Below are positions 1 through 64,000 of a stretch of 64,000 bases of DNA, piece by piece (position 1 is the first letter of the stretch; every line of letters begins with the position of its first letter). This DNA comes from Winogradskyella alexanderae (GTDB taxonomy: Bacteria; Bacteroidota; Bacteroidia; Flavobacteriales; Flavobacteriaceae). The notes under the pieces are model-generated. The model had not been told where the DNA came from, did no database searches, and worked only from the letters and a program-made list of their open reading frames with translations. A program made the translations under genes and the position numbers. The stretch lies in the NCBI RefSeq assembly GCF_020166335.1, contig NZ_JAIUJR010000001.1, forward strand, positions 682,001-746,000, given 5' to 3'.

Positions 1-1535
1 CTGAAGATTTACAACAAAAGACCCTGGAAGGCGGCATGGGCAAGGAAACTAAAAATGGAACGCTAGCCGTCAATACCGGTAAATTTACTGGTCGTTCACC
101 AGAAGACCGGTTTTTAGTCAAGGACGATTACACTAGCGATAAGATATGGTGGGGCGCTTCTAACAAACCTATTTCTCCAGAGAATTTCGATTTCCTTCAA
201 AATGAGGTTGAGAATTACTTAAGTGGTAAAGAACTATATGTTAGGGATGGATATGTTTGTGCCGACCCAGACTATAAAATGAATGTTAGATCAATCACTG
301 AATACCCTTGGTCTAATATGTTCATTTATAACATGTTTTTGAGGCCAGATGATAATGAGCTTGATAATTTCCAAGAGGAATGGTTGGTTTTATGCGCACC
401 TGGATATGTTTGTCCAGATCCAGAGGCACATGGTTTGCGTCAAGGAAATTTTTCGATATTAAATTTCACTAAGAAAATAGCACTAGTTGCTGGTTCTGCC
501 TACACAGGAGAAATGAAGAAAGGTATTTTCACGGCCTTAAACTTTATCCTTCCAGTCGAGAAGAATGTGTTACCAATGCATTGTTCGGCAAATGTTGGTG
601 AAGACGGGGAAACTGCAATTTTCTTTGGGCTATCTGGTACTGGAAAGACAACATTGTCTACGGACCCGAACAGGAAGTTAATAGGAGATGATGAGCATGG
701 TTGGACAGCAGAAAATACCATTTTTAATTTTGAAGGTGGTTGTTACGCAAAGGTTATAGATTTAAGTGAGGAAAAAGAACCTGACATTTACAGAGCCATT
801 AGGCCTGGAGCCATTTTAGAAAATGTAATTTTCAAAGAAAATGGTGAAGTAGATTATATGGATAGTACAATAACGCAAAACACACGTGTTAGTTATCCTA
901 TTTATCATATCGACAATATTAAGCAGCCATCTTATGCTTCAAATCCTAAAAACATATTTTTCTTAACAGCTGATGCATTTGGTGTGTTACCTCCAATTTC
1001 TAAGTTAACACCTGCACAAGCAGCTTATCATTTTATTTCTGGCTATACTGCAAAGGTGGCTGGTACTGAGGCTGGTGTTGTTGAGCCCCAACCTTCATTT
1101 TCCGCTTGTTTTGGGGCGCCGTTTATGCCGTTGCATCCTACAAAATATGCGGATATGTTAAGCAGAAAAATGAAAGAAGCAGGTGTAAATGTTTGGTTGG
1201 TTAATACCGGATGGACAGGTGGACCATATGGAGTTGGAACACGAATGAAACTTAAGTATACACGCGCTATGATTACCGCCGCCTTAAATGGCGAATTAGG
1301 AAACTATACTTATGAAGACTATCATATTCATTCCGTTTTTGGAGTAGCACAGCCGCGAACATGTCCTGGTGTACCCACAGAAGTTTTAAGCCCAAGAACA
1401 ACTTGGAATGATGATGAGGCCTATTACAAAATGGCCTTTAAATTATCCAATTCATTTAGGGAAAATTTCAAAAAGTTTGAATCGTATGCATCAGAGGAGG
1501 TTAGACGCGGAGGGCCTCAACGCTATGCATTTTAG
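1..1535 (+). CDS. pckA: Phosphoenolpyruvate carboxykinase (ATP), 5'-truncated
   Basis: Cytosolic enzyme that interconverts oxaloacetate plus ATP with phosphoenolpyruvate, CO2 and ADP (gluconeogenesis/anaplerosis). The reading frame is open from the window edge (first full codon at 3), so the ATG at 36 is internal and the real start lies outside. Family signatures are the AVNTGKFTGRSPEDRF substrate segment, the kinase-1a P-loop GLSGTGKTTLS at about 627-659, kinase-2 GDDEHGW, and the C-terminal NTGWTGGPYGVGTRMK segment. The visible part is about 510 residues, so only a short N-terminal piece is missing compared with the usual 530-540. A strong terminator follows. Confidence 0.97.
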   Translation, partial: EDLQQKTLEGGMGKETKNGTLAVNTGKFTGRSPEDRFLVKDDYTSDKIWWGASNKPISPENFDFLQNEVENYLSGKELYVRDGYVCADPDYKMNVRSITEYPWSNMFIYNMFLRPDDNELDNFQEEWLVLCAPGYVCPDPEAHGLRQGNFSILNFTKKIALVAGSAYTGEMKKGIFTALNFILPVEKNVLPMHCSANVGEDGETAIFFGLSGTGKTTLSTDPNRKLIGDDEHGWTAENTIFNFEGGCYAKVIDLSEEKEPDIYRAIRPGAILENVIFKENGEVDYMDSTITQNTRVSYPIYHIDNIKQPSYASNPKNIFFLTADAFGVLPPISKLTPAQAAYHFISGYTAKVAGTEAGVVEPQPSFSACFGAPFMPLHPTKYADMLSRKMKEAGVNVWLVNTGWTGGPYGVGTRMKLKYTRAMITAALNGELGNYTYEDYHIHSVFGVAQPRTCPGVPTEVLSPRTTWNDDEAYYKMAFKLSNSFRENFKKFESYASEEVRRGGPQRYAF

Positions 1536-1552
1536 ACATAATATATCCATTT

Positions 1553-1581
1553 AAAAGCGATTCATTAGAATCGCTTTTTTT
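1553..1581 (+). terminator. Intrinsic terminator of pckA
   Basis: Near-perfect 10-11 bp inverted repeat around a 4-nt loop (AAAGCGATTC / GAATCGCTTT) running into a T-tract, starting 18 nt after the pckA stop. Confidence 0.85.
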
Positions 1582-1656
1582 ATGCCCTAATCATTTGATT
1601 GCAAATTATTTATATATTTAGGACTGATAACAAGACTTTTAACATTCATATCTACT

Positions 1657-2142
1657 ATGAAAAATAGCTTGCTTTTAGTTCTTTTTTTGGTCTCAATTCA
1701 ATTGTCATTTGGGCAGTTAAAAAAGAAATATTCAATTTTTCTCAATTTTGACGCCTCCAAGAACGAGATGATTGTCTCTGAAAAAAAGATGAGCGATTCT
1801 ATCTGGGTAAGAACTTACAAATTTTCAAAAGATACATCCAAAGAAAGTTGCAAGTTTGCGTTACAAATCAATCAAGAAGGTGAACTCATTAAAAGAGGTG
1901 AAGCTAATAAACTCATTAAAGCGGAAGAGACTGTTACCTTATACCATTATTCTTACAGAAATAGGGTTGAAGAATTAGATAAAATGCCAAATAAAAATGT
2001 CATTAACTACAACGACTTTATTAATTCTGAGTTTAAGAGTTTTAATAAAGTCCTTAAAAATGCTGAACATATCTATGTTATTGACAAGAGCTTTACTTCA
2101 AAGAATACAGGAAAAATAAAAGCGTACCAAATTGTATTTTAG
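1657..2142 (+). CDS. Small secreted protein of unknown function
   Basis: 161 residues. The N-terminus is a classical signal peptide: a Lys, a hydrophobic run, then FGQ as a likely cleavage point around residue 19. The rest is polar, lysine-rich and has no membrane segment, so it is probably periplasmic or exported. I do not recognise a family. It stands alone between the pckA terminator and a terminator serving the opposite-strand hemD operon. The start is chosen because it gives a complete signal peptide. Confidence 0.7.
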   Translation: MKNSLLLVLFLVSIQLSFGQLKKKYSIFLNFDASKNEMIVSEKKMSDSIWVRTYKFSKDTSKESCKFALQINQEGELIKRGEANKLIKAEETVTLYHYSYRNRVEELDKMPNKNVINYNDFINSEFKSFNKVLKNAEHIYVIDKSFTSKNTGKIKAYQIVF

Positions 2143-2148
2143 GGCATA

Positions 2149-2174
2149 AAAAAACCCAACAGAAGATTGGGTTT
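2149..2174 (-). terminator. Intrinsic terminator of the DUF4271-hemD operon
   Basis: 8-bp stem (AAACCCAA / TTGGGTTT) with a 7-nt loop. On the minus strand it is followed by a run of T, so it mainly ends hemD transcription. It lies only a few nt after the plus-strand stop at 2142 and may also act there weakly. Confidence 0.75.
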
Positions 2175-2195
2175 ATCAGTTTAGTAGGTATTCTA

Positions 2196-2945
2196 TTACT
2201 TACCCTTATTTACAGAGTCAATATATTTTTGCAAAGCCATTGTCATTGAAGGTGTTTCTGGCGTTGGTGCTGCAATATCCACACGCAATCCCTTTTCTTT
2301 TACAGCTTTAACAGTAGTGTTTCCAAAAACCGCAATACGCGTGTCATTTTGTTTAAAATCTGGGAAATTATGGAACAATGATTCGATACCTGAAGGACTA
2401 AAGAATACTAATATATCATAGTAAACATCAGCTAAATCAGACAAATCGCTGATTACGGTTCTATAAAATGTGGCTTGTGTCCAATTAACACCTAAATTAT
2501 CCAAAATTTCAGGGATAATAGGTTTTACTTTATCTGTTGTTGGTAGCAAGAATGCCTCTCCTTTGTATTTTTTTATTAAAGGACTAAGGTCTTCAAAGTT
2601 TCGTTTACCAACATAGATTTTGCGCTTTCTGTAAACGACGTATTTTTGCAAGTAATAAGCAACAGCTTCAGACTGGCAGAAGTATTTCATTGAGTCAGGG
2701 ACCTTAAAACGCATTTCCTCGGCAACTCTAAAAAAATGATCTACCGAGTTTCTACTTGTAAGTATAATTGCAGTAAACTTGCTTAAATCTACTTTTTGTT
2801 GTCTTATTTCCTTTGCGGATACGCCTTCAACATGAATAAAAGGTCTAAAATCTACTTTTACCTTTTGTTTTTCTTGAAGATCAAAGTATGGAGAGTTCTC
2901 TATTTTAGGCTCAGGTTGCGATACTAAAATTGTTTTCACTTTCAT
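2196..2945 (-). CDS. hemD: Uroporphyrinogen-III synthase
   Basis: Closes hydroxymethylbilane to uroporphyrinogen III in haem biosynthesis; cytosolic. The 249 residues fit the HemD fold of two similar lobes: TSRNSVDHFF in the first lobe, the hinge, then FFSPSGIESLF and AVFGNTTVKAVKEKG in the second lobe. It follows the DUF4271 gene with a 15-nt gap on the same strand, an arrangement usual in Flavobacteriaceae. HemD proteins are poorly conserved, but the SPSG and FGxTT motifs are clear. Confidence 0.88.
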   Translation of the reverse strand: MKVKTILVSQPEPKIENSPYFDLQEKQKVKVDFRPFIHVEGVSAKEIRQQKVDLSKFTAIILTSRNSVDHFFRVAEEMRFKVPDSMKYFCQSEAVAYYLQKYVVYRKRKIYVGKRNFEDLSPLIKKYKGEAFLLPTTDKVKPIIPEILDNLGVNWTQATFYRTVISDLSDLADVYYDILVFFSPSGIESLFHNFPDFKQNDTRIAVFGNTTVKAVKEKGLRVDIAAPTPETPSMTMALQKYIDSVNKGK

Positions 2946-2960
2946 ACGTCTATCTTTGTT

Positions 2961-3611
2961 TTATACGTTATAGTCCCTAATTACCTTATATAAAATAATA
3001 TATGGTCCAATTTCGAGAGCGCAAAGATACAACAAAAAATAAAATATATTAACATAAATTAAGTTTTGATACGTTTTAAACGAACTGAAAAAACCAATAA
3101 GATTAATAAGACAAATTAGACCTATTGTTGCGATAATAACAATGTTTTTAGGAATAACAGTGTATAATAAAAATACGTTTGAAATCAATAAGATTAGACC
3201 TGAATAGTTTTTAAAGGTAGTTTTCTGGAAAAGGTAGGTGTCAATGATTGCATCTATCTCAAAAAGACTTGCAACTAATCGCTCCACAAGTACCTTTATG
3301 ATTAAAATAGTGGCAATTGCAAAACTTATTTTTAGAAAGGTAATTAAATCAAAGCTTAATGTCTGTATATAATTGGAATAGGCTAGATAAATAAAAATAC
3401 TAAGAGAAACGGCAAAGTTGACAAATAAAAACCCATCGAATATATCCACGAACTTTTGATCTCTTGAGTAGATTTTGAGATACTTAGAGTTTCCGATAAC
3501 GAAAATAAAATCGTTAAAACGCAGGGCGTTAAGAGATTTTGCAATTACCACACAAATAAAGGCTAGAATTAAAAAAACAGTAAACCATTCGTTAGTGACA
3601 AATTCTCTCAT
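2961..3611 (-). CDS. DUF4271 membrane protein
   Basis: 216-residue polytopic inner-membrane protein with about five to six hydrophobic segments. Sequence style and position directly upstream of hemD match the DUF4271 family of Bacteroidota, whose function is unknown. It is probably the first gene of a two-gene operon with hemD. No catalytic motif is visible. Confidence 0.75.
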   Translation of the reverse strand: MREFVTNEWFTVFLILAFICVVIAKSLNALRFNDFIFVIGNSKYLKIYSRDQKFVDIFDGFLFVNFAVSLSIFIYLAYSNYIQTLSFDLITFLKISFAIATILIIKVLVERLVASLFEIDAIIDTYLFQKTTFKNYSGLILLISNVFLLYTVIPKNIVIIATIGLICLINLIGFFSSFKTYQNLIYVNIFYFLLYLCALEIGPYIILYKVIRDYNV

Positions 3612-3704
3612 ATTGCTAAATTAAAAAGAAATAAGGGCATTTTAGAAATTTGTAATTACTAAGAATCAAAAAATTAATAACATAATTTAATCGGTTAAAA
3701 ACTT

Positions 3705-3712
3705 TACTTTTG
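3705..3712 (+). promoter_or_regulatory. Probable -7 box for the mannosyltransferase operon
   Basis: TACTTTTG matches the Bacteroidota -7 consensus TAnnTTTG and lies about 40 nt before the start codon at 3753. No good TTG -33 element is seen at the expected distance. Confidence 0.45.
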
Positions 3713-3752
3713 TCGAAATTTATCAATCTATAAAACTAAAATAGTCACCTTA

Positions 3753-4481
3753 ATGTCTGACTCCTTAGTCATTATACCCACATATAACGAAATAGAAAAT
3801 ATTGAAGCTATTGTAAGAGCTGTATTTTCTCAAGAAAAGGCATTTCATATTTTGGTTGTTGACGATAAATCTCCGGATTATACAGGTAAAAGAGTAAGAC
3901 AATTACAAGAAGAATATCCTAATAATCTTTTTTTGCTAGAACGAAGGGACAAAAAAGGTCTAGGCACTGCTTATCTAGACGGATTTAAATGGGCACTTAA
4001 TCACTCCTATGAGTACATTTTTGAAATGGATGCCGATTTTTCCCATAATCCTAATGATTTAATTAAGCTGTATAACGCCTGCGCCCTTAATGGAGCGGAT
4101 CTTGCTGTTGGTTCTAGATACGTCAAAGGTATTACAGTTGTTAACTGGCCAATGTCCCGCATCTTACTTTCTTATGGAGCTTCGAAATATGTGAGAATTA
4201 TAACCGGTATGGACGTTAATGACTCAACAGCAGGTTTTATATGTTATAAAAGAGCTGTTCTAGAGCAAATAGATCTTGATAAAATAAAATTTGTAGGATA
4301 TGCTTTTCAAATAGAAATGAAGTTTAAAGCCTACAAAAAAGGATTTAAAATTGCAGAAATACCAGTTATCTTTAAGGACAGAACAAAAGGAAAATCAAAA
4401 ATGAGTAGCAGTATTATTTCTGAAGCTGTTTTTGGAGTAATAAGTTTAAAATTAAAAAGTTTATTTGTTAAGCCACAATAA
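3753..4481 (+). CDS. Polyprenol monophosphomannose synthase (GT2)
   Basis: Family 2 glycosyltransferase of the dolichol/polyprenol-phosphate mannosyltransferase type: it would transfer mannose from GDP-mannose to a lipid phosphate at the cytoplasmic face of the membrane. Of 242 residues, the N-terminus shows [11 protein letters not shown], then VVDDKSPD, the metal-binding [10 protein letters not shown], and the C-terminal [12 protein letters not shown] segment typical of this subgroup. There are no transmembrane helices. The dihydroorotase gene starts 1 nt after its stop, so they share a transcript. Confidence 0.88.
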
Positions 4482-4482
4482 T

Positions 4483-5826
4483 ATGAAACGAAATACCCTC
4501 ATAAAAAATGCGAAAATCGTTAACGAAGGCAAAATTACTGAAGGCGATATTCTAATTGAAAACGATTTGATAGCAGAAATAGATTCTTCTATCAGCGTGA
4601 AGTCCGCAGACGTGACCGTTATTGATGCAGAAGGCAACTATGTAATACCTGGTTTAATTGATGATCAGGTGCATTTCAGAGAGCCAGGTTTAACCCATAA
4701 AGCAAACATTGAAACCGAATCTAAAGCTGCCCTTGCAGGCGGGATTACGTCATTTATCGAAATGCCAAATACGAATCCTCAAACTACAACTGTAGAAAAA
4801 CTAGAAGAGAAATTTGCTATCGCGGCAAAATCATCACATGCCAATTACTCATTTATGTTTGGTGGTACAAACGATAACTTGGAGGAGATACTTAAAGTAG
4901 ATACAAAAACAGTAGCAGGTCTCAAATTGTTTTTAGGATCTTCCACAGGTAACATGCTTGTTGATGATCCGCAAGTACTCGAAAAAATATTTTCTAGCAC
5001 GGACATGGTAATTTCTGTTCACTGTGAAGATGAATCTACAATCCGAAAAAACTTAGCAAAGTATAAAGAACAGTATGGCGATGATATTCCTATGGAACTA
5101 CACCCTATCATACGTAGCGAGGAGGCGTGTTATTTATCGTCTTCTAAGGCAATTGAATTGGCCAAAAAAACGGGTGCGAGATTACATGTATTTCATCTAT
5201 CTACGGGAAAAGAAACGAATTTATTTACAAATAAAATTCCACTTAAAGAGAAAAAGATTACATCCGAAGTATGTATACACCATTTATGGTTCTCGGATGA
5301 AGATTATAAAACAAAAGGGAGTCGTATAAAATGGAACCCAGCAGTAAAAACGGCTAAAGATAGGACGCAACTATGGGAAGCGTTACTTGATAACAGAATT
5401 GATGTTATAGCTACAGATCATGCGCCACATACAATTGAAGAGAAAAATAATCCATACACAAGTGCACCATCAGGAGGGCCTTTGGTACAGCACGCCTTAG
5501 TTGCTTTGCTAGAAACACATCATAAAGGTAAAATTTCGCTTGAAAAGATTGTAGAAAAAGCTTGCCATAATCCGGCGATACTATTCGATGTAGAAAAGCG
5601 TGGCTATATTAGGGAAGGCTATTTTGCAGATTTGGTAATTGTAGATTTAAATAGTCCATGGACTGTAAATAAGGCCAATATCCTATATAAGTGTGGTTGG
5701 TCTCCATTTGAAGGCAATACATTTAAAAGTAGGGTAACGCATACATTTGTAAACGGACAACTGGCTTATAATAATTTCAAAGTATTAGATGTTAAAGCTG
5801 GAAAAAGGCTCACCTTTAATAGATAG
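4483..5826 (+). CDS. pyrC: Dihydroorotase
   Basis: Zinc amidohydrolase that cyclises carbamoyl-aspartate to dihydroorotate in pyrimidine synthesis. 447 residues from the ATG at 4483, which sits directly behind the previous stop; an in-frame ATG at 4465 would overlap the upstream gene without need. Motifs are [10 protein letters not shown] (metal-binding His and substrate Arg), the [12 protein letters not shown] lysine expected to be carbamylated, and the catalytic Asp in TDHAPHT. Allantoinase-like enzymes share this fold, but the REPG and SAPSGGP segments favour class I dihydroorotase. Confidence 0.9.
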
Positions 5827-5827
5827 C

Positions 5828-6265
5828 ATGTTAAAAAACCTAATAATAGTATTGGTATTTGGTGCATTTTTGTGGTCTTGTAGCAAAGATGATAGACCAC
5901 CAAAGCCTAACAATCTTATCACAAAAGAAAAGATGGCCGATATTCTATTTGATCTTTACATAATTAATGCAGCTAAAGGAGTAAATCGAAAAGTTCTAGA
6001 ACAAAGTAATCTCGTCCCAGAATCCTATCTTTTAACTAAATATGCTATTGATAGCACCCAGTTTGCGGAGAGTAATAACTATTGGGCTTTTAACACAAAA
6101 GATTATAACGCAATTGTAGAATCGGTGAAATTTAAATTAGCAAACAAAAAGAAACAATTAGAGGATTTACAAATAAAAGAACAAGAGGATGCAAAACGCA
6201 GACGTGACTCACTAAGGCGTAATAATAACCAAAAAACCAAGAAAGATTCTTCTTCTATTGGTTAG
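5828..6265 (+). CDS. DUF4296 lipoprotein
   Basis: 145 residues from the ATG at 5828, immediately after the dihydroorotase stop. The N-terminus is a lipoprotein signal with lipobox FLWSC, which rules out the longer in-frame start at 5789. The middle part matches the DUF4296 family of Bacteroidota (KEKMADILFDLYIINAA). The C-terminus is a charged Lys/Arg/Gln-rich helix ending in SSSIG. Function is unknown. It is the last gene of the run starting at 3753 and meets the convergent epimerase gene with no intergenic space. Confidence 0.82.
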   Translation: MLKNLIIVLVFGAFLWSCSKDDRPPKPNNLITKEKMADILFDLYIINAAKGVNRKVLEQSNLVPESYLLTKYAIDSTQFAESNNYWAFNTKDYNAIVESVKFKLANKKKQLEDLQIKEQEDAKRRRDSLRRNNNQKTKKDSSSIG

Positions 6266-6266
6266 C

Positions 6267-7286
6267 CTAGGCTTCTAAATCCTGAAGATAGAGATTACAG
6301 ACCTCATTTATGGATTTGTCAATGGCCTTGAATTCAAAATTCAGGGTTTCTTTAATTTTAGAATTGTCATATTTGGTAACACTCACAGCAGATTTGGCAG
6401 CTTGCTTAGATAAACTTCTACGTTGGCCAAATAATTTATGCTTTAGCCAATCTAAACGCCACGCTATTTGGAGCAACCATGGTTTTGCCTCCTTTTTTGG
6501 AGGATCCACACTCATTGCTTTGGCAACTTTGTTTTGAAATTCCTGAAAGGACAAGTTTTCTGATATCAAAATAAAGCCTTCTTTTGAAATGTTGCTTTTC
6601 ATTAATTGAAGCATTGCTTCTACTACATCAAAAACATCAACATAACCTACAACTCCTTTTACGTAATAACGCATCCCGTTATAGATTTGTCTAAATAAAT
6701 TACCGCTACTGCCACCGTTCCAGTAACCAGCACCAAGTACTATACCTGGATTAACAATAACTGCAGTTAGACCTTCTTGTGTTCCACGCCAAACTTCGAG
6801 TTCTGCACCATATTTGGTAATAGCATAAACACTGTTGTCTTCCTCAGGATTCCAAGCTGTTTTCTCATCAATTAGTTCATCTGGGTTTTCATTATGGCCC
6901 AAAGCCGCAATTGAGCTAACATAGCAAAGCTTTCTAACATTGTTGCTCAGTGCAAGATTTACAATGTTTGCCGTGCCTTCTATATTGATTTTCCTAAGTA
7001 GTTTGTATTTGTCAGGTTCAAACGAAACAAAAGCAGCACAATGATAGATATGAGTAACACCGTGAAAGGCGTCTTGTAAAGCTGGAACATCATTAATATC
7101 AGCTTTAATCCATTCAATCTTATTAAATAATTCTTCTGGATTATCCGAGAAATAGGTAAAAACATGTTTGACGCGACCAAGTGTTTTTTCACGTCTGTAA
7201 ACAGCTCTTACTTTTTCACCATTTGAAGTTAGTTTATAAAGCAAATGAGAGCCTATTAAGCCAGTACCACCAGTAACTAATATCAT
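6267..7286 (-). CDS. NAD-dependent epimerase/dehydratase (extended SDR)
   Basis: 339 residues. The Rossmann motif is GGTGLIGSHLLY at the N-terminus. The catalytic triad of extended short-chain dehydrogenases is visible as SS in CYVSSIAALGH and YAITKYGAE (YxxxK). The substrate is not evident; relatives act on nucleotide sugars or on dihydroflavonol/sterol-type ketones. It is divergent from tyrS, with 88 nt between the starts. Confidence 0.85.
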   Translation of the reverse strand: MILVTGGTGLIGSHLLYKLTSNGEKVRAVYRREKTLGRVKHVFTYFSDNPEELFNKIEWIKADINDVPALQDAFHGVTHIYHCAAFVSFEPDKYKLLRKINIEGTANIVNLALSNNVRKLCYVSSIAALGHNENPDELIDEKTAWNPEEDNSVYAITKYGAELEVWRGTQEGLTAVIVNPGIVLGAGYWNGGSSGNLFRQIYNGMRYYVKGVVGYVDVFDVVEAMLQLMKSNISKEGFILISENLSFQEFQNKVAKAMSVDPPKKEAKPWLLQIAWRLDWLKHKLFGQRRSLSKQAAKSAVSVTKYDNSKIKETLNFEFKAIDKSINEVCNLYLQDLEA

Positions 7287-7317
7287 AATGCTAAATTACG
7301 TTTTTTAGAATTGTCTT

Positions 7318-7346
7318 TTGTCTTTACTACTGGAAACATATCTTTG
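7318..7346 (+). promoter_or_regulatory. Promoter of tyrS
   Basis: TTG at 7318-7320, an 18-nt spacer and TATCTTTG at 7339-7346: a full match to the Bacteroidota primary sigma consensus. The start codon is 28 nt downstream. Confidence 0.8.
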
Positions 7347-7374
7347 CTAAAATTTTTAAAAAGACTACAGCATA

Positions 7375-8673
7375 ATGGGACAAGATTTTGTTGAGGAATT
7401 AAAATGGCGAGGTATGTTGCATGACAGTATGCCAGGTGTAGAAGAGCACTTAAATGAGGCAATGCGTAGCGCATATGTTGGTTTTGATCCAACCGCAGAT
7501 TCTTTACACATTGGTAATTTAGTTCCAATTATGTTGCTAGCGCACTACCAGCGTTGTGGTCACAAACCTATTGCTTTAGTTGGCGGTGCTACGGGTATGA
7601 TTGGCGACCCTTCAGGTAAGTCTACCGAGCGAAATCTATTGGATGAGAAAACCTTACGTCACAATCAAGAAGCCATTAAAAAACAGTTGTCTCATTTTTT
7701 GGATTTTGAGAGCGAAGCACCAAATGCGGCCGTATTGGTTAACAACTACGATTGGATGAAGGACTTTTCATTCTTGGACTTTATAAGAGATGTTGGAAAG
7801 CATATATCCGTTAACTATATGATGGCCAAAGACTCGGTTAAAAACAGGATTTCTGGTGAAAATTCCAATGATGGAATGAGTTTTACCGAGTTTACTTATC
7901 AGTTAGTTCAAGGGTATGATTTTCTCCATCTTTTCAGAGAAGAGAATTGTACAATTCAAATGGGAGGGAGTGACCAATGGGGAAACATCACAACAGGCAC
8001 AGAGCTTATAAGGCGTATAGGTAATGGTAAAGGTTTTGCTATTACGTGTCCTTTAATTACTAAAAGTGATGGTTCTAAGTTTGGTAAATCTGAAGGTGGC
8101 AATGTTTGGCTAGATGCTAATAGAACGTCGCCTTACAAATTTTATCAATATTGGTTGAACTCGAGCGACGAGGACGCTGCCAAATACATTAAAATTTTTA
8201 CATTTTTATCTCAACAAGAAATAGAACAGCTCATAAAAGAGCATTCTGAAGCACCTCATTTGCGCTTGTTGCAGAAAAAACTAGCAGAAGAAATCACCAT
8301 TTTGGTCCATTCTCAAGAAGAGCTTGAAAATGCGGTTAAAGCGTCTCAGATTTTATTTAGTAAAAGCTTTAAAGACGATATTGTTACTTTAAATGAAAAG
8401 ACATTTCTAGACGTTTTTGAAGGTGTAAAGCAGGCCGAAATTTCAAAAGCTGAATTTGAAGAAGGTTTAGATATGATTGGTGCACTTGCGGCAAAGACCA
8501 ATTTTTTAAGTTCAAATGGAGAAGCTAGACGAGCGTTAAAGGAAAATGCAATAGCGGTTAACAAGGTTAAAGTAAATGAAGCGTATCAGCTTACCTCAGA
8601 GGATCTAATAAATAATAAATACATCATCTTAAGTAGGGGTAAAAAGACCAACTTTATCATTAAGGTAAACTAA
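7375..8673 (+). CDS. tyrS: Tyrosyl-tRNA synthetase
   Basis: Class I aminoacyl-tRNA synthetase that charges tRNA-Tyr. 432 residues. The HIGH motif appears as HIGN, with [13 protein letters not shown] next to it; the KMSKS loop appears as KFGKS. The tyrosine-binding [11 protein letters not shown] segment is present. The C-terminal ~70 residues form an S4-type RNA-binding domain ([18 protein letters not shown]). It is a single-gene unit with its own consensus promoter. Confidence 0.97.
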
Positions 8674-8677
8674 AATA

Positions 8678-8706
8678 AGCAACGCCCAAATATTTTAGGC
8701 GTTGCT
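8678..8706. terminator. Hairpin between convergent tyrS and the LuxE-like gene
   Basis: 9-bp perfect stem AGCAACGCC / GGCGTTGCT with an 11-nt loop, 4 nt after the tyrS stop. Neither side carries a long T-run, so termination efficiency is uncertain. Confidence 0.6.
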
Positions 8707-8782
8707 CATCTAACCAATCAATCAACTTATGAAAAATCTACTTGTCATAAGTATTTAATTAGTCGTAAAATTGTTTAATTAC

Positions 8783-9766
8783 TTACAATACCATTAAATT
8801 ACAACCTCTTATATCTGAATTGTCAAATCTGCCAATAACTTCAAAGGAACCATCGTGGTTAACGCGACCTAAATCCTGTGTTGCAATGAAGGAACACGAG
8901 TTAATATTAGCAAGATCAATAATATTCAATCCACCGGTTTTTTGATTGCTTTGAATTGTGAGTGCATCTTCGGTGTCACGCGTAAAAACACGCATCCATG
9001 GTGGTGTTTTAAAAACTCCATGACCATCGGAATAAGCCTGACTTAACAACTCTGTCATTCCATATTCGCTGTGAATATTTGCAACTCCTAAGCCTTGTTT
9101 TAAGATGCTATGAAGTTCCTCTCGGATTAATTCTTTACGTCTACCTTTCATACCTCCAGTTTCCATTACAATGGTATTTTTTAAATTAAATTGGAAAGAC
9201 TCAACCAAGTCGAGAAGCGCAAAAGATACGCCAATTAATAATGTCTTTTGTCCTATATTTTCAAGGTACTCAAGAGTTGTAGCTAATTCATTTCGATTGT
9301 TTAAATAAAAAGCACTTTTCGGATGGTTGGAGCGTCTTATTAAATAATCAACCATATAGATAAGTGAGGATCCTTCCCGCTCAAGGTAAGACGGTAATAA
9401 TCCAAGAATGGCATATTCTCCAATGTCACCATAAAAGAACTCAAAAGCCTTTTTGAAACTAGTTTCATAAATACTTAAGTCCGTTACATAATGTTTACTT
9501 GTAATACTTTCTGTTGTTCCTGAACTTGTAAATAGTTTTTCAGGGTCCTTGCAAGAACTTAAAACCCTATGGGATTTAAAAAACTGGATAGGTAGAAAAG
9601 GAATTTCAGAAATGGATTCTATATCTGAAGGATGTTTGTATAATAAGTCGCAAAAGGACCTGTAGACAGGATTATTTTCAAACTGAAACCGAAATATCTG
9701 GAGTGCAACAGCCTCAAATTCTTCTTGCGTTTTAATATTGAAAATTTCGTCCTTTAGTAGCATCAT
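8783..9766 (-). CDS. LuxE/PaaK-like acyl-protein synthetase family enzyme
   Basis: 327 residues. Adenylate-forming-type fold related to LuxE/acyl-protein synthetase: the Ser/Thr-rich loop LFTSSGTTES, and the later SEYGMTELLSQAY and DLGRVNHDGSFEVIGR segments, which correspond to the nucleotide-binding and hinge regions. The acyl substrate is unknown. I choose the ATG at 9766 (or 9763). The longer in-frame start at 9808 would place the N-terminus inside the terminator hairpin of the upstream gene and upstream of the likely promoter, and it adds residues unlike the family. Confidence 0.78.
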   Translation of the reverse strand: MMLLKDEIFNIKTQEEFEAVALQIFRFQFENNPVYRSFCDLLYKHPSDIESISEIPFLPIQFFKSHRVLSSCKDPEKLFTSSGTTESITSKHYVTDLSIYETSFKKAFEFFYGDIGEYAILGLLPSYLEREGSSLIYMVDYLIRRSNHPKSAFYLNNRNELATTLEYLENIGQKTLLIGVSFALLDLVESFQFNLKNTIVMETGGMKGRRKELIREELHSILKQGLGVANIHSEYGMTELLSQAYSDGHGVFKTPPWMRVFTRDTEDALTIQSNQKTGGLNIIDLANINSCSFIATQDLGRVNHDGSFEVIGRFDNSDIRGCNLMVL

Positions 9767-9767
9767 G

Positions 9768-9795
9768 CAAAAATATGGAAAATAAAAAAGCGCAA
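9768..9795 (-). promoter_or_regulatory. Promoter of the LuxE-like gene, overlapping a terminator
   Basis: On the minus strand TTG (9795-9793), a 17-nt spacer and TATTTTTG (9775-9768). The -33 element lies in the stem of the preceding terminator. The -7 box ends 1-4 nt before the candidate ATG codons, so the message would have almost no leader. Confidence 0.5.
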
Positions 9796-9817
9796 CTTGA
9801 CTTTTCAAGTTGCGCTT
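9784..9817 (-). terminator. Intrinsic terminator of the secreted lamin-tail-like gene
   Basis: 13-14 bp perfect stem (AAAGCGCAACTTGA and its complement) with a short loop, followed on the minus strand by a T-run. It begins about 19 nt after the stop of the gene at 9836-11635. Confidence 0.85.
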
Positions 9818-9835
9818 TCCATTAAAACAATGCTC

Positions 9836-11635
9836 TTATTTTATAACGAGCTTTTTAGTAACTGACGCATTGTTTTGCATAATCCTTACAATGTATAAAC
9901 CAGATTTAAGGTTAGATACATTTAGGTTATTATTTGTAATTCTTTGATTAATCACTTGCTTACCTAAAACATCAAATACCTGAACATCAATGGCTTGACT
10001 AGTTGTAGAAGTAATTGTTACACTTCCAGTATTTGTAGGGTTAGGATAAATTGAAAAATCAAATATAAATTCTTCAGTAATAGACAACAGATTTCCAGAA
10101 GGATAAGGACTAGTTGAGTTATTGTTTAATGTACCATCTAATTGTCCAGTACCACTAAAACTCCAGTTGGCCAGCACAAATGTAGAACCGTCTGGACCTG
10201 TGCCAACATTGCGGTATGCCCAACCATCTACATAATCCCATGGCTCACCAGTACCATCTACGTTTATATCACCAAAAACATCAATTACCTGTCCATTTTC
10301 AAAAAGTTCTATTGCGTCATCACCATTGATGAAGGCTGCACTTGATTCATATGGGGTAAGACTTACGCCAAAGAACGTGTTGAAATCAGCTGATTGCCCA
10401 GAACCTACTATGTAAAGCAGATCTCCGGTTAATGCTGATACCGCTGGGAATGTAAATTCCTCTCCGTCTGTTCCTCCACCATTATTGGCGCTGCCAACAC
10501 CAAAAATACTAAGATCGGCAATATCACTTAAAACTTCTATCTCAATTCCTTTAGGACTACCGTTAGTTAATACATCAAATACGCCAGAAATCTTTAGAGC
10601 ATTGGTCAATGCAGCAAAAACGGAGCCACTTAGACTTACAGTTCTATCAGTTGCTCCAGGACTGGTAACAAGTACATCCTCATTATAATTACCAATAGCA
10701 AGACCAGATATTAATCTTGTATAAATAGTTGTAGATGCAACAGTACCACCTGTTTGAGTTAATACTATAGGCGTAGTTACATATCCACTTCCAGAAGTAG
10801 TTGAAATCTCATAGTTAGTTGGTGGAGTAACAGTAATATCATCAGTAAGGTCCGCTCCCTCAACTGTAAAGGAACCCTCAGCAGATGGACCAGCATTAAA
10901 TTCATAATTTAATCCTGCCACATCTGGTCCCGCTGTGATATTTGGTGATGCCGCAAAACCGTCAACAACTCGAATATTATCCACTGCAATATCCTCGTCA
11001 CCAGAATTGAATGTAAAAGTTAATCTTATATCTAAAATAGTACCAGAGGAAATAGAAGCAACAAACTCTTGAAATGTTGATGTTATAGCAGTCCCATCGC
11101 CTGTCCCATCAAAATCAGAATCTATAGCTGGTTCAGAATTGGAAGCTCCAGTTCCTTCAACAGCAATAATCGGAGTGTAACCTCCTGCATCAACTTGAAC
11201 TTCAATAATTAAATTATCTGTTTCGTCCCAATCTTGATTTGTTCCATCATCATCTTCGGCAAGCAAAATGGCCAATGAGAGATTAGAAAAGCCATTAATA
11301 TTAATACCAGTAATTTCAAGCGTTTGAGTTGCACTTCCGCCGGATCCAGTCGCATTGGCTGCATCTAAATCCATACCGGCAAAACAAAAATCTCCATCAG
11401 TACCAGATAGTGTATAGATATTGCCAACTATTAAATCCGCAGCATCCTCCGCTGTATCATTAAGGTTGGTTCTGCCAAAAAAATCACCAAATCCATCACT
11501 GAATTCTACCTGACTTGTGGTGTATCTGGAACCATTACCATCAGTTTCAAATGACTCTTGAAAGACTGTTGTCTGTCCAAATGACAAACTACACAGTAAT
11601 AATAAACTAAAAAGTAAAAAGTAAAGTTTTTTCAT
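9836..11635 (-). CDS. Type IX-secreted protein with lamin-tail-like domain
   Basis: 599 residues. A signal peptide (ends SFGQ, about residue 20) is followed by a beta-rich region of about 200 residues with many Asp/Gly/Thr, then an Ig-like segment. A lamin-tail-like domain (about 345-490) carries the GIEIEVLSD, DAIELFENGQVIDVFGD and FVLANWSF strands. The C-terminal ~75 residues are a type A Por sorting domain (FSIYPNPTNTGSVTI, LGKQV, LKSGLYIVRI, KKLVIK). It is expected on the cell surface or released. Flavobacterial extracellular nucleases often carry this lamin-tail module, but no nuclease domain is visible here. Confidence 0.85.
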   Translation of the reverse strand: MKKLYFLLFSLLLLCSLSFGQTTVFQESFETDGNGSRYTTSQVEFSDGFGDFFGRTNLNDTAEDAADLIVGNIYTLSGTDGDFCFAGMDLDAANATGSGGSATQTLEITGININGFSNLSLAILLAEDDDGTNQDWDETDNLIIEVQVDAGGYTPIIAVEGTGASNSEPAIDSDFDGTGDGTAITSTFQEFVASISSGTILDIRLTFTFNSGDEDIAVDNIRVVDGFAASPNITAGPDVAGLNYEFNAGPSAEGSFTVEGADLTDDITVTPPTNYEISTTSGSGYVTTPIVLTQTGGTVASTTIYTRLISGLAIGNYNEDVLVTSPGATDRTVSLSGSVFAALTNALKISGVFDVLTNGSPKGIEIEVLSDIADLSIFGVGSANNGGGTDGEEFTFPAVSALTGDLLYIVGSGQSADFNTFFGVSLTPYESSAAFINGDDAIELFENGQVIDVFGDINVDGTGEPWDYVDGWAYRNVGTGPDGSTFVLANWSFSGTGQLDGTLNNNSTSPYPSGNLLSITEEFIFDFSIYPNPTNTGSVTITSTTSQAIDVQVFDVLGKQVINQRITNNNLNVSNLKSGLYIVRIMQNNASVTKKLVIK

Positions 11636-11866
11636 AATTGATTAAAAATTTAATTAGACCTTAAATATAATAACAAATGATGAGTATGAAGAATACTTTT
11701 TATCAACAAAGGTCTATTTTACAATAACATAACATAAGGGTGCCATTCCAAACTTAGCAATTAGGGAATCATATAGTTTAATGTTAGCGAATTGTTATCA
11801 ATTTATTATTATACCAATGATAAAAGAGATAAATTTTATATTTACAAAACTTAATAAACTCAAACT

Positions 11867-12553
11867 GTGAAGAAAAAGGATATTAAAATTCTCTTGGTTG
11901 ACGATGAGCCAGATATTTTAGAAATCGTTGGTTATAATTTGTCTTCCGAAGGCTATCAAGTGATTACGGGTGAAAACGGTGTTGAAGCCATAGAAAAAAC
12001 CAAGAAACACAAACCCCATCTTATAATTTTGGATGTCATGATGCCAGAAATGGATGGTATTGAAGCCTGTGAGCGAATTAGAGAATTACCGGACCAGGAC
12101 AGTACAATAATAGCTTTTCTAACAGCACGAGGCGAAGATTATTCCCAGGTTGCCGGTTTTGATGCTGGTGCAGATGATTACATTGCAAAACCAATAAAAC
12201 CCAAAGTACTTGTTAGTAAGGTAAAAGCACTTTTAAGACGATTAAAGGATACTGAAGATTCTGGGGACACCACAGTAAAAATTGGCAATCTTGTAATTTA
12301 TAAAGATGAGTATAAAATTACCATCAAAGGCAAAGAAATCACATTACCAAGAAAAGAGTTTGAATTGTTATCTTTGCTTGTAACCAAGCCCGGTAAAGTA
12401 TTTAAGCGTGAGGAAATCCTGGATAAAGTCTGGGGGAATGAAGTCGTAGTGGGAGGAAGAACGATTGACGTACATATTAGAAAACTTCGTGAAAAAATTG
12501 GCGATAAATCCTTTAAAACCGTAAAAGGCGTTGGTTACAAGTTTGTTGACTAA
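11867..12553 (+). CDS. OmpR/PhoB-family response regulator
   Basis: 228 residues from a GTG start. Receiver domain: acidic pocket DDEPD, phospho-acceptor Asp56 in LDVMMPEMDG, TAR, and Lys in AKPIKP. The C-terminal winged helix has the FELLSLL, GKVFKREEILDKVWG and RTIDVHIRKLREKIG segments. The kinase gene overlaps its stop by one base, so the two form a classical two-component operon. Domain types resemble PhoB/PhoR, but phosphate specificity cannot be shown from this window (no pst or phoU genes nearby). Confidence 0.93.
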   Translation: MKKKDIKILLVDDEPDILEIVGYNLSSEGYQVITGENGVEAIEKTKKHKPHLIILDVMMPEMDGIEACERIRELPDQDSTIIAFLTARGEDYSQVAGFDAGADDYIAKPIKPKVLVSKVKALLRRLKDTEDSGDTTVKIGNLVIYKDEYKITIKGKEITLPRKEFELLSLLVTKPGKVFKREEILDKVWGNEVVVGGRTIDVHIRKLREKIGDKSFKTVKGVGYKFVD

Positions 12554-13596
12554 TGCAAAAAAGTAACTTAAAGAATACTTATAAATTCGCTATAAGAACA
12601 TCGCTCTACGTGACGGTGTTTACCACACTCCTAGTGAGTGTTTTTTTATGGTATTATCATAGTTTTAGTTGGCACTTAATTTATTTTGTACCAGTTTGTT
12701 ATATTCTATGCTTCATTATTATCCAATATCGAGTTGAGCGTTTTATCTACAGAAGAGTTAAAAAAATATATGATGACTTAACACTTCTCGAGTCGACTAG
12801 CCTGAGACAACAGCCCATAACAACAGATATGGGTACACTGACAAAAGAAATTGATAAATATGCCAAGGATAAAAAACTCGAAATTGAAACACTTAAGGTA
12901 AGGGAGGAATACAGAAAAGAGTTTATGGGTAATGTGTCTCATGAGTTAAAGACACCTTTATTTACTGTACAAGGTTATATTCTCACGCTTTTAGACGGAG
13001 CAATGAATGATGAAAAACTTAGGAAAAAGTATTTAACAAGAGCTAGTAAGGGTGTAGAGCGACTCATATACATCATTAAGGATTTAGACATGATTACCAA
13101 GCTAGAGGTTGGAGATTTAAGGCTAAATAAGGAGATTTTTGACATAGTTGCTGTTGTTAAAAGTGTTTTTGACCTATTTGAGATGAAGGCTGCCAAAAAG
13201 AAAATTACCCTGACCTTTGATATGGATTACAACGATCCTATAATGGTTAATGGTGATAAGGAGCGCATTCAACAAGTATTAACCAACCTTATTGTTAATT
13301 CCATTAAATACGGTCACGAGAAAGGAACTACAGAAGTAAGCATTGAAAATCTAATTAAAAATAAAGTTATTGTCCGTGTAACCGATAATGGCGAAGGTAT
13401 TGACGAGAAAGATTTACCTCGTTTGTTTGAGCGTTTCTACAGAGTTGACAAAAGTGGTTCCCGTAAAGAAGGTGGCTCAGGTCTTGGGCTCTCAATTGTT
13501 AAGCATATTATTGAGGCGCATGAAGAGAGAATATATGTAGAAAGTCAACTAGGTGTGGGTAGTGAATTCTCATTCACATTAGAAAAGGCTGAATAA
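12553..13596 (+). CDS. Membrane sensor histidine kinase (PhoR-like)
   Basis: 347 residues. Two transmembrane segments lie in the first ~65 residues with almost no periplasmic part between them, suggesting sensing in or near the membrane. HisKA dimerisation domain with His130 in NVSHELKTPL; HATPase with N-box NLIVNSIKYG, G1 DNGEGID and G2 GSGLGLSIVKHI. It partners the response regulator directly upstream (1-nt overlap). Its 3' end overlaps the convergent glycosyltransferase by 18 bp. Confidence 0.93.
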   Translation: MQKSNLKNTYKFAIRTSLYVTVFTTLLVSVFLWYYHSFSWHLIYFVPVCYILCFIIIQYRVERFIYRRVKKIYDDLTLLESTSLRQQPITTDMGTLTKEIDKYAKDKKLEIETLKVREEYRKEFMGNVSHELKTPLFTVQGYILTLLDGAMNDEKLRKKYLTRASKGVERLIYIIKDLDMITKLEVGDLRLNKEIFDIVAVVKSVFDLFEMKAAKKKITLTFDMDYNDPIMVNGDKERIQQVLTNLIVNSIKYGHEKGTTEVSIENLIKNKVIVRVTDNGEGIDEKDLPRLFERFYRVDKSGSRKEGGSGLGLSIVKHIIEAHEERIYVESQLGVGSEFSFTLEKAE

Positions 13597-14637
13597 TTTC
13601 CTGTAATTTATTTCAAACGCATCTGTTTTGAATCCTGTAAAATCAGAAACCGTATTTAGCATTTCAATTTTAAAATTATCTTGATGACTATAGGGCGTAA
13701 TGCCTTTTGCGTATAATATTTTAGCTAAATATTCTTGTTCAAATTGCCCAGGTGTTGGAATAAAAAATGCTCGCTTTTGTAACTTCGCCAAATCCATTAT
13801 GGTGGTATAACCGGATCTGCTTAGTACAAGGTCACTTTTATTTATAGCATCTTCAAGTTCACCACTGGTCATGTAGTTATAAATGGTTATATTATTTTGA
13901 ACATCTTTCTGTTGTTGTGCTTCGAACTTACCTCTAACAAAAATTACTTTACCTGTGTAAGATTCAAGATCTTTAAGTAGTTTATTTTCAAGATATGTAC
14001 GTTGTGGTTCTGGCCCTGAGAGCAATACCATTAAATTGAAGGTTGGTTTATGATAAGTATTGTTAAACCTACTTAAAGGGCCAATATATTTTACATTTAT
14101 TTTGTCAAACTTACAATGGCCTAATGCACCGCTTAGATTATTTTCACCTCCATGATCGGGTACCCAACACTCATCAAATTTCGAAATTATTTTTTGATGT
14201 AATTTGGTGCTTAACCAAGTTGTATTACCACTTAAAACCTTCAATTGATGGGTAATAAAAACTGAAGGCACATCTTTGTGTCTCACTCCAAATCTGTTGT
14301 CTGAGATAATACCTGAAATATTTTCGGATTCAACAAATTCCTTAATTGCTTTTTTTTCGTTTTTGATTGTTTTTAAAAGATGCGGGGAATCTTTTATTAG
14401 TTTTCTTTTAAAATTACTTCCTTTTTTGGAGTAAGTAATGTTATAGGATGGCAACTCAAAGTGCTTTTGTCTAGGAAATTCTTTCCTTAATAAAGTCAAA
14501 GCTTCACCATCACTTGCAATAATTGGTTCGTACTTATTTTGAATTAGGGCATTGACAATTGGGATGCATCTTGTGGCATGTCCAAGTCCCCAATTTAATG
14601 GCGCTATTAGTATTTTTTTTGTTGTTTTAGAATCCAA
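13579..14637 (-). CDS. MurG-like glycosyltransferase
   Basis: 352 residues, cytosolic. N-terminal lobe LIAPLNWGLGHATRCIPI is typical of the MurG/GT28-related group; the C-terminal nucleotide-sugar lobe contains SRSGYTTIMDLAKL and IPTPGQFEQEYLA. It resembles the glycosyltransferase family of archaeal MJ1255 type rather than true MurG. Acceptor unknown. Monocistronic, tail-to-tail with the kinase gene. Confidence 0.82.
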   Translation of the reverse strand: MDSKTTKKILIAPLNWGLGHATRCIPIVNALIQNKYEPIIASDGEALTLLRKEFPRQKHFELPSYNITYSKKGSNFKRKLIKDSPHLLKTIKNEKKAIKEFVESENISGIISDNRFGVRHKDVPSVFITHQLKVLSGNTTWLSTKLHQKIISKFDECWVPDHGGENNLSGALGHCKFDKINVKYIGPLSRFNNTYHKPTFNLMVLLSGPEPQRTYLENKLLKDLESYTGKVIFVRGKFEAQQQKDVQNNITIYNYMTSGELEDAINKSDLVLSRSGYTTIMDLAKLQKRAFFIPTPGQFEQEYLAKILYAKGITPYSHQDNFKIEMLNTVSDFTGFKTDAFEINYRKLFSLF

Positions 14638-14679
14638 TTATTTTCAAATTATAAATTAGTACGAAACAACTCCAGTTTG

Positions 14680-14687
14680 CAAAGATA
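14680..14687 (-). promoter_or_regulatory. Probable -7 box of the MurG-like gene
   Basis: TATCTTTG on the minus strand, 43 nt before the start codon at 14637. No clear -33 TTG. Confidence 0.45.
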
Positions 14688-14738
14688 AACCTAAAATGTT
14701 TCCTTAATTTTACGGCAGTATTAAACTACTGGATTAAA

Positions 14739-15413
14739 GTGGGAAGTAAAAATAAACTTAAACGATTTAAAGAAAACGAAACGTTTCCAAATGTGTTTCA
14801 GCCTTCTCGTGACGAATTATTACAAGGTCTATTTGAGTATAAAGGAAAGTGGAGAGAAAAGATATTTAAGAATGACAAACCCATTGTACTTGAACTTGGT
14901 TGCGGGAAAGGCGAATATACTGTCGGATTGGCAACAAACGATACATCAAAGAATTACATAGGAATTGACATTAAAGGAGCTCGATTTTGGCGCGGTGCAA
15001 AGACAGCAATGGAGGAAAATTTAGATAATGTTGCTTTTTTACGAATACAAATTGAGTTAATTGAATATGCTTTTGCAAAACATGAAATAGACGAAATATG
15101 GATTACTTTTCCAGATCCTCAAATAAAGTATAAACGCACAAAGCATCGGCTTACAAACTTGGATTTTTTGAAACGATACAATAAGGTACTTAAGCCAGAA
15201 GGAATTATTCACTTAAAAACAGACAGTGAGTTTATGCATGGCTATACCTTAGGGTTGCTTCATGGTCGTGGTTACGACGTGTTGTATGCAAATCATAATG
15301 TTTATAAATTAGAAGGAAGTCCTGAGGAAGTTACTGGGATTCAGACTTTTTATGAAAGCCAGTATTTAGAACAAGACAAAGCAATTACGTATATTAGATT
15401 TAAAATCAACTAA
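14739..15413 (+). CDS. trmB: tRNA (guanine-N7-)-methyltransferase
   Basis: 224 residues, GTG start. SAM-dependent enzyme that methylates G46 of tRNAs. Motifs: VLELGCGKGEYTVGLA (SAM loop), NYIGIDIKGARFWRGAKTA, and the family hallmark WITFPDPQIKYKRTKHRLT. First gene of a three-gene run with the LysE-type exporter (3-nt gap) and the alkyltransferase-like gene. Confidence 0.95.
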   Translation: MGSKNKLKRFKENETFPNVFQPSRDELLQGLFEYKGKWREKIFKNDKPIVLELGCGKGEYTVGLATNDTSKNYIGIDIKGARFWRGAKTAMEENLDNVAFLRIQIELIEYAFAKHEIDEIWITFPDPQIKYKRTKHRLTNLDFLKRYNKVLKPEGIIHLKTDSEFMHGYTLGLLHGRGYDVLYANHNVYKLEGSPEEVTGIQTFYESQYLEQDKAITYIRFKIN

Positions 15414-15416
15414 AAT

Positions 15417-16046
15417 TTGAGTATTACCGTTGTTTTTTTCCTCGGGCTTTTCGTAGCATTAATTGGTGTAGTACCGCCTGGGCTTCTAAACATGACAGCT
15501 GCAAGAATAAGTTTAAAAGAGGGGCCAGGTAGAGGGATCACTTTTTCTTCAGGCGTTTGTTTAATCGTTTTTATACAAACTTATATCGCAGCAATTTTTG
15601 CGAGATATTTATCCAATAGACCTGATATTGTCGAAATTTTGCAGCGAGTTGCTTTTGTCATATTTGTTCTGATTACAGTTTACTTTTTGGTAATTGCCAA
15701 AAACCAAAAAGAATCGAAAATAAATCCAGATATTCGAAGTAAAAAAAGTCGTTTTTTTCATGGTATGTTTTTGTCGGCCTTAAATGTATTCCCAATACCA
15801 TACCAAGCATACATGACAATAACATTAGCTTCTTTTGGTTGGATGAATTTTGAACGTCTAAGTATAATTACATACGTTACAGGAGCTGCAATGGGAACCT
15901 TTGTGATGCTGTATTTTTACATCTTCTTTTTTGACAAGATTAAAGACAGATCGTTTACCTCACAAAAAAGCATGAATTATAGTATCGGTATCATTACAGG
16001 TATTGTTGCTCTTATTACCTTCATTAATATTTTAAAGGAGTTGTAA
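15417..16046 (+). CDS. LysE-family translocator
   Basis: 209 residues, TTG start, about six transmembrane helices. The N-terminal FFLGLFVALIGVVPPGLLN with the double proline is characteristic of LysE/RhtB-type exporters, which export amino acids or related metabolites by proton antiport. Substrate unknown. It overlaps the next gene by one base (TAATG), so translation is probably coupled. Confidence 0.85.
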   Translation: MSITVVFFLGLFVALIGVVPPGLLNMTAARISLKEGPGRGITFSSGVCLIVFIQTYIAAIFARYLSNRPDIVEILQRVAFVIFVLITVYFLVIAKNQKESKINPDIRSKKSRFFHGMFLSALNVFPIPYQAYMTITLASFGWMNFERLSIITYVTGAAMGTFVMLYFYIFFFDKIKDRSFTSQKSMNYSIGIITGIVALITFINILKEL

Positions 16047-16378
16047 TGAAGCCGGAAACTTTAGGTTTTTTTGAAAAGGTATATGATGTTGTAAGAGAAA
16101 TCCCCTATGGTAGGGTAACAAGCTACGGCGCCATTGCTAAGTATCTAGGCGCCATAAAAAGTGCCCGAATTGTAGGTTATGCCATGAACGCCTCACATAC
16201 CAAAGATGTTCCGGCTCATCGTGTGGTTAATAGAAATGGTCTTTTAACAGGTAAGCATCATTTTGAAGGGAGCAACTTAATGCAACAGCTTTTAGAAAAT
16301 GAAGGTGTTTTGGTAGAGGAAAATCAAATTCAAAATTTTAAAGCAATTTTTTGGGATCCTTCCAAGGAACTTAACTGA
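16046..16378 (+). CDS. Alkyltransferase-like (ATL) protein, MGMT family without the active Cys
   Basis: 110 residues. The DNA-binding half of O6-alkylguanine-DNA alkyltransferases: IPYGRVTSYGAIAKYLG helix-turn-helix and GYAMNAS. The methyl-accepting motif PCHR is PAHRVV here, so the nucleophilic Cys is Ala and alkyl transfer is impossible. ATL proteins bind alkylated bases and hand them to nucleotide excision repair; that role is inferred from the family. Last gene of the trmB run. Confidence 0.88.
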   Translation: MKPETLGFFEKVYDVVREIPYGRVTSYGAIAKYLGAIKSARIVGYAMNASHTKDVPAHRVVNRNGLLTGKHHFEGSNLMQQLLENEGVLVEENQIQNFKAIFWDPSKELN

Positions 16379-16455
16379 TATTCTGGTTATTATCAAATTA
16401 AATCCTACTATTATTCATTTCAATTTAAGGGTTAAAGAATCTAAACTTTTCGCAG

Positions 16456-16463
16456 TATCTTTG
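16456..16463 (+). promoter_or_regulatory. Probable -7 box of the mrp operon
   Basis: TATCTTTG, about 25 nt before the GTG at 16488. The best upstream element is TTA at 16432 with a 21-nt spacer. Confidence 0.5.
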
Positions 16464-16487
16464 CATTTAGATTAAATCTAGATAACA

Positions 16488-17627
16488 GTGAAACTTAACA
16501 AACAAGATATCATTAATGCTCTGAAAACTATTACGGTTCCTGGAGAAGGGGAGAATATGATTGATAGCGGAGCAGTAACCAACGTTGTAACCTTTGCAGA
16601 TGAGGTTATTGTAGATATAACCATAAAGAATCCAAGTTTACAGGCTAAAAAGAAAACTGAGGTAGAAATTCTTCAGACCATTCATAAACAGGTATATGAG
16701 AAGGCTAAGATTAAGGTAAATCTCAAGGTTGATGCGCCTACAAAAGCACCAGTAAATGAAATAAAGGGAAAGCCAATACCAGGTATTCAGAATATAATTG
16801 CAGTTGCATCTGGTAAAGGTGGCGTAGGAAAATCTACAGTAACAGCTAATTTAGCTGTCTCATTAGCAAAAATGGGTTTTAAGGTTGGTGTGTTAGATGC
16901 CGATATTTACGGACCTTCCATACCTATAATGTTTGATGTTATTTCAGAACGACCGCTGTCAGTTGCAGTTGATGGGAAGTCTAAAATGAAACCCATCGAA
17001 AATTATGGCGTGAAAATATTGTCTATAGGATTTTTTACAAAACCTGATCAGGCTGTGATTTGGAGAGGGCCAATGGCATCCAAAGCTCTTAATCAAATGA
17101 TCTTTGATGCTGCTTGGGGTGAATTAGACTTTTTGCTGATTGACCTGCCTCCTGGAACCGGAGACATTCACTTAAGTATAATGCAGGCCTTACCAATTAC
17201 TGGAGCTGTGGTAGTCAGTACGCCTCAGAACGTTGCACTTGCAGATGCAAGAAAAGGTGTAGCAATGTTTCAACAAGATACGATTAACGTACCAGTTTTA
17301 GGTATTGTTGAAAACATGGCTTATTTTACTCCTGAAGAACTGCCAGAAAACAAATATTATATTTTTGGTGAAGGTGGCGCAAAATATTTAGCAGAAGACT
17401 TAGAAGTGCCATTTTTAGGCGAAGTGCCAATAGTTCAAAGTATTAGGGAAGCGGGTGATGTTGGTAGACCTGCGGCATTACAAACGGCAACGCCAGTAGA
17501 GGAAGCTTTTGAATCAATTACTAGGGAAATGGTACAACAAGTAGTTTATAGAAATGAAGCACTACCTGCTACAGAAGCAATTAAGATCACAACAATGGCG
17601 GGTTGTTCTGCTGTTAAAAAGAAATAA
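16488..17627 (+). CDS. mrp: Mrp/NBP35-family Fe-S carrier ATPase
   Basis: 379 residues, GTG start. N-terminal MIP18/DUF59-type domain (about 1-85), then a P-loop ATPase with deviant Walker A GKGGVGKSTVTANLA and DLPPGTGDIHL. Proteins of this family bind and deliver 4Fe-4S clusters. The usual CxxC near the C-terminus is not obvious; only one Cys is seen there (AGCSAVKKK). It abuts the NifU-like gene with no gap, supporting a role in Fe-S assembly. Confidence 0.9.
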   Translation: MKLNKQDIINALKTITVPGEGENMIDSGAVTNVVTFADEVIVDITIKNPSLQAKKKTEVEILQTIHKQVYEKAKIKVNLKVDAPTKAPVNEIKGKPIPGIQNIIAVASGKGGVGKSTVTANLAVSLAKMGFKVGVLDADIYGPSIPIMFDVISERPLSVAVDGKSKMKPIENYGVKILSIGFFTKPDQAVIWRGPMASKALNQMIFDAAWGELDFLLIDLPPGTGDIHLSIMQALPITGAVVVSTPQNVALADARKGVAMFQQDTINVPVLGIVENMAYFTPEELPENKYYIFGEGGAKYLAEDLEVPFLGEVPIVQSIREAGDVGRPAALQTATPVEEAFESITREMVQQVVYRNEALPATEAIKITTMAGCSAVKKK

Positions 17628-17867
17628 ATGAACTCAGAAGAATTAATATTAAATGTTGAAAAGGCACTAGATGAAATCCGTCCTTTTTTGCAAAGCGATG
17701 GTGGCGATATCAATTTACTTTCTATAGAAGAGGGTAAATTTGTTAAAGTACAACTTGTTGGGGCTTGTACGGCTTGCAGTGTTAACCAAATGACATTGAA
17801 ATCGGGCGTAGAAATGACTATAAAAAAATACGCACCACAAATTGAACGAGTGATTAATGTAGAGTAA
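17628..17867 (+). CDS. NifU C-terminal-domain Fe-S scaffold protein
   Basis: 79 residues. Nfu-type domain with the cluster-binding CTACSVNQ (CxxC) and the DGGDINLL segment. Small cytosolic cluster scaffold or carrier. Starts at the base after the mrp stop. A ferredoxin-NADP reductase-type gene follows after 64 nt. Confidence 0.92.
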   Translation: MNSEELILNVEKALDEIRPFLQSDGGDINLLSIEEGKFVKVQLVGACTACSVNQMTLKSGVEMTIKKYAPQIERVINVE

Positions 17868-17931
17868 TAATGTGCAAAAAGCCACATTAAAATGAAATTG
17901 CAGTATCTGTATTGCATCCAATTCTTAATTC

Positions 17932-18987
17932 ATGATTACAACTGATATACTAATTATAGGAGCTGGTCCTACGGGATTGTTTACGGTTTTTGAAGCAGGT
18001 TTGTTAAAACTGAGATGTCATCTTATTGATGCGCTACCACAACCTGGAGGGCAATGTTCTGAATTGTACCCTAAAAAGCCTATTTATGATATTCCTGCTT
18101 ATCCAGAGATTCTAGCAGGTGATTTAACAGATAAACTTCTTGAGCAATGCAAGCAATTTGAGCCAGGATTTACTCTGGGTGAACGTGCCGATACTATTGA
18201 AAAGCAAGATGATGGTAGTTTTGTTGTTACTACCAATAAGGGTACCAAGCATAAGGCACCTGTTGTAGCTATTGCCGGTGGCCTTGGAAGTTTTGAACCT
18301 AGAAAACCATTGATTGACAATATTGCAGCATATGAAGATTGTGGGGTTGAATATATGATTAAAGAACCAGAGATGTATCGTGACAAAAACGTAGTCATTG
18401 CTGGTGGTGGTGATTCAGCTTTAGATTGGAGTATTTTCTTAGCCGATGTAGCAAAATCTGTAACTCTTGTTCATAGGCGTAATGAGTTTAGAGGTCATTT
18501 AGATTCAGTAGAGAAAGTACAGGAATTAAAAAATCTTGGGAAAATAGATTTAATAACTCCAGCTGAGGTTACTGCAATACATGGAAAAGGCAAGGTAGAA
18601 AGTGTTGATATAACCAAAATAGATGAAGAACCTGTTTTAATTGAAACAGATCATTTTATTCCATTATTTGGGCTATCTCCCAAACTGGGTCCTATTGCAA
18701 CTTGGGGTCTAGAGATTGAAAAGAATGCTATTAAAGTTAATAATGCCTTAGATTATCAAACTAATATTCCAGGCATTTTCGCTATCGGTGATGTTAATAC
18801 TTATCCAGGAAAGCTAAAACTTATTCTTTGTGGTTTTCATGAAGCAACCTTAATGTGTCAAGCAGCGTTTCAAATTATTAACCCAGGCAAAAAAAACGTT
18901 TTAAAGTATACTACAGTGACTGGTGTAGATGGATTTGACGGAACTCGTAAAGAAGCACCAAAACAGGTTGTAAAAACAATAAATTAA
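17932..18987 (+). CDS. Ferredoxin--NADP reductase, thioredoxin-reductase-like type
   Basis: 351 residues. FAD-binding GAGPTGLFTVFEAGL, then QPGGQCSELYP, and the NADP-binding VIAGGGDSALDWSIFLADV. The redox CxxC of thioredoxin reductase is absent, which places it in the ferredoxin/flavodoxin-NADP reductase group of Bacillus YumC/Chlorobium type. C-terminal FAD segment IFAIGDVNTYPGKLKLI. It would exchange electrons between ferredoxin and NADPH, which fits the ferredoxin-dependent genes just downstream. Confidence 0.88.
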   Translation: MITTDILIIGAGPTGLFTVFEAGLLKLRCHLIDALPQPGGQCSELYPKKPIYDIPAYPEILAGDLTDKLLEQCKQFEPGFTLGERADTIEKQDDGSFVVTTNKGTKHKAPVVAIAGGLGSFEPRKPLIDNIAAYEDCGVEYMIKEPEMYRDKNVVIAGGGDSALDWSIFLADVAKSVTLVHRRNEFRGHLDSVEKVQELKNLGKIDLITPAEVTAIHGKGKVESVDITKIDEEPVLIETDHFIPLFGLSPKLGPIATWGLEIEKNAIKVNNALDYQTNIPGIFAIGDVNTYPGKLKLILCGFHEATLMCQAAFQIINPGKKNVLKYTTVTGVDGFDGTRKEAPKQVVKTIN

Positions 18988-19002
18988 TTTTAGTATATAT
19001 AA

Positions 19003-19037
19003 AAGAACAGCTATCTCACAAAAAGATAGCTGTTCTT
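19003..19037. terminator. Bidirectional terminator between the FNR-type gene and nifJ
   Basis: 14-bp perfect inverted repeat (AAGAACAGCTATCT) with a 7-nt loop between convergent stops at 18987 and 19057. T-rich on both exits. Confidence 0.8.
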
Positions 19038-19056
19038 GTTTACATCAAATTTAAAT

Positions 19057-22000
19057 TTACATATTTCTGAAAAGTTCTAGTCTTTCCCATTTGGTATTGA
19101 CTTCCTCTTGGGCTTCTTTGAGAAGTGCAGCACCAAGTTCTTCGTTGTCTTTGGCAACTCGTGTAAATCGAGTTTCATTATACATAAATTCTTCAATTGG
19201 TATACTTGGCTCTTTAGAATCTAATCTAAACTTCTTGCCTTTAGGTTTAGATGGGTCAAACCTGAATAAAGGCCAATAACCAGACTTAACAGCTTTTTCT
19301 TGATGTAATGCACCATCTTTTAAATCGTAGCCATGTTCCCCACAATGGGAATAAGCTACTATTAATGAAGGACCAGGATAAGCTTGAGCTTCTTCTATAG
19401 CCTTAAGGGTTTGAATATCTTTACTACCCATAGCCACTTGAGCTACATAAACGTTACCATAAGATATAGCTTGTAAGCCAAGGTTTTTTTTGCCTGTTCG
19501 TTTACCGGATACTGAGAATTTCGCACTTGCTCCCAATGGTGTAGCTTTAGAGGTTTGCCCTCCTGTATTAGAATATACTTCTGTATCTAGCACCATTATA
19601 TTGATATCCTCTCCAGATGCCAAAACATGATCTACACCACCATAGCCAATATCATAAGCCCATCCGTCTCCGCCAACAATCCATACAGATTTTCTGCGGA
19701 GGTATTCAGTTAATTGGCTCAGCTTTTTAGCTTTTTCTAAATGAGTTAGATCTAAAAGCTTCTCTTTTAATATAGCGAGGTCATCATCTTTCTGTTTTTT
19801 CTCAGCCTCTGTTTGCTCTGGATTATTAAGAATTGAATCAACCAATTCACTACTAACCTCTTTTTCCAATGATTTTAATAAATCAACAGCTATTTCCTGT
19901 TTCTTAGATAATGCCAATTTCATTCCTAAACCAAATTCAGCATTATCTTCAAATAGTGAATTTGCCCAAGCGGGTCCTCTTCCTTGTTTATTCTTTTTGT
20001 ATGGAGTCGTTGGTAAATTGCCACCATATATTGAAGAACATCCTGTTGCATTAGCTATTAGGATACTGTCACCATAAAGTTGAGTTAACATTTTAATGTA
20101 TGGTGTTTCGCCACATCCTGAACACGCTCCTGAAAATTCAAATAACGGTTCTAAGAATTGTGAACCCTTAACATTGGTTATTTGCAGTGCTGTTCTATCG
20201 TAATACGGAAGCTTAGTAAAATAGTCCCAATTGGTATTTTCCTTGTCTTCAACATCAAGTTTCTTCCTCATATTGATAGCTTTGAAATCTTCGATTTCTT
20301 TGCTTTCCGCTGGACATACAGCAACACATAAATCACAGCCGGTGCAATCTTCTGGTGAAACTTGCAATATGTAAGATTCAGTGGCACTTGTGAATGGTCT
20401 TCCTTTTGCCGCAACTGATTGTAATGATGAGGGGGCATCCGCTAATATGCTATTAGGAACAACTTTAGCTCGTATAGCTGCATGAGGACAAATAGCAACA
20501 CACTTATTACATTGTGTACACAGATTTATGTCGTCCCAAGTAGGTATAAAATCTGCAATACCTCTTTTTTCGTATTGTGTAGTTCCTGTTGGGAATGAAC
20601 CATCGACAGGGAAAGCACTCACTGGTAAATCATCTCCTTTTCCTGCAAGTATGTTGCCTAGTACTTCTTTTACAAATGGATCGTCTGTTCCAGTCATCAT
20701 AGGTTCTAATTCCTTATCGCTTGTAATAGTCTTAGGATATTTTACGCGTTGGAGATTACTAAGTGCCATATCAACGGCCTTAAAGTTCATCTGTACAATT
20801 TTATCTCCTTTGTGTGAATAGGACTTAACAATAGCATTTTTGATTTTTTCAATTGCCTCTTCTCTAGGTAAAACACCTGAAATAGCAAAGAAACATGTTT
20901 GTAAAACCGTATTGGTTCTTTTACCAAGGTTAGCTTTTTGAGCTACTTTTGAGGCATCAATGACATAGAATTCCAATTCGTTTTCGACAATTTCTTCTTG
21001 CATTTTTTGTGGGAGTCTATCCCAAATTTCTTCATTGGAGAATGGAGAGTTAAGCAAGAATGTACCACCCTTTTTGATATTTTTCAATATGTCATATTTC
21101 TCGATGAAGTTAAATTGATGACACGCAATAAAGTCTGCTTTGTGTATGAGATAAGTAGAAAAAATTGGTTCAGGTCCAAATCTTAAATGCGATACGGTCT
21201 GAGCACCTGCTTTTTTTGAATCATATACAAAATAGCCTTGAACATAGTTGTCCGTGGTCTCACCAATAATTTTAATAGAGTTTTTGTTAGCACCAACTGT
21301 ACCGTCAGAACCTAGACCATAAAACATACAATTGAAAGTAGATTTTACTGTTTTTAGGCGATTTCCAATTTCTAAACTTGTATTTGAAACATCGTCATTA
21401 ATACCAATGGTGAAATGATTTTTAGGGTTTTCTTTGTCCAATTCGTCATAAATAGCCTTAACCATTGCAGGGTCAAATTCTTTTGAAGATAAACCGTAAC
21501 GCCCACCTATAATTTTTGGTGTTTCCCTTGGGCTTTCAACAAAGGCTGAAACTACATCTAAGTATAATGGCTCGCCAGTACTTCCAGGTTCTTTTGTTCT
21601 ATCAAGAACAGCAACAGATTTTATAGTTTCCGGTAGTACACTAACAAAATGTTCTATAGAAAATGGTCTATATAATCGTACGATTAAGGCACCAACTTTC
21701 TCTCCATTTTTAACCATAGTATCAACTGCCTCCATAACTGGTCCTTGACCAGAACCCATTATTATGATTAGCTTTTCCGCTTCTGGATGTCCTATGTAAT
21801 CAAATAATTTGTACTGTCTTCCAGTATGTTTGTAAAACTCATTCATTGTTTCTTGAACTATTTCAGGAACTTTACTATAGTACTGATTGGCAGCTTCTCT
21901 AGCTTGGAAAAATACATCTGGATTCTGTGAAGTACCTCTCACCAAAGGATGGTCTGGATCCAAAGACCTTTTTTTATGCTCCATTACTTTATCGTCTGGA

Positions 22001-22590
22001 ACCATTGCTTCAATAATATCATCTGGAATTGAATCAATTTTAGAAATTTCATGAGATGTTCTGAAACCATCAAAAGCATTTAAAAAAGGAATTCTAGATT
22101 TTAATGTGGCAACTTGAGCGATTAATGCAAAATCTTGAGCTTCTTGAACAGAGCCACCAAATAAAATGGCAAATCCCGTTTGCCTTGTGGCCATTACATC
22201 CGAGTGATCTCCAAAAATAGACAGCGCATGAGTTGCTACTGTTCTTGCTGCCACATGAATAACCGAAGGTAATAACTCACCGGCTATTTTGTACATATTT
22301 GGAATCATCAATAATAATCCTTGCGATGCAGTGAACGTTGTTGTGAGAGCACCTGCCTGTAAAGAACCATGAATAGCTCCGGCAGCACCACCTTCACTCT
22401 GCATTTCTACAATTCTAGGAATGTTGCCCCAAATATTTTTTTGACCATTTGAACTAAATACGTCTACATGCTCACCCATTGGTGATGCTGGGGTTATTGG
22501 ATAAATAGCACAAACTTCATTTGTCTTATGAGCTATTCTAGCGACGGCCTCATTAGCATCACATATCAGTTTTGGAAATTTAGTTTTCAT
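19057..22590 (-). CDS. nifJ: Pyruvate:ferredoxin (flavodoxin) oxidoreductase
   Basis: 1177-residue single-chain enzyme that oxidises pyruvate to acetyl-CoA and CO2 with reduction of ferredoxin or flavodoxin; reversible in principle. Length and order of domains are standard. The dicluster ferredoxin domain holds CTQCNKCVAICP (about residue 690) and CTGCDLCVAVCP (about 748); the proximal cluster region has CSGCGETPY and ATGCSS; the thiamine-diphosphate/Mg site is GDGWAYDIGYGG (about 973). It lies 92 nt downstream of the ferredoxin gene on the same strand, so it is probably co-transcribed with it. Confidence 0.97.
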   Translation of the reverse strand: MKTKFPKLICDANEAVARIAHKTNEVCAIYPITPASPMGEHVDVFSSNGQKNIWGNIPRIVEMQSEGGAAGAIHGSLQAGALTTTFTASQGLLLMIPNMYKIAGELLPSVIHVAARTVATHALSIFGDHSDVMATRQTGFAILFGGSVQEAQDFALIAQVATLKSRIPFLNAFDGFRTSHEISKIDSIPDDIIEAMVPDDKVMEHKKRSLDPDHPLVRGTSQNPDVFFQAREAANQYYSKVPEIVQETMNEFYKHTGRQYKLFDYIGHPEAEKLIIIMGSGQGPVMEAVDTMVKNGEKVGALIVRLYRPFSIEHFVSVLPETIKSVAVLDRTKEPGSTGEPLYLDVVSAFVESPRETPKIIGGRYGLSSKEFDPAMVKAIYDELDKENPKNHFTIGINDDVSNTSLEIGNRLKTVKSTFNCMFYGLGSDGTVGANKNSIKIIGETTDNYVQGYFVYDSKKAGAQTVSHLRFGPEPIFSTYLIHKADFIACHQFNFIEKYDILKNIKKGGTFLLNSPFSNEEIWDRLPQKMQEEIVENELEFYVIDASKVAQKANLGKRTNTVLQTCFFAISGVLPREEAIEKIKNAIVKSYSHKGDKIVQMNFKAVDMALSNLQRVKYPKTITSDKELEPMMTGTDDPFVKEVLGNILAGKGDDLPVSAFPVDGSFPTGTTQYEKRGIADFIPTWDDINLCTQCNKCVAICPHAAIRAKVVPNSILADAPSSLQSVAAKGRPFTSATESYILQVSPEDCTGCDLCVAVCPAESKEIEDFKAINMRKKLDVEDKENTNWDYFTKLPYYDRTALQITNVKGSQFLEPLFEFSGACSGCGETPYIKMLTQLYGDSILIANATGCSSIYGGNLPTTPYKKNKQGRGPAWANSLFEDNAEFGLGMKLALSKKQEIAVDLLKSLEKEVSSELVDSILNNPEQTEAEKKQKDDDLAILKEKLLDLTHLEKAKKLSQLTEYLRRKSVWIVGGDGWAYDIGYGGVDHVLASGEDINIMVLDTEVYSNTGGQTSKATPLGASAKFSVSGKRTGKKNLGLQAISYGNVYVAQVAMGSKDIQTLKAIEEAQAYPGPSLIVAYSHCGEHGYDLKDGALHQEKAVKSGYWPLFRFDPSKPKGKKFRLDSKEPSIPIEEFMYNETRFTRVAKDNEELGAALLKEAQEEVNTKWERLELFRNM

Positions 22591-22681
22591 AATGCATAAA
22601 TTACTGTTAAGGCCATTCCCATAAGTACTTACAGGTGGTCTAAACGTTGTGAATTATATAAAACAGGGTTACTAGGCGTGT

Positions 22682-23032
22682 TTATTCGCCATGTAACCAT
22701 GCCTTTTTCTCTAATAGTTGTTCTTCCGTTTCCACATTATTGTCGTCATCTACACAACAATCAACAGGACAAACCGCAGCACATTGAGGTTCGTCATGGA
22801 ATCCTTTACATTCGGTACATTTTTCTGGTACGATATAGTAAAATTCATCTGATATTGGGTCGTTTTGAGCGTCTGCATCAATTTCTTCGCCGTTTAAGCC
22901 TGTTACTGTTCCGCTTAAGGCAGTCTCATCTGCATAGGACCATTCCTGATCTGGTTCATAAATTGCGTTGTTTGGACATTCTGAAATACAAGCATCACAG
23001 TTGATGCATTCGTCTGTAATAATAATAGCCAT
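22682..23032 (-). CDS. 2[4Fe-4S] ferredoxin, Alvin/YfhL-like, with acidic insert
   Basis: 116 residues. First cluster: Cys9, 12, 15, 19 followed by Pro. Second cluster: CTEC-x8-C-x3-CP, the spacing of the Allochromatium vinosum ferredoxin type, which has one very low-potential cluster. Between them is an acidic insert of roughly 45 residues, longer than in simple clostridial ferredoxins. It is the first gene before nifJ and divergent from korA, so it is the likely electron carrier linking both oxidoreductases to Rnf (inference). Confidence 0.92.
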   Translation of the reverse strand: MAIIITDECINCDACISECPNNAIYEPDQEWSYADETALSGTVTGLNGEEIDADAQNDPISDEFYYIVPEKCTECKGFHDEPQCAAVCPVDCCVDDDNNVETEEQLLEKKAWLHGE

Positions 23033-23060
23033 AGTTGCTTGATTTTACAATATTTGTTTT

Positions 23061-23068
23061 TAAAAGTA
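23061..23068 (-). promoter_or_regulatory. -7-like box for the ferredoxin-nifJ unit
   Basis: TACTTTTA on the minus strand, 7 of 8 positions of TAnnTTTG, exactly 22 nt from the operator at 23091-23104 and about 29 nt before the ferredoxin ATG. No TTG at the -33 distance. Confidence 0.5.
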
Positions 23069-23090
23069 ATCATTCCCTACTATTATTAAT

Positions 23091-23104
23091 ATGACAAAAA
23101 TCAT
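23091..23104. promoter_or_regulatory. CRP/FNR-type operator between ferredoxin and korA
   Basis: ATGACAAAAATCAT, an ATGA-N6-TCAT inverted repeat with the TGA-N6-TCA spacing of CRP/FNR-family sites. A -7-like box lies exactly 22 nt away on each side, one per divergent promoter. The same motif and spacing recur before rseC-rnf. Regulator identity is unknown. Confidence 0.6.
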
Positions 23105-23126
23105 GTTACATATTTGCTCGAGAAAC

Positions 23127-23134
23127 TATATTTG
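23127..23134 (+). promoter_or_regulatory. -7 box of korAB
   Basis: TATATTTG, full match to TAnnTTTG, 22 nt after the operator at 23091-23104 and about 50 nt before the korA ATG. No -33 TTG at usable spacing, as expected for an activator-dependent promoter. Confidence 0.6.
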
Positions 23135-23185
23135 ATAGTTCGGCAAATAGTCCGTTTTATTTATAAAAACTAGAAGGATTCAAAC

Positions 23186-25042
23186 ATGGATATGATTAAG
23201 AAAACGATGCAACCCGAAGTACTAGAAGCGGTTGTTATTAGGTTTGTTGGTGATTCCGGTGATGGAATGCAATTAACTGGAACCCAATTCTCAGATACCT
23301 CAGCAATGTTTGGGAACGACGTTGCAACATTTCCAAATTTCCCATCAGAAATTAGAGCGCCTCAAGGAAGTCTATATGGTGTTTCCGGTTTTCAAGTCCA
23401 TATAGGCAGTGTAGAAATTAGTACCCCAGGAGATGAGGTAGATTTATTGGTCGCGATGAATCCTGCTGGTTTAAAAACCAACTTGTATGCTGTAAAACCT
23501 GGGCAAACAATTATTGTAGATATTGATGCTTTTAATAAAAAGAACCTGCAGAAGGCACTGTACGAAACAAATCCACTTGAAGATGGTAGCCTACAGAACT
23601 ATAGAGTTATTGAAGTATCTATTTCATCATTAACCAAAGAAGCTTTAAAGGGCGTTGAAGGTTTGGATAACAAAAGCATAACCCGAAGCAAAAACATGTT
23701 TGCTCTGGGCATGGTTTATTGGATGTACCATAGATCTACCGAATATACCATAGCTTTCTTTGAAAAGAAATTTGCTGCAAAACCTGAATTAATCGAATCA
23801 AATACAAAAGCACTTAATGCGGGCTATTATTATGCTGAGACGCTTGAATTAATACCCAGTTCATATTCCATTTCTCCGGCAAAAATGCCGTCTGGCACTT
23901 ATAGGATCATAAGTGGAAATACAGCTACAGCTTGGGGCTTTTTGGCAGCCGCAGAAAAATCGGGCATAGAATTATTTTTAGGTTCGTATCCAATAACGCC
24001 AGCAACGGATATTTTACATGAGCTTGTAAAGCATAAGCATTTTGGAGTTAAAGCCTTTCAGGCAGAGGATGAAATTGCAGGAATCACATCGGCGATTGGC
24101 GCGTCATTTGCTGGTGATTTAGCTATTACAACTACTTCTGGTCCTGGCCTATCCCTAAAGGCAGAAGCGCTAGGGCTAGCCATGATGATAGAGTTACCTT
24201 TAGTTGTTGTGAACGTTCAACGTGGAGGCCCTTCAACGGGATTACCAACTAAAACAGAACAGTCTGATTTAATGCAAGCAATGTATGGAAGAAATGGTGA
24301 TAGCCCTGTTATAGTAATCGCCGCGAGTACTCCAGCAGATTGCTTTTTTTACGCTTATCAAGCTTCGAAATTAGCGCTAGAGCATATGACTCCGGTTATT
24401 CTATTAACAGATGGATATATCGCTAATGGATCTGAACCCTGGAAGATAAAAAGAGTTTCTGAAATGCCTGAAATTAAGAACAACAAGGTTACAGAAGTTG
24501 TTGAGAATTGGCATCCTTACAATAGAGACGAAAAAACACTTGCACGAAATTGGGCAATCCCTGGAACAAAAGGTTTGGAGCATAGAATAGGTGGTTTAGA
24601 AAAAGACAAAATTACGGGTAACGTTTCGTATGTTCCGGAGAATCATGAGTACATGACAAGAATAAGAGCTGAAAAGATTAAACGTGTTCAGAATTATATA
24701 CCCGATTTATTAACAGAGTATGCGGACTCTGGAGATTTACTGGTAGTTGGATGGGGAGGAACTTACGGAAGCTTGCATTCGGCCGTACAAAAACTGAACA
24801 GTCAAGGATTTGGAAATATCGGATATGCACACTTTAACTACATAAATCCTTTACCGAAAAATACAGAAGAAGTATTAAGTAAATTTAAGAGGATAATAGT
24901 TTGTGAATTAAACAATGGCCAGTTTGTACATGTCTTGCGTATGAATTTTGGTCATCTAAATTTCTTGCAGTTTAATAAAATTCAAGGATTACCTTTTGGT
25001 AATACAGAATTAATAAACAAGTTTAAACAATTACTAAGCTGA
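23186..25042 (+). CDS. korA: 2-oxoacid:ferredoxin oxidoreductase, fused gamma-alpha subunit
   Basis: 618 residues. The N-terminal ~200 residues are the gamma domain (RFVGDSGDGMQLTGTQF); the rest is the alpha (pyrimidine/core) domain with SYPITPATDILHEL, TTTSGPGLSLKAEALGLA and VNVQRGGPSTGLPTKTEQ. With KorB it forms a thiamine-dependent enzyme that most likely converts 2-oxoglutarate to succinyl-CoA with reduced ferredoxin. This type is usual in Bacteroidota, but substrate assignment is inference. It starts a two-gene operon with korB (2-nt gap). Confidence 0.92.
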   Translation: MDMIKKTMQPEVLEAVVIRFVGDSGDGMQLTGTQFSDTSAMFGNDVATFPNFPSEIRAPQGSLYGVSGFQVHIGSVEISTPGDEVDLLVAMNPAGLKTNLYAVKPGQTIIVDIDAFNKKNLQKALYETNPLEDGSLQNYRVIEVSISSLTKEALKGVEGLDNKSITRSKNMFALGMVYWMYHRSTEYTIAFFEKKFAAKPELIESNTKALNAGYYYAETLELIPSSYSISPAKMPSGTYRIISGNTATAWGFLAAAEKSGIELFLGSYPITPATDILHELVKHKHFGVKAFQAEDEIAGITSAIGASFAGDLAITTTSGPGLSLKAEALGLAMMIELPLVVVNVQRGGPSTGLPTKTEQSDLMQAMYGRNGDSPVIVIAASTPADCFFYAYQASKLALEHMTPVILLTDGYIANGSEPWKIKRVSEMPEIKNNKVTEVVENWHPYNRDEKTLARNWAIPGTKGLEHRIGGLEKDKITGNVSYVPENHEYMTRIRAEKIKRVQNYIPDLLTEYADSGDLLVVGWGGTYGSLHSAVQKLNSQGFGNIGYAHFNYINPLPKNTEEVLSKFKRIIVCELNNGQFVHVLRMNFGHLNFLQFNKIQGLPFGNTELINKFKQLLS

Positions 25043-25044
25043 TT

Positions 25045-26058
25045 ATGGAAAGTACAGTAGAAAAAAAATATACATTTAAGGACTTTGCGAGTGACCAAGA
25101 AGTAAGATGGTGTCCAGGATGTGACGACTACGTTATTTTGCGTTCTATGCAGAAGGCACTTCCAGAAATGGGTGTCAAGAAAGAAGATGTAGTTTTCATT
25201 TCTGGTATTGGCTGTTCCTCCCGTTTTCCATATTACATGGATACATATGGTATGCACGGCATTCATGGTAGAGCTCCAGCAATTGCTTCTGGAGTTAAAT
25301 TGGCTAATCCTGAACTAAGTGTTTGGGTAATGACAGGTGATGGTGATTCAATGGCCATTGGAGGCAATCATTTTATACATCTTTTACGACGAAATATCGA
25401 TCTGAATATCATACTCTTTAATAATGAGATTTATGGCTTAACAAAAGGACAGTTTTCTCCAACATCTACGGTAGGTCAAAAAACCAAATCGTCGCCTTAT
25501 GGAAATACGCAACCACCATTTCAGCCTGGTGAATTGGCTCTTGGGGCACAAGCAAGATTTTTTGCTAGAGTAGGAGGTAATACGCCAAAAGAAATGACAC
25601 AAATATTTATAGAGGCAGAAAAGTTTAATGGAACTGCTTTAGTTGAGATACTTCAAAATTGTGTCATTTTTAATGACGGATGCTTTTCAAACGTCACCGA
25701 TAAAAACAATAGAGAAGACAAGCAACTATTTGTTGAACATGGCAAACCTATGATTTTTGGGCAAAACAAAGACAAGGGCTTAGTTTTAAATGGATTAAAA
25801 TTAGAGGTTGCAACTATTGGCAAAAATGGGATAACAGAAGAGGATATTCTAGTACACGACGCGAAAGAAGAAAATCCTACTTTGCATAAAATGTTGGTTA
25901 GATTGGAGTATCCATTAGTTACAGGAATAATTAGAAGTTTTAATGATGTTACTCTAGAGGAGAGAGAAGATGCATTGACGGAAGAAGTTAAAGCAAATTC
26001 AAGTTTCACCAAAACGGATGATTTATTCTTTTCAGGAGAAATATATCAGGTGCATTGA
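25045..26058 (+). CDS. korB: 2-oxoacid:ferredoxin oxidoreductase, beta subunit
   Basis: 337 residues. Carries thiamine diphosphate and one 4Fe-4S cluster: WCPGCDDY and GIGCSSRFPYY supply Cys ligands; the TPP/Mg motif is GDGDSMAIGGNHFIHLLRRN, then NNEIYGLTKGQ. No separate ferredoxin-like delta subunit follows, so an external ferredoxin must accept the electrons. It ends 2 nt before the end of the convergent rnfA, with no room for a terminator. Confidence 0.93.
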   Translation: MESTVEKKYTFKDFASDQEVRWCPGCDDYVILRSMQKALPEMGVKKEDVVFISGIGCSSRFPYYMDTYGMHGIHGRAPAIASGVKLANPELSVWVMTGDGDSMAIGGNHFIHLLRRNIDLNIILFNNEIYGLTKGQFSPTSTVGQKTKSSPYGNTQPPFQPGELALGAQARFFARVGGNTPKEMTQIFIEAEKFNGTALVEILQNCVIFNDGCFSNVTDKNNREDKQLFVEHGKPMIFGQNKDKGLVLNGLKLEVATIGKNGITEEDILVHDAKEENPTLHKMLVRLEYPLVTGIIRSFNDVTLEEREDALTEEVKANSSFTKTDDLFFSGEIYQVH

Positions 26059-26060
26059 AG

Positions 26061-26636
26061 TTAAACTAGTGCAGCAAAACCAAGAAAAGCTAAGGACAAC
26101 AAACCCGCCACCAACAAATTAATTGGTACACCTTTCATTCCTTCAGGGATATTGGCCAATTCAAGTTGTTCTCTTATACTGGCAAATACTATTAATGCCA
26201 AGGCAAAACCTATTGAGTTAGAGACGGCAAAAAATACAGCCTTTAAAAGACTCGCGTCTTCGAGACCTAAAGCCAATATTGCCACACCCAGTACAGCACA
26301 ATTTGTTGTTATTAGGGGAAGAAAAACACCAAGTGCTTGATATAACGACGGACTGACTTTTTTTAGGATTATTTCTACCATTTGTACCAAGGCAGCTATG
26401 ACCAAAATGAAGGTTATAGTTCTTAAATAATCTAATCCTAGCGGTACCAGAATATATTCATTTAACAAGTAGGTAACTGTTGTGGCAATTGTCATAACGA
26501 ATAAAACAGCTCCTGACATACCAAAGGAGGTTGAAACTTTATTAGAAACACCTAAGAATGGGCAAATCCCTAAAAATTGTGATAACACTATATTGTTAAC
26601 AAAGACAGCTGCTATGAGTATAACTACATAATCCAT
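26061..26636 (-). CDS. rnfA: Rnf complex subunit A
   Basis: 191 residues, six transmembrane helices, with the family motif NNIVLSQFLGICPFLGVSNK near the N-terminus; membrane subunit related to NqrE. Conserved Cys lies in the half-membrane helices (LGICPFLG and TTNCAVLG), where a buried 2Fe-2S site is known for this pair of subunits. Last gene of the seven-gene operon; 2-nt gap from rnfE. Confidence 0.95.
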   Translation of the reverse strand: MDYVVILIAAVFVNNIVLSQFLGICPFLGVSNKVSTSFGMSGAVLFVMTIATTVTYLLNEYILVPLGLDYLRTITFILVIAALVQMVEIILKKVSPSLYQALGVFLPLITTNCAVLGVAILALGLEDASLLKAVFFAVSNSIGFALALIVFASIREQLELANIPEGMKGVPINLLVAGLLSLAFLGFAALV

Positions 26637-26638
26637 AA

Positions 26639-27244
26639 TTAACTAGTTTTTAATGTTAACCTATTAAAGACCAAAGAGAGATATGCTAGGGCAATAAAGG
26701 CTCCAGGAGGTAAAATAAAAAGAATAAAACTATTACTGTCTTCTGGAATAAATGACAGCCCAAAAAAGCTACCATTTCCTAAAATTTCGCGAACAGCACC
26801 TAGACTTGTTAATGCCAAAATAAATCCAATACCCATTCCTAAAGCATCAAATATTGAGGATTGTAAGTTGTTTTTAGATGCGAATGCTTCAGCTCTTCCA
26901 AGTATCAAACAGTTAACAACAATTAAAGGAATGAATATTCCTAGTTGTTCATATAGAAATGGTATGAAAGCTTCTAGAACCATTTCTACGATTGTGACAA
27001 AAGATGCAATTATTATTATGAACGCAGGAATCCGAACTTTGTTTGGAATCTGGGATTTGATCAATGAAACTACAATGTTTGACATTAATAGCACAAATAA
27101 TGTAGCAACACCCATCCCTAATCCATTAAATGCAGTAGATGTTACACCTAAAGTTGGGCACATACCCAGTAACATCACAAAAACAGGATTTTCTTTGATT
27201 ATCCCTTTCAGTAAATTTTGTTTTTGATCTAATTTTTTGGTCAT
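26639..27244 (-). CDS. rnfE: Rnf complex subunit E
   Basis: 201 residues, six transmembrane helices, homologous to RnfA and NqrD. Signatures: ENPVFVMLLGMCPTLGVTS at the N-terminus and the second Cys-containing turn VVNCLILGRAEAFAS. Pairs with RnfA in the membrane core. Confidence 0.95.
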   Translation of the reverse strand: MTKKLDQKQNLLKGIIKENPVFVMLLGMCPTLGVTSTAFNGLGMGVATLFVLLMSNIVVSLIKSQIPNKVRIPAFIIIIASFVTIVEMVLEAFIPFLYEQLGIFIPLIVVNCLILGRAEAFASKNNLQSSIFDALGMGIGFILALTSLGAVREILGNGSFFGLSFIPEDSNSFILFILPPGAFIALAYLSLVFNRLTLKTS

Positions 27245-27252
27245 CTTACAGA

Positions 27253-27843
27253 TTAATTTGGAGTATATTTTGTCAGATATGCCATGAATTCATCATAGGC
27301 CATTTTGAGAGATTCATTAAAAGCTCTGGTTGAAATAGTGGCTCCAGCAATGGCATCAACATCACCACCATCTTTAGAAACATCTAAATTGAAGACTGAT
27401 GGATTTTGACCTCTAAATTGTTTCAAAAAAGAGTTGTTTTTCAATTTTGTGCCTAGCCCAGGCGTTTCTTTTTGCTCAATAACTTCAATGTTTTGAATAC
27501 TACCGTCGGGTTTAAATCCTGCCATAATTTTAATCAACCCATTATACCCTTTATTTGAGTATCCAGATAATGCCGCTCCAATAAACTCATTGTTCTTATA
27601 AGCTGGATATATTTCTATGCTATCATTAAATTTTGAAGATGGGATTTTTATAACGTCCTCAATGGGATTATTGTCAAATTCTGGTAAGACCTGTTTTATG
27701 GCATTTATTTTTTTTTCAAGCCTTGCCTTTGCCTTTGGTTCTTGGGTAATATCATTTACATAGCCCAAAACAAATCCAGAAACTAGAGTTATCATAACAA
27801 GTGAAATGACCATTGTGGCAAATGTTGATTTCTTCTTAACCAT
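27253..27843 (-). CDS. rnfG: Rnf complex subunit G (FMN-binding)
   Basis: 196 residues. One N-terminal transmembrane helix, then an extracytoplasmic FMN-binding domain. The covalent flavin threonine is expected in AIAGATISTRAF, the S/T-GAT-x-S/T motif. Shares its first base with the end of rnfD, so translation is coupled. Confidence 0.94.
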   Translation of the reverse strand: MVKKKSTFATMVISLVMITLVSGFVLGYVNDITQEPKAKARLEKKINAIKQVLPEFDNNPIEDVIKIPSSKFNDSIEIYPAYKNNEFIGAALSGYSNKGYNGLIKIMAGFKPDGSIQNIEVIEQKETPGLGTKLKNNSFLKQFRGQNPSVFNLDVSKDGGDVDAIAGATISTRAFNESLKMAYDEFMAYLTKYTPN

Positions 27844-28856
27844 TATTGTAAAATTTTGGCTTTAATTTTTGTTCCAAAACGTCTTGGTTTAAAATATTTG
27901 TCGATTAATGGCACAAAAGCATTCATGATTAAAATTGCAAACGAAATGCCTTCAGGATAAGCGCCAAAAAGTCTTATAACCACTGTTATAACGCCAATAC
28001 CAATAGCAAAAATCACCATACCCTTCTTAGTCATTGGACTTGTTACAAGGTCAGTGGCCATATAAAATGCACCGAGAATTGCACCGCCAGATAAAATATG
28101 AATCATTGGGTTTGCATATTGTTCTGGGTCAATTACCCAAAAGATACCTGTCATGATGCCCATTGTGACCAAGACTGTTATTGGTATATGCCATGTAATT
28201 ACTTTTCTTGCCAATAAATAAATACCGCCTAGCAAAAGGGCTAAACCAGAAATCTCTCCTAAAGAACCACCAGTAAAACCAAAAAGCATATTCATAGTAG
28301 ATGGAATTCTCGTGCCAATTTCAGTCATTGTTTCACCTGCCATCAGCCCTTCTTTTATTGCGCCTAAAGAAGTCGCGCCAGTAATAGCATCAACAAATGA
28401 TGTATTATTCTCAATTGCCGTTGGCCATAGTGTCATTTGAACTGGGAACGAAATCAACAAAAATACACGACCAACTAATGCAGGATTAAAAATATTGTAG
28501 CCTAAACCACCAAAGGATAATTTGGCAATACCAATAGCTGCAAGACTACCAACTATTACCATCCAAATAGGTAGATTGGATGGAAGGTTAAATGCTAACA
28601 AAATACCAGTTATTAAAGCCGAACCGTCACCAATTGTTATATTAGTTTTTAAAAGGTATTTCTGGATTACGTATTCAAATACCAGACAGGAGACAATTGC
28701 AACAGCGGTAACAATAAATGCACTTATTCCAAAAACATATAGCGACACTAAAAATGCAGGAACTAATGCAAATAAGACATCATACATTATTCGCTTTGAC
28801 GTCCTGTCCGAATGTACATGCGGTGATGCAGAAACAATAATTGGTTGGGTATCCAT
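27843..28856 (-). CDS. rnfD: Rnf complex subunit D
   Basis: 337 residues with about nine to ten transmembrane helices; related to NqrB. The segment AITGATSLGAIKEG holds the covalent FMN threonine site of this family. Ion-translocating membrane subunit. Starts 8 nt after rnfC. Confidence 0.95.
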   Translation of the reverse strand: MDTQPIIVSASPHVHSDRTSKRIMYDVLFALVPAFLVSLYVFGISAFIVTAVAIVSCLVFEYVIQKYLLKTNITIGDGSALITGILLAFNLPSNLPIWMVIVGSLAAIGIAKLSFGGLGYNIFNPALVGRVFLLISFPVQMTLWPTAIENNTSFVDAITGATSLGAIKEGLMAGETMTEIGTRIPSTMNMLFGFTGGSLGEISGLALLLGGIYLLARKVITWHIPITVLVTMGIMTGIFWVIDPEQYANPMIHILSGGAILGAFYMATDLVTSPMTKKGMVIFAIGIGVITVVIRLFGAYPEGISFAILIMNAFVPLIDKYFKPRRFGTKIKAKILQ

Positions 28857-28864
28857 AGATAGCT

Positions 28865-30187
28865 TTAAACTGTGTTTAATTGTTTAACAATGCTCTTGCC
28901 AAATCTTATATAGTCAAGTAGTGGTCGGTTTGATGGACAAACGTAACTACACGAACCACACTCAATACATGTTAAAATATCTTCATCGTTAGCACGGTCA
29001 TATAGGCCTTTTTCAGAAAGATTCATCAACAGATGGGGCTCGAGTCCCATTGGACAAACAGTGACACAATCACTGCATCGTATACAGTTTTTTACTTCAC
29101 CTCTACTGGCTTCACCTTCAGGAATAACTAAAATACCAGAGGTGCCTTTTGTGACAGGAACATCTAAATTTTTTATGGCTTGACCCATCATTGGACCGCC
29201 ATTAACAATTTTTCTTGTACCTTCAGGTAGTCCTCCGACTTCGTTGACCAAATCCTTAATTGGAGTACCTATCTTTACCCAATAATTGGATGCATTCTTA
29301 AGATTTTTACCTGTAACGGTTACAACGCGTTCTGTTAATGGTATGTTGTGCTGAATAGCTTGGTAGATTGCGAAAATTGTTCCTACATTATGAACAATGA
29401 CACCGACATCTAGAGGTAGGCCATTTTTAGGAACTTCCCTGTTTAGTAGCGCTTGTATTAGTTGCTTTTCGCTACCTTGAGGATACTTTACCTCAAGTGA
29501 AGCAACTTTAATTCCTGTTTCGTTTCTAGCTAATTCTTTAAGGACTTCAATAGCATCCCTTTTATTATTTTCAATTCCTATGATTGCCTTATCAACATGC
29601 AGTGCAGACATTAAAATCTTTATTCCGACAATGATTTCTTCAGCTTTTTCCAACATCAATCTGTGGTCTGCAGTCAGAAAAGGTTCACATTCAACACCAT
29701 TTACAATTAAGTGATCTATTGCAACACCTTCTTTTATGCTCAATTTTACGTGTGAAGGAAATGTAGCACCACCTAAACCTACAATACCAGAATCATTTAT
29801 TTTGTTCAAAATTTCATCAGAACTCAAGTCAAAATTCTTTTTTAGTGTTAAGGTTGGTTCTTCAAAATTCGATGCGTTCTTTGGATCAGTACGTATAACA
29901 ATACACTGCTTTTTATAACCTTTTGTATCAACTATTTTATCTAATTTGGTTACAGTCCCGCAAACGGGAGAATGAATGTTAGAAGAAACAAAACCTCCTG
30001 ATTTTGCTATAACCTGACCTATTTCAACTTTGTCTTTAATATTAACCACTATCTCCGCTGGAATACCTATGTGTTGCGATATGGGTACATATACAACTTT
30101 AGGAACTGACATCCGTTTTATTGGCTTTGATGAAGTAAGTTTATTTTCTGGAGGATGAACACCGCCTTTGAGAAACGTTTTAAGCAT
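28865..30187 (-). CDS. rnfC: Rnf complex subunit C
   Basis: 440 residues, peripheral cytoplasmic subunit with the NADH/FMN-binding fold (GLGGATFPSHVKLS; NGVECEPFLTADHRLM) and two 4Fe-4S motifs, CIRCSDCVTVCP and CIECGSCSYVCP, near the C-terminus. It is the NAD-reducing module; length is standard without the long C-terminal repeats of enterobacterial RsxC. Overlaps rnfB by 8 bp. Confidence 0.96.
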   Translation of the reverse strand: MLKTFLKGGVHPPENKLTSSKPIKRMSVPKVVYVPISQHIGIPAEIVVNIKDKVEIGQVIAKSGGFVSSNIHSPVCGTVTKLDKIVDTKGYKKQCIVIRTDPKNASNFEEPTLTLKKNFDLSSDEILNKINDSGIVGLGGATFPSHVKLSIKEGVAIDHLIVNGVECEPFLTADHRLMLEKAEEIIVGIKILMSALHVDKAIIGIENNKRDAIEVLKELARNETGIKVASLEVKYPQGSEKQLIQALLNREVPKNGLPLDVGVIVHNVGTIFAIYQAIQHNIPLTERVVTVTGKNLKNASNYWVKIGTPIKDLVNEVGGLPEGTRKIVNGGPMMGQAIKNLDVPVTKGTSGILVIPEGEASRGEVKNCIRCSDCVTVCPMGLEPHLLMNLSEKGLYDRANDEDILTCIECGSCSYVCPSNRPLLDYIRFGKSIVKQLNTV

Positions 30188-31070
30188 CAGTATTGATTTT
30201 TACAGATTCAACATTGACCTTTTTTTCGGCTGTGTCCTTCTTTACTTTTTTTGGAGGGAAATTCGTTTCTATAATAGAATGGGTTGGACAAACCTCAACA
30301 CATTTTCTGCATAATGTGCACGCAATTGGATCTATATAGGCTAAATTATTTGTCATTGTTATGGCATCTTTTGGACAAATATCCTCACATTTTGAACAAC
30401 CTATACAAGCTACATTGCAAGCTTTTCTGGCAATACCTGCTTTGTCTTCATTTAAGCATCCAACAAATACTTTTAAGTCTCTTTTTTGTTTTGGACGCAT
30501 TTCAATAATACCTCTCGGACAGGCATCTACACAAGCACCACAAGATGTACATTTATCAGATATGACTACTGGTAATCCAGTATTTATATCCATATACATG
30601 GCGTCAAATTTACAGACTTGCACACAGTCACCATCACCTAGACAGCCGTACTGACAGTCCGTTTCACCGCTATAAATAATCGATGAAATTGCACACGATC
30701 TCGGCCCTTGATATTCCGTTGTCTTCGGTCTTACATCACAACCTCCTTGACATCTAACGACAGCTAGTGTTGGATCTTTTTCAACGACTTCTTTACCTAA
30801 AATAGATGAAACCTGAGCCATTATTTCATTTCCTCCAACTGGACAAAACAACTCTGATATATCTTCAGTATTTACGAGTTTTTCTGCAAACGCTTTACAT
30901 CCTGGTGAGCCACAGCCACCACAATTAGCAGCTGGTAATATATCTTCAACTTCAGAAATTAATGGGTCTTCGTAGACGTAGAATTTTTTGGATACCACAA
31001 ATAAAACTACTGCCGCCACAGATCCAAGGGAGGATAATAAAATAACACTATTTAAGATTGATTCTTGCAT
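30180..31070 (-). CDS. rnfB: Rnf complex subunit B (ferredoxin-accepting)
   Basis: 296 residues, longer than the ~190 of enterobacterial RsxB and similar to clostridial-type RnfB. One N-terminal membrane anchor, then NCGGCGSPGCKAF for the first cluster, and several ferredoxin-type motifs (CLGDGDCVQVCK, CTSCGACVDACP, CIGCSKCEDICP, CTLCRKCVEVCP). It is the likely entry point for electrons from reduced ferredoxin. The C-terminal tail is Lys-rich. Confidence 0.95.
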   Translation of the reverse strand: MQESILNSVILLSSLGSVAAVVLFVVSKKFYVYEDPLISEVEDILPAANCGGCGSPGCKAFAEKLVNTEDISELFCPVGGNEIMAQVSSILGKEVVEKDPTLAVVRCQGGCDVRPKTTEYQGPRSCAISSIIYSGETDCQYGCLGDGDCVQVCKFDAMYMDINTGLPVVISDKCTSCGACVDACPRGIIEMRPKQKRDLKVFVGCLNEDKAGIARKACNVACIGCSKCEDICPKDAITMTNNLAYIDPIACTLCRKCVEVCPTHSIIETNFPPKKVKKDTAEKKVNVESVKINTDA

Positions 31071-31077
31071 AATGAAA

Positions 31078-31506
31078 TTAAGTTTTTAGGATCGAAATTC
31101 TGAAGGAAGACTTTAATTTGTTCTTTAAAACATAAAGTATCGTATAGTAAGGCATTAAGACAAAAAGCGATAATACACCTGCTACCCATTCCTTAACAAA
31201 AAGTGATGTTAATACAAGGGTAAAAACCATTAATAAAAATGGAAAAACATAAGCCCAGAACACCGCTATTAATCCTGTTGTCTTTCTCAAATTAACTTTG
31301 ACTTTTTCATTAATTTGAAATGAATCATTTAAAGAATGAACTTCAATTTGTTTTGTGTCAGATCCGGAAACCCCGCAGCTACCTTTTGCATGACAAGATT
31401 CACAATGTATGTTTGGTTCTAATGTAACTGTTATAGAATCCTCAGCCACTCTCGATATAAATCCAGAATGACTAAAAAATTGATCTGATTTTTCTAAGGA
31501 TTTCAT
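31078..31506 (-). CDS. rseC: SoxR-reducing system protein RseC family
   Basis: 142 residues. N-terminal cysteine motif CESCHAKGSCGVSGSD, then two transmembrane helices. The RseC family regularly accompanies rnf genes in Bacteroidota; a role in reducing or assembling the complex is suspected but not established. First gene of the rseC-rnfBCDGEA operon. Confidence 0.9.
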   Translation of the reverse strand: MKSLEKSDQFFSHSGFISRVAEDSITVTLEPNIHCESCHAKGSCGVSGSDTKQIEVHSLNDSFQINEKVKVNLRKTTGLIAVFWAYVFPFLLMVFTLVLTSLFVKEWVAGVLSLFVLMPYYTILYVLKNKLKSSFRISILKT

Positions 31507-31536
31507 AAATAGTACAGTTTGGTTCCAATTCAGGTA

Positions 31537-31544
31537 CTAAATTA
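31537..31544 (-). promoter_or_regulatory. -7-like box of the rseC-rnf operon
   Basis: TAATTTAG on the minus strand (7 of 8 to TAnnTTTG), exactly 22 nt from the operator at 31567-31580 and about 30 nt before the rseC ATG. No -33 TTG. Confidence 0.5.
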
Positions 31545-31566
31545 CTTATTTGGTATCTAGGATTAT

Positions 31567-31580
31567 ATGACATATGTCAT
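31567..31580. promoter_or_regulatory. CRP/FNR-type operator of rseC-rnf
   Basis: ATGACATATGTCAT is a perfect 14-bp palindrome of the same ATGA-N6-TCAT form as the site at 23091-23104, with the same 22-nt distance to its -7-like box. It probably makes rnf part of the same regulon as ferredoxin-nifJ and korAB. Confidence 0.6.
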
Positions 31581-31641
31581 CTTAAATAAGGCGTTAAAAT
31601 TTCATAAAATTTAGTATTGATAGGCCATATGGACTTATCTA

Positions 31642-31675
31642 TTGTCATGTTTTTAAAAAGATTCACTTATTTTTG
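31642..31675 (+). promoter_or_regulatory. Promoter of the 2Fe-2S ferredoxin gene
   Basis: TTG at 31642-31644, a 23-nt spacer and TATTTTTG at 31668-31675; start codon 18 nt downstream. The spacer is at the long end of the accepted range. Confidence 0.55.
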
Positions 31676-31692
31676 CACGTATTTTTAAAAAA

Positions 31693-32019
31693 ATGGACAT
31701 TACCATTAAAATAACAGACAGAGATGGCGTTCCTCATGAGGTTAGCGCGCCTACAGATATGGCTATGAATCTTATGGAGGTTGTTAGGACCTATGAATTG
31801 GCTCCAGAAGGAACTGTTGGCACTTGTGGCGGTATGGTGATGTGTGCTTCTTGTCAATGTTATGTATTGAGTGATACTGATTTACCAGAAATGCAAGACG
31901 ACGAAGAAGCGATGTTGAGTGAGGCATTCTATGTAAAAGCTAATTCAAGACTCGGATGTCAAATTCCTATAACACCTGAACTTGAAGGTTTACAGGTAGA
32001 ATTAGCACCAGAATCCTAA
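31693..32019 (+). CDS. 2Fe-2S ferredoxin, adrenodoxin type
   Basis: 108 residues. Cluster ligands in TCGGMVMCASCQC (C-x5-C-x2-C) and the distal Cys in RLGCQI. Adrenodoxin-like ferredoxins serve Fe-S assembly or cytochrome P450 electron transfer. No partner gene adjoins it; it is divergent from rseC-rnf and meets the convergent phosphoesterase gene after 4 nt. Confidence 0.92.
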   Translation: MDITIKITDRDGVPHEVSAPTDMAMNLMEVVRTYELAPEGTVGTCGGMVMCASCQCYVLSDTDLPEMQDDEEAMLSEAFYVKANSRLGCQIPITPELEGLQVELAPES

Positions 32020-32023
32020 CCTA

Positions 32024-32923
32024 CTATTCAGTTTTATAATCCAAAAGTGGTGTTGGGCCTTCCAAGAGAACTCTTACAATTTGCAACACACCTTCTTCAT
32101 TAGTGGCAATTTGCCATTTAATCAATGAAATTTTACCATCTTCAATTTCTAATCCTGTTATACTTCTTGGGTGAACACAGCTCCCATCGTTAAAAAATGC
32201 AATATCTCCTGGTTCTGGAAAGCGAGGCCTATGTGTATGTCCTGCAATTGTAATTAAATTATTATTCTCAATAATCCACTTTTTAGTTCTGCGTTCTACC
32301 TTAATGAGTTCTTTATAGTTTTTGGCAGGACTTGTTGGGTCTGCAATACCCATAACATTCAAAGGTTTCCATAGTACACGTACCATAAATCTGCTCCATT
32401 TCCAAAAAAGGTAATTCCACCAATCAGCTTGGTGACCATGGCATAGAAATATTTCTTGATTGGTTTCGGTATGTTTTAAAACAATTCCCTCATGATATAC
32501 AATATCACAAAATAAATCTTCGTCATTGCCGGTTTTGGGATCAAAATAAGTGTTGAGGTATTTATTGACATAGTCTTTTTTTCGATAGACCATATCATGG
32601 TTTCCCCAAATCATATGTAGTCGTTCCTCATCATGAAATTGTTTCATGAGCAAGTAGACATTTTTGTGAGCATGAAGTATCGAGGTGAAAGACAGGTTTT
32701 CCCACAACTCATCACCATCGCCTAATTCGCAATAATGAAAACCTTGGTTGTAGTAGTGTTTTAGTGCATGGAAGTAAATATTTCTATTATTGGCGAAATC
32801 GTCAGCAAAGCTATTGTCACCTCTATGACAATCACTAAATAGAATAAATTTAGAATTGTCATTAAAAGGAATGCGGATAGCTTCGTTGTAAGCCCTATTT
32901 AACCTATGCGTTGTTGAAAGCAT
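32024..32923 (-). CDS. Calcineurin-like metallophosphoesterase
   Basis: 299 residues. All blocks of the dimetal phosphoesterase fold are present: SDCHRGD, GDGDELWE, WGNHDMVY, CHGHQADWW and AGHTHRPRF. The layout resembles LpxH/UDP-diacylglucosamine hydrolase relatives, but the substrate cannot be fixed from the sequence. No signal peptide, so cytoplasmic. Confidence 0.85.
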   Translation of the reverse strand: MLSTTHRLNRAYNEAIRIPFNDNSKFILFSDCHRGDNSFADDFANNRNIYFHALKHYYNQGFHYCELGDGDELWENLSFTSILHAHKNVYLLMKQFHDEERLHMIWGNHDMVYRKKDYVNKYLNTYFDPKTGNDEDLFCDIVYHEGIVLKHTETNQEIFLCHGHQADWWNYLFWKWSRFMVRVLWKPLNVMGIADPTSPAKNYKELIKVERRTKKWIIENNNLITIAGHTHRPRFPEPGDIAFFNDGSCVHPRSITGLEIEDGKISLIKWQIATNEEGVLQIVRVLLEGPTPLLDYKTE

Positions 32924-32941
32924 AAATCGAATTTACACAAT

Positions 32942-33631
32942 TTATTCTAATAGGATTTCATAGGCCAATGGAAGCAACTGTGTTACGAGTTGAGAGTATG
33001 CAAATTCTGATGGGTGTAAATTATCTGGCGCTAGTAGCTCTGGATTTGTCAAGCCTTCAAAAATCAAATCTTGGGCATCGATAAAACTGTAGTTATTTAA
33101 ATTACAAAAGTTTTCAATAAAGGTATTATAATTGATTAGTTCCTCTGTAATTTCAGACCCTCCAAATGCTTGTCCAAAACCAGTATTTGCATAATCTGGA
33201 ATAGTAATTACGATAACATTTGCTTTTTCACCTTTTGCAAGTTGTGTTGCGGTATTTACGAGTTCTGGAAAATCTTCTTCGAACCAAGAAAAAGGTCTGT
33301 TTTGAAATTGATTATTGACCCCAATAAGTAAGGTCACTAAGTCAAAATCACTTGAAGGATTTTCACTTTCTATTCCGTCTTTTAAATTTCTGGTATTCCA
33401 ACCTGTTTGCGCTATAACTTGCAATTCAAAAGTATCTACCGCATTAAATCTTAGGCTTAAACTATCAACGAGTTGCTCAGGATATCCACAGGTTTCACAG
33501 ACAGCTTGTCCAAAGGTATAGCTATCACCTAATGATAAGATTTTAAAATATTTAGGGGTAACGGGCTTAGAATCATCAGAATTGCAGCTAAACAAACAAA
33601 TGATAATTAACAATATATATGTCTTTTTCAT
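32942..33631 (-). CDS. SGNH/GDSL-hydrolase lipoprotein
   Basis: 229 residues. Lipoprotein signal with lipobox ICLFSC. SGNH blocks: SLGDSYTFG (nucleophile Ser), the LIGVNNQF Asn, and DNLHPSEFAY with catalytic Asp/His. Such enzymes are esterases acting on acyl or acetyl esters, for example of sugars; the substrate is unknown. Upstream of the phosphoesterase gene on the same strand with a short gap, possibly one transcript. Confidence 0.88.
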   Translation of the reverse strand: MKKTYILLIIICLFSCNSDDSKPVTPKYFKILSLGDSYTFGQAVCETCGYPEQLVDSLSLRFNAVDTFELQVIAQTGWNTRNLKDGIESENPSSDFDLVTLLIGVNNQFQNRPFSWFEEDFPELVNTATQLAKGEKANVIVITIPDYANTGFGQAFGGSEITEELINYNTFIENFCNLNNYSFIDAQDLIFEGLTNPELLAPDNLHPSEFAYSQLVTQLLPLAYEILLE

Positions 33632-33660
33632 AACTGTAAAGATACAATATGACTAAACTA

Positions 33661-33689
33661 AAAATGCTTCCAAATCTTGGAAGCATTTT
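33661..33689 (-). terminator. Hairpin after the acyl-CoA dehydrogenase gene
   Basis: 13-bp perfect stem AAAATGCTTCCAA with a 3-nt loop, 20 nt beyond the minus-strand stop at 33709; ends in TTTT on the minus strand. Confidence 0.75.
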
Positions 33690-33708
33690 GATGAATTGTT
33701 TCATTAAA

Positions 33709-34887
33709 TTATTTGAATGCATTTAATCCGGTAATATCCAAACCTGTAATTAATAGGTGAATGTCATGTGTTCCTTCGTAAGTGATAACACTTTCAAGAT
33801 TCATCATATGTCTCATTATGCTATATTCTCCTGTAATTCCCATTCCACCAAGAATCTGTCTTGCTTCACGTGCAATTTTTATAGCCATGTCAACATTGTT
33901 ACGCTTGGCCATTGAAATCTGTGCTGAGGTCGCTTTATTTTCGTTTTTTAGTTGCCCTAATCTAAAAGCAAGTAACTGGGCTTTTGTTATTTCGGTTATC
34001 ATTTCAGCTAGCTTTTTTTGCTGTAATTGAAACGCTGCTATGGGTTTGCCAAATTGAATGCGTTCTTTTGCATAGCGCAATGCTGTATCGTAACAGTCCA
34101 TTGCGGCGCCTATTGCTCCCCAAGCAATTCCATATCGTGCTGAATCTAAACATCCAAGTGGTGCGCCCAATCCAGATTTATTTGGTAATAAATTTGCTTT
34201 AGGCACTTTTACATCTTGAAAAATTAATTCTCCTGTTGCTGATGCTCGGAGCGACCATTTATTGTGAGTTTCTGGCGTAGAAAAACCTTCCATACCGCGT
34301 TCTACTATTAAACCATTAATACGACCCTCTTCATTTTTAGCCCATACGACTGCAACATTACAGAAAGGTGAATTACTTATCCAAAGTTTGGCACCGTTTA
34401 GAAGATAATGGTCACCCATATCTTTATAATTTGTAGTCATTCCACCCGGATTACTTCCATGATCTGGTTCGGTAAGACCAAACGAGCCCATCCATTCACC
34501 AGATGCCAATTTTGGTAAATATTTTTGGCGTTGTTCTTCTGTTCCGTATTTCCAAATTGGATACATGACTAAGGAGGATTGAACTGATGCTGTGCTTCGC
34601 ACACCAGAATCACCGCGTTCAATTTCTTGCATTATTAATCCGTAAGAAATCTGATCTAAACCAGCACCGCCATACTCTTCGGGAATGTAAGGACCAAATG
34701 CACCGATTTCGGCTAGGCCATTAATAATTTGTTTAGGGAATTCAGCACGTTGGGCATAATCCTCTATAATAGGGGAGATGTCTCTTTTTACCCATTCTCT
34801 AGCAGCATCCCTAACTAATTTATGTTCTTCTGTTAATAAATCATCAAGATTGTAGTAATCTGGAGCTTCAAATAAATCTGGCTTCAT
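33709..34887 (-). CDS. Acyl-CoA dehydrogenase, glutaryl-CoA dehydrogenase-like
   Basis: 392 residues, full-length FAD-dependent dehydrogenase. SVQSSLVMYPI and FGLTEPDHGSNPGGM are close to the glutaryl-CoA dehydrogenase group, and the catalytic base sits in TYEGTHDIHLL as in that group. It would oxidise and decarboxylate glutaryl-CoA to crotonyl-CoA (lysine/tryptophan catabolism); a general acyl-CoA dehydrogenase is the alternative. Monocistronic between its own promoter and a hairpin terminator. Confidence 0.88.
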   Translation of the reverse strand: MKPDLFEAPDYYNLDDLLTEEHKLVRDAAREWVKRDISPIIEDYAQRAEFPKQIINGLAEIGAFGPYIPEEYGGAGLDQISYGLIMQEIERGDSGVRSTASVQSSLVMYPIWKYGTEEQRQKYLPKLASGEWMGSFGLTEPDHGSNPGGMTTNYKDMGDHYLLNGAKLWISNSPFCNVAVVWAKNEEGRINGLIVERGMEGFSTPETHNKWSLRASATGELIFQDVKVPKANLLPNKSGLGAPLGCLDSARYGIAWGAIGAAMDCYDTALRYAKERIQFGKPIAAFQLQQKKLAEMITEITKAQLLAFRLGQLKNENKATSAQISMAKRNNVDMAIKIAREARQILGGMGITGEYSIMRHMMNLESVITYEGTHDIHLLITGLDITGLNAFK

Positions 34888-34909
34888 AAGTGAATTAAAA
34901 TTTATAAAA

Positions 34910-34940
34910 CAAAAGTAACGAAATCGTTTTCATTGCCCAA
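34910..34940 (-). promoter_or_regulatory. Promoter of the acyl-CoA dehydrogenase gene
   Basis: Minus strand TTG (34940-34938), a 20-nt spacer and TACTTTTG (34917-34910), 22 nt before the start codon. Confidence 0.7.
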
Positions 34941-34948
34941 CGAATACA

Positions 34949-35662
34949 TTACATTTTGAGATAAAATTCTTTCGTTAATTCCATATACTCGGATGTGTAT
35001 TGATGTCGTTTGTTTTCTATAGTGATTTCTGAAATTTTGTGTGGTAATGGCCTAAAAGAAAAGGACAGTAAACTCCGTTTGATTTCCGAATCTTTGTTAC
35101 CTCTTACCAATGTGTGTTTGGTTATTTGGAGATTGACTTGTTTTGCTAATTCAACAAACTTATTTTGCTCTTTAAAAGGAATAATTGTGCAGAAAACACC
35201 ATAATCATCTAAGAGCCTTGCTACTGCATAAATGAGATGTTCAAAAGGCATAGCATCACTGAATCTCGCTAAGTCTCTTGCCTTATTATTTGTTTTATAA
35301 TCTTCAGAATAGAAAGGTGGATTACATACAATAAGATCATATTTATCTTCTGCTTCTTCTACAAATTCAAGTAAAGAAGCATGATAGCAGAACAAACGGT
35401 CTGCCCAAGGGGAATTTTCAAAGTTTTCCGTACATTGCTCAAAGGCTTCAGAATCAATCTCAATAGCTTCAATAAAACTTTGAGGTACTCTTTGTGCTAG
35501 CATTAAGGAAATTACACCTGTACCAGCACCAATATCTAATATGGTTTTAGGATCGTGATTTATTTCAGACCAAGCACCAAGTAAAACCCCATCTGTACCA
35601 ATTTTCATGGCGCATTTGTCTTGCTGAATGCTAAATTGTTTAAATACAAATGGTTTGCCCAT
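34949..35662 (-). CDS. trmN6: tRNA1(Val) (adenine(37)-N6)-methyltransferase
   Basis: 237 residues. Class I SAM methyltransferase with LDIGAGTGVISLMLAQRV and the N6-adenine active-site motif NPPF (VCNPPFYSED). N-terminal FKQFSIQQDKCAMKIGTDGVLLG is typical of the YfiC/TrmN6 family. Overlaps rimM by one base at 35662, so the two are translated together. Confidence 0.9.
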   Translation of the reverse strand: MGKPFVFKQFSIQQDKCAMKIGTDGVLLGAWSEINHDPKTILDIGAGTGVISLMLAQRVPQSFIEAIEIDSEAFEQCTENFENSPWADRLFCYHASLLEFVEEAEDKYDLIVCNPPFYSEDYKTNNKARDLARFSDAMPFEHLIYAVARLLDDYGVFCTIIPFKEQNKFVELAKQVNLQITKHTLVRGNKDSEIKRSLLSFSFRPLPHKISEITIENKRHQYTSEYMELTKEFYLKM

Positions 35663-36192
35663 TACCCTTCAAGATATAAATCAATCAGCCCATCAGGTGT
35701 ATTAACAAGTATGGTTTTATTGTGTCTATTTACCTTCACGATAAATTCGTCGTTCATTGGGATCAGTATTTCAATACCGTTTCGGTCAATTTCAAATAGA
35801 GATTGAGCTGTAGAGTCATTAATGGCTTTAATAACACCTACCTCTCCAAAATTTTTATCTAGAATTTTATATCCTATAATTTCATGAAAGTAGAATTTGT
35901 TACCTTCAAGTTTAGGCAATAATTCTAAAGGCAAGTAGAGATCGCATTTGAGAAGTGCGTCTGCATCAGCTTCTGTTTCAACATCTTCAAATTTTAATCG
36001 TAACAGTTCTGATTTGTGTAACTGAGCTCGTTCAATAAAAAAGGGTACAAGATTGCCTCGTAAATCAATGAAAATAGCGTCCAAATTGTCATATAAGTCA
36101 GGTTCGTCAGTATCTAATTTTGCAAGTAGCTCTCCTTTAAAACTGTACTTTTTTACAATCTTACCTAGATAAAAGCAATCGTCCTTTTTCAT
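35662..36192 (-). CDS. rimM: 16S rRNA processing/ribosome maturation factor RimM
   Basis: 176 residues. N-terminal RimM beta-barrel (YLGKIVKKYSFKGELLAKLDT) and C-terminal PRC-barrel domain (EIIGYKILDKNFGEVGVI, LIPMNDEFI). Assists maturation of the 30S head together with S19/S13. It follows rpsP on the same strand but is separated from it by a strong terminator hairpin, so its level relative to S16 is probably set by read-through. Confidence 0.93.
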   Translation of the reverse strand: MKKDDCFYLGKIVKKYSFKGELLAKLDTDEPDLYDNLDAIFIDLRGNLVPFFIERAQLHKSELLRLKFEDVETEADADALLKCDLYLPLELLPKLEGNKFYFHEIIGYKILDKNFGEVGVIKAINDSTAQSLFEIDRNGIEILIPMNDEFIVKVNRHNKTILVNTPDGLIDLYLEG

Positions 36193-36204
36193 GATTATTT
36201 GAAA

Positions 36205-36231
36205 TAAAAAACCCTGACGATAAGGTCAGGG
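36205..36231 (-). terminator. Intrinsic terminator between rpsP and rimM
   Basis: CCCTGAC / GTCAGGG stem with a 6-nt loop, followed on the minus strand by six T. It lies between the rpsP stop (36255) and the rimM start (36192) and probably attenuates rimM-trmN6. Confidence 0.8.
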
Positions 36232-36254
36232 CTAAAAGTATAAAAAATTAATTT

Positions 36255-36761
36255 TTACTCTTCTTCGTTTGAAGCTACTGTTTCCTCGGCTTCTTCCGCT
36301 ACTTCTTCAACTACTGGTGCAGCTGCAGCGATTCTTGCTTCATTTACAGCTTTCTCAGCTTCTAAAGCTTTTGCTTTAGCGTCAGCTTCCGCTTTTGATA
36401 AACCGTCAGCTTTAGCTTTAATTTTAGATGCTTTTTCGTCTAACCAAGCGTTGAATTTCGCTTCAGCTTGTTCTTCCGTCAAAGCGCCTTTTTTAACACC
36501 ACCAGCCAAGTGATTTTTCAATAGCGCACCTTTATAAGATAAAATTGCTCTAGCCGTTTCAGTTGGTTGAGCACCGTTCTGCAACCATTCTACAGATTTG
36601 TCAACATTCAAATCAATAGTTGCCGGGTTAGTGTTTGGGTTGTAAGCACCTAATTTTTCTAGATATTTACCATCTCTTTTTGCGCGTGCATCTGCCGCCA
36701 CAATCCAATAAAAAGGTTTCCCTTTCTTACCGTGTCTTTGTAATCTGATTTTTACAGGCAT
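36255..36761 (-). CDS. rpsP: 30S ribosomal protein S16 with long acidic tail
   Basis: 168 residues, about twice the ~80 of most bacteria. The core (1-80) is normal: PVKIRLQRHGKKGKPFYWIV, then KLGAYNPNTNP. After about residue 100 comes an Ala/Lys/Glu-rich helical segment, and the last ~20 residues are strongly acidic. Such extensions are usual for Bacteroidota S16. First gene before rimM-trmN6. Confidence 0.95.
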   Translation of the reverse strand: MPVKIRLQRHGKKGKPFYWIVAADARAKRDGKYLEKLGAYNPNTNPATIDLNVDKSVEWLQNGAQPTETARAILSYKGALLKNHLAGGVKKGALTEEQAEAKFNAWLDEKASKIKAKADGLSKAEADAKAKALEAEKAVNEARIAAAAPVVEEVAEEAEETVASNEEE

Positions 36762-36775
36762 AATAATTAATTAGT

Positions 36776-36790
36776 GAGGTTCTCGACCTC
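36776..36790 (-). other. Hairpin in the rpsP leader
   Basis: GAGGT-N5-ACCTC inverted repeat in the short 5' untranslated region of rpsP, between the promoter and the start codon at 36761. It might be a translational control site, but no known leader motif was recognised. Confidence 0.35.
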
Positions 36791-36807
36791 TGTTATTAAT
36801 GAGGGCG

Positions 36808-36836
36808 CAAAGATAATATATTTTTTTAATTTTCAA
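36808..36836 (-). promoter_or_regulatory. Promoter of rpsP
   Basis: Minus strand TTG (36836-36834), an 18-nt spacer and TATCTTTG (36815-36808). Full consensus, as expected for a ribosomal protein gene. Confidence 0.8.
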
Positions 36837-36873
36837 TGCATTAATGACCATAAGTGAATATCAAAAATTATTA

Positions 36874-36904
36874 TACTTTTGACATTCTTGATTCGTTATA
36901 TTTG
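36874..36904 (+). promoter_or_regulatory. Possible promoter of the calcium-repeat lipoprotein gene
   Basis: Two TAnnTTTG matches, TACTTTTG at 36874 and TATATTTG at 36897, before the ATG at 36932. A TTG lies only 15 nt before the second box, shorter than usual, so which box is used is unclear. Confidence 0.4.
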
Positions 36905-36931
36905 AATCCTACATTAATACGCATTTTTAGA

Positions 36932-38221
36932 ATGAAAAAAATATTCCTAATATCTCTCACGTTCTTTTTAATGTTCAGTTGTGGTGACGAAATCCAATTC
37001 AATAACCCAGCCTTTCAAGGCGACAGAGAAAACGAACTCTGGAGAGCACAGGTTTTTTATGCGGGCATTGAGGCAAATGGATTTTTAACCATAGTTGGCA
37101 CCAATAACATAGAAACAGTTGAATTGAAAGTACCTACAGCCTCAGAAGGTACTTATGTTTTCGGTGATGTTAATACAATAGAGGCCGTTTATAGCGATGC
37201 GTTTGATACAAGATACTCAACTAACAACAGACCAGATGAAAGCGTTTCAGTTTATCCGGAACTTGGAGAGATAGTCATTGAAGAAATTGATTTGGTTAAT
37301 GCAACGTTTACAGGCACTTACCGATTTTTGGCTTTTGATGATTCTGGCTTGAATTCAATTGGCTATGCAAATGGCATTTTCTATAAAGTCCCATTAGAAT
37401 TTGGTGAGTTTCCTGTAGATCCTATAACTTGTGAAGACGTTCAGGCAGATGCACTCACTGCGAGATTGGCCTATGAAGCTACATTTGATGCTAGTCTAGA
37501 TTTTATTGACAGTGCTGCACTTGCATTAGCATGCAACAATTATGTTGCAGCGTTAAATACCCAGCGCAATTATTGCGGTGATGTGGATGGGGCCATACAG
37601 AACATGATTGATAGTTTGGGTGAATGCCAAATTACTTGCGAACAGACTATAGCAAATCGGTTGGAAGCTGAGTCGCAATTTAGTGGCGCTACAATTGGCA
37701 ATTACATAGAGCTCTGTAACCAATACAGAACATACCTTTTAGAAGAAATAAGTGTTTGTGGTCAAGGCAATACGGTCGCGCAGTCTATTTTAAACGATTT
37801 AAATTGCTTTGATTCAGATGGGGATGGTATTGCTAATGTATTCGAAGATTTCAACGGTGATGGAAATTTTAACAATGATGACACTGATGGTGATGGTATA
37901 ACGAATTACTTAGACGATGATGATGATGGTGATGGCATATTGACAATCGATGAAGCTTACGATGCCAACGGTGATCCTATTGATACTGATGGAGATGGGG
38001 ATGTAGACTTTTTAGATAATGACGATGATGGCGACGGTTTATTGTCAAACTTTGAAACTGGCGATAGTGATGGTGATGGTACGCCAGACTATCTCGATAA
38101 CGATGATGACGGTGACGGTATTTTAACCATAAATGAAAACGCAGATCCTAACGGGGATGGTAATCCGGCAGATGCTGTTGATACAGATGGTGATGGCATA
38201 CCGGATTATTTAAATGCATAG
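36932..38221 (+). CDS. Lipoprotein with cysteine-helical repeats and calcium-binding repeats
   Basis: 429 residues from the ATG at 36932; the lipobox MFSC at Cys17 supports this start over the in-frame one at 36854. After a DUF6252-like beta domain (to about residue 165) come two copies of a roughly 60-residue helical unit, each with four Cys in the same order. The C-terminal ~115 residues are thrombospondin-type-3-like Asp-rich calcium loops (repeated DxDGDG and LDNDDDGDG). Probably surface-exposed. Function unknown. Confidence 0.8.
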
Positions 38222-38244
38222 GGATTCATCATAAAAACAGATAC

Positions 38245-38275
38245 AAAAACGCTACCTCTTAGGGAGCGTTTTTTG
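38245..38275 (+). terminator. Intrinsic terminator after the calcium-repeat lipoprotein
   Basis: AACGCTACC / GGGAGCGTT stem with one mismatch, followed by a T-run; about 25 nt after the stop at 38221. Confidence 0.75.
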
Positions 38276-38359
38276 TTTACAATTGTTTATAACTTCATTT
38301 TAATTAGGTGGCATTATTTACTAATTTTAAAGTTCGGATTTTTAGCAAAAGAAGAAAGA

Positions 38360-41300
38360 ATGTATTTAATATTTGACACTGAAACTACGGGTTTACCCAA
38401 GCGTTGGGATGCTCCAATTACAGATACCGATAATTGGCCAAGGGCAATCCAGATTGCTTGGCAATTGCACGATGCAATGGGTAATTGTCTCGATCACCAA
38501 GATTATTTAATCAAGCCGGACGGTTTCAATATTCCTTTTGATGCAGAAAAAATCCATGGTATTTCTACAGAGTTGGCCCAAGAGCAAGGAGTGCCATTAT
38601 TAGAGGTTTTAGAAAAATTTAATATTGTCCTAGAACAATCCAAATTTGTTGTTGGTCAAAATGTTGGGTTTGATCTAAATATTATGGGTGCTGAATTTGT
38701 TCGCGAAAATATAGCCAATCAACTTCAGGAATTACCGGTATTAGATACATGTACAGAGCACACAGCCGAGCTTTGTCAAATACCAGGTGGACGAGGTGGT
38801 AAATTTAAACTGCCAACATTGACAGAGTTGCATGAGTTTCTTTTTGACGAGCCTTTTGCAGAGGCACACAATGCTACTGCAGATGTTGAAGCTACAACAC
38901 GTTGTTTTCTAGAGTTAATAAGGCGTAGTGAGTATACGAAGGAGGAGTTGGACGTCCAGCCCGATTATTTTGAAGAATTTATTCAAACTAATCCACAGCC
39001 TATTCAATTGATTGGATTAAAGCATATTAATCTGAAACAAGAAAGTGCAAAGATTAATCTTCGCCTTCAAGAAGAACAAACAGATTTAGATATTGTCCAA
39101 ACGAGTGAAGAAACAAAACAACAATTAGCAAATGTAGATTTTGTTCATCTTCACAACCATTCGCAGTTTTCCATTTTACAATCTACAATAAGTATTAAGG
39201 ATTTGGTAGATGCAACTGCTAAGGAAGAAATGCCTGCAGTGGCCTTGACCGATCATGGAAATATGATGGGAGCTTTTCATTTTGTTAGTGCTGTGGCAAA
39301 TCACAATAAACTAGTAAAATTAGAACACAAAAAAGCCGAGGAAATAGGGGAAGAAAAAAAGGGGAAAATCATTAAACCGATTGTTGGATGTGAGTTTTTT
39401 GTATGCGAAAACCATCAAGACAGGACCAGAAAAGATAATGGTTACCAAATAGTGCTTTTGGCAAAAAATAAAAGCGGGTACCATAATCTGGCAAAGTTGT
39501 CTTCGATAGCATTTACTGATGGATTTTACTATGTCCCAAGAATAGATAAATCATTAATTCAAACTTACAAGAAGGATTTAATTTGTCTTACAGGAAATCT
39601 ATATGGTGAAGTTCCCAGTAAAGTTTTAAATGTTGGTGAGAAACAGGCAGAGGAAGCGCTTTTATGGTGGAAGGACACTTTTGGCGATGATCTCTACATT
39701 GAGTTAATGCGTCATAGTCAAGAAGATGAAAACCGCGTAAATCAAGTGTTAGTTCAATTCTCAAAAAAGCATGGAATTAAACTGGTTGCTACCAACAACA
39801 CCTATTATGCTGAGCAAGAAAATGCCAATGCACATGACATTTTATTGTGTGTAAAAGATGGCGAAAAACAATCCACTCCGATAGGCCGAGGACGAGGTTA
39901 CCGTTATGGTTTGCCAAACCAAGAATACTATTTCAAATCTTCTGAAGAAATGAAGGCCTTATTCAGGGATATTCCTGAAGCTATAATTAATATTCAGGAG
40001 GTAGTAGATAAAATTGAACCTTATCAGTTGGCTCGTGATGTATTACTTCCGGCTTTTGATATACCAGACGAATTTAAGGATTCTAAAGATCTTGAGGATG
40101 GTGGCAAACGAGGAGAAAATGCGTACTTAAAGCATCTTACTTTCGAGGGAGCCAAGAAACGATATGGAGACATAACTCCTGAAATAAAAGAACGTCTGGA
40201 TTTTGAACTCAGTGTTATCGAAAATACTGGCTATCCAGGTTATTTTTTGATTGTTGAAGATTTTATAAGAGAGGCTCGAAATATGGATGTATCTGTAGGT
40301 CCTGGTCGTGGATCTGCTGCAGGCTCTGTTGTAGCTTATTGTCTTTGGATAACCAACATAGATCCAATAAAATACGACCTTCTTTTTGAGCGTTTTTTAA
40401 ATCCCGATCGTGTTAGCATGCCAGATATAGATATTGATTTTGATGATGAAGGACGTGGTCGTGTAATGCAATACGTAATCGATAAATATGGTGCTAATCA
40501 AGTTGCCCAAATTATCACCTATGGTACAATGGCGGCAAAGTCTTCCATTCGTGATACTGCTCGTGTTTTAGATCTACCTCTTAATGAGGCAGATCATATT
40601 GCCAAGTTAATTCCTAACATGTCCAAGCTCGGTAAAATATTTGGGAAGACCGAAAAGGAGTTGGCACAAAAGTTTCGACAAGAGGAATTACTAAAGGTTA
40701 ATCAATTACTCAATATTTCCGAAGGTGAAGATTTACAGGCAGAAACTGTAAATCAAGCGCGCGTTTTAGAAGGGTCAGTTAGAAATACAGGTATTCATGC
40801 TTGTGGCGTTATTATTACACCTGGAGATATTACAAATTATGTTCCTGTTGCAACAGCCAAAGATTCAGACTTATATGTTACCCAATTTGATAACTCTGTA
40901 GTTGAAAGTGCTGGACTTCTTAAAATGGACTTCCTAGGCTTAAAAACCCTGACACTGATAAAGGATACAGTAAAAATTGTAAAAGCAAAACATGGCATAC
41001 AGCTAGATCCTGAGAACTTCCCGTTAGATGACGAAAAAACTTATGAGCTCTTTCAGCGAGGTGAAACCGTTGGGATTTTTCAGTACGAATCGCCTGGTAT
41101 GCAGAAGCACATGAAACATCTTAAACCAACTGTTTTTGATGATTTAATTGCCATGAATGCACTTTACAGGCCTGGACCTATGGAATATATTCCAAGTTTT
41201 ATTAATCGTAAACATGGCAAGGAAGAAATAATTTATGACTTGCCAGAAATGGAAGAATACCTTAAGGAAACTTACGGTATTACGGTTTATCAAGAGCAAG

Positions 41301-42745
41301 TTATGCTTCTGTCACAGAAGTTAGCTGATTTTACCAAAGGTGAAGCTGACGTTTTACGTAAGGCTATGGGAAAAAAGCAACGTGCTACACTAGATAAAAT
41401 GAAACCAAAGTTTCTAGATCAGGCTGCAGCAAAAGGCATGGATCGCGAAAAGTTGGAAAAAATATGGAAAGACTGGGAAGCCTTTGCAAGTTATGCCTTT
41501 AATAAGAGTCATTCTACTTGTTACGCTTGGATAGCTTATCAAACCGCATACTTGAAAGCCCATTATCCTGCAGAATATATGGCAGCGGTTTTGTCAAACA
41601 ACATGAACGATATTAAGTCGGTAACCTTTTTTATGGAAGAGTGTAAACGCATGCGTTTACCTGTTCTAGGGCCAAGTGTAAATGAGAGTTATTATAAGTT
41701 TTCTGTAAATAAAGATAATGCCGTAAGATTTGGAATGGGAGCAATTAAGGGGGTAGGTCAAGGCGCTGTAAAAACCATCGTAGAAAATAGAAAGAAGGAC
41801 GGAAATTACAAATCTATTTTTGACTTAGCTAAACGGATAGATTTAAGAGCTGCAAATAAAAAATCATTCGAAGGACTGGCAAACGCAGGTGGTTTTGATT
41901 GTTTTGAAAACACACATAGGGCGCAGTATTTTGCTCATGATGGGGATGGGATTACCTTTTTAGAAAAAGCACTTAGGTACGGTGCAAAGCATCAGGAAAA
42001 CGAGAACTCGGCCCAAGTGAGCCTCTTTGGTGATTCAAGTGATGTTCAAATTGCAGAGCCAAAAGTACCACCATGTGAAGAATGGGGTACAATGGAAAAA
42101 CTTTCAAGAGAGAAAGAAGTAGTTGGTATTTACATAAGTGGTCATCCTCTCGATGATTTTAAAATTGAAATGCAAACTTTTTGTAATGGTGATATTTCGG
42201 TATTTAACAATCTTGAAGCTGTCATAAATAGAGAAATTACATTTGGTGGCGTAGTTACAGATGTACAACATAGGGTGAGTAAACAAGGTAAGGGGTGGGC
42301 CTTATTTACAATTGAGGATTATTCGGATAGTTATGAATTCAGAATTTTTGGTGAGGAGTATTTAAAATTCAGGCATTTCTTCGTTGTTAATTCATTCGTA
42401 TATGTTAGAGCATTTGTAAAAGAAGGCTGGACAAACAGGGAAACAGGAAAAAAAGGTGAACCACGAATTCAATTTAATAATTTCCAACTGTTGCATGATG
42501 TTATGGATACCTATGCCAAAAAACTTTCCGTTCAGCTAAACATAGATGACCTAGAGAAGGATAAAATAACAGAGTTGCAAGATGTATTTAAAATGCATAA
42601 GGGGAAGCATGCGCTTAATTTTGTAATCTATGATCATGATGAGAAACTTAAGTTGAATATGCCGAGTCGGAAGCAAAAAGTTAAAATATCACAAGAACTT
42701 CTTCAGGAACTCGAAGATTGTGATGTAAAATATAAGTTGAACTAA
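38360..42745 (+). CDS. dnaE: DNA polymerase III alpha subunit with fused proofreading-type exonuclease domain
   Basis: 1461 residues from the ATG at 38360, which is preceded by AGAAAGA and starts the conserved MYLIFDTETTG. The earlier in-frame start at 38273 would overlap the terminator. Order: DEDDh 3'-5' exonuclease (Asp6/Glu8; about 1-200), PHP domain (HLHNHSQFS, about 262), polymerase palm with GPGRGSAAGS (about 648) and catalytic PDIDIDFDD (about 692), fingers, helix-hairpin-helix, and a C-terminal OB domain. Replicative polymerase; the fused exonuclease is the usual flavobacterial form. Confidence 0.95.
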   Translation: MYLIFDTETTGLPKRWDAPITDTDNWPRAIQIAWQLHDAMGNCLDHQDYLIKPDGFNIPFDAEKIHGISTELAQEQGVPLLEVLEKFNIVLEQSKFVVGQNVGFDLNIMGAEFVRENIANQLQELPVLDTCTEHTAELCQIPGGRGGKFKLPTLTELHEFLFDEPFAEAHNATADVEATTRCFLELIRRSEYTKEELDVQPDYFEEFIQTNPQPIQLIGLKHINLKQESAKINLRLQEEQTDLDIVQTSEETKQQLANVDFVHLHNHSQFSILQSTISIKDLVDATAKEEMPAVALTDHGNMMGAFHFVSAVANHNKLVKLEHKKAEEIGEEKKGKIIKPIVGCEFFVCENHQDRTRKDNGYQIVLLAKNKSGYHNLAKLSSIAFTDGFYYVPRIDKSLIQTYKKDLICLTGNLYGEVPSKVLNVGEKQAEEALLWWKDTFGDDLYIELMRHSQEDENRVNQVLVQFSKKHGIKLVATNNTYYAEQENANAHDILLCVKDGEKQSTPIGRGRGYRYGLPNQEYYFKSSEEMKALFRDIPEAIINIQEVVDKIEPYQLARDVLLPAFDIPDEFKDSKDLEDGGKRGENAYLKHLTFEGAKKRYGDITPEIKERLDFELSVIENTGYPGYFLIVEDFIREARNMDVSVGPGRGSAAGSVVAYCLWITNIDPIKYDLLFERFLNPDRVSMPDIDIDFDDEGRGRVMQYVIDKYGANQVAQIITYGTMAAKSSIRDTARVLDLPLNEADHIAKLIPNMSKLGKIFGKTEKELAQKFRQEELLKVNQLLNISEGEDLQAETVNQARVLEGSVRNTGIHACGVIITPGDITNYVPVATAKDSDLYVTQFDNSVVESAGLLKMDFLGLKTLTLIKDTVKIVKAKHGIQLDPENFPLDDEKTYELFQRGETVGIFQYESPGMQKHMKHLKPTVFDDLIAMNALYRPGPMEYIPSFINRKHGKEEIIYDLPEMEEYLKETYGITVYQEQVMLLSQKLADFTKGEADVLRKAMGKKQRATLDKMKPKFLDQAAAKGMDREKLEKIWKDWEAFASYAFNKSHSTCYAWIAYQTAYLKAHYPAEYMAAVLSNNMNDIKSVTFFMEECKRMRLPVLGPSVNESYYKFSVNKDNAVRFGMGAIKGVGQGAVKTIVENRKKDGNYKSIFDLAKRIDLRAANKKSFEGLANAGGFDCFENTHRAQYFAHDGDGITFLEKALRYGAKHQENENSAQVSLFGDSSDVQIAEPKVPPCEEWGTMEKLSREKEVVGIYISGHPLDDFKIEMQTFCNGDISVFNNLEAVINREITFGGVVTDVQHRVSKQGKGWALFTIEDYSDSYEFRIFGEEYLKFRHFFVVNSFVYVRAFVKEGWTNRETGKKGEPRIQFNNFQLLHDVMDTYAKKLSVQLNIDDLEKDKITELQDVFKMHKGKHALNFVIYDHDEKLKLNMPSRKQKVKISQELLQELEDCDVKYKLN

Positions 42746-42860
42746 CACCCTAAGAATGCTTCTGCAGTCTGTAAACAACTGATTTCAATCATTGTAGAAT
42801 AGTATTGTAATTAATAAGTTAAAAGTCAATATTCATATTAACTTTTGAAAGCTATTAATT

Positions 42861-45347
42861 ATGAAACGATTTTTACCAAGTCTTATAATGATGTGTTTGG
42901 TGGTAGTAGCTTTAAAGGCTCAAACCATAACATGGACAGGTGCTGGAGATGGCACAAATTGGGAAGATGCCAATAACTGGGATTTAATAGTTGTTCCTTC
43001 AATTTCAAACGATGTTATAATACCTGAAAGTAATGACATATCGGGATATAACGATATTACCATAAATGATCATGCCTATGCAAGATCAATAACCTTGAAT
43101 AGACTTAGTGTGCTAAACATTTATAATGATATAACATTTACTGATCCGTCTTTATTTGATTATTTTTCCGTTATCAACTGGTATAGTGGTGATATTAATT
43201 CTGGGGAAACAGGTGCCAGTGCACATATAAGTACCCTAACAAATAAAGGCGCTATTTATATTCATTCTGGGGCAATGTATGCATCTTCTTTAAGTTATTG
43301 TATTCTAAATAATGAAGGGGGATTAAGTCTGCAATACTCAGCCGTATTGTTGCTTTTGACCGGGTCAGAGCTAATTAATTTACAATATGGGAGTGTGACA
43401 TTACATGACCAAAGTGATATTCTTCCTACGATTCCAATACCTGGGTATTATACAGTTGGCGCAATTACTAATTATGGTACTCTCGAGGCCTCGCAGGATT
43501 CTGGTTATGTTGATATTATGGTTCCTGTGGATAACTTTGGGACTATTGATTCTAAACAAAGTGTTCTCAACTTTTCTAGTTCGTATTTGAGTAATCATAC
43601 TATTGGGATTTTAAAGGGATCAAATACCATTAAATTACCAGATTCTGGAACCTTTGTCAATAATGGTAGGCTAGAGCCTGGAGGTTCAGCAGGAGTTTTA
43701 ACGTTAATAGGTGATTTCACAAACTCACCAAGTTCAAAATTAGATGTAGAACTCTATGGCTATGCACAAGGGATGAGTTACGACGTCATAAACATTCAAG
43801 GTAATGTTGTATTCAATGGGCAGGTTAATGTGTTGTTAGATTTTGAACCCCTTATCAATACTGAGTTTAGTGTGGTTACCACAACGGGTTCGATTACAAC
43901 ATGTAATTTAGATACACAAGCTTTTGCCGTTTATGGTGGTCATATTTATGAGTTTAGTGTGGGTTGCCATAACAGCAATGAAGTTGTGATAGAGGTCATT
44001 GATATTATACCAGCACCCGCCATGGTGACCTGGACAGGTAATGGCGATGGTTATAATTGGAATGATGCATATAACTGGGAGTATTTAGCCGTGCCCAACA
44101 GTGATAATCATGTTATGATCCCTGATGGAAGTACTGTAGAAATAAATGATAACGTTCAGATCAAGTCTATAACAGTTGAAGGTAATACTGTTATGACTTT
44201 AAATGCTGGTATAGCTTTTTTAGAGCCTTCCTTATTTGATGAAAATGTAACAGTGAATTGGAATTTAGGAGCAATTGGAAGTTTTTGGCCAGATTTTGAG
44301 GGGATCTTAACCAATAAAGGAACAATCAATATAAACCGACCCTTTCCAACATTTGGGGCGCCACAATTCATAGGTGCAATTGTTAATAATGAAGGAATTA
44401 TAAATCTCGTTAATGGTTATCTTATCCTTTGGGTAAGTACATTTAACAACCAACCAACAGGCTTAATTGATATTCAATCTGTTGAAAGTGGTATTGGCTG
44501 TAGCCTCAGTGGTTGCGGTGTTTTGAATAATTATGGAGTTATTAGAAAATCTTTGGGTTATGGAAATTCTAATTTTAGTGGTATTGTTGAAAATATGGGT
44601 TTAATTGAGATCCTAATTGGTGGTATAAGTTTTAGCGACAGAATTGGTACTTCTTTTATTAATACTGACCAAGGAACGGTAAAAGGTATTGGGGCTTTTG
44701 ACACAACCGGTTTACCTAGCTATGCTAATAATGGTACTTTTGAACCAGGAATCTCCCCAGGAGCATTGAATTTTATTGGCAATTTCAGTTCTTCAACAAG
44801 CTCCACATTGGCCATTGATTTAGACGGACTGTCGCAGGGTACAGATTACGATCTATTGGCAATTACTGGTAATGCCGAATTTAATGGACTTATTGAGGTA
44901 ACGATGGGTTTTGAAGGTGAAATTAATGATGAATTTATTATTTCTACTACAACAGGAATTATTAACTCCTGTAGCTTGCCGACTCAGGTCAGTGCAATAT
45001 TTGATGGAAATTTATATGAGTTTGAGGTGACTTGCAGGAACAATAAGGAGTTAGTGCTTACGATTACCAATAAACTGCTAAGTGTAGATTCTTATGAGTT
45101 ATCAGCGAAGACCATACAATTATTTCCTAATCCAACTAGAAACCAGTTTACAATTAGGAATAACAGCAATCAGAATTTAAGTATTATCTCAATACTAGAT
45201 ATTAATGGGCGGATTGTTAGGAAAATTGATTTAACAGAAAAGAAAAGGGATGTTGTTGTAAGTCTACAGGGACTACCCTCAGGTCTTTATTTAGTCAAAC
45301 TTAGTTCTATGAGCAGCAGTGTTGTAAAGAAACTACTTAAAATGTAA
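42861..45347 (+). CDS. Type IX-secreted protein with two tandem ~366-residue modules
   Basis: 828 residues. Signal peptide (to about residue 21), then two copies of the same module: WTGAGDGTNWEDANNWD at residue 25 and WTGNGDGYNWNDAYNWE at residue 391. Each has NKG-type beta-helix-like strands, then a GxFEPG and FNG...LLxFE-like region, and ends with a C-x10-20-C pair. The C-terminus is a type A Por sorting domain (LFPNPTRNQF, INGRIV, LPSGLYLVKL). Cell-surface or released; probably adhesive, which is an inference from the repeat architecture. Confidence 0.85.
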   Translation: MKRFLPSLIMMCLVVVALKAQTITWTGAGDGTNWEDANNWDLIVVPSISNDVIIPESNDISGYNDITINDHAYARSITLNRLSVLNIYNDITFTDPSLFDYFSVINWYSGDINSGETGASAHISTLTNKGAIYIHSGAMYASSLSYCILNNEGGLSLQYSAVLLLLTGSELINLQYGSVTLHDQSDILPTIPIPGYYTVGAITNYGTLEASQDSGYVDIMVPVDNFGTIDSKQSVLNFSSSYLSNHTIGILKGSNTIKLPDSGTFVNNGRLEPGGSAGVLTLIGDFTNSPSSKLDVELYGYAQGMSYDVINIQGNVVFNGQVNVLLDFEPLINTEFSVVTTTGSITTCNLDTQAFAVYGGHIYEFSVGCHNSNEVVIEVIDIIPAPAMVTWTGNGDGYNWNDAYNWEYLAVPNSDNHVMIPDGSTVEINDNVQIKSITVEGNTVMTLNAGIAFLEPSLFDENVTVNWNLGAIGSFWPDFEGILTNKGTININRPFPTFGAPQFIGAIVNNEGIINLVNGYLILWVSTFNNQPTGLIDIQSVESGIGCSLSGCGVLNNYGVIRKSLGYGNSNFSGIVENMGLIEILIGGISFSDRIGTSFINTDQGTVKGIGAFDTTGLPSYANNGTFEPGISPGALNFIGNFSSSTSSTLAIDLDGLSQGTDYDLLAITGNAEFNGLIEVTMGFEGEINDEFIISTTTGIINSCSLPTQVSAIFDGNLYEFEVTCRNNKELVLTITNKLLSVDSYELSAKTIQLFPNPTRNQFTIRNNSNQNLSIISILDINGRIVRKIDLTEKKRDVVVSLQGLPSGLYLVKLSSMSSSVVKKLLKM

Positions 45348-45492
45348 TATTGGCCAAGCATGTTGCAAATTCCTACTATAATGACAAACAATTAAGCTAT
45401 AAACAAATCAAATATGTGAGATGTAAGGTTTGGTGTTTTTTTTGACTAATATTGCAAATCAAAGAGAAGTAAAATACTTTAAATTAAATATT

Positions 45493-45810
45493 ATGGCATT
45501 AGAAATAACAGATGCAACGTTTGAAGAAACAGTATTAAAAAGTGATAAGCCAGTAATGGTAGACTTTTGGGCCGCATGGTGTGGACCTTGTCGCATGGTA
45601 GGGCCTATTATAGATGAAATTAGCAAGGAGTATGAAGGCAAAGCGGTAGTAGGTAAAGTAGATGTTGATTCAAATCAAGAGTTTGCTGCTAAATATGGTG
45701 TTAGAAACATTCCTACTGTTTTAGTTTTTCAAAACGGTGAAGTAGTGGGACGTCAAGTAGGCGTAGCGCCTAAAAACGCTTATGCAGAAGCAATAGACGC
45801 TTTACTGTAA
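45493..45810 (+). CDS. trxA: Thioredoxin
   Basis: 105 residues from the ATG at 45493; the N-terminal extension from 45430 has no thioredoxin similarity. Active site FWAAWCGPCRM, cis-proline NIPTVLVF. Cytosolic disulfide reductase. Followed by a strong terminator. Confidence 0.96.
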   Translation: MALEITDATFEETVLKSDKPVMVDFWAAWCGPCRMVGPIIDEISKEYEGKAVVGKVDVDSNQEFAAKYGVRNIPTVLVFQNGEVVGRQVGVAPKNAYAEAIDALL

Positions 45811-45832
45811 GCATCAATCACAAAGAATTGAT

Positions 45833-45863
45833 AAAAGGTTTGTCAGTACGGCAAACCTTTTTT
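45833..45863 (+). terminator. Intrinsic terminator of trxA
   Basis: 10-bp stem AAAAGGTTTG / CAAACCTTTT, 9-nt loop, then T-run. It ends only 14 nt before the DUF58 gene start. Confidence 0.85.
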
Positions 45864-45877
45864 AGTTTCGGCATGTA

Positions 45878-46807
45878 ATGGATTTACAGTCACAGTTAAA
45901 TAAAGTAGGCGGATTCAAGAATCTTGAGTTATTGGCCAAACAAGTTGTGGAGGGCTTTATCGCAGGGATGCATAAAAGTCCTTTCCACGGTTTTTCTGCA
46001 GAGTTTGCTGAACATAAAATCTATAACCACGGTGAAAGCACAAAGCATATAGACTGGAAATTGTACGCAAAAACAGATAGACTTTACACCAAACGTTATG
46101 ATGAGGAAACAAACTTAAGATGTCATCTAGTTGTAGATAATAGTAGTTCTATGCATTACCCTAAATCTGCAGGGACAACCATAGACAATCTCAATAAAAT
46201 AGCATTTTCTGCCTTAGCAAGTGCATCTTTAATGAATATCCTTAAAAAGCAACGTGATGCAGTCGGTTTAAGTATTTACAGTGATAATTATGACTTTTAT
46301 TCGCCAGAAAAAGGTAGTGAACGCCATCATCAGATGTTGTTAACAAAGTTGAGCGAAGCTGTGATATCCAAACCAAAAACAGAATCAACGGAAACATACC
46401 GCTACCTACATCAAATAGCAGATAAAATCCATAGAAGGTCTCTGATTTTTATTTTTACGGATATGTTTCAAACTTCTGAAGATGATGAGAAGTTGTTTGA
46501 AGCACTGAGGCATTTAAAACACAACAAACATGAGGTTGTATTATTTCATGTATTTGATAAAGAGAAAGAGCTCTCCTTCAATTTTGATAATAGACCAAAA
46601 CGTTTTATTGATATAGAAACAGGAGATTATATAAATCTTTACCCAGATAGTATTAAGGAAAATTACGAAAACGCCGTGGCCGAATATTTTAAAAATTTAC
46701 GATTAAAATGCGGGCAGTACCGCATAAAATATGTCGAAGCAGATATAAATTCTGGATTTAATTCAATCCTTACAACCTACATGATAGAGCGTCAAAAATT
46801 TGTCTAG
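45878..46807 (+). CDS. DUF58 domain protein
   Basis: 309 residues, no signal peptide. DUF58 core HGESTKHIDWKLYAKTDRLY, followed by a von Willebrand A-like fold with the metal-site-like DNSSSMHY and FIFTDMFQTS. Family members usually work with MoxR-type AAA ATPases as chaperone-like systems; no moxR gene is adjacent here. Function unknown. Confidence 0.85.
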   Translation: MDLQSQLNKVGGFKNLELLAKQVVEGFIAGMHKSPFHGFSAEFAEHKIYNHGESTKHIDWKLYAKTDRLYTKRYDEETNLRCHLVVDNSSSMHYPKSAGTTIDNLNKIAFSALASASLMNILKKQRDAVGLSIYSDNYDFYSPEKGSERHHQMLLTKLSEAVISKPKTESTETYRYLHQIADKIHRRSLIFIFTDMFQTSEDDEKLFEALRHLKHNKHEVVLFHVFDKEKELSFNFDNRPKRFIDIETGDYINLYPDSIKENYENAVAEYFKNLRLKCGQYRIKYVEADINSGFNSILTTYMIERQKFV

Positions 46808-46835
46808 ACAAATGACGTTTTTTTATCTTTTTTAT

Positions 46836-46865
46836 TTGTGATATTAAAAATGCAATGTATATTTG
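46836..46865 (+). promoter_or_regulatory. Promoter of tRNA-Asp
   Basis: TTG at 46836-46838, a 19-nt spacer and TATATTTG at 46858-46865, 18 nt before the mature tRNA 5' end. Confidence 0.75.
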
Positions 46866-46883
46866 CCCTCGCAATAATGCAAC

Positions 46884-46957
46884 GGTCTGGTAGTTCAGCT
46901 GGTTAGAATATCTGCCTGTCACGCAGGGGGTCGCGGGTTCGAGTCCCGTCCAGACCG
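46884..46957 (+). tRNA. tRNA-Asp (GTC)
   Basis: Complete cloverleaf of 74 nt: acceptor GGTCTGG/CCAGACC, D-arm GTTC...GAAT, anticodon GTC at 46918-46920 in CTGTCAC, T-arm GCGGG TTCGAGT CCCGT, discriminator G. CCA is not encoded (GCTT follows). Confidence 0.97.
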
Positions 46958-46978
46958 CTTCTTTAAGAAGTTGTGTTG

Positions 46979-47053
46979 TTCAGAGATAAAACTCTGAAGG
47001 TAGTTAAGCCGAGTTAATACAAGGCTTTCCAATGAAAGGCTTTCCTTTTTTCT
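46979..47053 (+). terminator. Probable termination region of tRNA-Asp
   Basis: A 7-bp perfect hairpin TTCAGAG-N6-CTCTGAA at 46979-46998, then a weaker CTTTC-CAAT-GAAAG hairpin inside a 10-nt direct repeat (AAGGCTTTCC twice) that runs into a T-rich tract at about 47043-47054. Confidence 0.5.
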
Positions 47054-47376
47054 TTATCAGAAAATCGGGATGCTTTTTTGTTTTAGGTATGGATTAATGA
47101 TACTCGTATTATAAAAAAGAATCTTTATATGCTATCATTGAGCTATGATCTTATTAAAAAACTCTTCGCAATTCAATGGTACAACAAGATAGATTAAGAA
47201 TAATCTTACCATAAATGTTAAAAAAAAGCGTATTACATCGAAAAAATAAGTAATACAACGATTTAAGACCTTCGTTATTTAATTTTGTTCGACCGCTAAA
47301 TCAATTAATGAAATTTTTTAATAGGTATATGTACTAATCATTTTAAGAAAAATAAGCCCCAAAAAACCTAACCGCT
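47054..47376. other. AT-rich intergenic region before the 1633-residue secreted protein
   Basis: No open reading frame with coding character on either strand. One TAATTTTG box at 47280-47287 could be the -7 element of the downstream gene, with a leader of about 85 nt; no clear -33 TTG is present. Otherwise nothing recognised. Confidence 0.4.
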
Positions 47377-50300
47377 ATGAAAACTTTGAAGATTCTTTCA
47401 AGTTTTAAAATACTATTTGTTTTATTTCTATTTACTCCGTTCTTTCTTGAGGCGCAAGTTATGCAACTCGAGATTACTGGTGGTGCTGTAGTGACCCAAG
47501 GTTCCACAGTAACTGTGAATTCTGGAAATTTCATTCAGTTTACCATAACAAACGTCGAAACCAATAACTGTAGAAATCTGCGTATAAGAGATGTTGATAT
47601 TTCAAACACTGCAGATTTTGACATTAATCCAAATAACCCAAGACGAAATATAAAACCTGAAACCTGCAATGGTGGTAGGAAATTTTTAAATTTTGATATC
47701 ACCAAGATTTCTGGGAGTTGTAATTTTGCAAGTACACTTGTAACTGTTGAAATTAGAAATCAACCTGATTTTACGTTTACACTAGAGTTTACAGGATCAC
47801 CAGAAATTTATGTACTTGGAGGAGATCCTTTTACGGATATTTTTAATGGAGATGTAACAACAAATGAGACCAATGGAACCTTTTTTGGAGTCGTTGATGA
47901 AGGGAATTCAGTTACTAGGACGTTTATAGTAGCTAATATTGGTAGCTGTCCATTAGATATTAATGCATTAAATAGTTCTAATGGCGATTTTGTTATCTCA
48001 ACACCTTATACGATACCCTTTATAGGATTAGACCCCTTTTTCTTTATATTTTTTGACGTTACTTTTACTGCACCAGTGGGAGGAACCGGTACTCAAACTT
48101 CAACAATTACCATTGATAATTCGGATACAACAACCTTTACATTTAACGTTGAAGCAGAGATGTTCAATGAAAATATTCCAGGTCCTGGAGGTGTTACTGC
48201 AGATTTTAGACTCTGGCTCAAGACCACAAGAGGTATTAATGAAACGGGTTCTAAAGTTTCAATGTGGGAAGATTTAGGGACAAACGCTAAAGATGCTATT
48301 CAACCTAATGGCCCAAACCAACCCACCTTTTTAGATGACCCTGCTTCAAATATTAATTTTAATCCTGTTATTAAATTTGAAAACGACGGAGCAACAGTAG
48401 AGCAGTTTCTTTACAATACGACCAATGGATTTTATAGTCAAGATATTTTCGTTGTAATGATTCCTGATGCGACAATAGATAATACTTCAACAAAAAATAC
48501 AATTTTCGCTGGCACATCAAGTGGAAACGCCAATGATATTACAGGAGTAGGTTTAGGAGACTACTCTACAGAATTTACCAATGAGGTTATTTCTTATAAC
48601 CAGGATGTTGCAGGAGGTGGAAGTTTTAATGGTTATGCAGAGCTTAATACATCATATTCCAATGCTGGTATTATCAATATTAGAAACAACGATCCCACAG
48701 CGCCAACAGGCCAAGAGATACTATACAACTCCAATGTTCTTACCACTGCGAGTGTTGATGATATTGCTTTTGTAAATGTAGGGACTCCTGGTCCACCTGC
48801 AGTACTGGGAACACCTTATTGGATAGGTAAAAACTTTGATCAACAAGGAACGCTAAATGGTAGAGTTGCTGAAATATTCACATTTGCAGAACGCGTGGCA
48901 GATGCTGATAGACAAAAAATCGAATCTTATCTCGGTATTAAATATGGGATTACGCTCGGTCCAAATCAGGAAGCAACCAAAGATTACATTAATTCCTTTG
49001 ATACAAAAATTTGGGATGTAGTGGCCAACTCTGGTTATAACTATCATGTTGCTGGAATAGGTCGAGATTCTATATCAGACTTAAATCAAAAGCAATCCAA
49101 GACCTTAAATCTATTAAATGAAGTTACAATTGGGCTAAATAATCTTTACACAAAGAATAGCGACAATCCTAATGCGTTTAAATACGATGGCGATTTTTTA
49201 GTTTGGGGGAGTAATAATCTTGCTTATACAGGTAGTGCAACCAACACTGTAAGTTTAAAAAATGGTATTACAACCCAGCTTACACGAATTGATAGAAAAT
49301 GGAAAATTGTAGAAAGCAAAGAAAATATTAATGGTGATGTCGGCTTCGTTTATATGTCAATACCAGAGGGCGCTTTAGCTGGATTTGTCAAAGGCGCTGA
49401 TGAGGAATATGCTTTAGTAGTTTCTGTTGATGATACTTTTGCAAATGACAAAATAATAGATGTAATTCCATTAAAACCTGATGGCAGTGGCAACTTAGAA
49501 GTATGGTACGATTTTGACGGAACAAAATATTTTTCATTTGCAAGAGCGCAGCAAACGGCTGGTGATTATGCAATGAATATTACCGCAGGAAATTATTTGG
49601 TGGGTGAATCCAATCTCAATTTAAATAGTGATAATTTCACAATTTCTGCGTGGGTAAGAAGTAATCCTACAAATCAAATCCGAACTGTAATGTCTAAAGG
49701 AGATAAGCTACAGTTTAGACTTAATACCCAAAATCAGGTAGAAGTATTAATTGATGATGCTACAACGCCTAAGTTTACATCTACAATTCAAATTAATGAT
49801 AACCATTGGCATCACCTGACCTTTGTCTATAGAAGTGGAACCATCTTTCTTTATATTGATGGGATTTTGGACAAAACGGAGTTGGATGTTGTTGCGCCTT
49901 CACCAAATTTCAACAGATTTGCTGTTGGTGCCTTATTTATTGATAAATCAAATATTATAAACCCACTTCTGGGAGAGGTAGATGAGATCTACGTTTGGGA
50001 TACACCATTAAACCAAGATCAGGTCAGATATTTAATGAATCAAGAAATTGAACGATTAGATATTGCTGGTGTAGACTATGTATCAGGAAAAGCATTGCCT
50101 GGAAATTCAATAAGTAATCCAGTAATTGATATTAACTGGAGTAGTTTAAGAGCATATTACAATTTTAATTCAATCTATGGGTCTACAGTAGAAGGACAGA
50201 CTGATGCGAGGAATTTTCTTAGGATAAACTATCTGTCAAATAACAAAGAAGTTGTTGAATCCCAGACAGCGCCATTACCCTATGTAACAGCTGCAAATGG

Positions 50301-52278
50301 AGTTTGGGATAATCCTACAACATGGCAAAATGCAACTGTTCAGCCAATACCTAACTCTTTAGGTTTGGATGGTGTTACAATGATCGATTGGAATATCGTA
50401 GAAATTAATCACGATATCACTTCAGGTGATAGAGATTTAAAACTACTTGCCTTAACCAATACTACAAAACTTACAGTAGCAAATCCGAATGAAAATCTTG
50501 ATGAAAACAATTCAGGTCAGGCACTGATAGTAACAAATTACCTTGAAATAGATGGAATAATTGACTTAGTTGGTCAATCTCAATTAATACAAACGGAGGG
50601 TAGTATACTAGATGCTGATAGTGGCGGATTTATAGAACGCGATCAGCAAGGCGTAGCAAATAGTTTTAATTATAATTATTGGTCTTCTTCCGTCGGACCT
50701 ATTGTTGGAAATAGTGCTACTAGAGGAACAGGTATAGCTCTTGGTGCTCAGAACGCACAACTAGAAGATGTATTATTTGATGGAACAAATTCAGCAATCT
50801 ATCAAAATATAAACTTTGATCCATCTGCTTTTGCGGCTGACGGAGGTGCGTCAAGCCCGATAACAATTAGTTCATATTGGTTATATAAATTTTATGGTCC
50901 TACTGATGATTATGGGTCTTGGAATTCCATTAATGAAACAACTAGTTTATTGCCTGGAGAAGGTTTTACTATGAAAGGTTCTTCTGGACCGGCTGATCTT
51001 TTTACGGAAGTTCAGAACTATGTGTTTAAAGGACTTCCTAATAACGGCGAAATTTTGATTCCGCTTGATAAAAATATTACTGCACAAAACCCAACAGGAA
51101 ATGTTGATAGATTAATCGGAAACCCATATCCATCCGCAATAGATGCGACTCAATTCATTTTAGATAATATGAGTATAGCGGATGGTGGAAACAATGAAAA
51201 TGGAACCATATTCAATGGTGCAATCTATTTTTGGGATCACTTTGGAGAAGAGAATTCGCATCAGCTTGGAGATTATGTGGGTGGCTACGCCACGAGAAAT
51301 TTGCTAGGTGGTGTTGCAGCTATTTCAAATGAGCCTCAAATTAATAATACCTCAGATGGCGGTAATCCTGCTACAGGGACAAAAATCCCTGGACCTTACA
51401 TACCAGTAAATCAAGGTTTTTTTGTTTCCACAGCTATAGATGGATTTGAGAATGATAACGGTACACCATTGGTAACAGTAGATGGTGGTAATGTGGTTTT
51501 TAACAACGGACAAAGACTATTTGAGCGAGAGTTTGTTGGTAATTCAACATTCATGAAATCCAATTTAACCACCACAAGCTCTCAAAATGAAATTGAAGAC
51601 ACGCCAATGATAAGACTATTGTTTAAATCTCCAACTGGTTTTAAAAGAGAAATAGCTATAGGTCTTAATCCTAACGCGTCAGATGGATTTGATTTGGGTT
51701 ATGATGCATTTTTAGCCGATTTAAACATGGAAGACATGTATTGGGTCCTTGACAATAATAAATTTGTTATCCAAGGCGTAAATAATTTCAATTTAAATCA
51801 GGAATTTCCTTTGGGTGTAAAATTGGGAGCATCAGGTATTTTTTCAATTAAATTAAAAAGTATCGAAAATTTAGATCCAGAGTTAGACATTTATCTAAAG
51901 GACAAATTGACCAATTCATATTATCTACTTAATAGTTCGATTTTTCAGCTATTTATGGATAGTGGTGATTATGAAGATCGATTTGCTATAACGTTTAATC
52001 AGCAAGAAAGCCTTTCGGTTAATTCGGCTGATTTGGATGAATCTATTCTTAACGTCTTCTATAAAGATCAAAATGAAAGTGTCTTTATATCAAATCCAAA
52101 TAATATGCTTATTGTTGAAGCAACAATTTATAATATTATGGGACAAGAAGTATTGCGAAAGGTTTTTAATAATACTGATACTTTGAGTAGAATTCCGTTA
52201 AAAGTGTCTAGTGGTACTTATATAGTTAAACTTTATACCGATCAAGGCACGATATCTAAAAAGTTAATTATTAACTAG
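47377..52278 (+). CDS. Very large type IX-secreted LamG-domain protein
   Basis: 1633 residues. Signal peptide (FFLEAQ, about residue 27). A choice-of-anchor-D-like Ig region (about 140-265) is followed by a domain beginning FRLWLKTTRGI (about 275-530), a type common in flavobacterial surface proteins. A LamG/concanavalin jelly-roll (about 728-888) has FTISAWVRS, HWHHLTFVYRSGTIFLYIDG and GEVDEIYVWD. A long beta-rich region follows, and the C-terminal ~80 residues form a type A sorting domain (TYIVKLYTDQGTISKKLIIN). Surface or extracellular; adhesive or glycan-binding role inferred. Confidence 0.85.
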   Translation: MKTLKILSSFKILFVLFLFTPFFLEAQVMQLEITGGAVVTQGSTVTVNSGNFIQFTITNVETNNCRNLRIRDVDISNTADFDINPNNPRRNIKPETCNGGRKFLNFDITKISGSCNFASTLVTVEIRNQPDFTFTLEFTGSPEIYVLGGDPFTDIFNGDVTTNETNGTFFGVVDEGNSVTRTFIVANIGSCPLDINALNSSNGDFVISTPYTIPFIGLDPFFFIFFDVTFTAPVGGTGTQTSTITIDNSDTTTFTFNVEAEMFNENIPGPGGVTADFRLWLKTTRGINETGSKVSMWEDLGTNAKDAIQPNGPNQPTFLDDPASNINFNPVIKFENDGATVEQFLYNTTNGFYSQDIFVVMIPDATIDNTSTKNTIFAGTSSGNANDITGVGLGDYSTEFTNEVISYNQDVAGGGSFNGYAELNTSYSNAGIINIRNNDPTAPTGQEILYNSNVLTTASVDDIAFVNVGTPGPPAVLGTPYWIGKNFDQQGTLNGRVAEIFTFAERVADADRQKIESYLGIKYGITLGPNQEATKDYINSFDTKIWDVVANSGYNYHVAGIGRDSISDLNQKQSKTLNLLNEVTIGLNNLYTKNSDNPNAFKYDGDFLVWGSNNLAYTGSATNTVSLKNGITTQLTRIDRKWKIVESKENINGDVGFVYMSIPEGALAGFVKGADEEYALVVSVDDTFANDKIIDVIPLKPDGSGNLEVWYDFDGTKYFSFARAQQTAGDYAMNITAGNYLVGESNLNLNSDNFTISAWVRSNPTNQIRTVMSKGDKLQFRLNTQNQVEVLIDDATTPKFTSTIQINDNHWHHLTFVYRSGTIFLYIDGILDKTELDVVAPSPNFNRFAVGALFIDKSNIINPLLGEVDEIYVWDTPLNQDQVRYLMNQEIERLDIAGVDYVSGKALPGNSISNPVIDINWSSLRAYYNFNSIYGSTVEGQTDARNFLRINYLSNNKEVVESQTAPLPYVTAANGVWDNPTTWQNATVQPIPNSLGLDGVTMIDWNIVEINHDITSGDRDLKLLALTNTTKLTVANPNENLDENNSGQALIVTNYLEIDGIIDLVGQSQLIQTEGSILDADSGGFIERDQQGVANSFNYNYWSSSVGPIVGNSATRGTGIALGAQNAQLEDVLFDGTNSAIYQNINFDPSAFAADGGASSPITISSYWLYKFYGPTDDYGSWNSINETTSLLPGEGFTMKGSSGPADLFTEVQNYVFKGLPNNGEILIPLDKNITAQNPTGNVDRLIGNPYPSAIDATQFILDNMSIADGGNNENGTIFNGAIYFWDHFGEENSHQLGDYVGGYATRNLLGGVAAISNEPQINNTSDGGNPATGTKIPGPYIPVNQGFFVSTAIDGFENDNGTPLVTVDGGNVVFNNGQRLFEREFVGNSTFMKSNLTTTSSQNEIEDTPMIRLLFKSPTGFKREIAIGLNPNASDGFDLGYDAFLADLNMEDMYWVLDNNKFVIQGVNNFNLNQEFPLGVKLGASGIFSIKLKSIENLDPELDIYLKDKLTNSYYLLNSSIFQLFMDSGDYEDRFAITFNQQESLSVNSADLDESILNVFYKDQNESVFISNPNNMLIVEATIYNIMGQEVLRKVFNNTDTLSRIPLKVSSGTYIVKLYTDQGTISKKLIIN

Positions 52279-52335
52279 TTAGAGTATTATTAGTGCATTA
52301 CAACGATAAAATTATACATTTAATCGTTCAAATAT

Positions 52336-52365
52336 TTGCAAATTTACTAATAACATGTATATTTG
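52336..52365 (+). promoter_or_regulatory. Promoter of the small secreted-peptide gene
   Basis: TTG at 52336-52338, a 19-nt spacer and TATATTTG at 52358-52365: full consensus with the same spacer and -7 box as the tRNA-Asp promoter. Expected start near 52370, leaving a leader of about 180 nt before the ATG at 52554. Confidence 0.7.
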
Positions 52366-52553
52366 ATGCTCTTGAAAGCCCTAATTATCTCTTTCCAAGA
52401 AAATCCATTTTACTTTAAGACAAAACGTCCCTCGTTTTATTTAGTACAGTTTAGGTTTAATACCTGTAATAGTTAATTATCCATTCCCCTCCCTCATTAC
52501 GGCGAAAACCGTTGTAATTATTATTAACTAATTGAAACCCTAAATTGACGAAT

Positions 52554-52721
52554 ATGAAAACTCTAAAAATTACTTTAACTTTAGTAGCAATCGCTTTATT
52601 AACAGTTTCTGGTATACAATCTGAAGACATTGTAACAGAGAATAGCGATACGAACCAACCTGAAAAGATTGATTTACTGGCTAGCGGTAAAAAAGGAGGA
52701 CAATTACCTACACAAGGGTAA
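52554..52721 (+). CDS. 55-residue secreted small protein, candidate signal peptide
   Basis: Not similar to any family I know. Starts MKTLKITLTLVAIALLTVSG, a clear signal sequence or membrane anchor. A short acidic/polar middle follows, and the tail is basic and Gly-rich: LASGKKGGQLPTQG. It has its own consensus promoter and a terminator 22 nt after its stop. It lies 132 nt upstream of a membrane TPR histidine kinase on the same strand. The context and precursor-like layout suggest an exported signalling peptide; this is inference. Confidence 0.7.
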   Translation: MKTLKITLTLVAIALLTVSGIQSEDIVTENSDTNQPEKIDLLASGKKGGQLPTQG

Positions 52722-52743
52722 ACTCACTTTATAATATATAAAT

Positions 52744-52785
52744 GCCTATAACTCTTTGAGCTATGGGCTTTTTGTGCTTTTTTAT
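52744..52785 (+). terminator. Intrinsic terminator of the small-peptide gene
   Basis: GCCTATA / TATGGGC stem (one G-T pair) enclosing an inner CTC-TTT-GAG stem, followed by TTTTTGTGCTTTTTT. It separates the peptide gene from the kinase gene. Confidence 0.8.
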
Positions 52786-52823
52786 ATCACATTCAATTTT
52801 TATCTACGTTACCTAAAAAATTA

Positions 52824-52831
52824 TAACTTTG
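52824..52831 (+). promoter_or_regulatory. Probable -7 box of the TPR kinase operon
   Basis: TAACTTTG, full match to TAnnTTTG, 22 nt before the TTG start at 52854. No -33 TTG at the right distance. Confidence 0.5.
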
Positions 52832-52853
52832 AGAGTAAATAAAATATTTACTG

Positions 52854-54884
52854 TTGAAGCTTAAACTGCTATTTATATTTTCAATTTTTGCGATACCTTT
52901 TTTAACGCAATCTCAAGAAAATAACTCACTTCTAGACTCTGTATATATATTAAGGGATTTATCTGTGGATAACACTTTATCCAAAGATATGCGTATTGAA
53001 TATGGTAAACAGGCGGTAGAATTATCAAAACGTACAAAATCTGATTCTACAACCTTAATTAGTGAACGTAAACTGGCGTTTGTTTATTTGCTTACAGGCG
53101 AATATGAGCTTTATGAAAGCAACTCCCTAAACAATCTAGAGACAGCCAAGAAACTGAATGATTCTTTGGGTATTGCCTATATAAATGCTGGATTAGGATA
53201 TTTAAATACTTATATAAATCTTAATAACGAACTGGGCTTTAAATATTATTTGGATGCTTTAAAATATTTCGATGCTCTAAATAAATTTAGTGATAAGGCC
53301 AATGCCCTATATAATATTGCCTACATTCAAGATGACGAGAAAGATTATCTGGGGAGTGAACAGAATGCTATATCAGCCTTGAGAATATTAGATGGTTTGG
53401 ATCTTAAAGGCAATGATTTATTGAAGTATAGAATTTTGAATCTGTTGGGATTGGTGTCATATAAGCTTGAAAATTTTGAAGAAGCCATTGCATTCCATAA
53501 TCAAGCCGTAAAGGTTGCTGAAAACTTGGATAATGGCAAGCAACTAGCCATAGAATCTTTGAATAATATTGCCATAACCTATCGTGAAAAACGAGAGTTT
53601 GATAAGGCTCTTGAACTGTTTTCAGAGATTTTTCAAAATCCCCAAATTAAGGAAGATATGTCCTTTTATGGACTGGTCTTAGCTAATTATGCTTTCACTA
53701 AATTTTTAAGCAGTAATTATGACTATTATGATGTAGAAAAAGACCTTATAAAATCACTAAGTATAAGTGAGGAAATTGAGGATGATTATGTAAAATTGGT
53801 AGCTTCTTTAGACCTGGCAAAATTTTATGAAGCTAACAAAATTGCAGATTCTTCAATGAAGTATGCTCGTCAGACCTATAAAATAGCAAAGGCTATACCA
53901 AGAAATGACTATTATTTAGAGGCCATGATTATTTTGGCCCGACTCACAGATGGTGAAGAAAGCAATTCGTATTTAGAGCAACACATTAATCTAAGTGATA
54001 GTTTGCTCGGTGTAGAGCGAGCAACACGTAATAAGTTTGCTCGAATAGAATATAAAACTGATGAGCTTGAAGCAGAGAATGAACAGATCTCAAAGGAAAA
54101 CCTTTATCTATTGATTTTGTCCATAGGACTTTTATTAACAGCAATAATTGTCTATTTGGTAATATCCCAACGTGCAAAGAATAGAAAACTTAAACTCATA
54201 CAAGTGCAGTCCAAGGCAAATGAGGATATTTATAATCTTATCCGTGAACAACAAGATAGGGTTGATGAGGCAAGGACTACAGAAAAAAAACGTATTTCTG
54301 AGGAATTACATGACGGTATACTTGGGCGCTTATTTGGTACACGACTTAGTTTAGATAGTATTAATTTTAAGGATGGTAAAGATGCTATGACTACAAGAGC
54401 GGCATATATAAGCCAACTCAAAACCATAGAAGAAGACATAAGGAAAATTTCCCATGAATTGAATACCGATTTTGTCGCTGGTGCTGGGTTCGCGGATATT
54501 GTTTCAGAATTAATTGCCAATCAAACCAATGCCTATAATTTGGAATATGAATTTGACCATGATGATGAAATTGATTGGGAAATGGTGAATAACAGAGTTA
54601 AAATAAACATTTACAGGATTATACAAGAGGCCATGCAAAATGTTTATAAACACGCCAATGCAAAGGCAATAAAAATTAGTATTTCCCTTCAAAAAAATGT
54701 AATTTGCTTAGATATCATTGATGATGGTGACGGATTTGATACATCAAAAGGCAAAAAAGGCATTGGGTTAAAAAACATGACTTCTCGTGTAACTGCTATT
54801 GATGGTAAAATTGAGTGGTCATCACAAGTTGGAAATGGTACAGTTGTTAATGTTAGGATTCCCTATTTAAACCAATCGACATGA
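52854..54884 (+). CDS. TPR-containing membrane histidine kinase (HisKA_3/NarX-DegS type)
   Basis: 676 residues from a TTG start, supported because it begins a signal peptide (ending LTQSQ). The exported region (about 20-390) consists of tetratricopeptide-like helical repeats (ALYNIAYIQ, NLLGLVSYKLENFEEAIAFHNQAV, NNIAITYREKREFDKALELF). A coiled-coil and one transmembrane helix lie at about 417-437. The HisKA_3 dimerisation/phosphorylation box has His486 in KKRISEELHDG, and the HATPase shows DIIDDGDGFD and KGIGLKNM. The kinase is cytoplasmic; the periplasmic TPR part probably binds a peptide or protein ligand. Confidence 0.92.
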   Translation: MKLKLLFIFSIFAIPFLTQSQENNSLLDSVYILRDLSVDNTLSKDMRIEYGKQAVELSKRTKSDSTTLISERKLAFVYLLTGEYELYESNSLNNLETAKKLNDSLGIAYINAGLGYLNTYINLNNELGFKYYLDALKYFDALNKFSDKANALYNIAYIQDDEKDYLGSEQNAISALRILDGLDLKGNDLLKYRILNLLGLVSYKLENFEEAIAFHNQAVKVAENLDNGKQLAIESLNNIAITYREKREFDKALELFSEIFQNPQIKEDMSFYGLVLANYAFTKFLSSNYDYYDVEKDLIKSLSISEEIEDDYVKLVASLDLAKFYEANKIADSSMKYARQTYKIAKAIPRNDYYLEAMIILARLTDGEESNSYLEQHINLSDSLLGVERATRNKFARIEYKTDELEAENEQISKENLYLLILSIGLLLTAIIVYLVISQRAKNRKLKLIQVQSKANEDIYNLIREQQDRVDEARTTEKKRISEELHDGILGRLFGTRLSLDSINFKDGKDAMTTRAAYISQLKTIEEDIRKISHELNTDFVAGAGFADIVSELIANQTNAYNLEYEFDHDDEIDWEMVNNRVKINIYRIIQEAMQNVYKHANAKAIKISISLQKNVICLDIIDDGDGFDTSKGKKGIGLKNMTSRVTAIDGKIEWSSQVGNGTVVNVRIPYLNQST

Positions 54885-55549
54885 AGCATATTAACATACT
54901 TATGGTAGATGATCACCCTATAATAATAGAGGGCTACCAAAATGTGTTAATGGCAACCAAGGAAGACGATCAGACTTTACTTATTGATACGGCTAATAAT
55001 TGCGATACAGCCCAATTAATGATTAATAGGGCTGCCAAAAATACGCCTTACGATGTCTGCTTTTTTGATATAAGTTTACCTGGTTCTGAAGATGGAAAAT
55101 ATACATCAGGTGAAGATCTAGCGCTTCTTGCCAAAAAGGTTATGCCAGACTCAAAAATCATTATTCTTACAATGTTTAATGAATCTTTTCGAATTCATAA
55201 TATTATAAAAGAGATTAATCCTGACGGTTTTTTAATAAAGAGCGATTTGACTTCTATGGAGCTTGCGGATGCCTTCCAACAGATCTTGCGGTTTCCGCCA
55301 TATTATAGCAGTACAGTTAGTAATTACATAAAAAAGACTATTTCGAGCGAAATTTATGTAGACGATATCAACAGGAAAATACTTCATTTGCTCTCACAAG
55401 GTATAAAAACCAAAAGCCTTAGCGAGTATATTCCCCTTTCTACAAGTGCCATCGAAAAACGAAAGAAACAGCTTAAGTTACTGTTCTCTGTCAGAGACGG
55501 AAAAGATGAATCTTTGCTTCAAGAGGCACGAGAAAAAGGCTATTTGTAG
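54881..55549 (+). CDS. LuxR/NarL-type response regulator
   Basis: 222 residues. Receiver with acidic pair in MVDDHP, phospho-acceptor Asp63 in CFFDISLPG, Thr in ILTMFNE and Lys in LIKSD. The C-terminal helix-turn-helix (DINRKILHLLSQGIKTKSL, STSAIEKRKKQLK) is a divergent LuxR-type DNA-binding domain. The start overlaps the kinase stop by 4 bp (ATGA), so the two are translationally coupled partners. Confidence 0.92.
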   Translation: MKHINILMVDDHPIIIEGYQNVLMATKEDDQTLLIDTANNCDTAQLMINRAAKNTPYDVCFFDISLPGSEDGKYTSGEDLALLAKKVMPDSKIIILTMFNESFRIHNIIKEINPDGFLIKSDLTSMELADAFQQILRFPPYYSSTVSNYIKKTISSEIYVDDINRKILHLLSQGIKTKSLSEYIPLSTSAIEKRKKQLKLLFSVRDGKDESLLQEAREKGYL

Positions 55550-55748
55550 TAAAATCGCAAAAAACAGGTCATTATTGTAGTGTTTAAAGACGCTCTAAAG
55601 TACTGTCATTCCTATAAACTACGGTTTTCCCACATCAAGTTTGCGGATTTACCACAGCAAAAAGTTAATGCCGTAACCTATATTTACGCCAGTCAACAAG
55701 AATTAATTAATCCTCTTAAGTCATTGTTGAGTTAATAGCAAGAAAATG

Positions 55749-55777
55749 AACCTGGAAGCGCCTGCTTCCAGGTTTTT
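55749..55777 (+). terminator. Intrinsic terminator of the TPR kinase/regulator operon
   Basis: Perfect 11-bp stem AACCTGGAAGC / GCTTCCAGGTT with a 4-nt loop and T7 tail, 200 nt after the regulator stop. Confidence 0.88.
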
Positions 55778-55786
55778 TTATTAATG

Positions 55787-56284
55787 CTAAAACCAGGGCC
55801 CGGAATGCTCAGAAAGTTTAATGATAAAAAAGCCGAGGAAAATAATTGCAACAATAAATTTTAGAAATGAAGAGGCAATAAAACCGAGGAAAGAACCAAA
55901 GGCTGCTTTAGTAGCTTTTTTCATATCGTTTCTATGAAGCATTTCACCAATTAGTGCCCCAATAAATGGCCCTATTATTATACCAAATGGGATAGGTGAT
56001 AATAAACCAACAATCAATCCTAGTGTTGTTCCAATCATTCCTGATCGACTGCCACCAAAACGTTTGGTGCCTAATACAGGTATTATGTAATCTAATACAA
56101 AGATAAAAACAGCAACAGCCAAGGTTGTTATTAAAAATGTTTGACTCAATTCTACGCCATCGGTAAAGTGTAACACTAATAAACCTGCCCAGCTGGTTAG
56201 AGGTCCTGGAAGTACAGGCAAGAAACTACCTAGAATTCCGAGTAACATTAGAAGTAGTGCAATAAATATTAAGAATAATTCCAT
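55787..56284 (-). CDS. DUF456 membrane protein
   Basis: 165 residues, Gly-rich, about four to five transmembrane helices with glycine-zipper-like stretches (GIIIGPFIGALIGE). Matches the DUF456 family; function unknown. Monocistronic. Confidence 0.82.
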   Translation of the reverse strand: MELFLIFIALLLMLLGILGSFLPVLPGPLTSWAGLLVLHFTDGVELSQTFLITTLAVAVFIFVLDYIIPVLGTKRFGGSRSGMIGTTLGLIVGLLSPIPFGIIIGPFIGALIGEMLHRNDMKKATKAAFGSFLGFIASSFLKFIVAIIFLGFFIIKLSEHSGPWF

Positions 56285-56401
56285 TAAAATAAATTCTATT
56301 CAATGGTATGACGTTATGTTAAATAATATGTTACACATGTTATTTCTATATTATGAAATTGTACGTAAAAAATCGTACTTTTCAGCAACTTAACTGTGCT
56401 A

Positions 56402-56878
56402 ATGAGATTTGTTGCTTCTCTTTTTGTGTTGTTTTTTGTGACATCCTGCAACTACTTTGAAAAGGAAAAAGTGTATTCGGAAGATTTGTTAAAGGAAGAG
56501 TTGCAGACGTTTAACTGGAATGAGGTAGACACCTATCCAACATTTTCTACTTGCGATTCACTCACCAGAAAAGAAGATAGCAAGCGCTGTTTTCAAAATA
56601 CCCTGATAACTAAAGTAAACACTTATTTGAACGAACAGAACTTGGTGGTTACAAATGATGTGAGTGATACTATAATACTTCAATTAACTATTGATAAATC
56701 TGGCAATCTTTCAGTAGAGTCCATTGCATACAAACCTGAGACTAAAATGGAAATTCCTGAAATAGACAGTTTATTAATTAACAGTCTAAAAACCGTTCCC
56801 AAAATATACCCAGCGATTAAACGTGGACAACAAGTCACGACATCGTTTGAATTCCCAGTGGTAGTTAAAATTAATTGA
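56402..56878 (+). CDS. Lipoprotein with TonB-C-terminus-like domain
   Basis: 158 residues from the ATG at 56402 (a GTG two codons upstream at 56396 is also possible). Lipobox FFVTSC. The C-terminal ~80 residues (TIILQLTIDKSGNLSVESI, then TTSFEFPVVVKIN) have the strand pattern of TonB C-terminal domains in Bacteroidota, without the proline-rich linker. Role unknown. Confidence 0.65.
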   Translation: MRFVASLFVLFFVTSCNYFEKEKVYSEDLLKEELQTFNWNEVDTYPTFSTCDSLTRKEDSKRCFQNTLITKVNTYLNEQNLVVTNDVSDTIILQLTIDKSGNLSVESIAYKPETKMEIPEIDSLLINSLKTVPKIYPAIKRGQQVTTSFEFPVVVKIN

Positions 56879-56887
56879 TTTATTAGA

Positions 56888-57625
56888 TTAAAACCTAATG
56901 GCTAGTTTTTGCATTAAGCGCAATACTTCAACATAAAGCCAAATTAGCGTTGCCAGAAGTCCCCAAGTGGCAAGCCATTCCTTATATTTAGGAGCCTTGC
57001 CTTTATAGCGTTCAATGTAGTCAAAGTCTAAAAGTAATGCAAATGAAGCCACAATGGCTGCCAAAATATTAAATGCAATTGCAAACCAAGATGTTCCCCA
57101 GATATAAGATTTAATCCCAAAAAAGTTGAGGATAAAAGAAATAATGTAAACTACCATTATACTTATGGTTGCCGTTATGATGACACTTCTAAGTTTCTTG
57201 GTCACAACTATTATACGGAATTGATAAAGTAGTAGCATTACAAAAAAGGTAACAATGGTTACACCAATGGCTTGATAGGGTAGATCCGGAAAATTTCTAT
57301 GTGCATAGGACGAGAAACCTCCTAAGAAGAAACCCTTTGCCACAACATACAAAGGCACTAAGATATGTGCCCAATGTTTTCTCAGAGAAATGACAATGCT
57401 AATGACTATTGCGCCTAGCATACCGCCTAAAGTGAACCAGCGCATGTGCATGCCACCTTCACTAAGTTTCCATAGGTAAGCCGTTATTGCGGCGATTATT
57501 ACAATACCTGCCATGGACTTGATAAAAATTCCTAGGACCGACATGGTTTTTGATGAGGAACGATCATCCTCCCAAAAGTATCCATTAAATACTGGATTGG
57601 AAGTTTTAAAATTTCGTAAGCTCAT
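56888..57625 (-). CDS. Bax inhibitor-1/YccA-family membrane protein
   Basis: 245 residues, about seven transmembrane helices. The N-terminal cytosolic piece SNPVFNGYFWEDD and C-terminal LLLDFDYIERYKGKAPKYKEW are typical for the bacterial YccA/BI-1 family (calcium-leak-like membrane proteins). Starts where the upstream gene ends (1-nt overlap at 57625). Confidence 0.88.
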   Translation of the reverse strand: MSLRNFKTSNPVFNGYFWEDDRSSSKTMSVLGIFIKSMAGIVIIAAITAYLWKLSEGGMHMRWFTLGGMLGAIVISIVISLRKHWAHILVPLYVVAKGFFLGGFSSYAHRNFPDLPYQAIGVTIVTFFVMLLLYQFRIIVVTKKLRSVIITATISIMVVYIISFILNFFGIKSYIWGTSWFAIAFNILAAIVASFALLLDFDYIERYKGKAPKYKEWLATWGLLATLIWLYVEVLRLMQKLAIRF

Positions 57626-58488
57626 TAAAGATTGAATTTATAACCTAAAGAAATATCAGTGGAAAAATTACCTTGATTATCTAAAAATACCCCAAATAAT
57701 TCGCCGTAAATAATAGTAATGAAATTATTCGCACCAACTTTAATATCTGAACCGATGCCAAAAATTAGCGGAAGGTCAAAAGCCGTTTCACTAATGTCCA
57801 ATTCGCTATTACTGCTTCCAATTACTGTGGCATTGGTAAAATTTAGAGTAGCCACCTTTACTTGACCATAAATTGAAAAAGCCGTTTTATTTACAATGCG
57901 ATATCTATAACCAAGAGAGAATTCTGTAGCACTGTATTTAAATTCATCGCTTTCAAAGGTATGTCGCGCTTGCAAGAAACCCGAATGTCTAGGAAGCTTA
58001 CTCTCTTCAAAAATTTCAACTTCGGCACCGATTAGCGGAACAGTTTTATTATCAGGATTGCTAACAAACGGATTGTTGGTTGCACCTCCGGAAAATCCAA
58101 GTCTAAAATCTATTTTACTATCCTTTTGTACTGAAATATAATTGCTGTCTATGGAGCTATTATATGCGTCAATAAATTTCTTTAAATCATACACGGTAAG
58201 TTTTAATCTTGAAGTATCCAAGCCACTAGTAAGTTTTTTGAGTATGGCCTTATATTCTTCTTGAAACTTCTTATCCGAGCCTCTGGTGTTTTTTAATTCG
58301 GTGATTGTACCATCTTCAGTACGGACAAAATAGCGATAGACACTATCAAATGTGTTCCATAGAAAATCTAATTTTCCGTTCACTTCCGTTTTTAATTCTA
58401 AGTTCTCATTACCTACGGTATAGGTCTCCTGACTATGGCTTAATTGAAATACAATGACTAAAAAGAGTAGACTAAAAATCTGTTTCAT
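57625..58488 (-). CDS. Predicted outer-membrane beta-barrel protein
   Basis: 287 residues. Signal peptide (SHSQ, about residue 20), a helical linker to about 125, then alternating strands with aromatic ends (FSLGYRYRI, DISLGYKFNL) and a C-terminal aliphatic/aromatic pair. Likely a small outer-membrane barrel. Family not recognised. Co-transcribed with the BI-1 gene. Confidence 0.65.
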   Translation of the reverse strand: MKQIFSLLFLVIVFQLSHSQETYTVGNENLELKTEVNGKLDFLWNTFDSVYRYFVRTEDGTITELKNTRGSDKKFQEEYKAILKKLTSGLDTSRLKLTVYDLKKFIDAYNSSIDSNYISVQKDSKIDFRLGFSGGATNNPFVSNPDNKTVPLIGAEVEIFEESKLPRHSGFLQARHTFESDEFKYSATEFSLGYRYRIVNKTAFSIYGQVKVATLNFTNATVIGSSNSELDISETAFDLPLIFGIGSDIKVGANNFITIIYGELFGVFLDNQGNFSTDISLGYKFNL

Positions 58489-58536
58489 TATAGAATTGAT
58501 TTGGTTTTAGTAAATCTACCAAAAATTATCTAGATG

Positions 58537-59679
58537 TCATTTCCTAAAGGTTCTTCCTTTCCAATCATAGCTTGAAAAAAGACTTAAAAAAACGATATAT
58601 ACACTGAACATTGGATATATAAAGCTTGAGAGCAAGAACGAATTCAAGCAATTCTCCCTATTGAAAAAACGAGCTGCCTTAAACAAGAGCAAAAAATCAA
58701 TACTCAATTTTATAACAAGAAGCGCAATGGCAACTCTATTCCCAACAATATTAAAGATTACCAATGGAAGGAGCATAATAAGACTTAGATTGCCCATAAA
58801 TACAATTAATCCAACAATCTTTGTAAGCCAGTTGCTGTAATTGCTGTTTTTGGAGGTCCATCTGAGACGTTGCTGAATTAGCCCCTTTAGGGTATTTTCA
58901 GGTTTTGTCAGGACAATAGCACTTTCTGCTTTTAAATAGTGGACCTTGTTTTTAAATCGTTTTGTCAGCTTTTCTAGCAAAAAAAGATCATCACCACTAG
59001 CAATGTCGGTATTACCCTCAAAGCCACCACATTCGTAAAAAGCAAATTTTGAATAGCAAAAGTTGGCACCATTGCACATTAAAGGTCTTTTAATACCAAA
59101 TCCGCCTATTGTAGCACCTTGAAGTGCCAGTATCTCTAAGGACTGAAATTTATTAATGAAGGCATTCTCTTTTATTAAGGTAATCGGACCAACTATAGCC
59201 ACAGCATCTGTCAATTGAATTTTTTCATCAAATACATCTAACCAATATTTTGGCAGTATGCAGTCTGCATCAGTCGTTAAAATCCAATCATTTTTTGCCT
59301 TTTTAGCAGCCAAAGTAATTGCATCTTTTTTGGGAGAATCCGTATTTCTAATATTGGAAATGACGCGAATGTCAATATTCAGTTTTGAATTCTCTAATTT
59401 GAGAAATTCATTTATAATATTATCAGAATTGTCAGTTGAATCATCATTAATTAGTAGTATTTCAAAATGCGATTTTGGGTATTCTAATTCCGAAAGCGAT
59501 TGTAATAACGCTGGCAAATTTGCGGCTTCATTTCTAAAGGGTATCACAACAGAAAACTTGGTCTTAGCCTTCTTGTCACTCAATTTAAAAACAGCCATTC
59601 TATCAAAACCATAAACAAGACTGCTCATTACCAAAAGGTAAAATAAAATTGCAATAATGAATAATGTTTCGGCCGTCAT
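58537..59679 (-). CDS. Membrane glycosyltransferase, family 2
   Basis: 380 residues. One N-terminal membrane helix, GT2 catalytic domain with VVIPFRNEAANLPALL, LINDDSTDNS and TTDADCILP, the ASGDDLFLL acceptor-site Asp pair, and QQRLRWTSK (QxxRW, typical of processive or membrane GT2 enzymes). Three C-terminal helices. Start overlaps the stop of the flippase-like gene by 4 bp (ATGA), so they probably build one glycolipid or glycan. Confidence 0.87.
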   Translation of the reverse strand: MTAETLFIIAILFYLLVMSSLVYGFDRMAVFKLSDKKAKTKFSVVIPFRNEAANLPALLQSLSELEYPKSHFEILLINDDSTDNSDNIINEFLKLENSKLNIDIRVISNIRNTDSPKKDAITLAAKKAKNDWILTTDADCILPKYWLDVFDEKIQLTDAVAIVGPITLIKENAFINKFQSLEILALQGATIGGFGIKRPLMCNGANFCYSKFAFYECGGFEGNTDIASGDDLFLLEKLTKRFKNKVHYLKAESAIVLTKPENTLKGLIQQRLRWTSKNSNYSNWLTKIVGLIVFMGNLSLIMLLPLVIFNIVGNRVAIALLVIKLSIDFLLLFKAARFFNRENCLNSFLLSSFIYPMFSVYIVFLSLFSSYDWKGRTFRK

Positions 59680-60644
59680 GACTCGTTGTTAGGGAGTTTA
59701 AAATTTAATACAAAATAACTTCCAAATAAACTTGGTATTGCAAAATTAAGTATCCACATTGTGGTGGTAATTGATAACACGGTAAGTTCATTCACCTTTA
59801 AAAACCCAAAAAGGAATACCGCGACACTTCCTTTTATTACAACATCAAAAATAGAAATGGAAGGAATAACCGATGCTATAAAATACATGCTGGAAATCAC
59901 TACCATTGCATCAAAATAGTACAGCTTTACACCAAATATATTTAGCAAAAAATAAAACTGGAATGAGAAGATAAGATACCTAACAAAGGAAAGGACAACG
60001 GTGTTTACATGAATACTAATGTTTATCTTCTTTATAAATGAAATAATAGCAGAAAAGTCGTAACCTTTGACCTTAAACTTTTTGTGTTTTACTCCAAAAA
60101 AGGATAAAACCGCAATAATTAAAAGAATAAAAACAAATCTAGCGATACGGTAATAATCAATTTCAATATTGTACTTGGTAACAAAAACAAGAAGTCCAAT
60201 AACACCTAACAGTGTAGTCACTGCCATTTGTGAAATATTACCAACTAGATTTAGAAGAACAACTTTTTCTCTTGCATTAGAAGTATAATAGATAATTTTA
60301 GCACCGTAATCGCCAATCCTGTTTGGCGTAATTAGTGAAGCGGTGAGGGCGCCTAAACTTTGTTCTAGTGCATTTTTAAATGTAATTTTTTGAATACTAC
60401 CTATTAATTTTTGCCATTTTAAAATTTCAAAAAACCAGTTAAAAATGGTCAAAATGATTAAAATGAAGCCATTTTTTGCCGAAAAAGGGTCATTTTCGAC
60501 CATAAATGCAATATAATTACTAAAAAGTAAGTTTTCGTTTCTTACAAGTTTAGTATAGATAAAATAACTTGCCCCAACAACAATACTTAATTTAATAAGT
60601 ACAAATAAGAATTGCTTAGTTTTGTAAGGCACATCATAATGCAT
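59676..60644 (-). CDS. YbhN/AglD-like flippase-type membrane protein
   Basis: 322 residues, about eight transmembrane helices. Belongs to the lysylphosphatidylglycerol-synthase-type membrane domain (UPF0104) family: SLGALTASLITPNRIGDYG is the conserved stretch. Family members are thought to move or modify lipids. Operon partner of the GT2 gene; divergent from the next gene, with 23 bp between the start codons. Confidence 0.83.
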   Translation of the reverse strand: MHYDVPYKTKQFLFVLIKLSIVVGASYFIYTKLVRNENLLFSNYIAFMVENDPFSAKNGFILIILTIFNWFFEILKWQKLIGSIQKITFKNALEQSLGALTASLITPNRIGDYGAKIIYYTSNAREKVVLLNLVGNISQMAVTTLLGVIGLLVFVTKYNIEIDYYRIARFVFILLIIAVLSFFGVKHKKFKVKGYDFSAIISFIKKINISIHVNTVVLSFVRYLIFSFQFYFLLNIFGVKLYYFDAMVVISSMYFIASVIPSISIFDVVIKGSVAVFLFGFLKVNELTVLSITTTMWILNFAIPSLFGSYFVLNFKLPNNES

Positions 60645-60667
60645 AATGCAAAATAACTTAAAAAATA

Positions 60668-61309
60668 ATGATGCTTAACCTCAGCAAACAATATATACTG
60701 TTTTTTTGCATGGTTTTTTGGCTATCCAGCGGTAATGCACAATTGAGGGAATCTGGCAAATGGAGAGCACTCATTGCATTGGGATTTAACAACCCTAATG
60801 ATGCTGGATTTGTTGAGGGAAGCACGGCCCAAACCTTAAATTTTCCAACAGTAAATCTAGGTATACAACACATGTTTAAACGCGATTACGGTGTCAAGCT
60901 AGATTACGGCTTCAATAGATTTAAAAATGAGGACAATACACCTGAATTCAAGGTCAATTATTCTCGTATTAACGCTCAATTTGTGTTTATTCCAACAGAA
61001 TATTTAGCATTTCTTCCGCAGCGTATGAGTACTGTATTGCATGCAGGTCCCGGTTTATCGTTTGTGAAGCCTTTAGGGACTTTGGGAGATAACAAACAAA
61101 CTTATCTAAATCTTTTAGGGGGATTGGAGATTCACTATGCGATAAACGAAAAAGTAGCATTCTATACTGATTTCGCCTATCTATATGGATTGACATCATT
61201 AGATAATTATAATCCTGTATTAGACGGATTAGGTGCCTTTAATGGCAATTTGTTTAATGTAACATTTGGATTATCTATTGCCTTAAGTGGCTGTCAATAT
61301 TGTGATTAA
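60668..61309 (+). CDS. Predicted outer-membrane beta-barrel protein
   Basis: 213 residues. Signal peptide (GNAQ, about residue 25), then eight or so amphipathic strands (VNLGIQHMF, VKLDYGFNRF, VAFYTDFAYLYGL, LFNVTFGLSIAL) resembling small OmpA/OmpW-like barrels. Ends in a Cys pair SGCQYC. No family assigned. ruvC starts 4 nt after its stop, so they share a transcript. Confidence 0.72.
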   Translation: MMLNLSKQYILFFCMVFWLSSGNAQLRESGKWRALIALGFNNPNDAGFVEGSTAQTLNFPTVNLGIQHMFKRDYGVKLDYGFNRFKNEDNTPEFKVNYSRINAQFVFIPTEYLAFLPQRMSTVLHAGPGLSFVKPLGTLGDNKQTYLNLLGGLEIHYAINEKVAFYTDFAYLYGLTSLDNYNPVLDGLGAFNGNLFNVTFGLSIALSGCQYCD

Positions 61310-61313
61310 GAAA

Positions 61314-61868
61314 ATGGGAAAAGAGAAAATAATATTAGGCATTGATCCGGGAACCACAATCATGGGGTTTGGATTGATTAAAATTGTTGGCAAGTCAATG
61401 GAGTTTATGCAACTTAATGAACTTCACTTAAAAAAATATGAAGATCATTACCTAAAGCTTAAGCTCATTTTTGAACGTACAGTTGAGTTAATAGACACAT
61501 ATCTTCCAGACGAAATCGCAATTGAGGCTCCCTTCTACGGTAAAAATGTGCAGAGTATGCTGAAGCTTGGGAGGGCACAAGGTGTTGCTATGGCAGCGGG
61601 ATTATCTCGCGAAGTACCAATAACCGAATATTCTCCAAAAAAAATAAAAATGGCCATTACCGGAAATGGTAATGCAAGCAAAGAACAAGTTGCAAAAATG
61701 TTACAGAGTTTATTGCAACTAAAATCGCTTCCAAAAAATCTTGATTCTACAGATGGTTTGGCCGCAGCGGTTTGTCACTTTTATAATCAGGGCAGAGTAG
61801 ATGTTGGTAAAAGTTATTCGGGTTGGTCTGCATTTGTAAAGCAGAATGGCGATAGGTTAAAAAAGTGA
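61314..61868 (+). CDS. ruvC: Holliday junction resolvase RuvC
   Basis: 184 residues from the ATG at 61314; a GTG at 61287 would overlap the preceding gene without similarity. Catalytic acids: Asp in ILGIDPGTT, Glu in IAIEAPFYGKN, and the C-terminal LDSTDGLAAAVCH with Asp residues. Endonuclease that cuts four-way DNA junctions after RuvAB branch migration. Confidence 0.95.
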   Translation: MGKEKIILGIDPGTTIMGFGLIKIVGKSMEFMQLNELHLKKYEDHYLKLKLIFERTVELIDTYLPDEIAIEAPFYGKNVQSMLKLGRAQGVAMAAGLSREVPITEYSPKKIKMAITGNGNASKEQVAKMLQSLLQLKSLPKNLDSTDGLAAAVCHFYNQGRVDVGKSYSGWSAFVKQNGDRLKK

Positions 61869-61869
61869 A

Positions 61870-63003
61870 ATGGCAGGCATATATATCCATATACCATTTT
61901 GCAAGCAAGCGTGTTATTATTGCGATTTTCATTTTTCAACCTCACTAAAAAAGAAAGATGAACTTTTACATGCATTGGCCAGGGAATTAGAACTTCGTAA
62001 TGAGGAGTTTAAGCAAAATAAGGTTGAGACCATATATTTTGGTGGTGGCACGCCATCGCTTTTAACCAATGAAGAGTTATCCAAGTTAATTGCAACGGTT
62101 TACGACAATTATGATGTCATTGATAATCCCGAAATTACACTAGAAGCAAATCCGGACGATTTAACACCTAATCGTATTGAAACGCTTGAAAAATCTCAAA
62201 TCAATCGTCTAAGTATTGGCATCCAATCCTTTTTTGATACCGATTTGAAATTGATGAATCGAGCTCACGATGCAAAGGAAGCTAAAGCATGCCTATCGCT
62301 TGCTAAGGCGTGTTTTAATAACATTTCAATTGATTTGATTTATGGCGTTCCCGGTGCTTCCAATGAACAGTGGCTTTCAAATATCGAAATGGCATTGGAC
62401 TACAACATTCCGCATATATCAAGTTATGCACTTACAGTAGAGCCAAAAACGGCACTTGCCGCATTTATTGAAAAAGGGATCATTGACAATGTAGATGACG
62501 ACCAAGCCCATAAACAGTTCCATATTTTGAAGGATAGACTTGAGGAAGAGAAATTTATACATTACGAACTATCAAATTTTGGAAAAGAAGGTTTCTTCAG
62601 CAAAAATAATTCGTCTTATTGGCAAGGAAAATCCTATTTAGGCATTGGGCCTTCTGCACACTCATTTAATGGGCAGCAGCGAGGATGGAATGTTAGTAAT
62701 AATACCAAATATATAAAGGCGTTGCAACAAAATGTAGTGCCAATTGAGATTGAAACATTGACCACTACTGATAGGTACAATGAATATATTATGACTGGTT
62801 TAAGAACCATTTGGGGTGTTTCTTTAGAAAAGGTAGAGACTGAATTTGGGAAAATTTACAAAGACTATCTAATTGAACAAGCCAATGTTTTTATAAATCA
62901 ACATTTATTGTATATTGATAATAGACACTTAAGAGTAACTAGAAAGGGGCAATTTCTCAGTGATGGGATTGCTTCAGAATTATTTAAACTAAACTTGGCG
63001 TGA
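61870..63003 (+). CDS. hemW: Radical-SAM haem chaperone HemW
   Basis: 377 residues. Radical SAM CxxxCxxC motif with the extra Cys in CKQACYYCDF, then YFGGGTPSLL and GIQSF. Relative of coproporphyrinogen III oxidase HemN; the short length without the HemN N-terminal extension and the CxxxCxxC-D-F form place it with HemW, which binds and delivers haem. Overlaps the next gene by 4 bp. Confidence 0.93.
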   Translation: MAGIYIHIPFCKQACYYCDFHFSTSLKKKDELLHALARELELRNEEFKQNKVETIYFGGGTPSLLTNEELSKLIATVYDNYDVIDNPEITLEANPDDLTPNRIETLEKSQINRLSIGIQSFFDTDLKLMNRAHDAKEAKACLSLAKACFNNISIDLIYGVPGASNEQWLSNIEMALDYNIPHISSYALTVEPKTALAAFIEKGIIDNVDDDQAHKQFHILKDRLEEEKFIHYELSNFGKEGFFSKNNSSYWQGKSYLGIGPSAHSFNGQQRGWNVSNNTKYIKALQQNVVPIEIETLTTTDRYNEYIMTGLRTIWGVSLEKVETEFGKIYKDYLIEQANVFINQHLLYIDNRHLRVTRKGQFLSDGIASELFKLNLA

Positions 63004-63752
63004 TTGCACAAATTCAATTCGGAACCCGAAAACTAAAAATAGATTTAACACAGCCCTTAGATATTTCAATACCAATTAAAGGAAGCGCTTCAAACGTAAA
63101 TGCATGGTATATTGGTCCGCCAAAAATTGAACCTGAAGTATTTGATGGGGATAAAATCAGTGTCTCAGAAGGTGCTTCTGTAAATTTTAATACCATTACG
63201 TTTAATCCGCATTCTCACGGTACCCATACAGAAACAGTAGGTCATATCACCGAACAAAACTATCCCATAAATAAGTATTTAAAACAGTCTTTCTTTATAG
63301 CTGAGGTAATTAGTGTTGCTCCAGAAAAAAAAGGAGAAGATTATGTGGTATCGGCAAAACAATTGCAGTTTGCCATTGGGAACAAAAAACGCGATGCAGT
63401 AGTTATAAGGACACTCCCAAATACTAATGACAAAAAAACAAAACAATATTCCAATACCAATTGGACCTATTTTGAAGAAGACGCTATAAAACTTTTGGTA
63501 AAAAAGGGTGTAAAACACTTGCTTGTAGATTTACCAAGCATTGATCGGGAAGAAGATGGCGGTGAGCTTAAAGGGCATAATGCATTTTGGAACACTAGTG
63601 GTAAAGTAAGAACGGATGCTACTATTACCGAGTTTATCTATGTGTCTAATAAGATAGAGGACGGCACCTATTTTTTAGACTTGCAAACAGCACCTTTTGT
63701 TAATGATGCTTCACCAAGTAAACCCCTCTTGTATAAGATAATTGAATCCTAA
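63000..63752 (+). CDS. Cyclase-family (kynurenine-formamidase-like) metal hydrolase
   Basis: 250 residues, GTG start inside the hemW end (GTGA). Metal-binding motif NPHSHGTHTETVGH corresponds to HxGTHxDxxxH of the cyclase family, though the usual Asp is Glu here. Later DLPSIDREEDGG matches the second active-site segment. Substrate unknown; the family covers N-formylkynurenine hydrolysis and polyketide cyclisation. Confidence 0.82.
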   Translation: MIAQIQFGTRKLKIDLTQPLDISIPIKGSASNVNAWYIGPPKIEPEVFDGDKISVSEGASVNFNTITFNPHSHGTHTETVGHITEQNYPINKYLKQSFFIAEVISVAPEKKGEDYVVSAKQLQFAIGNKKRDAVVIRTLPNTNDKKTKQYSNTNWTYFEEDAIKLLVKKGVKHLLVDLPSIDREEDGGELKGHNAFWNTSGKVRTDATITEFIYVSNKIEDGTYFLDLQTAPFVNDASPSKPLLYKIIES

Positions 63753-63793
63753 CTGTGACGCCATCGAGTTAAAAAGTGTCTTAAATAAAGACT

Positions 63794-64000
63794 ATGGAAA
63801 CATTTTTTTTAATCATAATAAGCATACTCGTAACTTTGGGTCTTGTTACGGTTTACAGGCAATGGCAAACCAGAAAAAAGACCAATGCACAATCCTTAAT
63901 TTTATTAGATAAAGTAAAACGCGTATGTAAATTTATAACGGTAGAAGGCGATTTTGCTGAGATCTACCATTATGAAGATGTTAAGGAAAAATTTTTAAAA
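63794..64000 (+). CDS. DUF4230-like membrane-anchored protein, 3'-truncated by the window
   Basis: 69 codons visible from the ATG at 63794. One N-terminal transmembrane helix (FFLIIISILVTLGLVTVY), then a Lys-rich stretch and VCKFITVEGDFAEIYHYED, which resembles the start of DUF4230 proteins. Continues beyond the window. Confidence 0.65.
   Translation, partial: METFFLIIISILVTLGLVTVYRQWQTRKKTNAQSLILLDKVKRVCKFITVEGDFAEIYHYEDVKEKFLK

Follow-up and report, generated by a model that had tools for sequence, protein, structure and literature searches.

A probable polymorphic peptide-pheromone two-component system with an exported TPR sensor kinase in Flavobacteriaceae

A small exported peptide, a histidine kinase with a periplasmic tetratricopeptide repeat (TPR) sensor and an RcsB/LuxR-type regulator are encoded, in that order on the + strand, in the window analysed here (the whole stretch of 64,000 nucleotides of Winogradskyella alexanderae DNA). 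Judged from comparison of related loci, the three probably constitute a polymorphic peptide-pheromone two-component system. The preliminary description had proposed the kinase as the receptor of a peptide signal; the family-wide pairing of the genes and the co-variation of the peptide tail with the TPR domain lend comparative support to that proposal.

The triplet, its leader and its distribution

The peptide precursor gene (52554–52721, +; ATG at 52554, stop at 52719–52721) specifies 55 aa, MKTLKITLTLVAIALLTVSGIQS / EDIVTENSDTNQPEKIDLLASGKKGGQLPTQG. Its product has a Sec-type signal peptide, MKTLKITLTLVAIALLTVSGIQS, as judged from N-terminal charge and hydrophobicity, then an acidic middle, and then a basic tail ending LASGKKGGQLPTQG, the architecture with which it had been described at the outset. 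The signal-peptide codons, 1–23 (52554–52622), are conserved and track species phylogeny (r 0.75 vs the cytoplasmic kinase part), and it is the mature part (52623–52718) that co-varies with the TPR domain. A homologue was found in 60 of the 60 Winogradskyella genomes searched, mostly with E < 1e-7. Neither the peptide nor representatives of other precursor types match a Pfam or NCBIfam model. A chance ORF is ruled out by these homologues together with the exported mini-genes at 75 of 78 loci picked by their regulator (below).

The sensor kinase (52854–54884, +; 676 aa) initiates at a TTG 132 bp downstream of the peptide gene, a spacing that is typically 100–150 bp in 67 loci. [In 44 of 67 kinase orthologues no ATG stands where the start is expected, and TTG was assigned there too; perhaps it is a means of deliberately low receptor expression.] Pfam matches are to TPRs (residues 193–258) and HATPase_c (584–671); a HisKA_3-like region at 477–533 scores 22.1 bits, just below the cut-off of 24, and UhpB/LiaS/NarX-type models match strongly. 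The exported TPR part that the preliminary description placed directly downstream of the small gene is borne out by these matches and by the topology: a signal sequence, a periplasmic TPR superhelix (residues ~21–400), a single transmembrane segment (~416–437) and then the kinase core. An AlphaFold model of residues 20–440 is a confident TPR superhelix (mean pLDDT 92.3). Among solved structures it comes nearest to the TPR domains of LGN/Pins, mostly peptide complexes (Z ~29), and it also resembles RapI, NprR, RapF and phage Rap (Z 22–26), which are peptide sensors. Such fold similarity fits peptide binding by the predicted domain and alone is no proof of it. A search for a second system elsewhere in the source genome yielded a kinase-core match at 30% and nothing else.

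The coupled LuxR-type regulator that had been seen after the kinase (54881–55549, +; 222 aa, NarL/LuxR class) overlaps it by 4 bp. It aligns with RcsB over residues 1–204, its receiver domain is detected and NarL/RcsB/UvrY-type models match full-length; the Pfam GerE model does not match. In most of the genera retrieved by the peptide query it is 72–95% identical (57% in Olleya) and, at E ≤ 1e-35, its subfamily was found in Flavobacteriaceae only. Paralogues of the regulator in L225, L226 and L227 (in the first ~670 or last ~670 bases) have no adjacent TPR kinase and are possibly orphan regulators of the same subfamily.

Genes for thioredoxin-like, DUF58-like (by inspection) and DUF456 proteins flank the triplet and are kept in 43–53 of 61 loci. 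Directly upstream of the system, at 47377–52278, is a gene for a 1633-aa LamG-type protein with a T9SS sorting domain; of 61 loci from relatives just one has it at this place, so it is a strain-specific insertion beside the system.

Conservation is strong over approximately 120 bp 5′ of the peptide gene (52427–52550, +; alignment of 28–68 loci), and TTG(A)...TAAATTGATA stands immediately before the ATG. The order of elements in this leader is TCCCTC, a hairpin, AGTTAATwATCCATTCCCTTCCCTC, a second hairpin (52496–52518), TTG...TAAATTGA and the ATG. Six of the seven pairs of the second hairpin have changes on both sides that preserve pairing. The leader may act in cis as an RNA or be the site of a regulator, though an Rfam search gave no credible match for it. 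The leader motif is unique in the genome, and as a regulon operator it was discarded: with 2 mismatches allowed, its genome-wide matches equalled in number those of a reversed-pattern control, so no regulon was inferred, and the scan with this motif found no operator common to the peptide gene and other genes. Of the promoter and terminator earlier attributed to the small gene, the latter is present as a hairpin and T-run in the peptide–kinase gap (52744–52785, +; −11.3 kcal/mol), and terminator-type hairpins occur in that gap in 47 of 68 loci vs 6.1 in shuffles. The consensus promoter fared less well: the upstream region is conserved and contains the TTG element, but a sigma-70 scan, whose model excludes Bacteroidota promoters, found nothing above chance.

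Conservation of the small gene beside such kinases, on which the earlier proposal depended, is family-wide. Each of the 30 peptide-bearing loci fetched from the Winogradskyella search has the kinase immediately downstream. Scanning named genomes yielded 69 loci, in Winogradskyella, Psychroserpens, Gelidibacter, Olleya, Meridianimaribacter, Aquaticitalea and others, and wherever the locus was long enough the peptide gene comes first, then the kinase and then the regulator. These loci (L060–L128) were found by signal-peptide patterns, which inflates the apparent conservation of the signal peptide and does not inflate the co-variation considered below. To avoid the circularity of a peptide-based search, 80 further loci in other Flavobacteriaceae genera (L129–L208) were chosen by the regulator alone. 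With a mini-gene defined as 35–110 aa with a signal-like N-terminus, on the same strand and within 500 bp upstream of the kinase, an exported one (signal peptide or lipoprotein) was present at 75 of the 78 with upstream sequence, vs 4 of 78 on the antisense strand and 35 of 285 (12%) before other genes. When the size limit was raised to 160 aa and 17 Flavobacterium-like and paralogous kinase loci were added, the count was 95 of 95, under a looser rule that has no control of its own. Many precursors outside the Winogradskyella type are lipoproteins with an LTSC box, for instance MKALKITLILAVLFASLTS-CTKQDLNEDD...TGGGVDQ. No convincing exported mini-gene was found upstream at 20 TPR-kinase loci from Bacteroidia families other than Flavobacteriaceae, and viral contigs and PLSDB plasmids gave no relatives.

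Co-variation and exchange of peptide and TPR domain

Distance matrices for five parts of the system were compared across 67 loci, with partial Mantel tests conditioned on kinase core and regulator. Kinase core and regulator evolve in concert (r 0.86) and the signal sequence follows both (0.75 and 0.70), whereas the TPR domain departs from core and regulator (0.23 and 0.18). It is the TPR domain that the mature peptide follows: partial r with this domain is 0.45 for the middle and 0.33 for the tail, with 0 of 2000 permutations reaching either value, the permutations being simple ones that do not fully model the tree. The signal sequence serves as an internal control within the same 55-aa gene, and its partial r with the TPR domain is 0.04 (P 0.21); that of the tail with the core is −0.07. 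Forty independent lipoprotein-type loci show the pattern more strongly still, at 0.66 for tail and TPR domain (0 of 2000 permutations) and −0.14 for tail and core, while their signal and Cys-proximal linker track the kinase core. The co-variation of tail and TPR sequence to which the preliminary description had pointed is thus found in both sets. Given the conditioning on core and regulator, the signal-sequence control and the second set of loci, a phylogenetic artefact is unlikely to be behind it, and the co-variation argues strongly that the TPR domain binds the peptide of the neighbouring gene.

As judged from identity profiles, pairwise comparisons and tree conflict, mature peptide and TPR domain have been swapped between lineages as one unit, with the signal peptide, kinase core and regulator retained. 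The kinase cores of L098 and L065 are 97% identical and their regulators 98%, vs 33% for the TPR domains and 21% for the mature peptides. Conversely, L095 and L093 belong to different genera by their cores (64%), yet their TPR domains are 74% identical and their peptides match. At the DNA level, identity in close pairs is ~75–88% in the leader, 86–96% in the signal codons, 45–55% in the mature peptide, ~42% in the gap and ~50% in the TPR codons, and then 76%, rising to 87–96% from kinase codon 401. The borders are sharp, with identity falling at the signal cleavage site and returning at the transmembrane segment, and they delimit an exchange cassette of mature peptide, gap and TPR sensor at 52623–54051 (+). 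In the core-plus-regulator tree Winogradskyella is a single clade with a support of 100; in the TPR tree 8 changes are needed for the genus. AU tests reject Winogradskyella monophyly for the TPR data (p 1.3e-7) and, for the core-plus-regulator data, the TPR clade of L081, L093, L095 and L115, which was selected after inspection of the TPR distances (p 2.9e-6). Since the neighbours of the locus are conserved (43–53 of 61 loci), the exchange is a replacement in place.

At L127 (8001–8213) a second precursor copy, of 71 aa, is 5′ of the normal one and has two divergent tails within one chain (LLAVDKKKKLKLHTHG and LAMDKKKLKLETHG). Possibly it is a pherotype in transition.

The ligand, the proposed signal and its rivals

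Tandem precursor genes are present at 12 loci, with a maximum of 12 copies (L162). Between array copies, amino-acid differences per codon fall from 0.121 in the signal through 0.067 in the middle to 0.037 in the last 14 residues; the synonymous rates in the same arrays are alike (0.096, 0.117 and 0.109 for signal, middle and tail). In other loci the tail is repeated within one precursor, 6 times in L222, 5 times in L193 and L224, 4 times in L195 and L212 and 2–3 times in L140, L162 and L213. [Intragenic duplication is frequent in Gram-positive RRNPP quorum-sensing propeptides (PMC10075063).] Together, tail conservation in the arrays and the internal repeats place the putative active unit in the C-terminal ~10–14 residues; in the window the proposed ligand is LASGKKGGQLPTQG, the last ~14 residues (52677–52718, +). 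Across precursors, tails range from basic to highly acidic. The precursor at L222 (1929–2300) has six copies of a Cys-containing unit, CDDCAHDSDDRET, whose CxxC pair could give a disulfide-closed ligand.

The observations would fit a mechanism in which physical binding, processing, release to neighbouring cells, the sign of the response and the regulon are the inferred parts. The precursor would be transcribed separately from the kinase, with its transcript ended by its own terminator, and would leave the cytoplasm by Sec; in other genera it would often do so as a lipoprotein. The ligand would be the last ~10–14 residues of the precursor, probably freed by proteolysis, and in the periplasm it would dock in the TPR superhelix of the kinase encoded next to it. 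Binding would shift the kinase/phosphatase balance of the sensor and the RcsB/LuxR-type regulator would then alter transcription. Peptide and sensor would be a matched polymorphic pair, or pherotype, replaced as a cassette on a constant kinase core. Release to other cells is suggested by the pherotype-like exchange and by the copy-number behaviour.

The main rival is that the peptide is a private periplasmic co-factor, which binds the TPR domain without any cell-to-cell signal and acts as a feedback subunit or as a reporter of secretion or envelope status, the pairs diverging through compensatory change. Sensor and peptide occupy the same periplasm, so self-sensing would yield equal coupling; lipoprotein precursors could remain tethered, and the locus itself encodes neither an outer-membrane exporter nor a processing protease. 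Where compensatory drift fails is with the wholesale replacement of cassettes, the same TPR and peptide types in different genera, the arrays of up to 12 precursor genes and the internal tail repeats. A signal that depends on dose and is under diversifying selection would be expected to show all of these features. A private co-factor is fairly unlikely.

Small, exported, variable and multi-copy products would also be expected of a bacteriocin-like or toxin precursor, with its expression under control of the kinase and its product recognised by the sensor, and peptide-sensing kinases are common with regulated bacteriocins. This is very improbable given that the conserved neighbourhood has no immunity, modification or export gene, that the gene is a single-site core gene in 60 of 60 genomes and that tails from basic to highly acidic are unlike one killing mechanism. 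Least probable, and already contradicted, is that the ORF is a leader peptide or RNA artefact regulating kinase transcription by attenuation, its sequence being no ligand. The conserved structured leader and the terminator ahead of the kinase are what it has in its favour. However, the tails show synonymous change with amino-acid conservation, the gene occurs in arrays, and it is the tail and not the signal peptide that is coupled to the TPR domain, all of which requires selection on the exported peptide.

Extending the pheromone reading, a Flavobacteriaceae-wide pheromone language, with precursors exported by Sec or as lipoproteins and at times holding 2–6 signal copies per chain, periplasmic TPR receptor kinases, and pherotypes that cassette exchange spreads across genera, is reasonably likely. 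If this is a peptide-signal system, a large group of marine and soil polymer degraders would possess a chemical language specific to the species or strain, and hundreds of natural ligand–receptor pairs, with specificity located to ~14 residues and one TPR domain, would be available for testing.

Comparison with known systems

Among the open PMC papers searched (preprints excluded) no description of this peptide–TPR–kinase system was found, nor, in the open papers searched, of any peptide-signal system for Bacteroidota. Within the phylum, FimS of the Porphyromonas gingivalis FimS–FimR pair is likewise a kinase with a periplasmic TPR sensor; to our knowledge it has no described peptide gene. Homology to the FimS model NF053520 is weak and in the TPR/TM part (E 1e-16; 60 bits vs a cut-off of 600). 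The FimS signal is not known, and a polypeptide ligand has been suggested (PMC11053733). For TPR sensor kinases of other Bacteroidota whose ligands are not known, FimS among them, the present system offers a starting point.

In the Staphylococcus agr system (AgrD–AgrC–AgrA) peptide and sensor half co-vary over a constant core and regulator, giving specificity groups, and the triplet here has the same co-variation and exchange. A cyclic thiolactone peptide made by AgrB, a polytopic sensor and a LytTR regulator are features of agr that set it apart. In ComQXP (ComX–ComP–ComA of Bacillus subtilis) a variable precursor end and a variable sensor half form a pherotype cassette while the kinase core is constant. 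There also the precursor is beside a HisKA_3/HPK7-class kinase and a LuxR-type regulator, the same gene classes as here. However, ComP senses with a multi-spanning membrane domain, whereas a soluble TPR superhelix before one transmembrane segment is predicted here, and ComX is isoprenylated by ComQ, whereas nothing ComQ-like is at the present locus or among its conserved neighbours, in a Gram-negative phylum.

RRNPP systems (Rap–Phr, NprR–NprX, PlcR–PapR) have a small propeptide, for which 10–100 aa is the criterion (PMC10075063). This Sec-exported propeptide adjoins a TPR receptor, as here with 55 aa and a separation of 132 bp, and the signal is its C-terminal residues; the TPR fold predicted here is similar to that of Rap and NprR. 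RRNPP receptors, however, are intracellular proteins of 250–500 aa that bind peptide taken back into the cell and function as regulators or phosphatases, whereas here a protein of 676 aa with a signal sequence, a transmembrane segment and a histidine kinase core has its TPR domain exported and fused to the kinase. If the pheromone language is real, Bacteroidota would possess a separate class of peptide quorum sensing, in which a receptor resembling those of RRNPP systems is exported and joined to a kinase resembling ComP.
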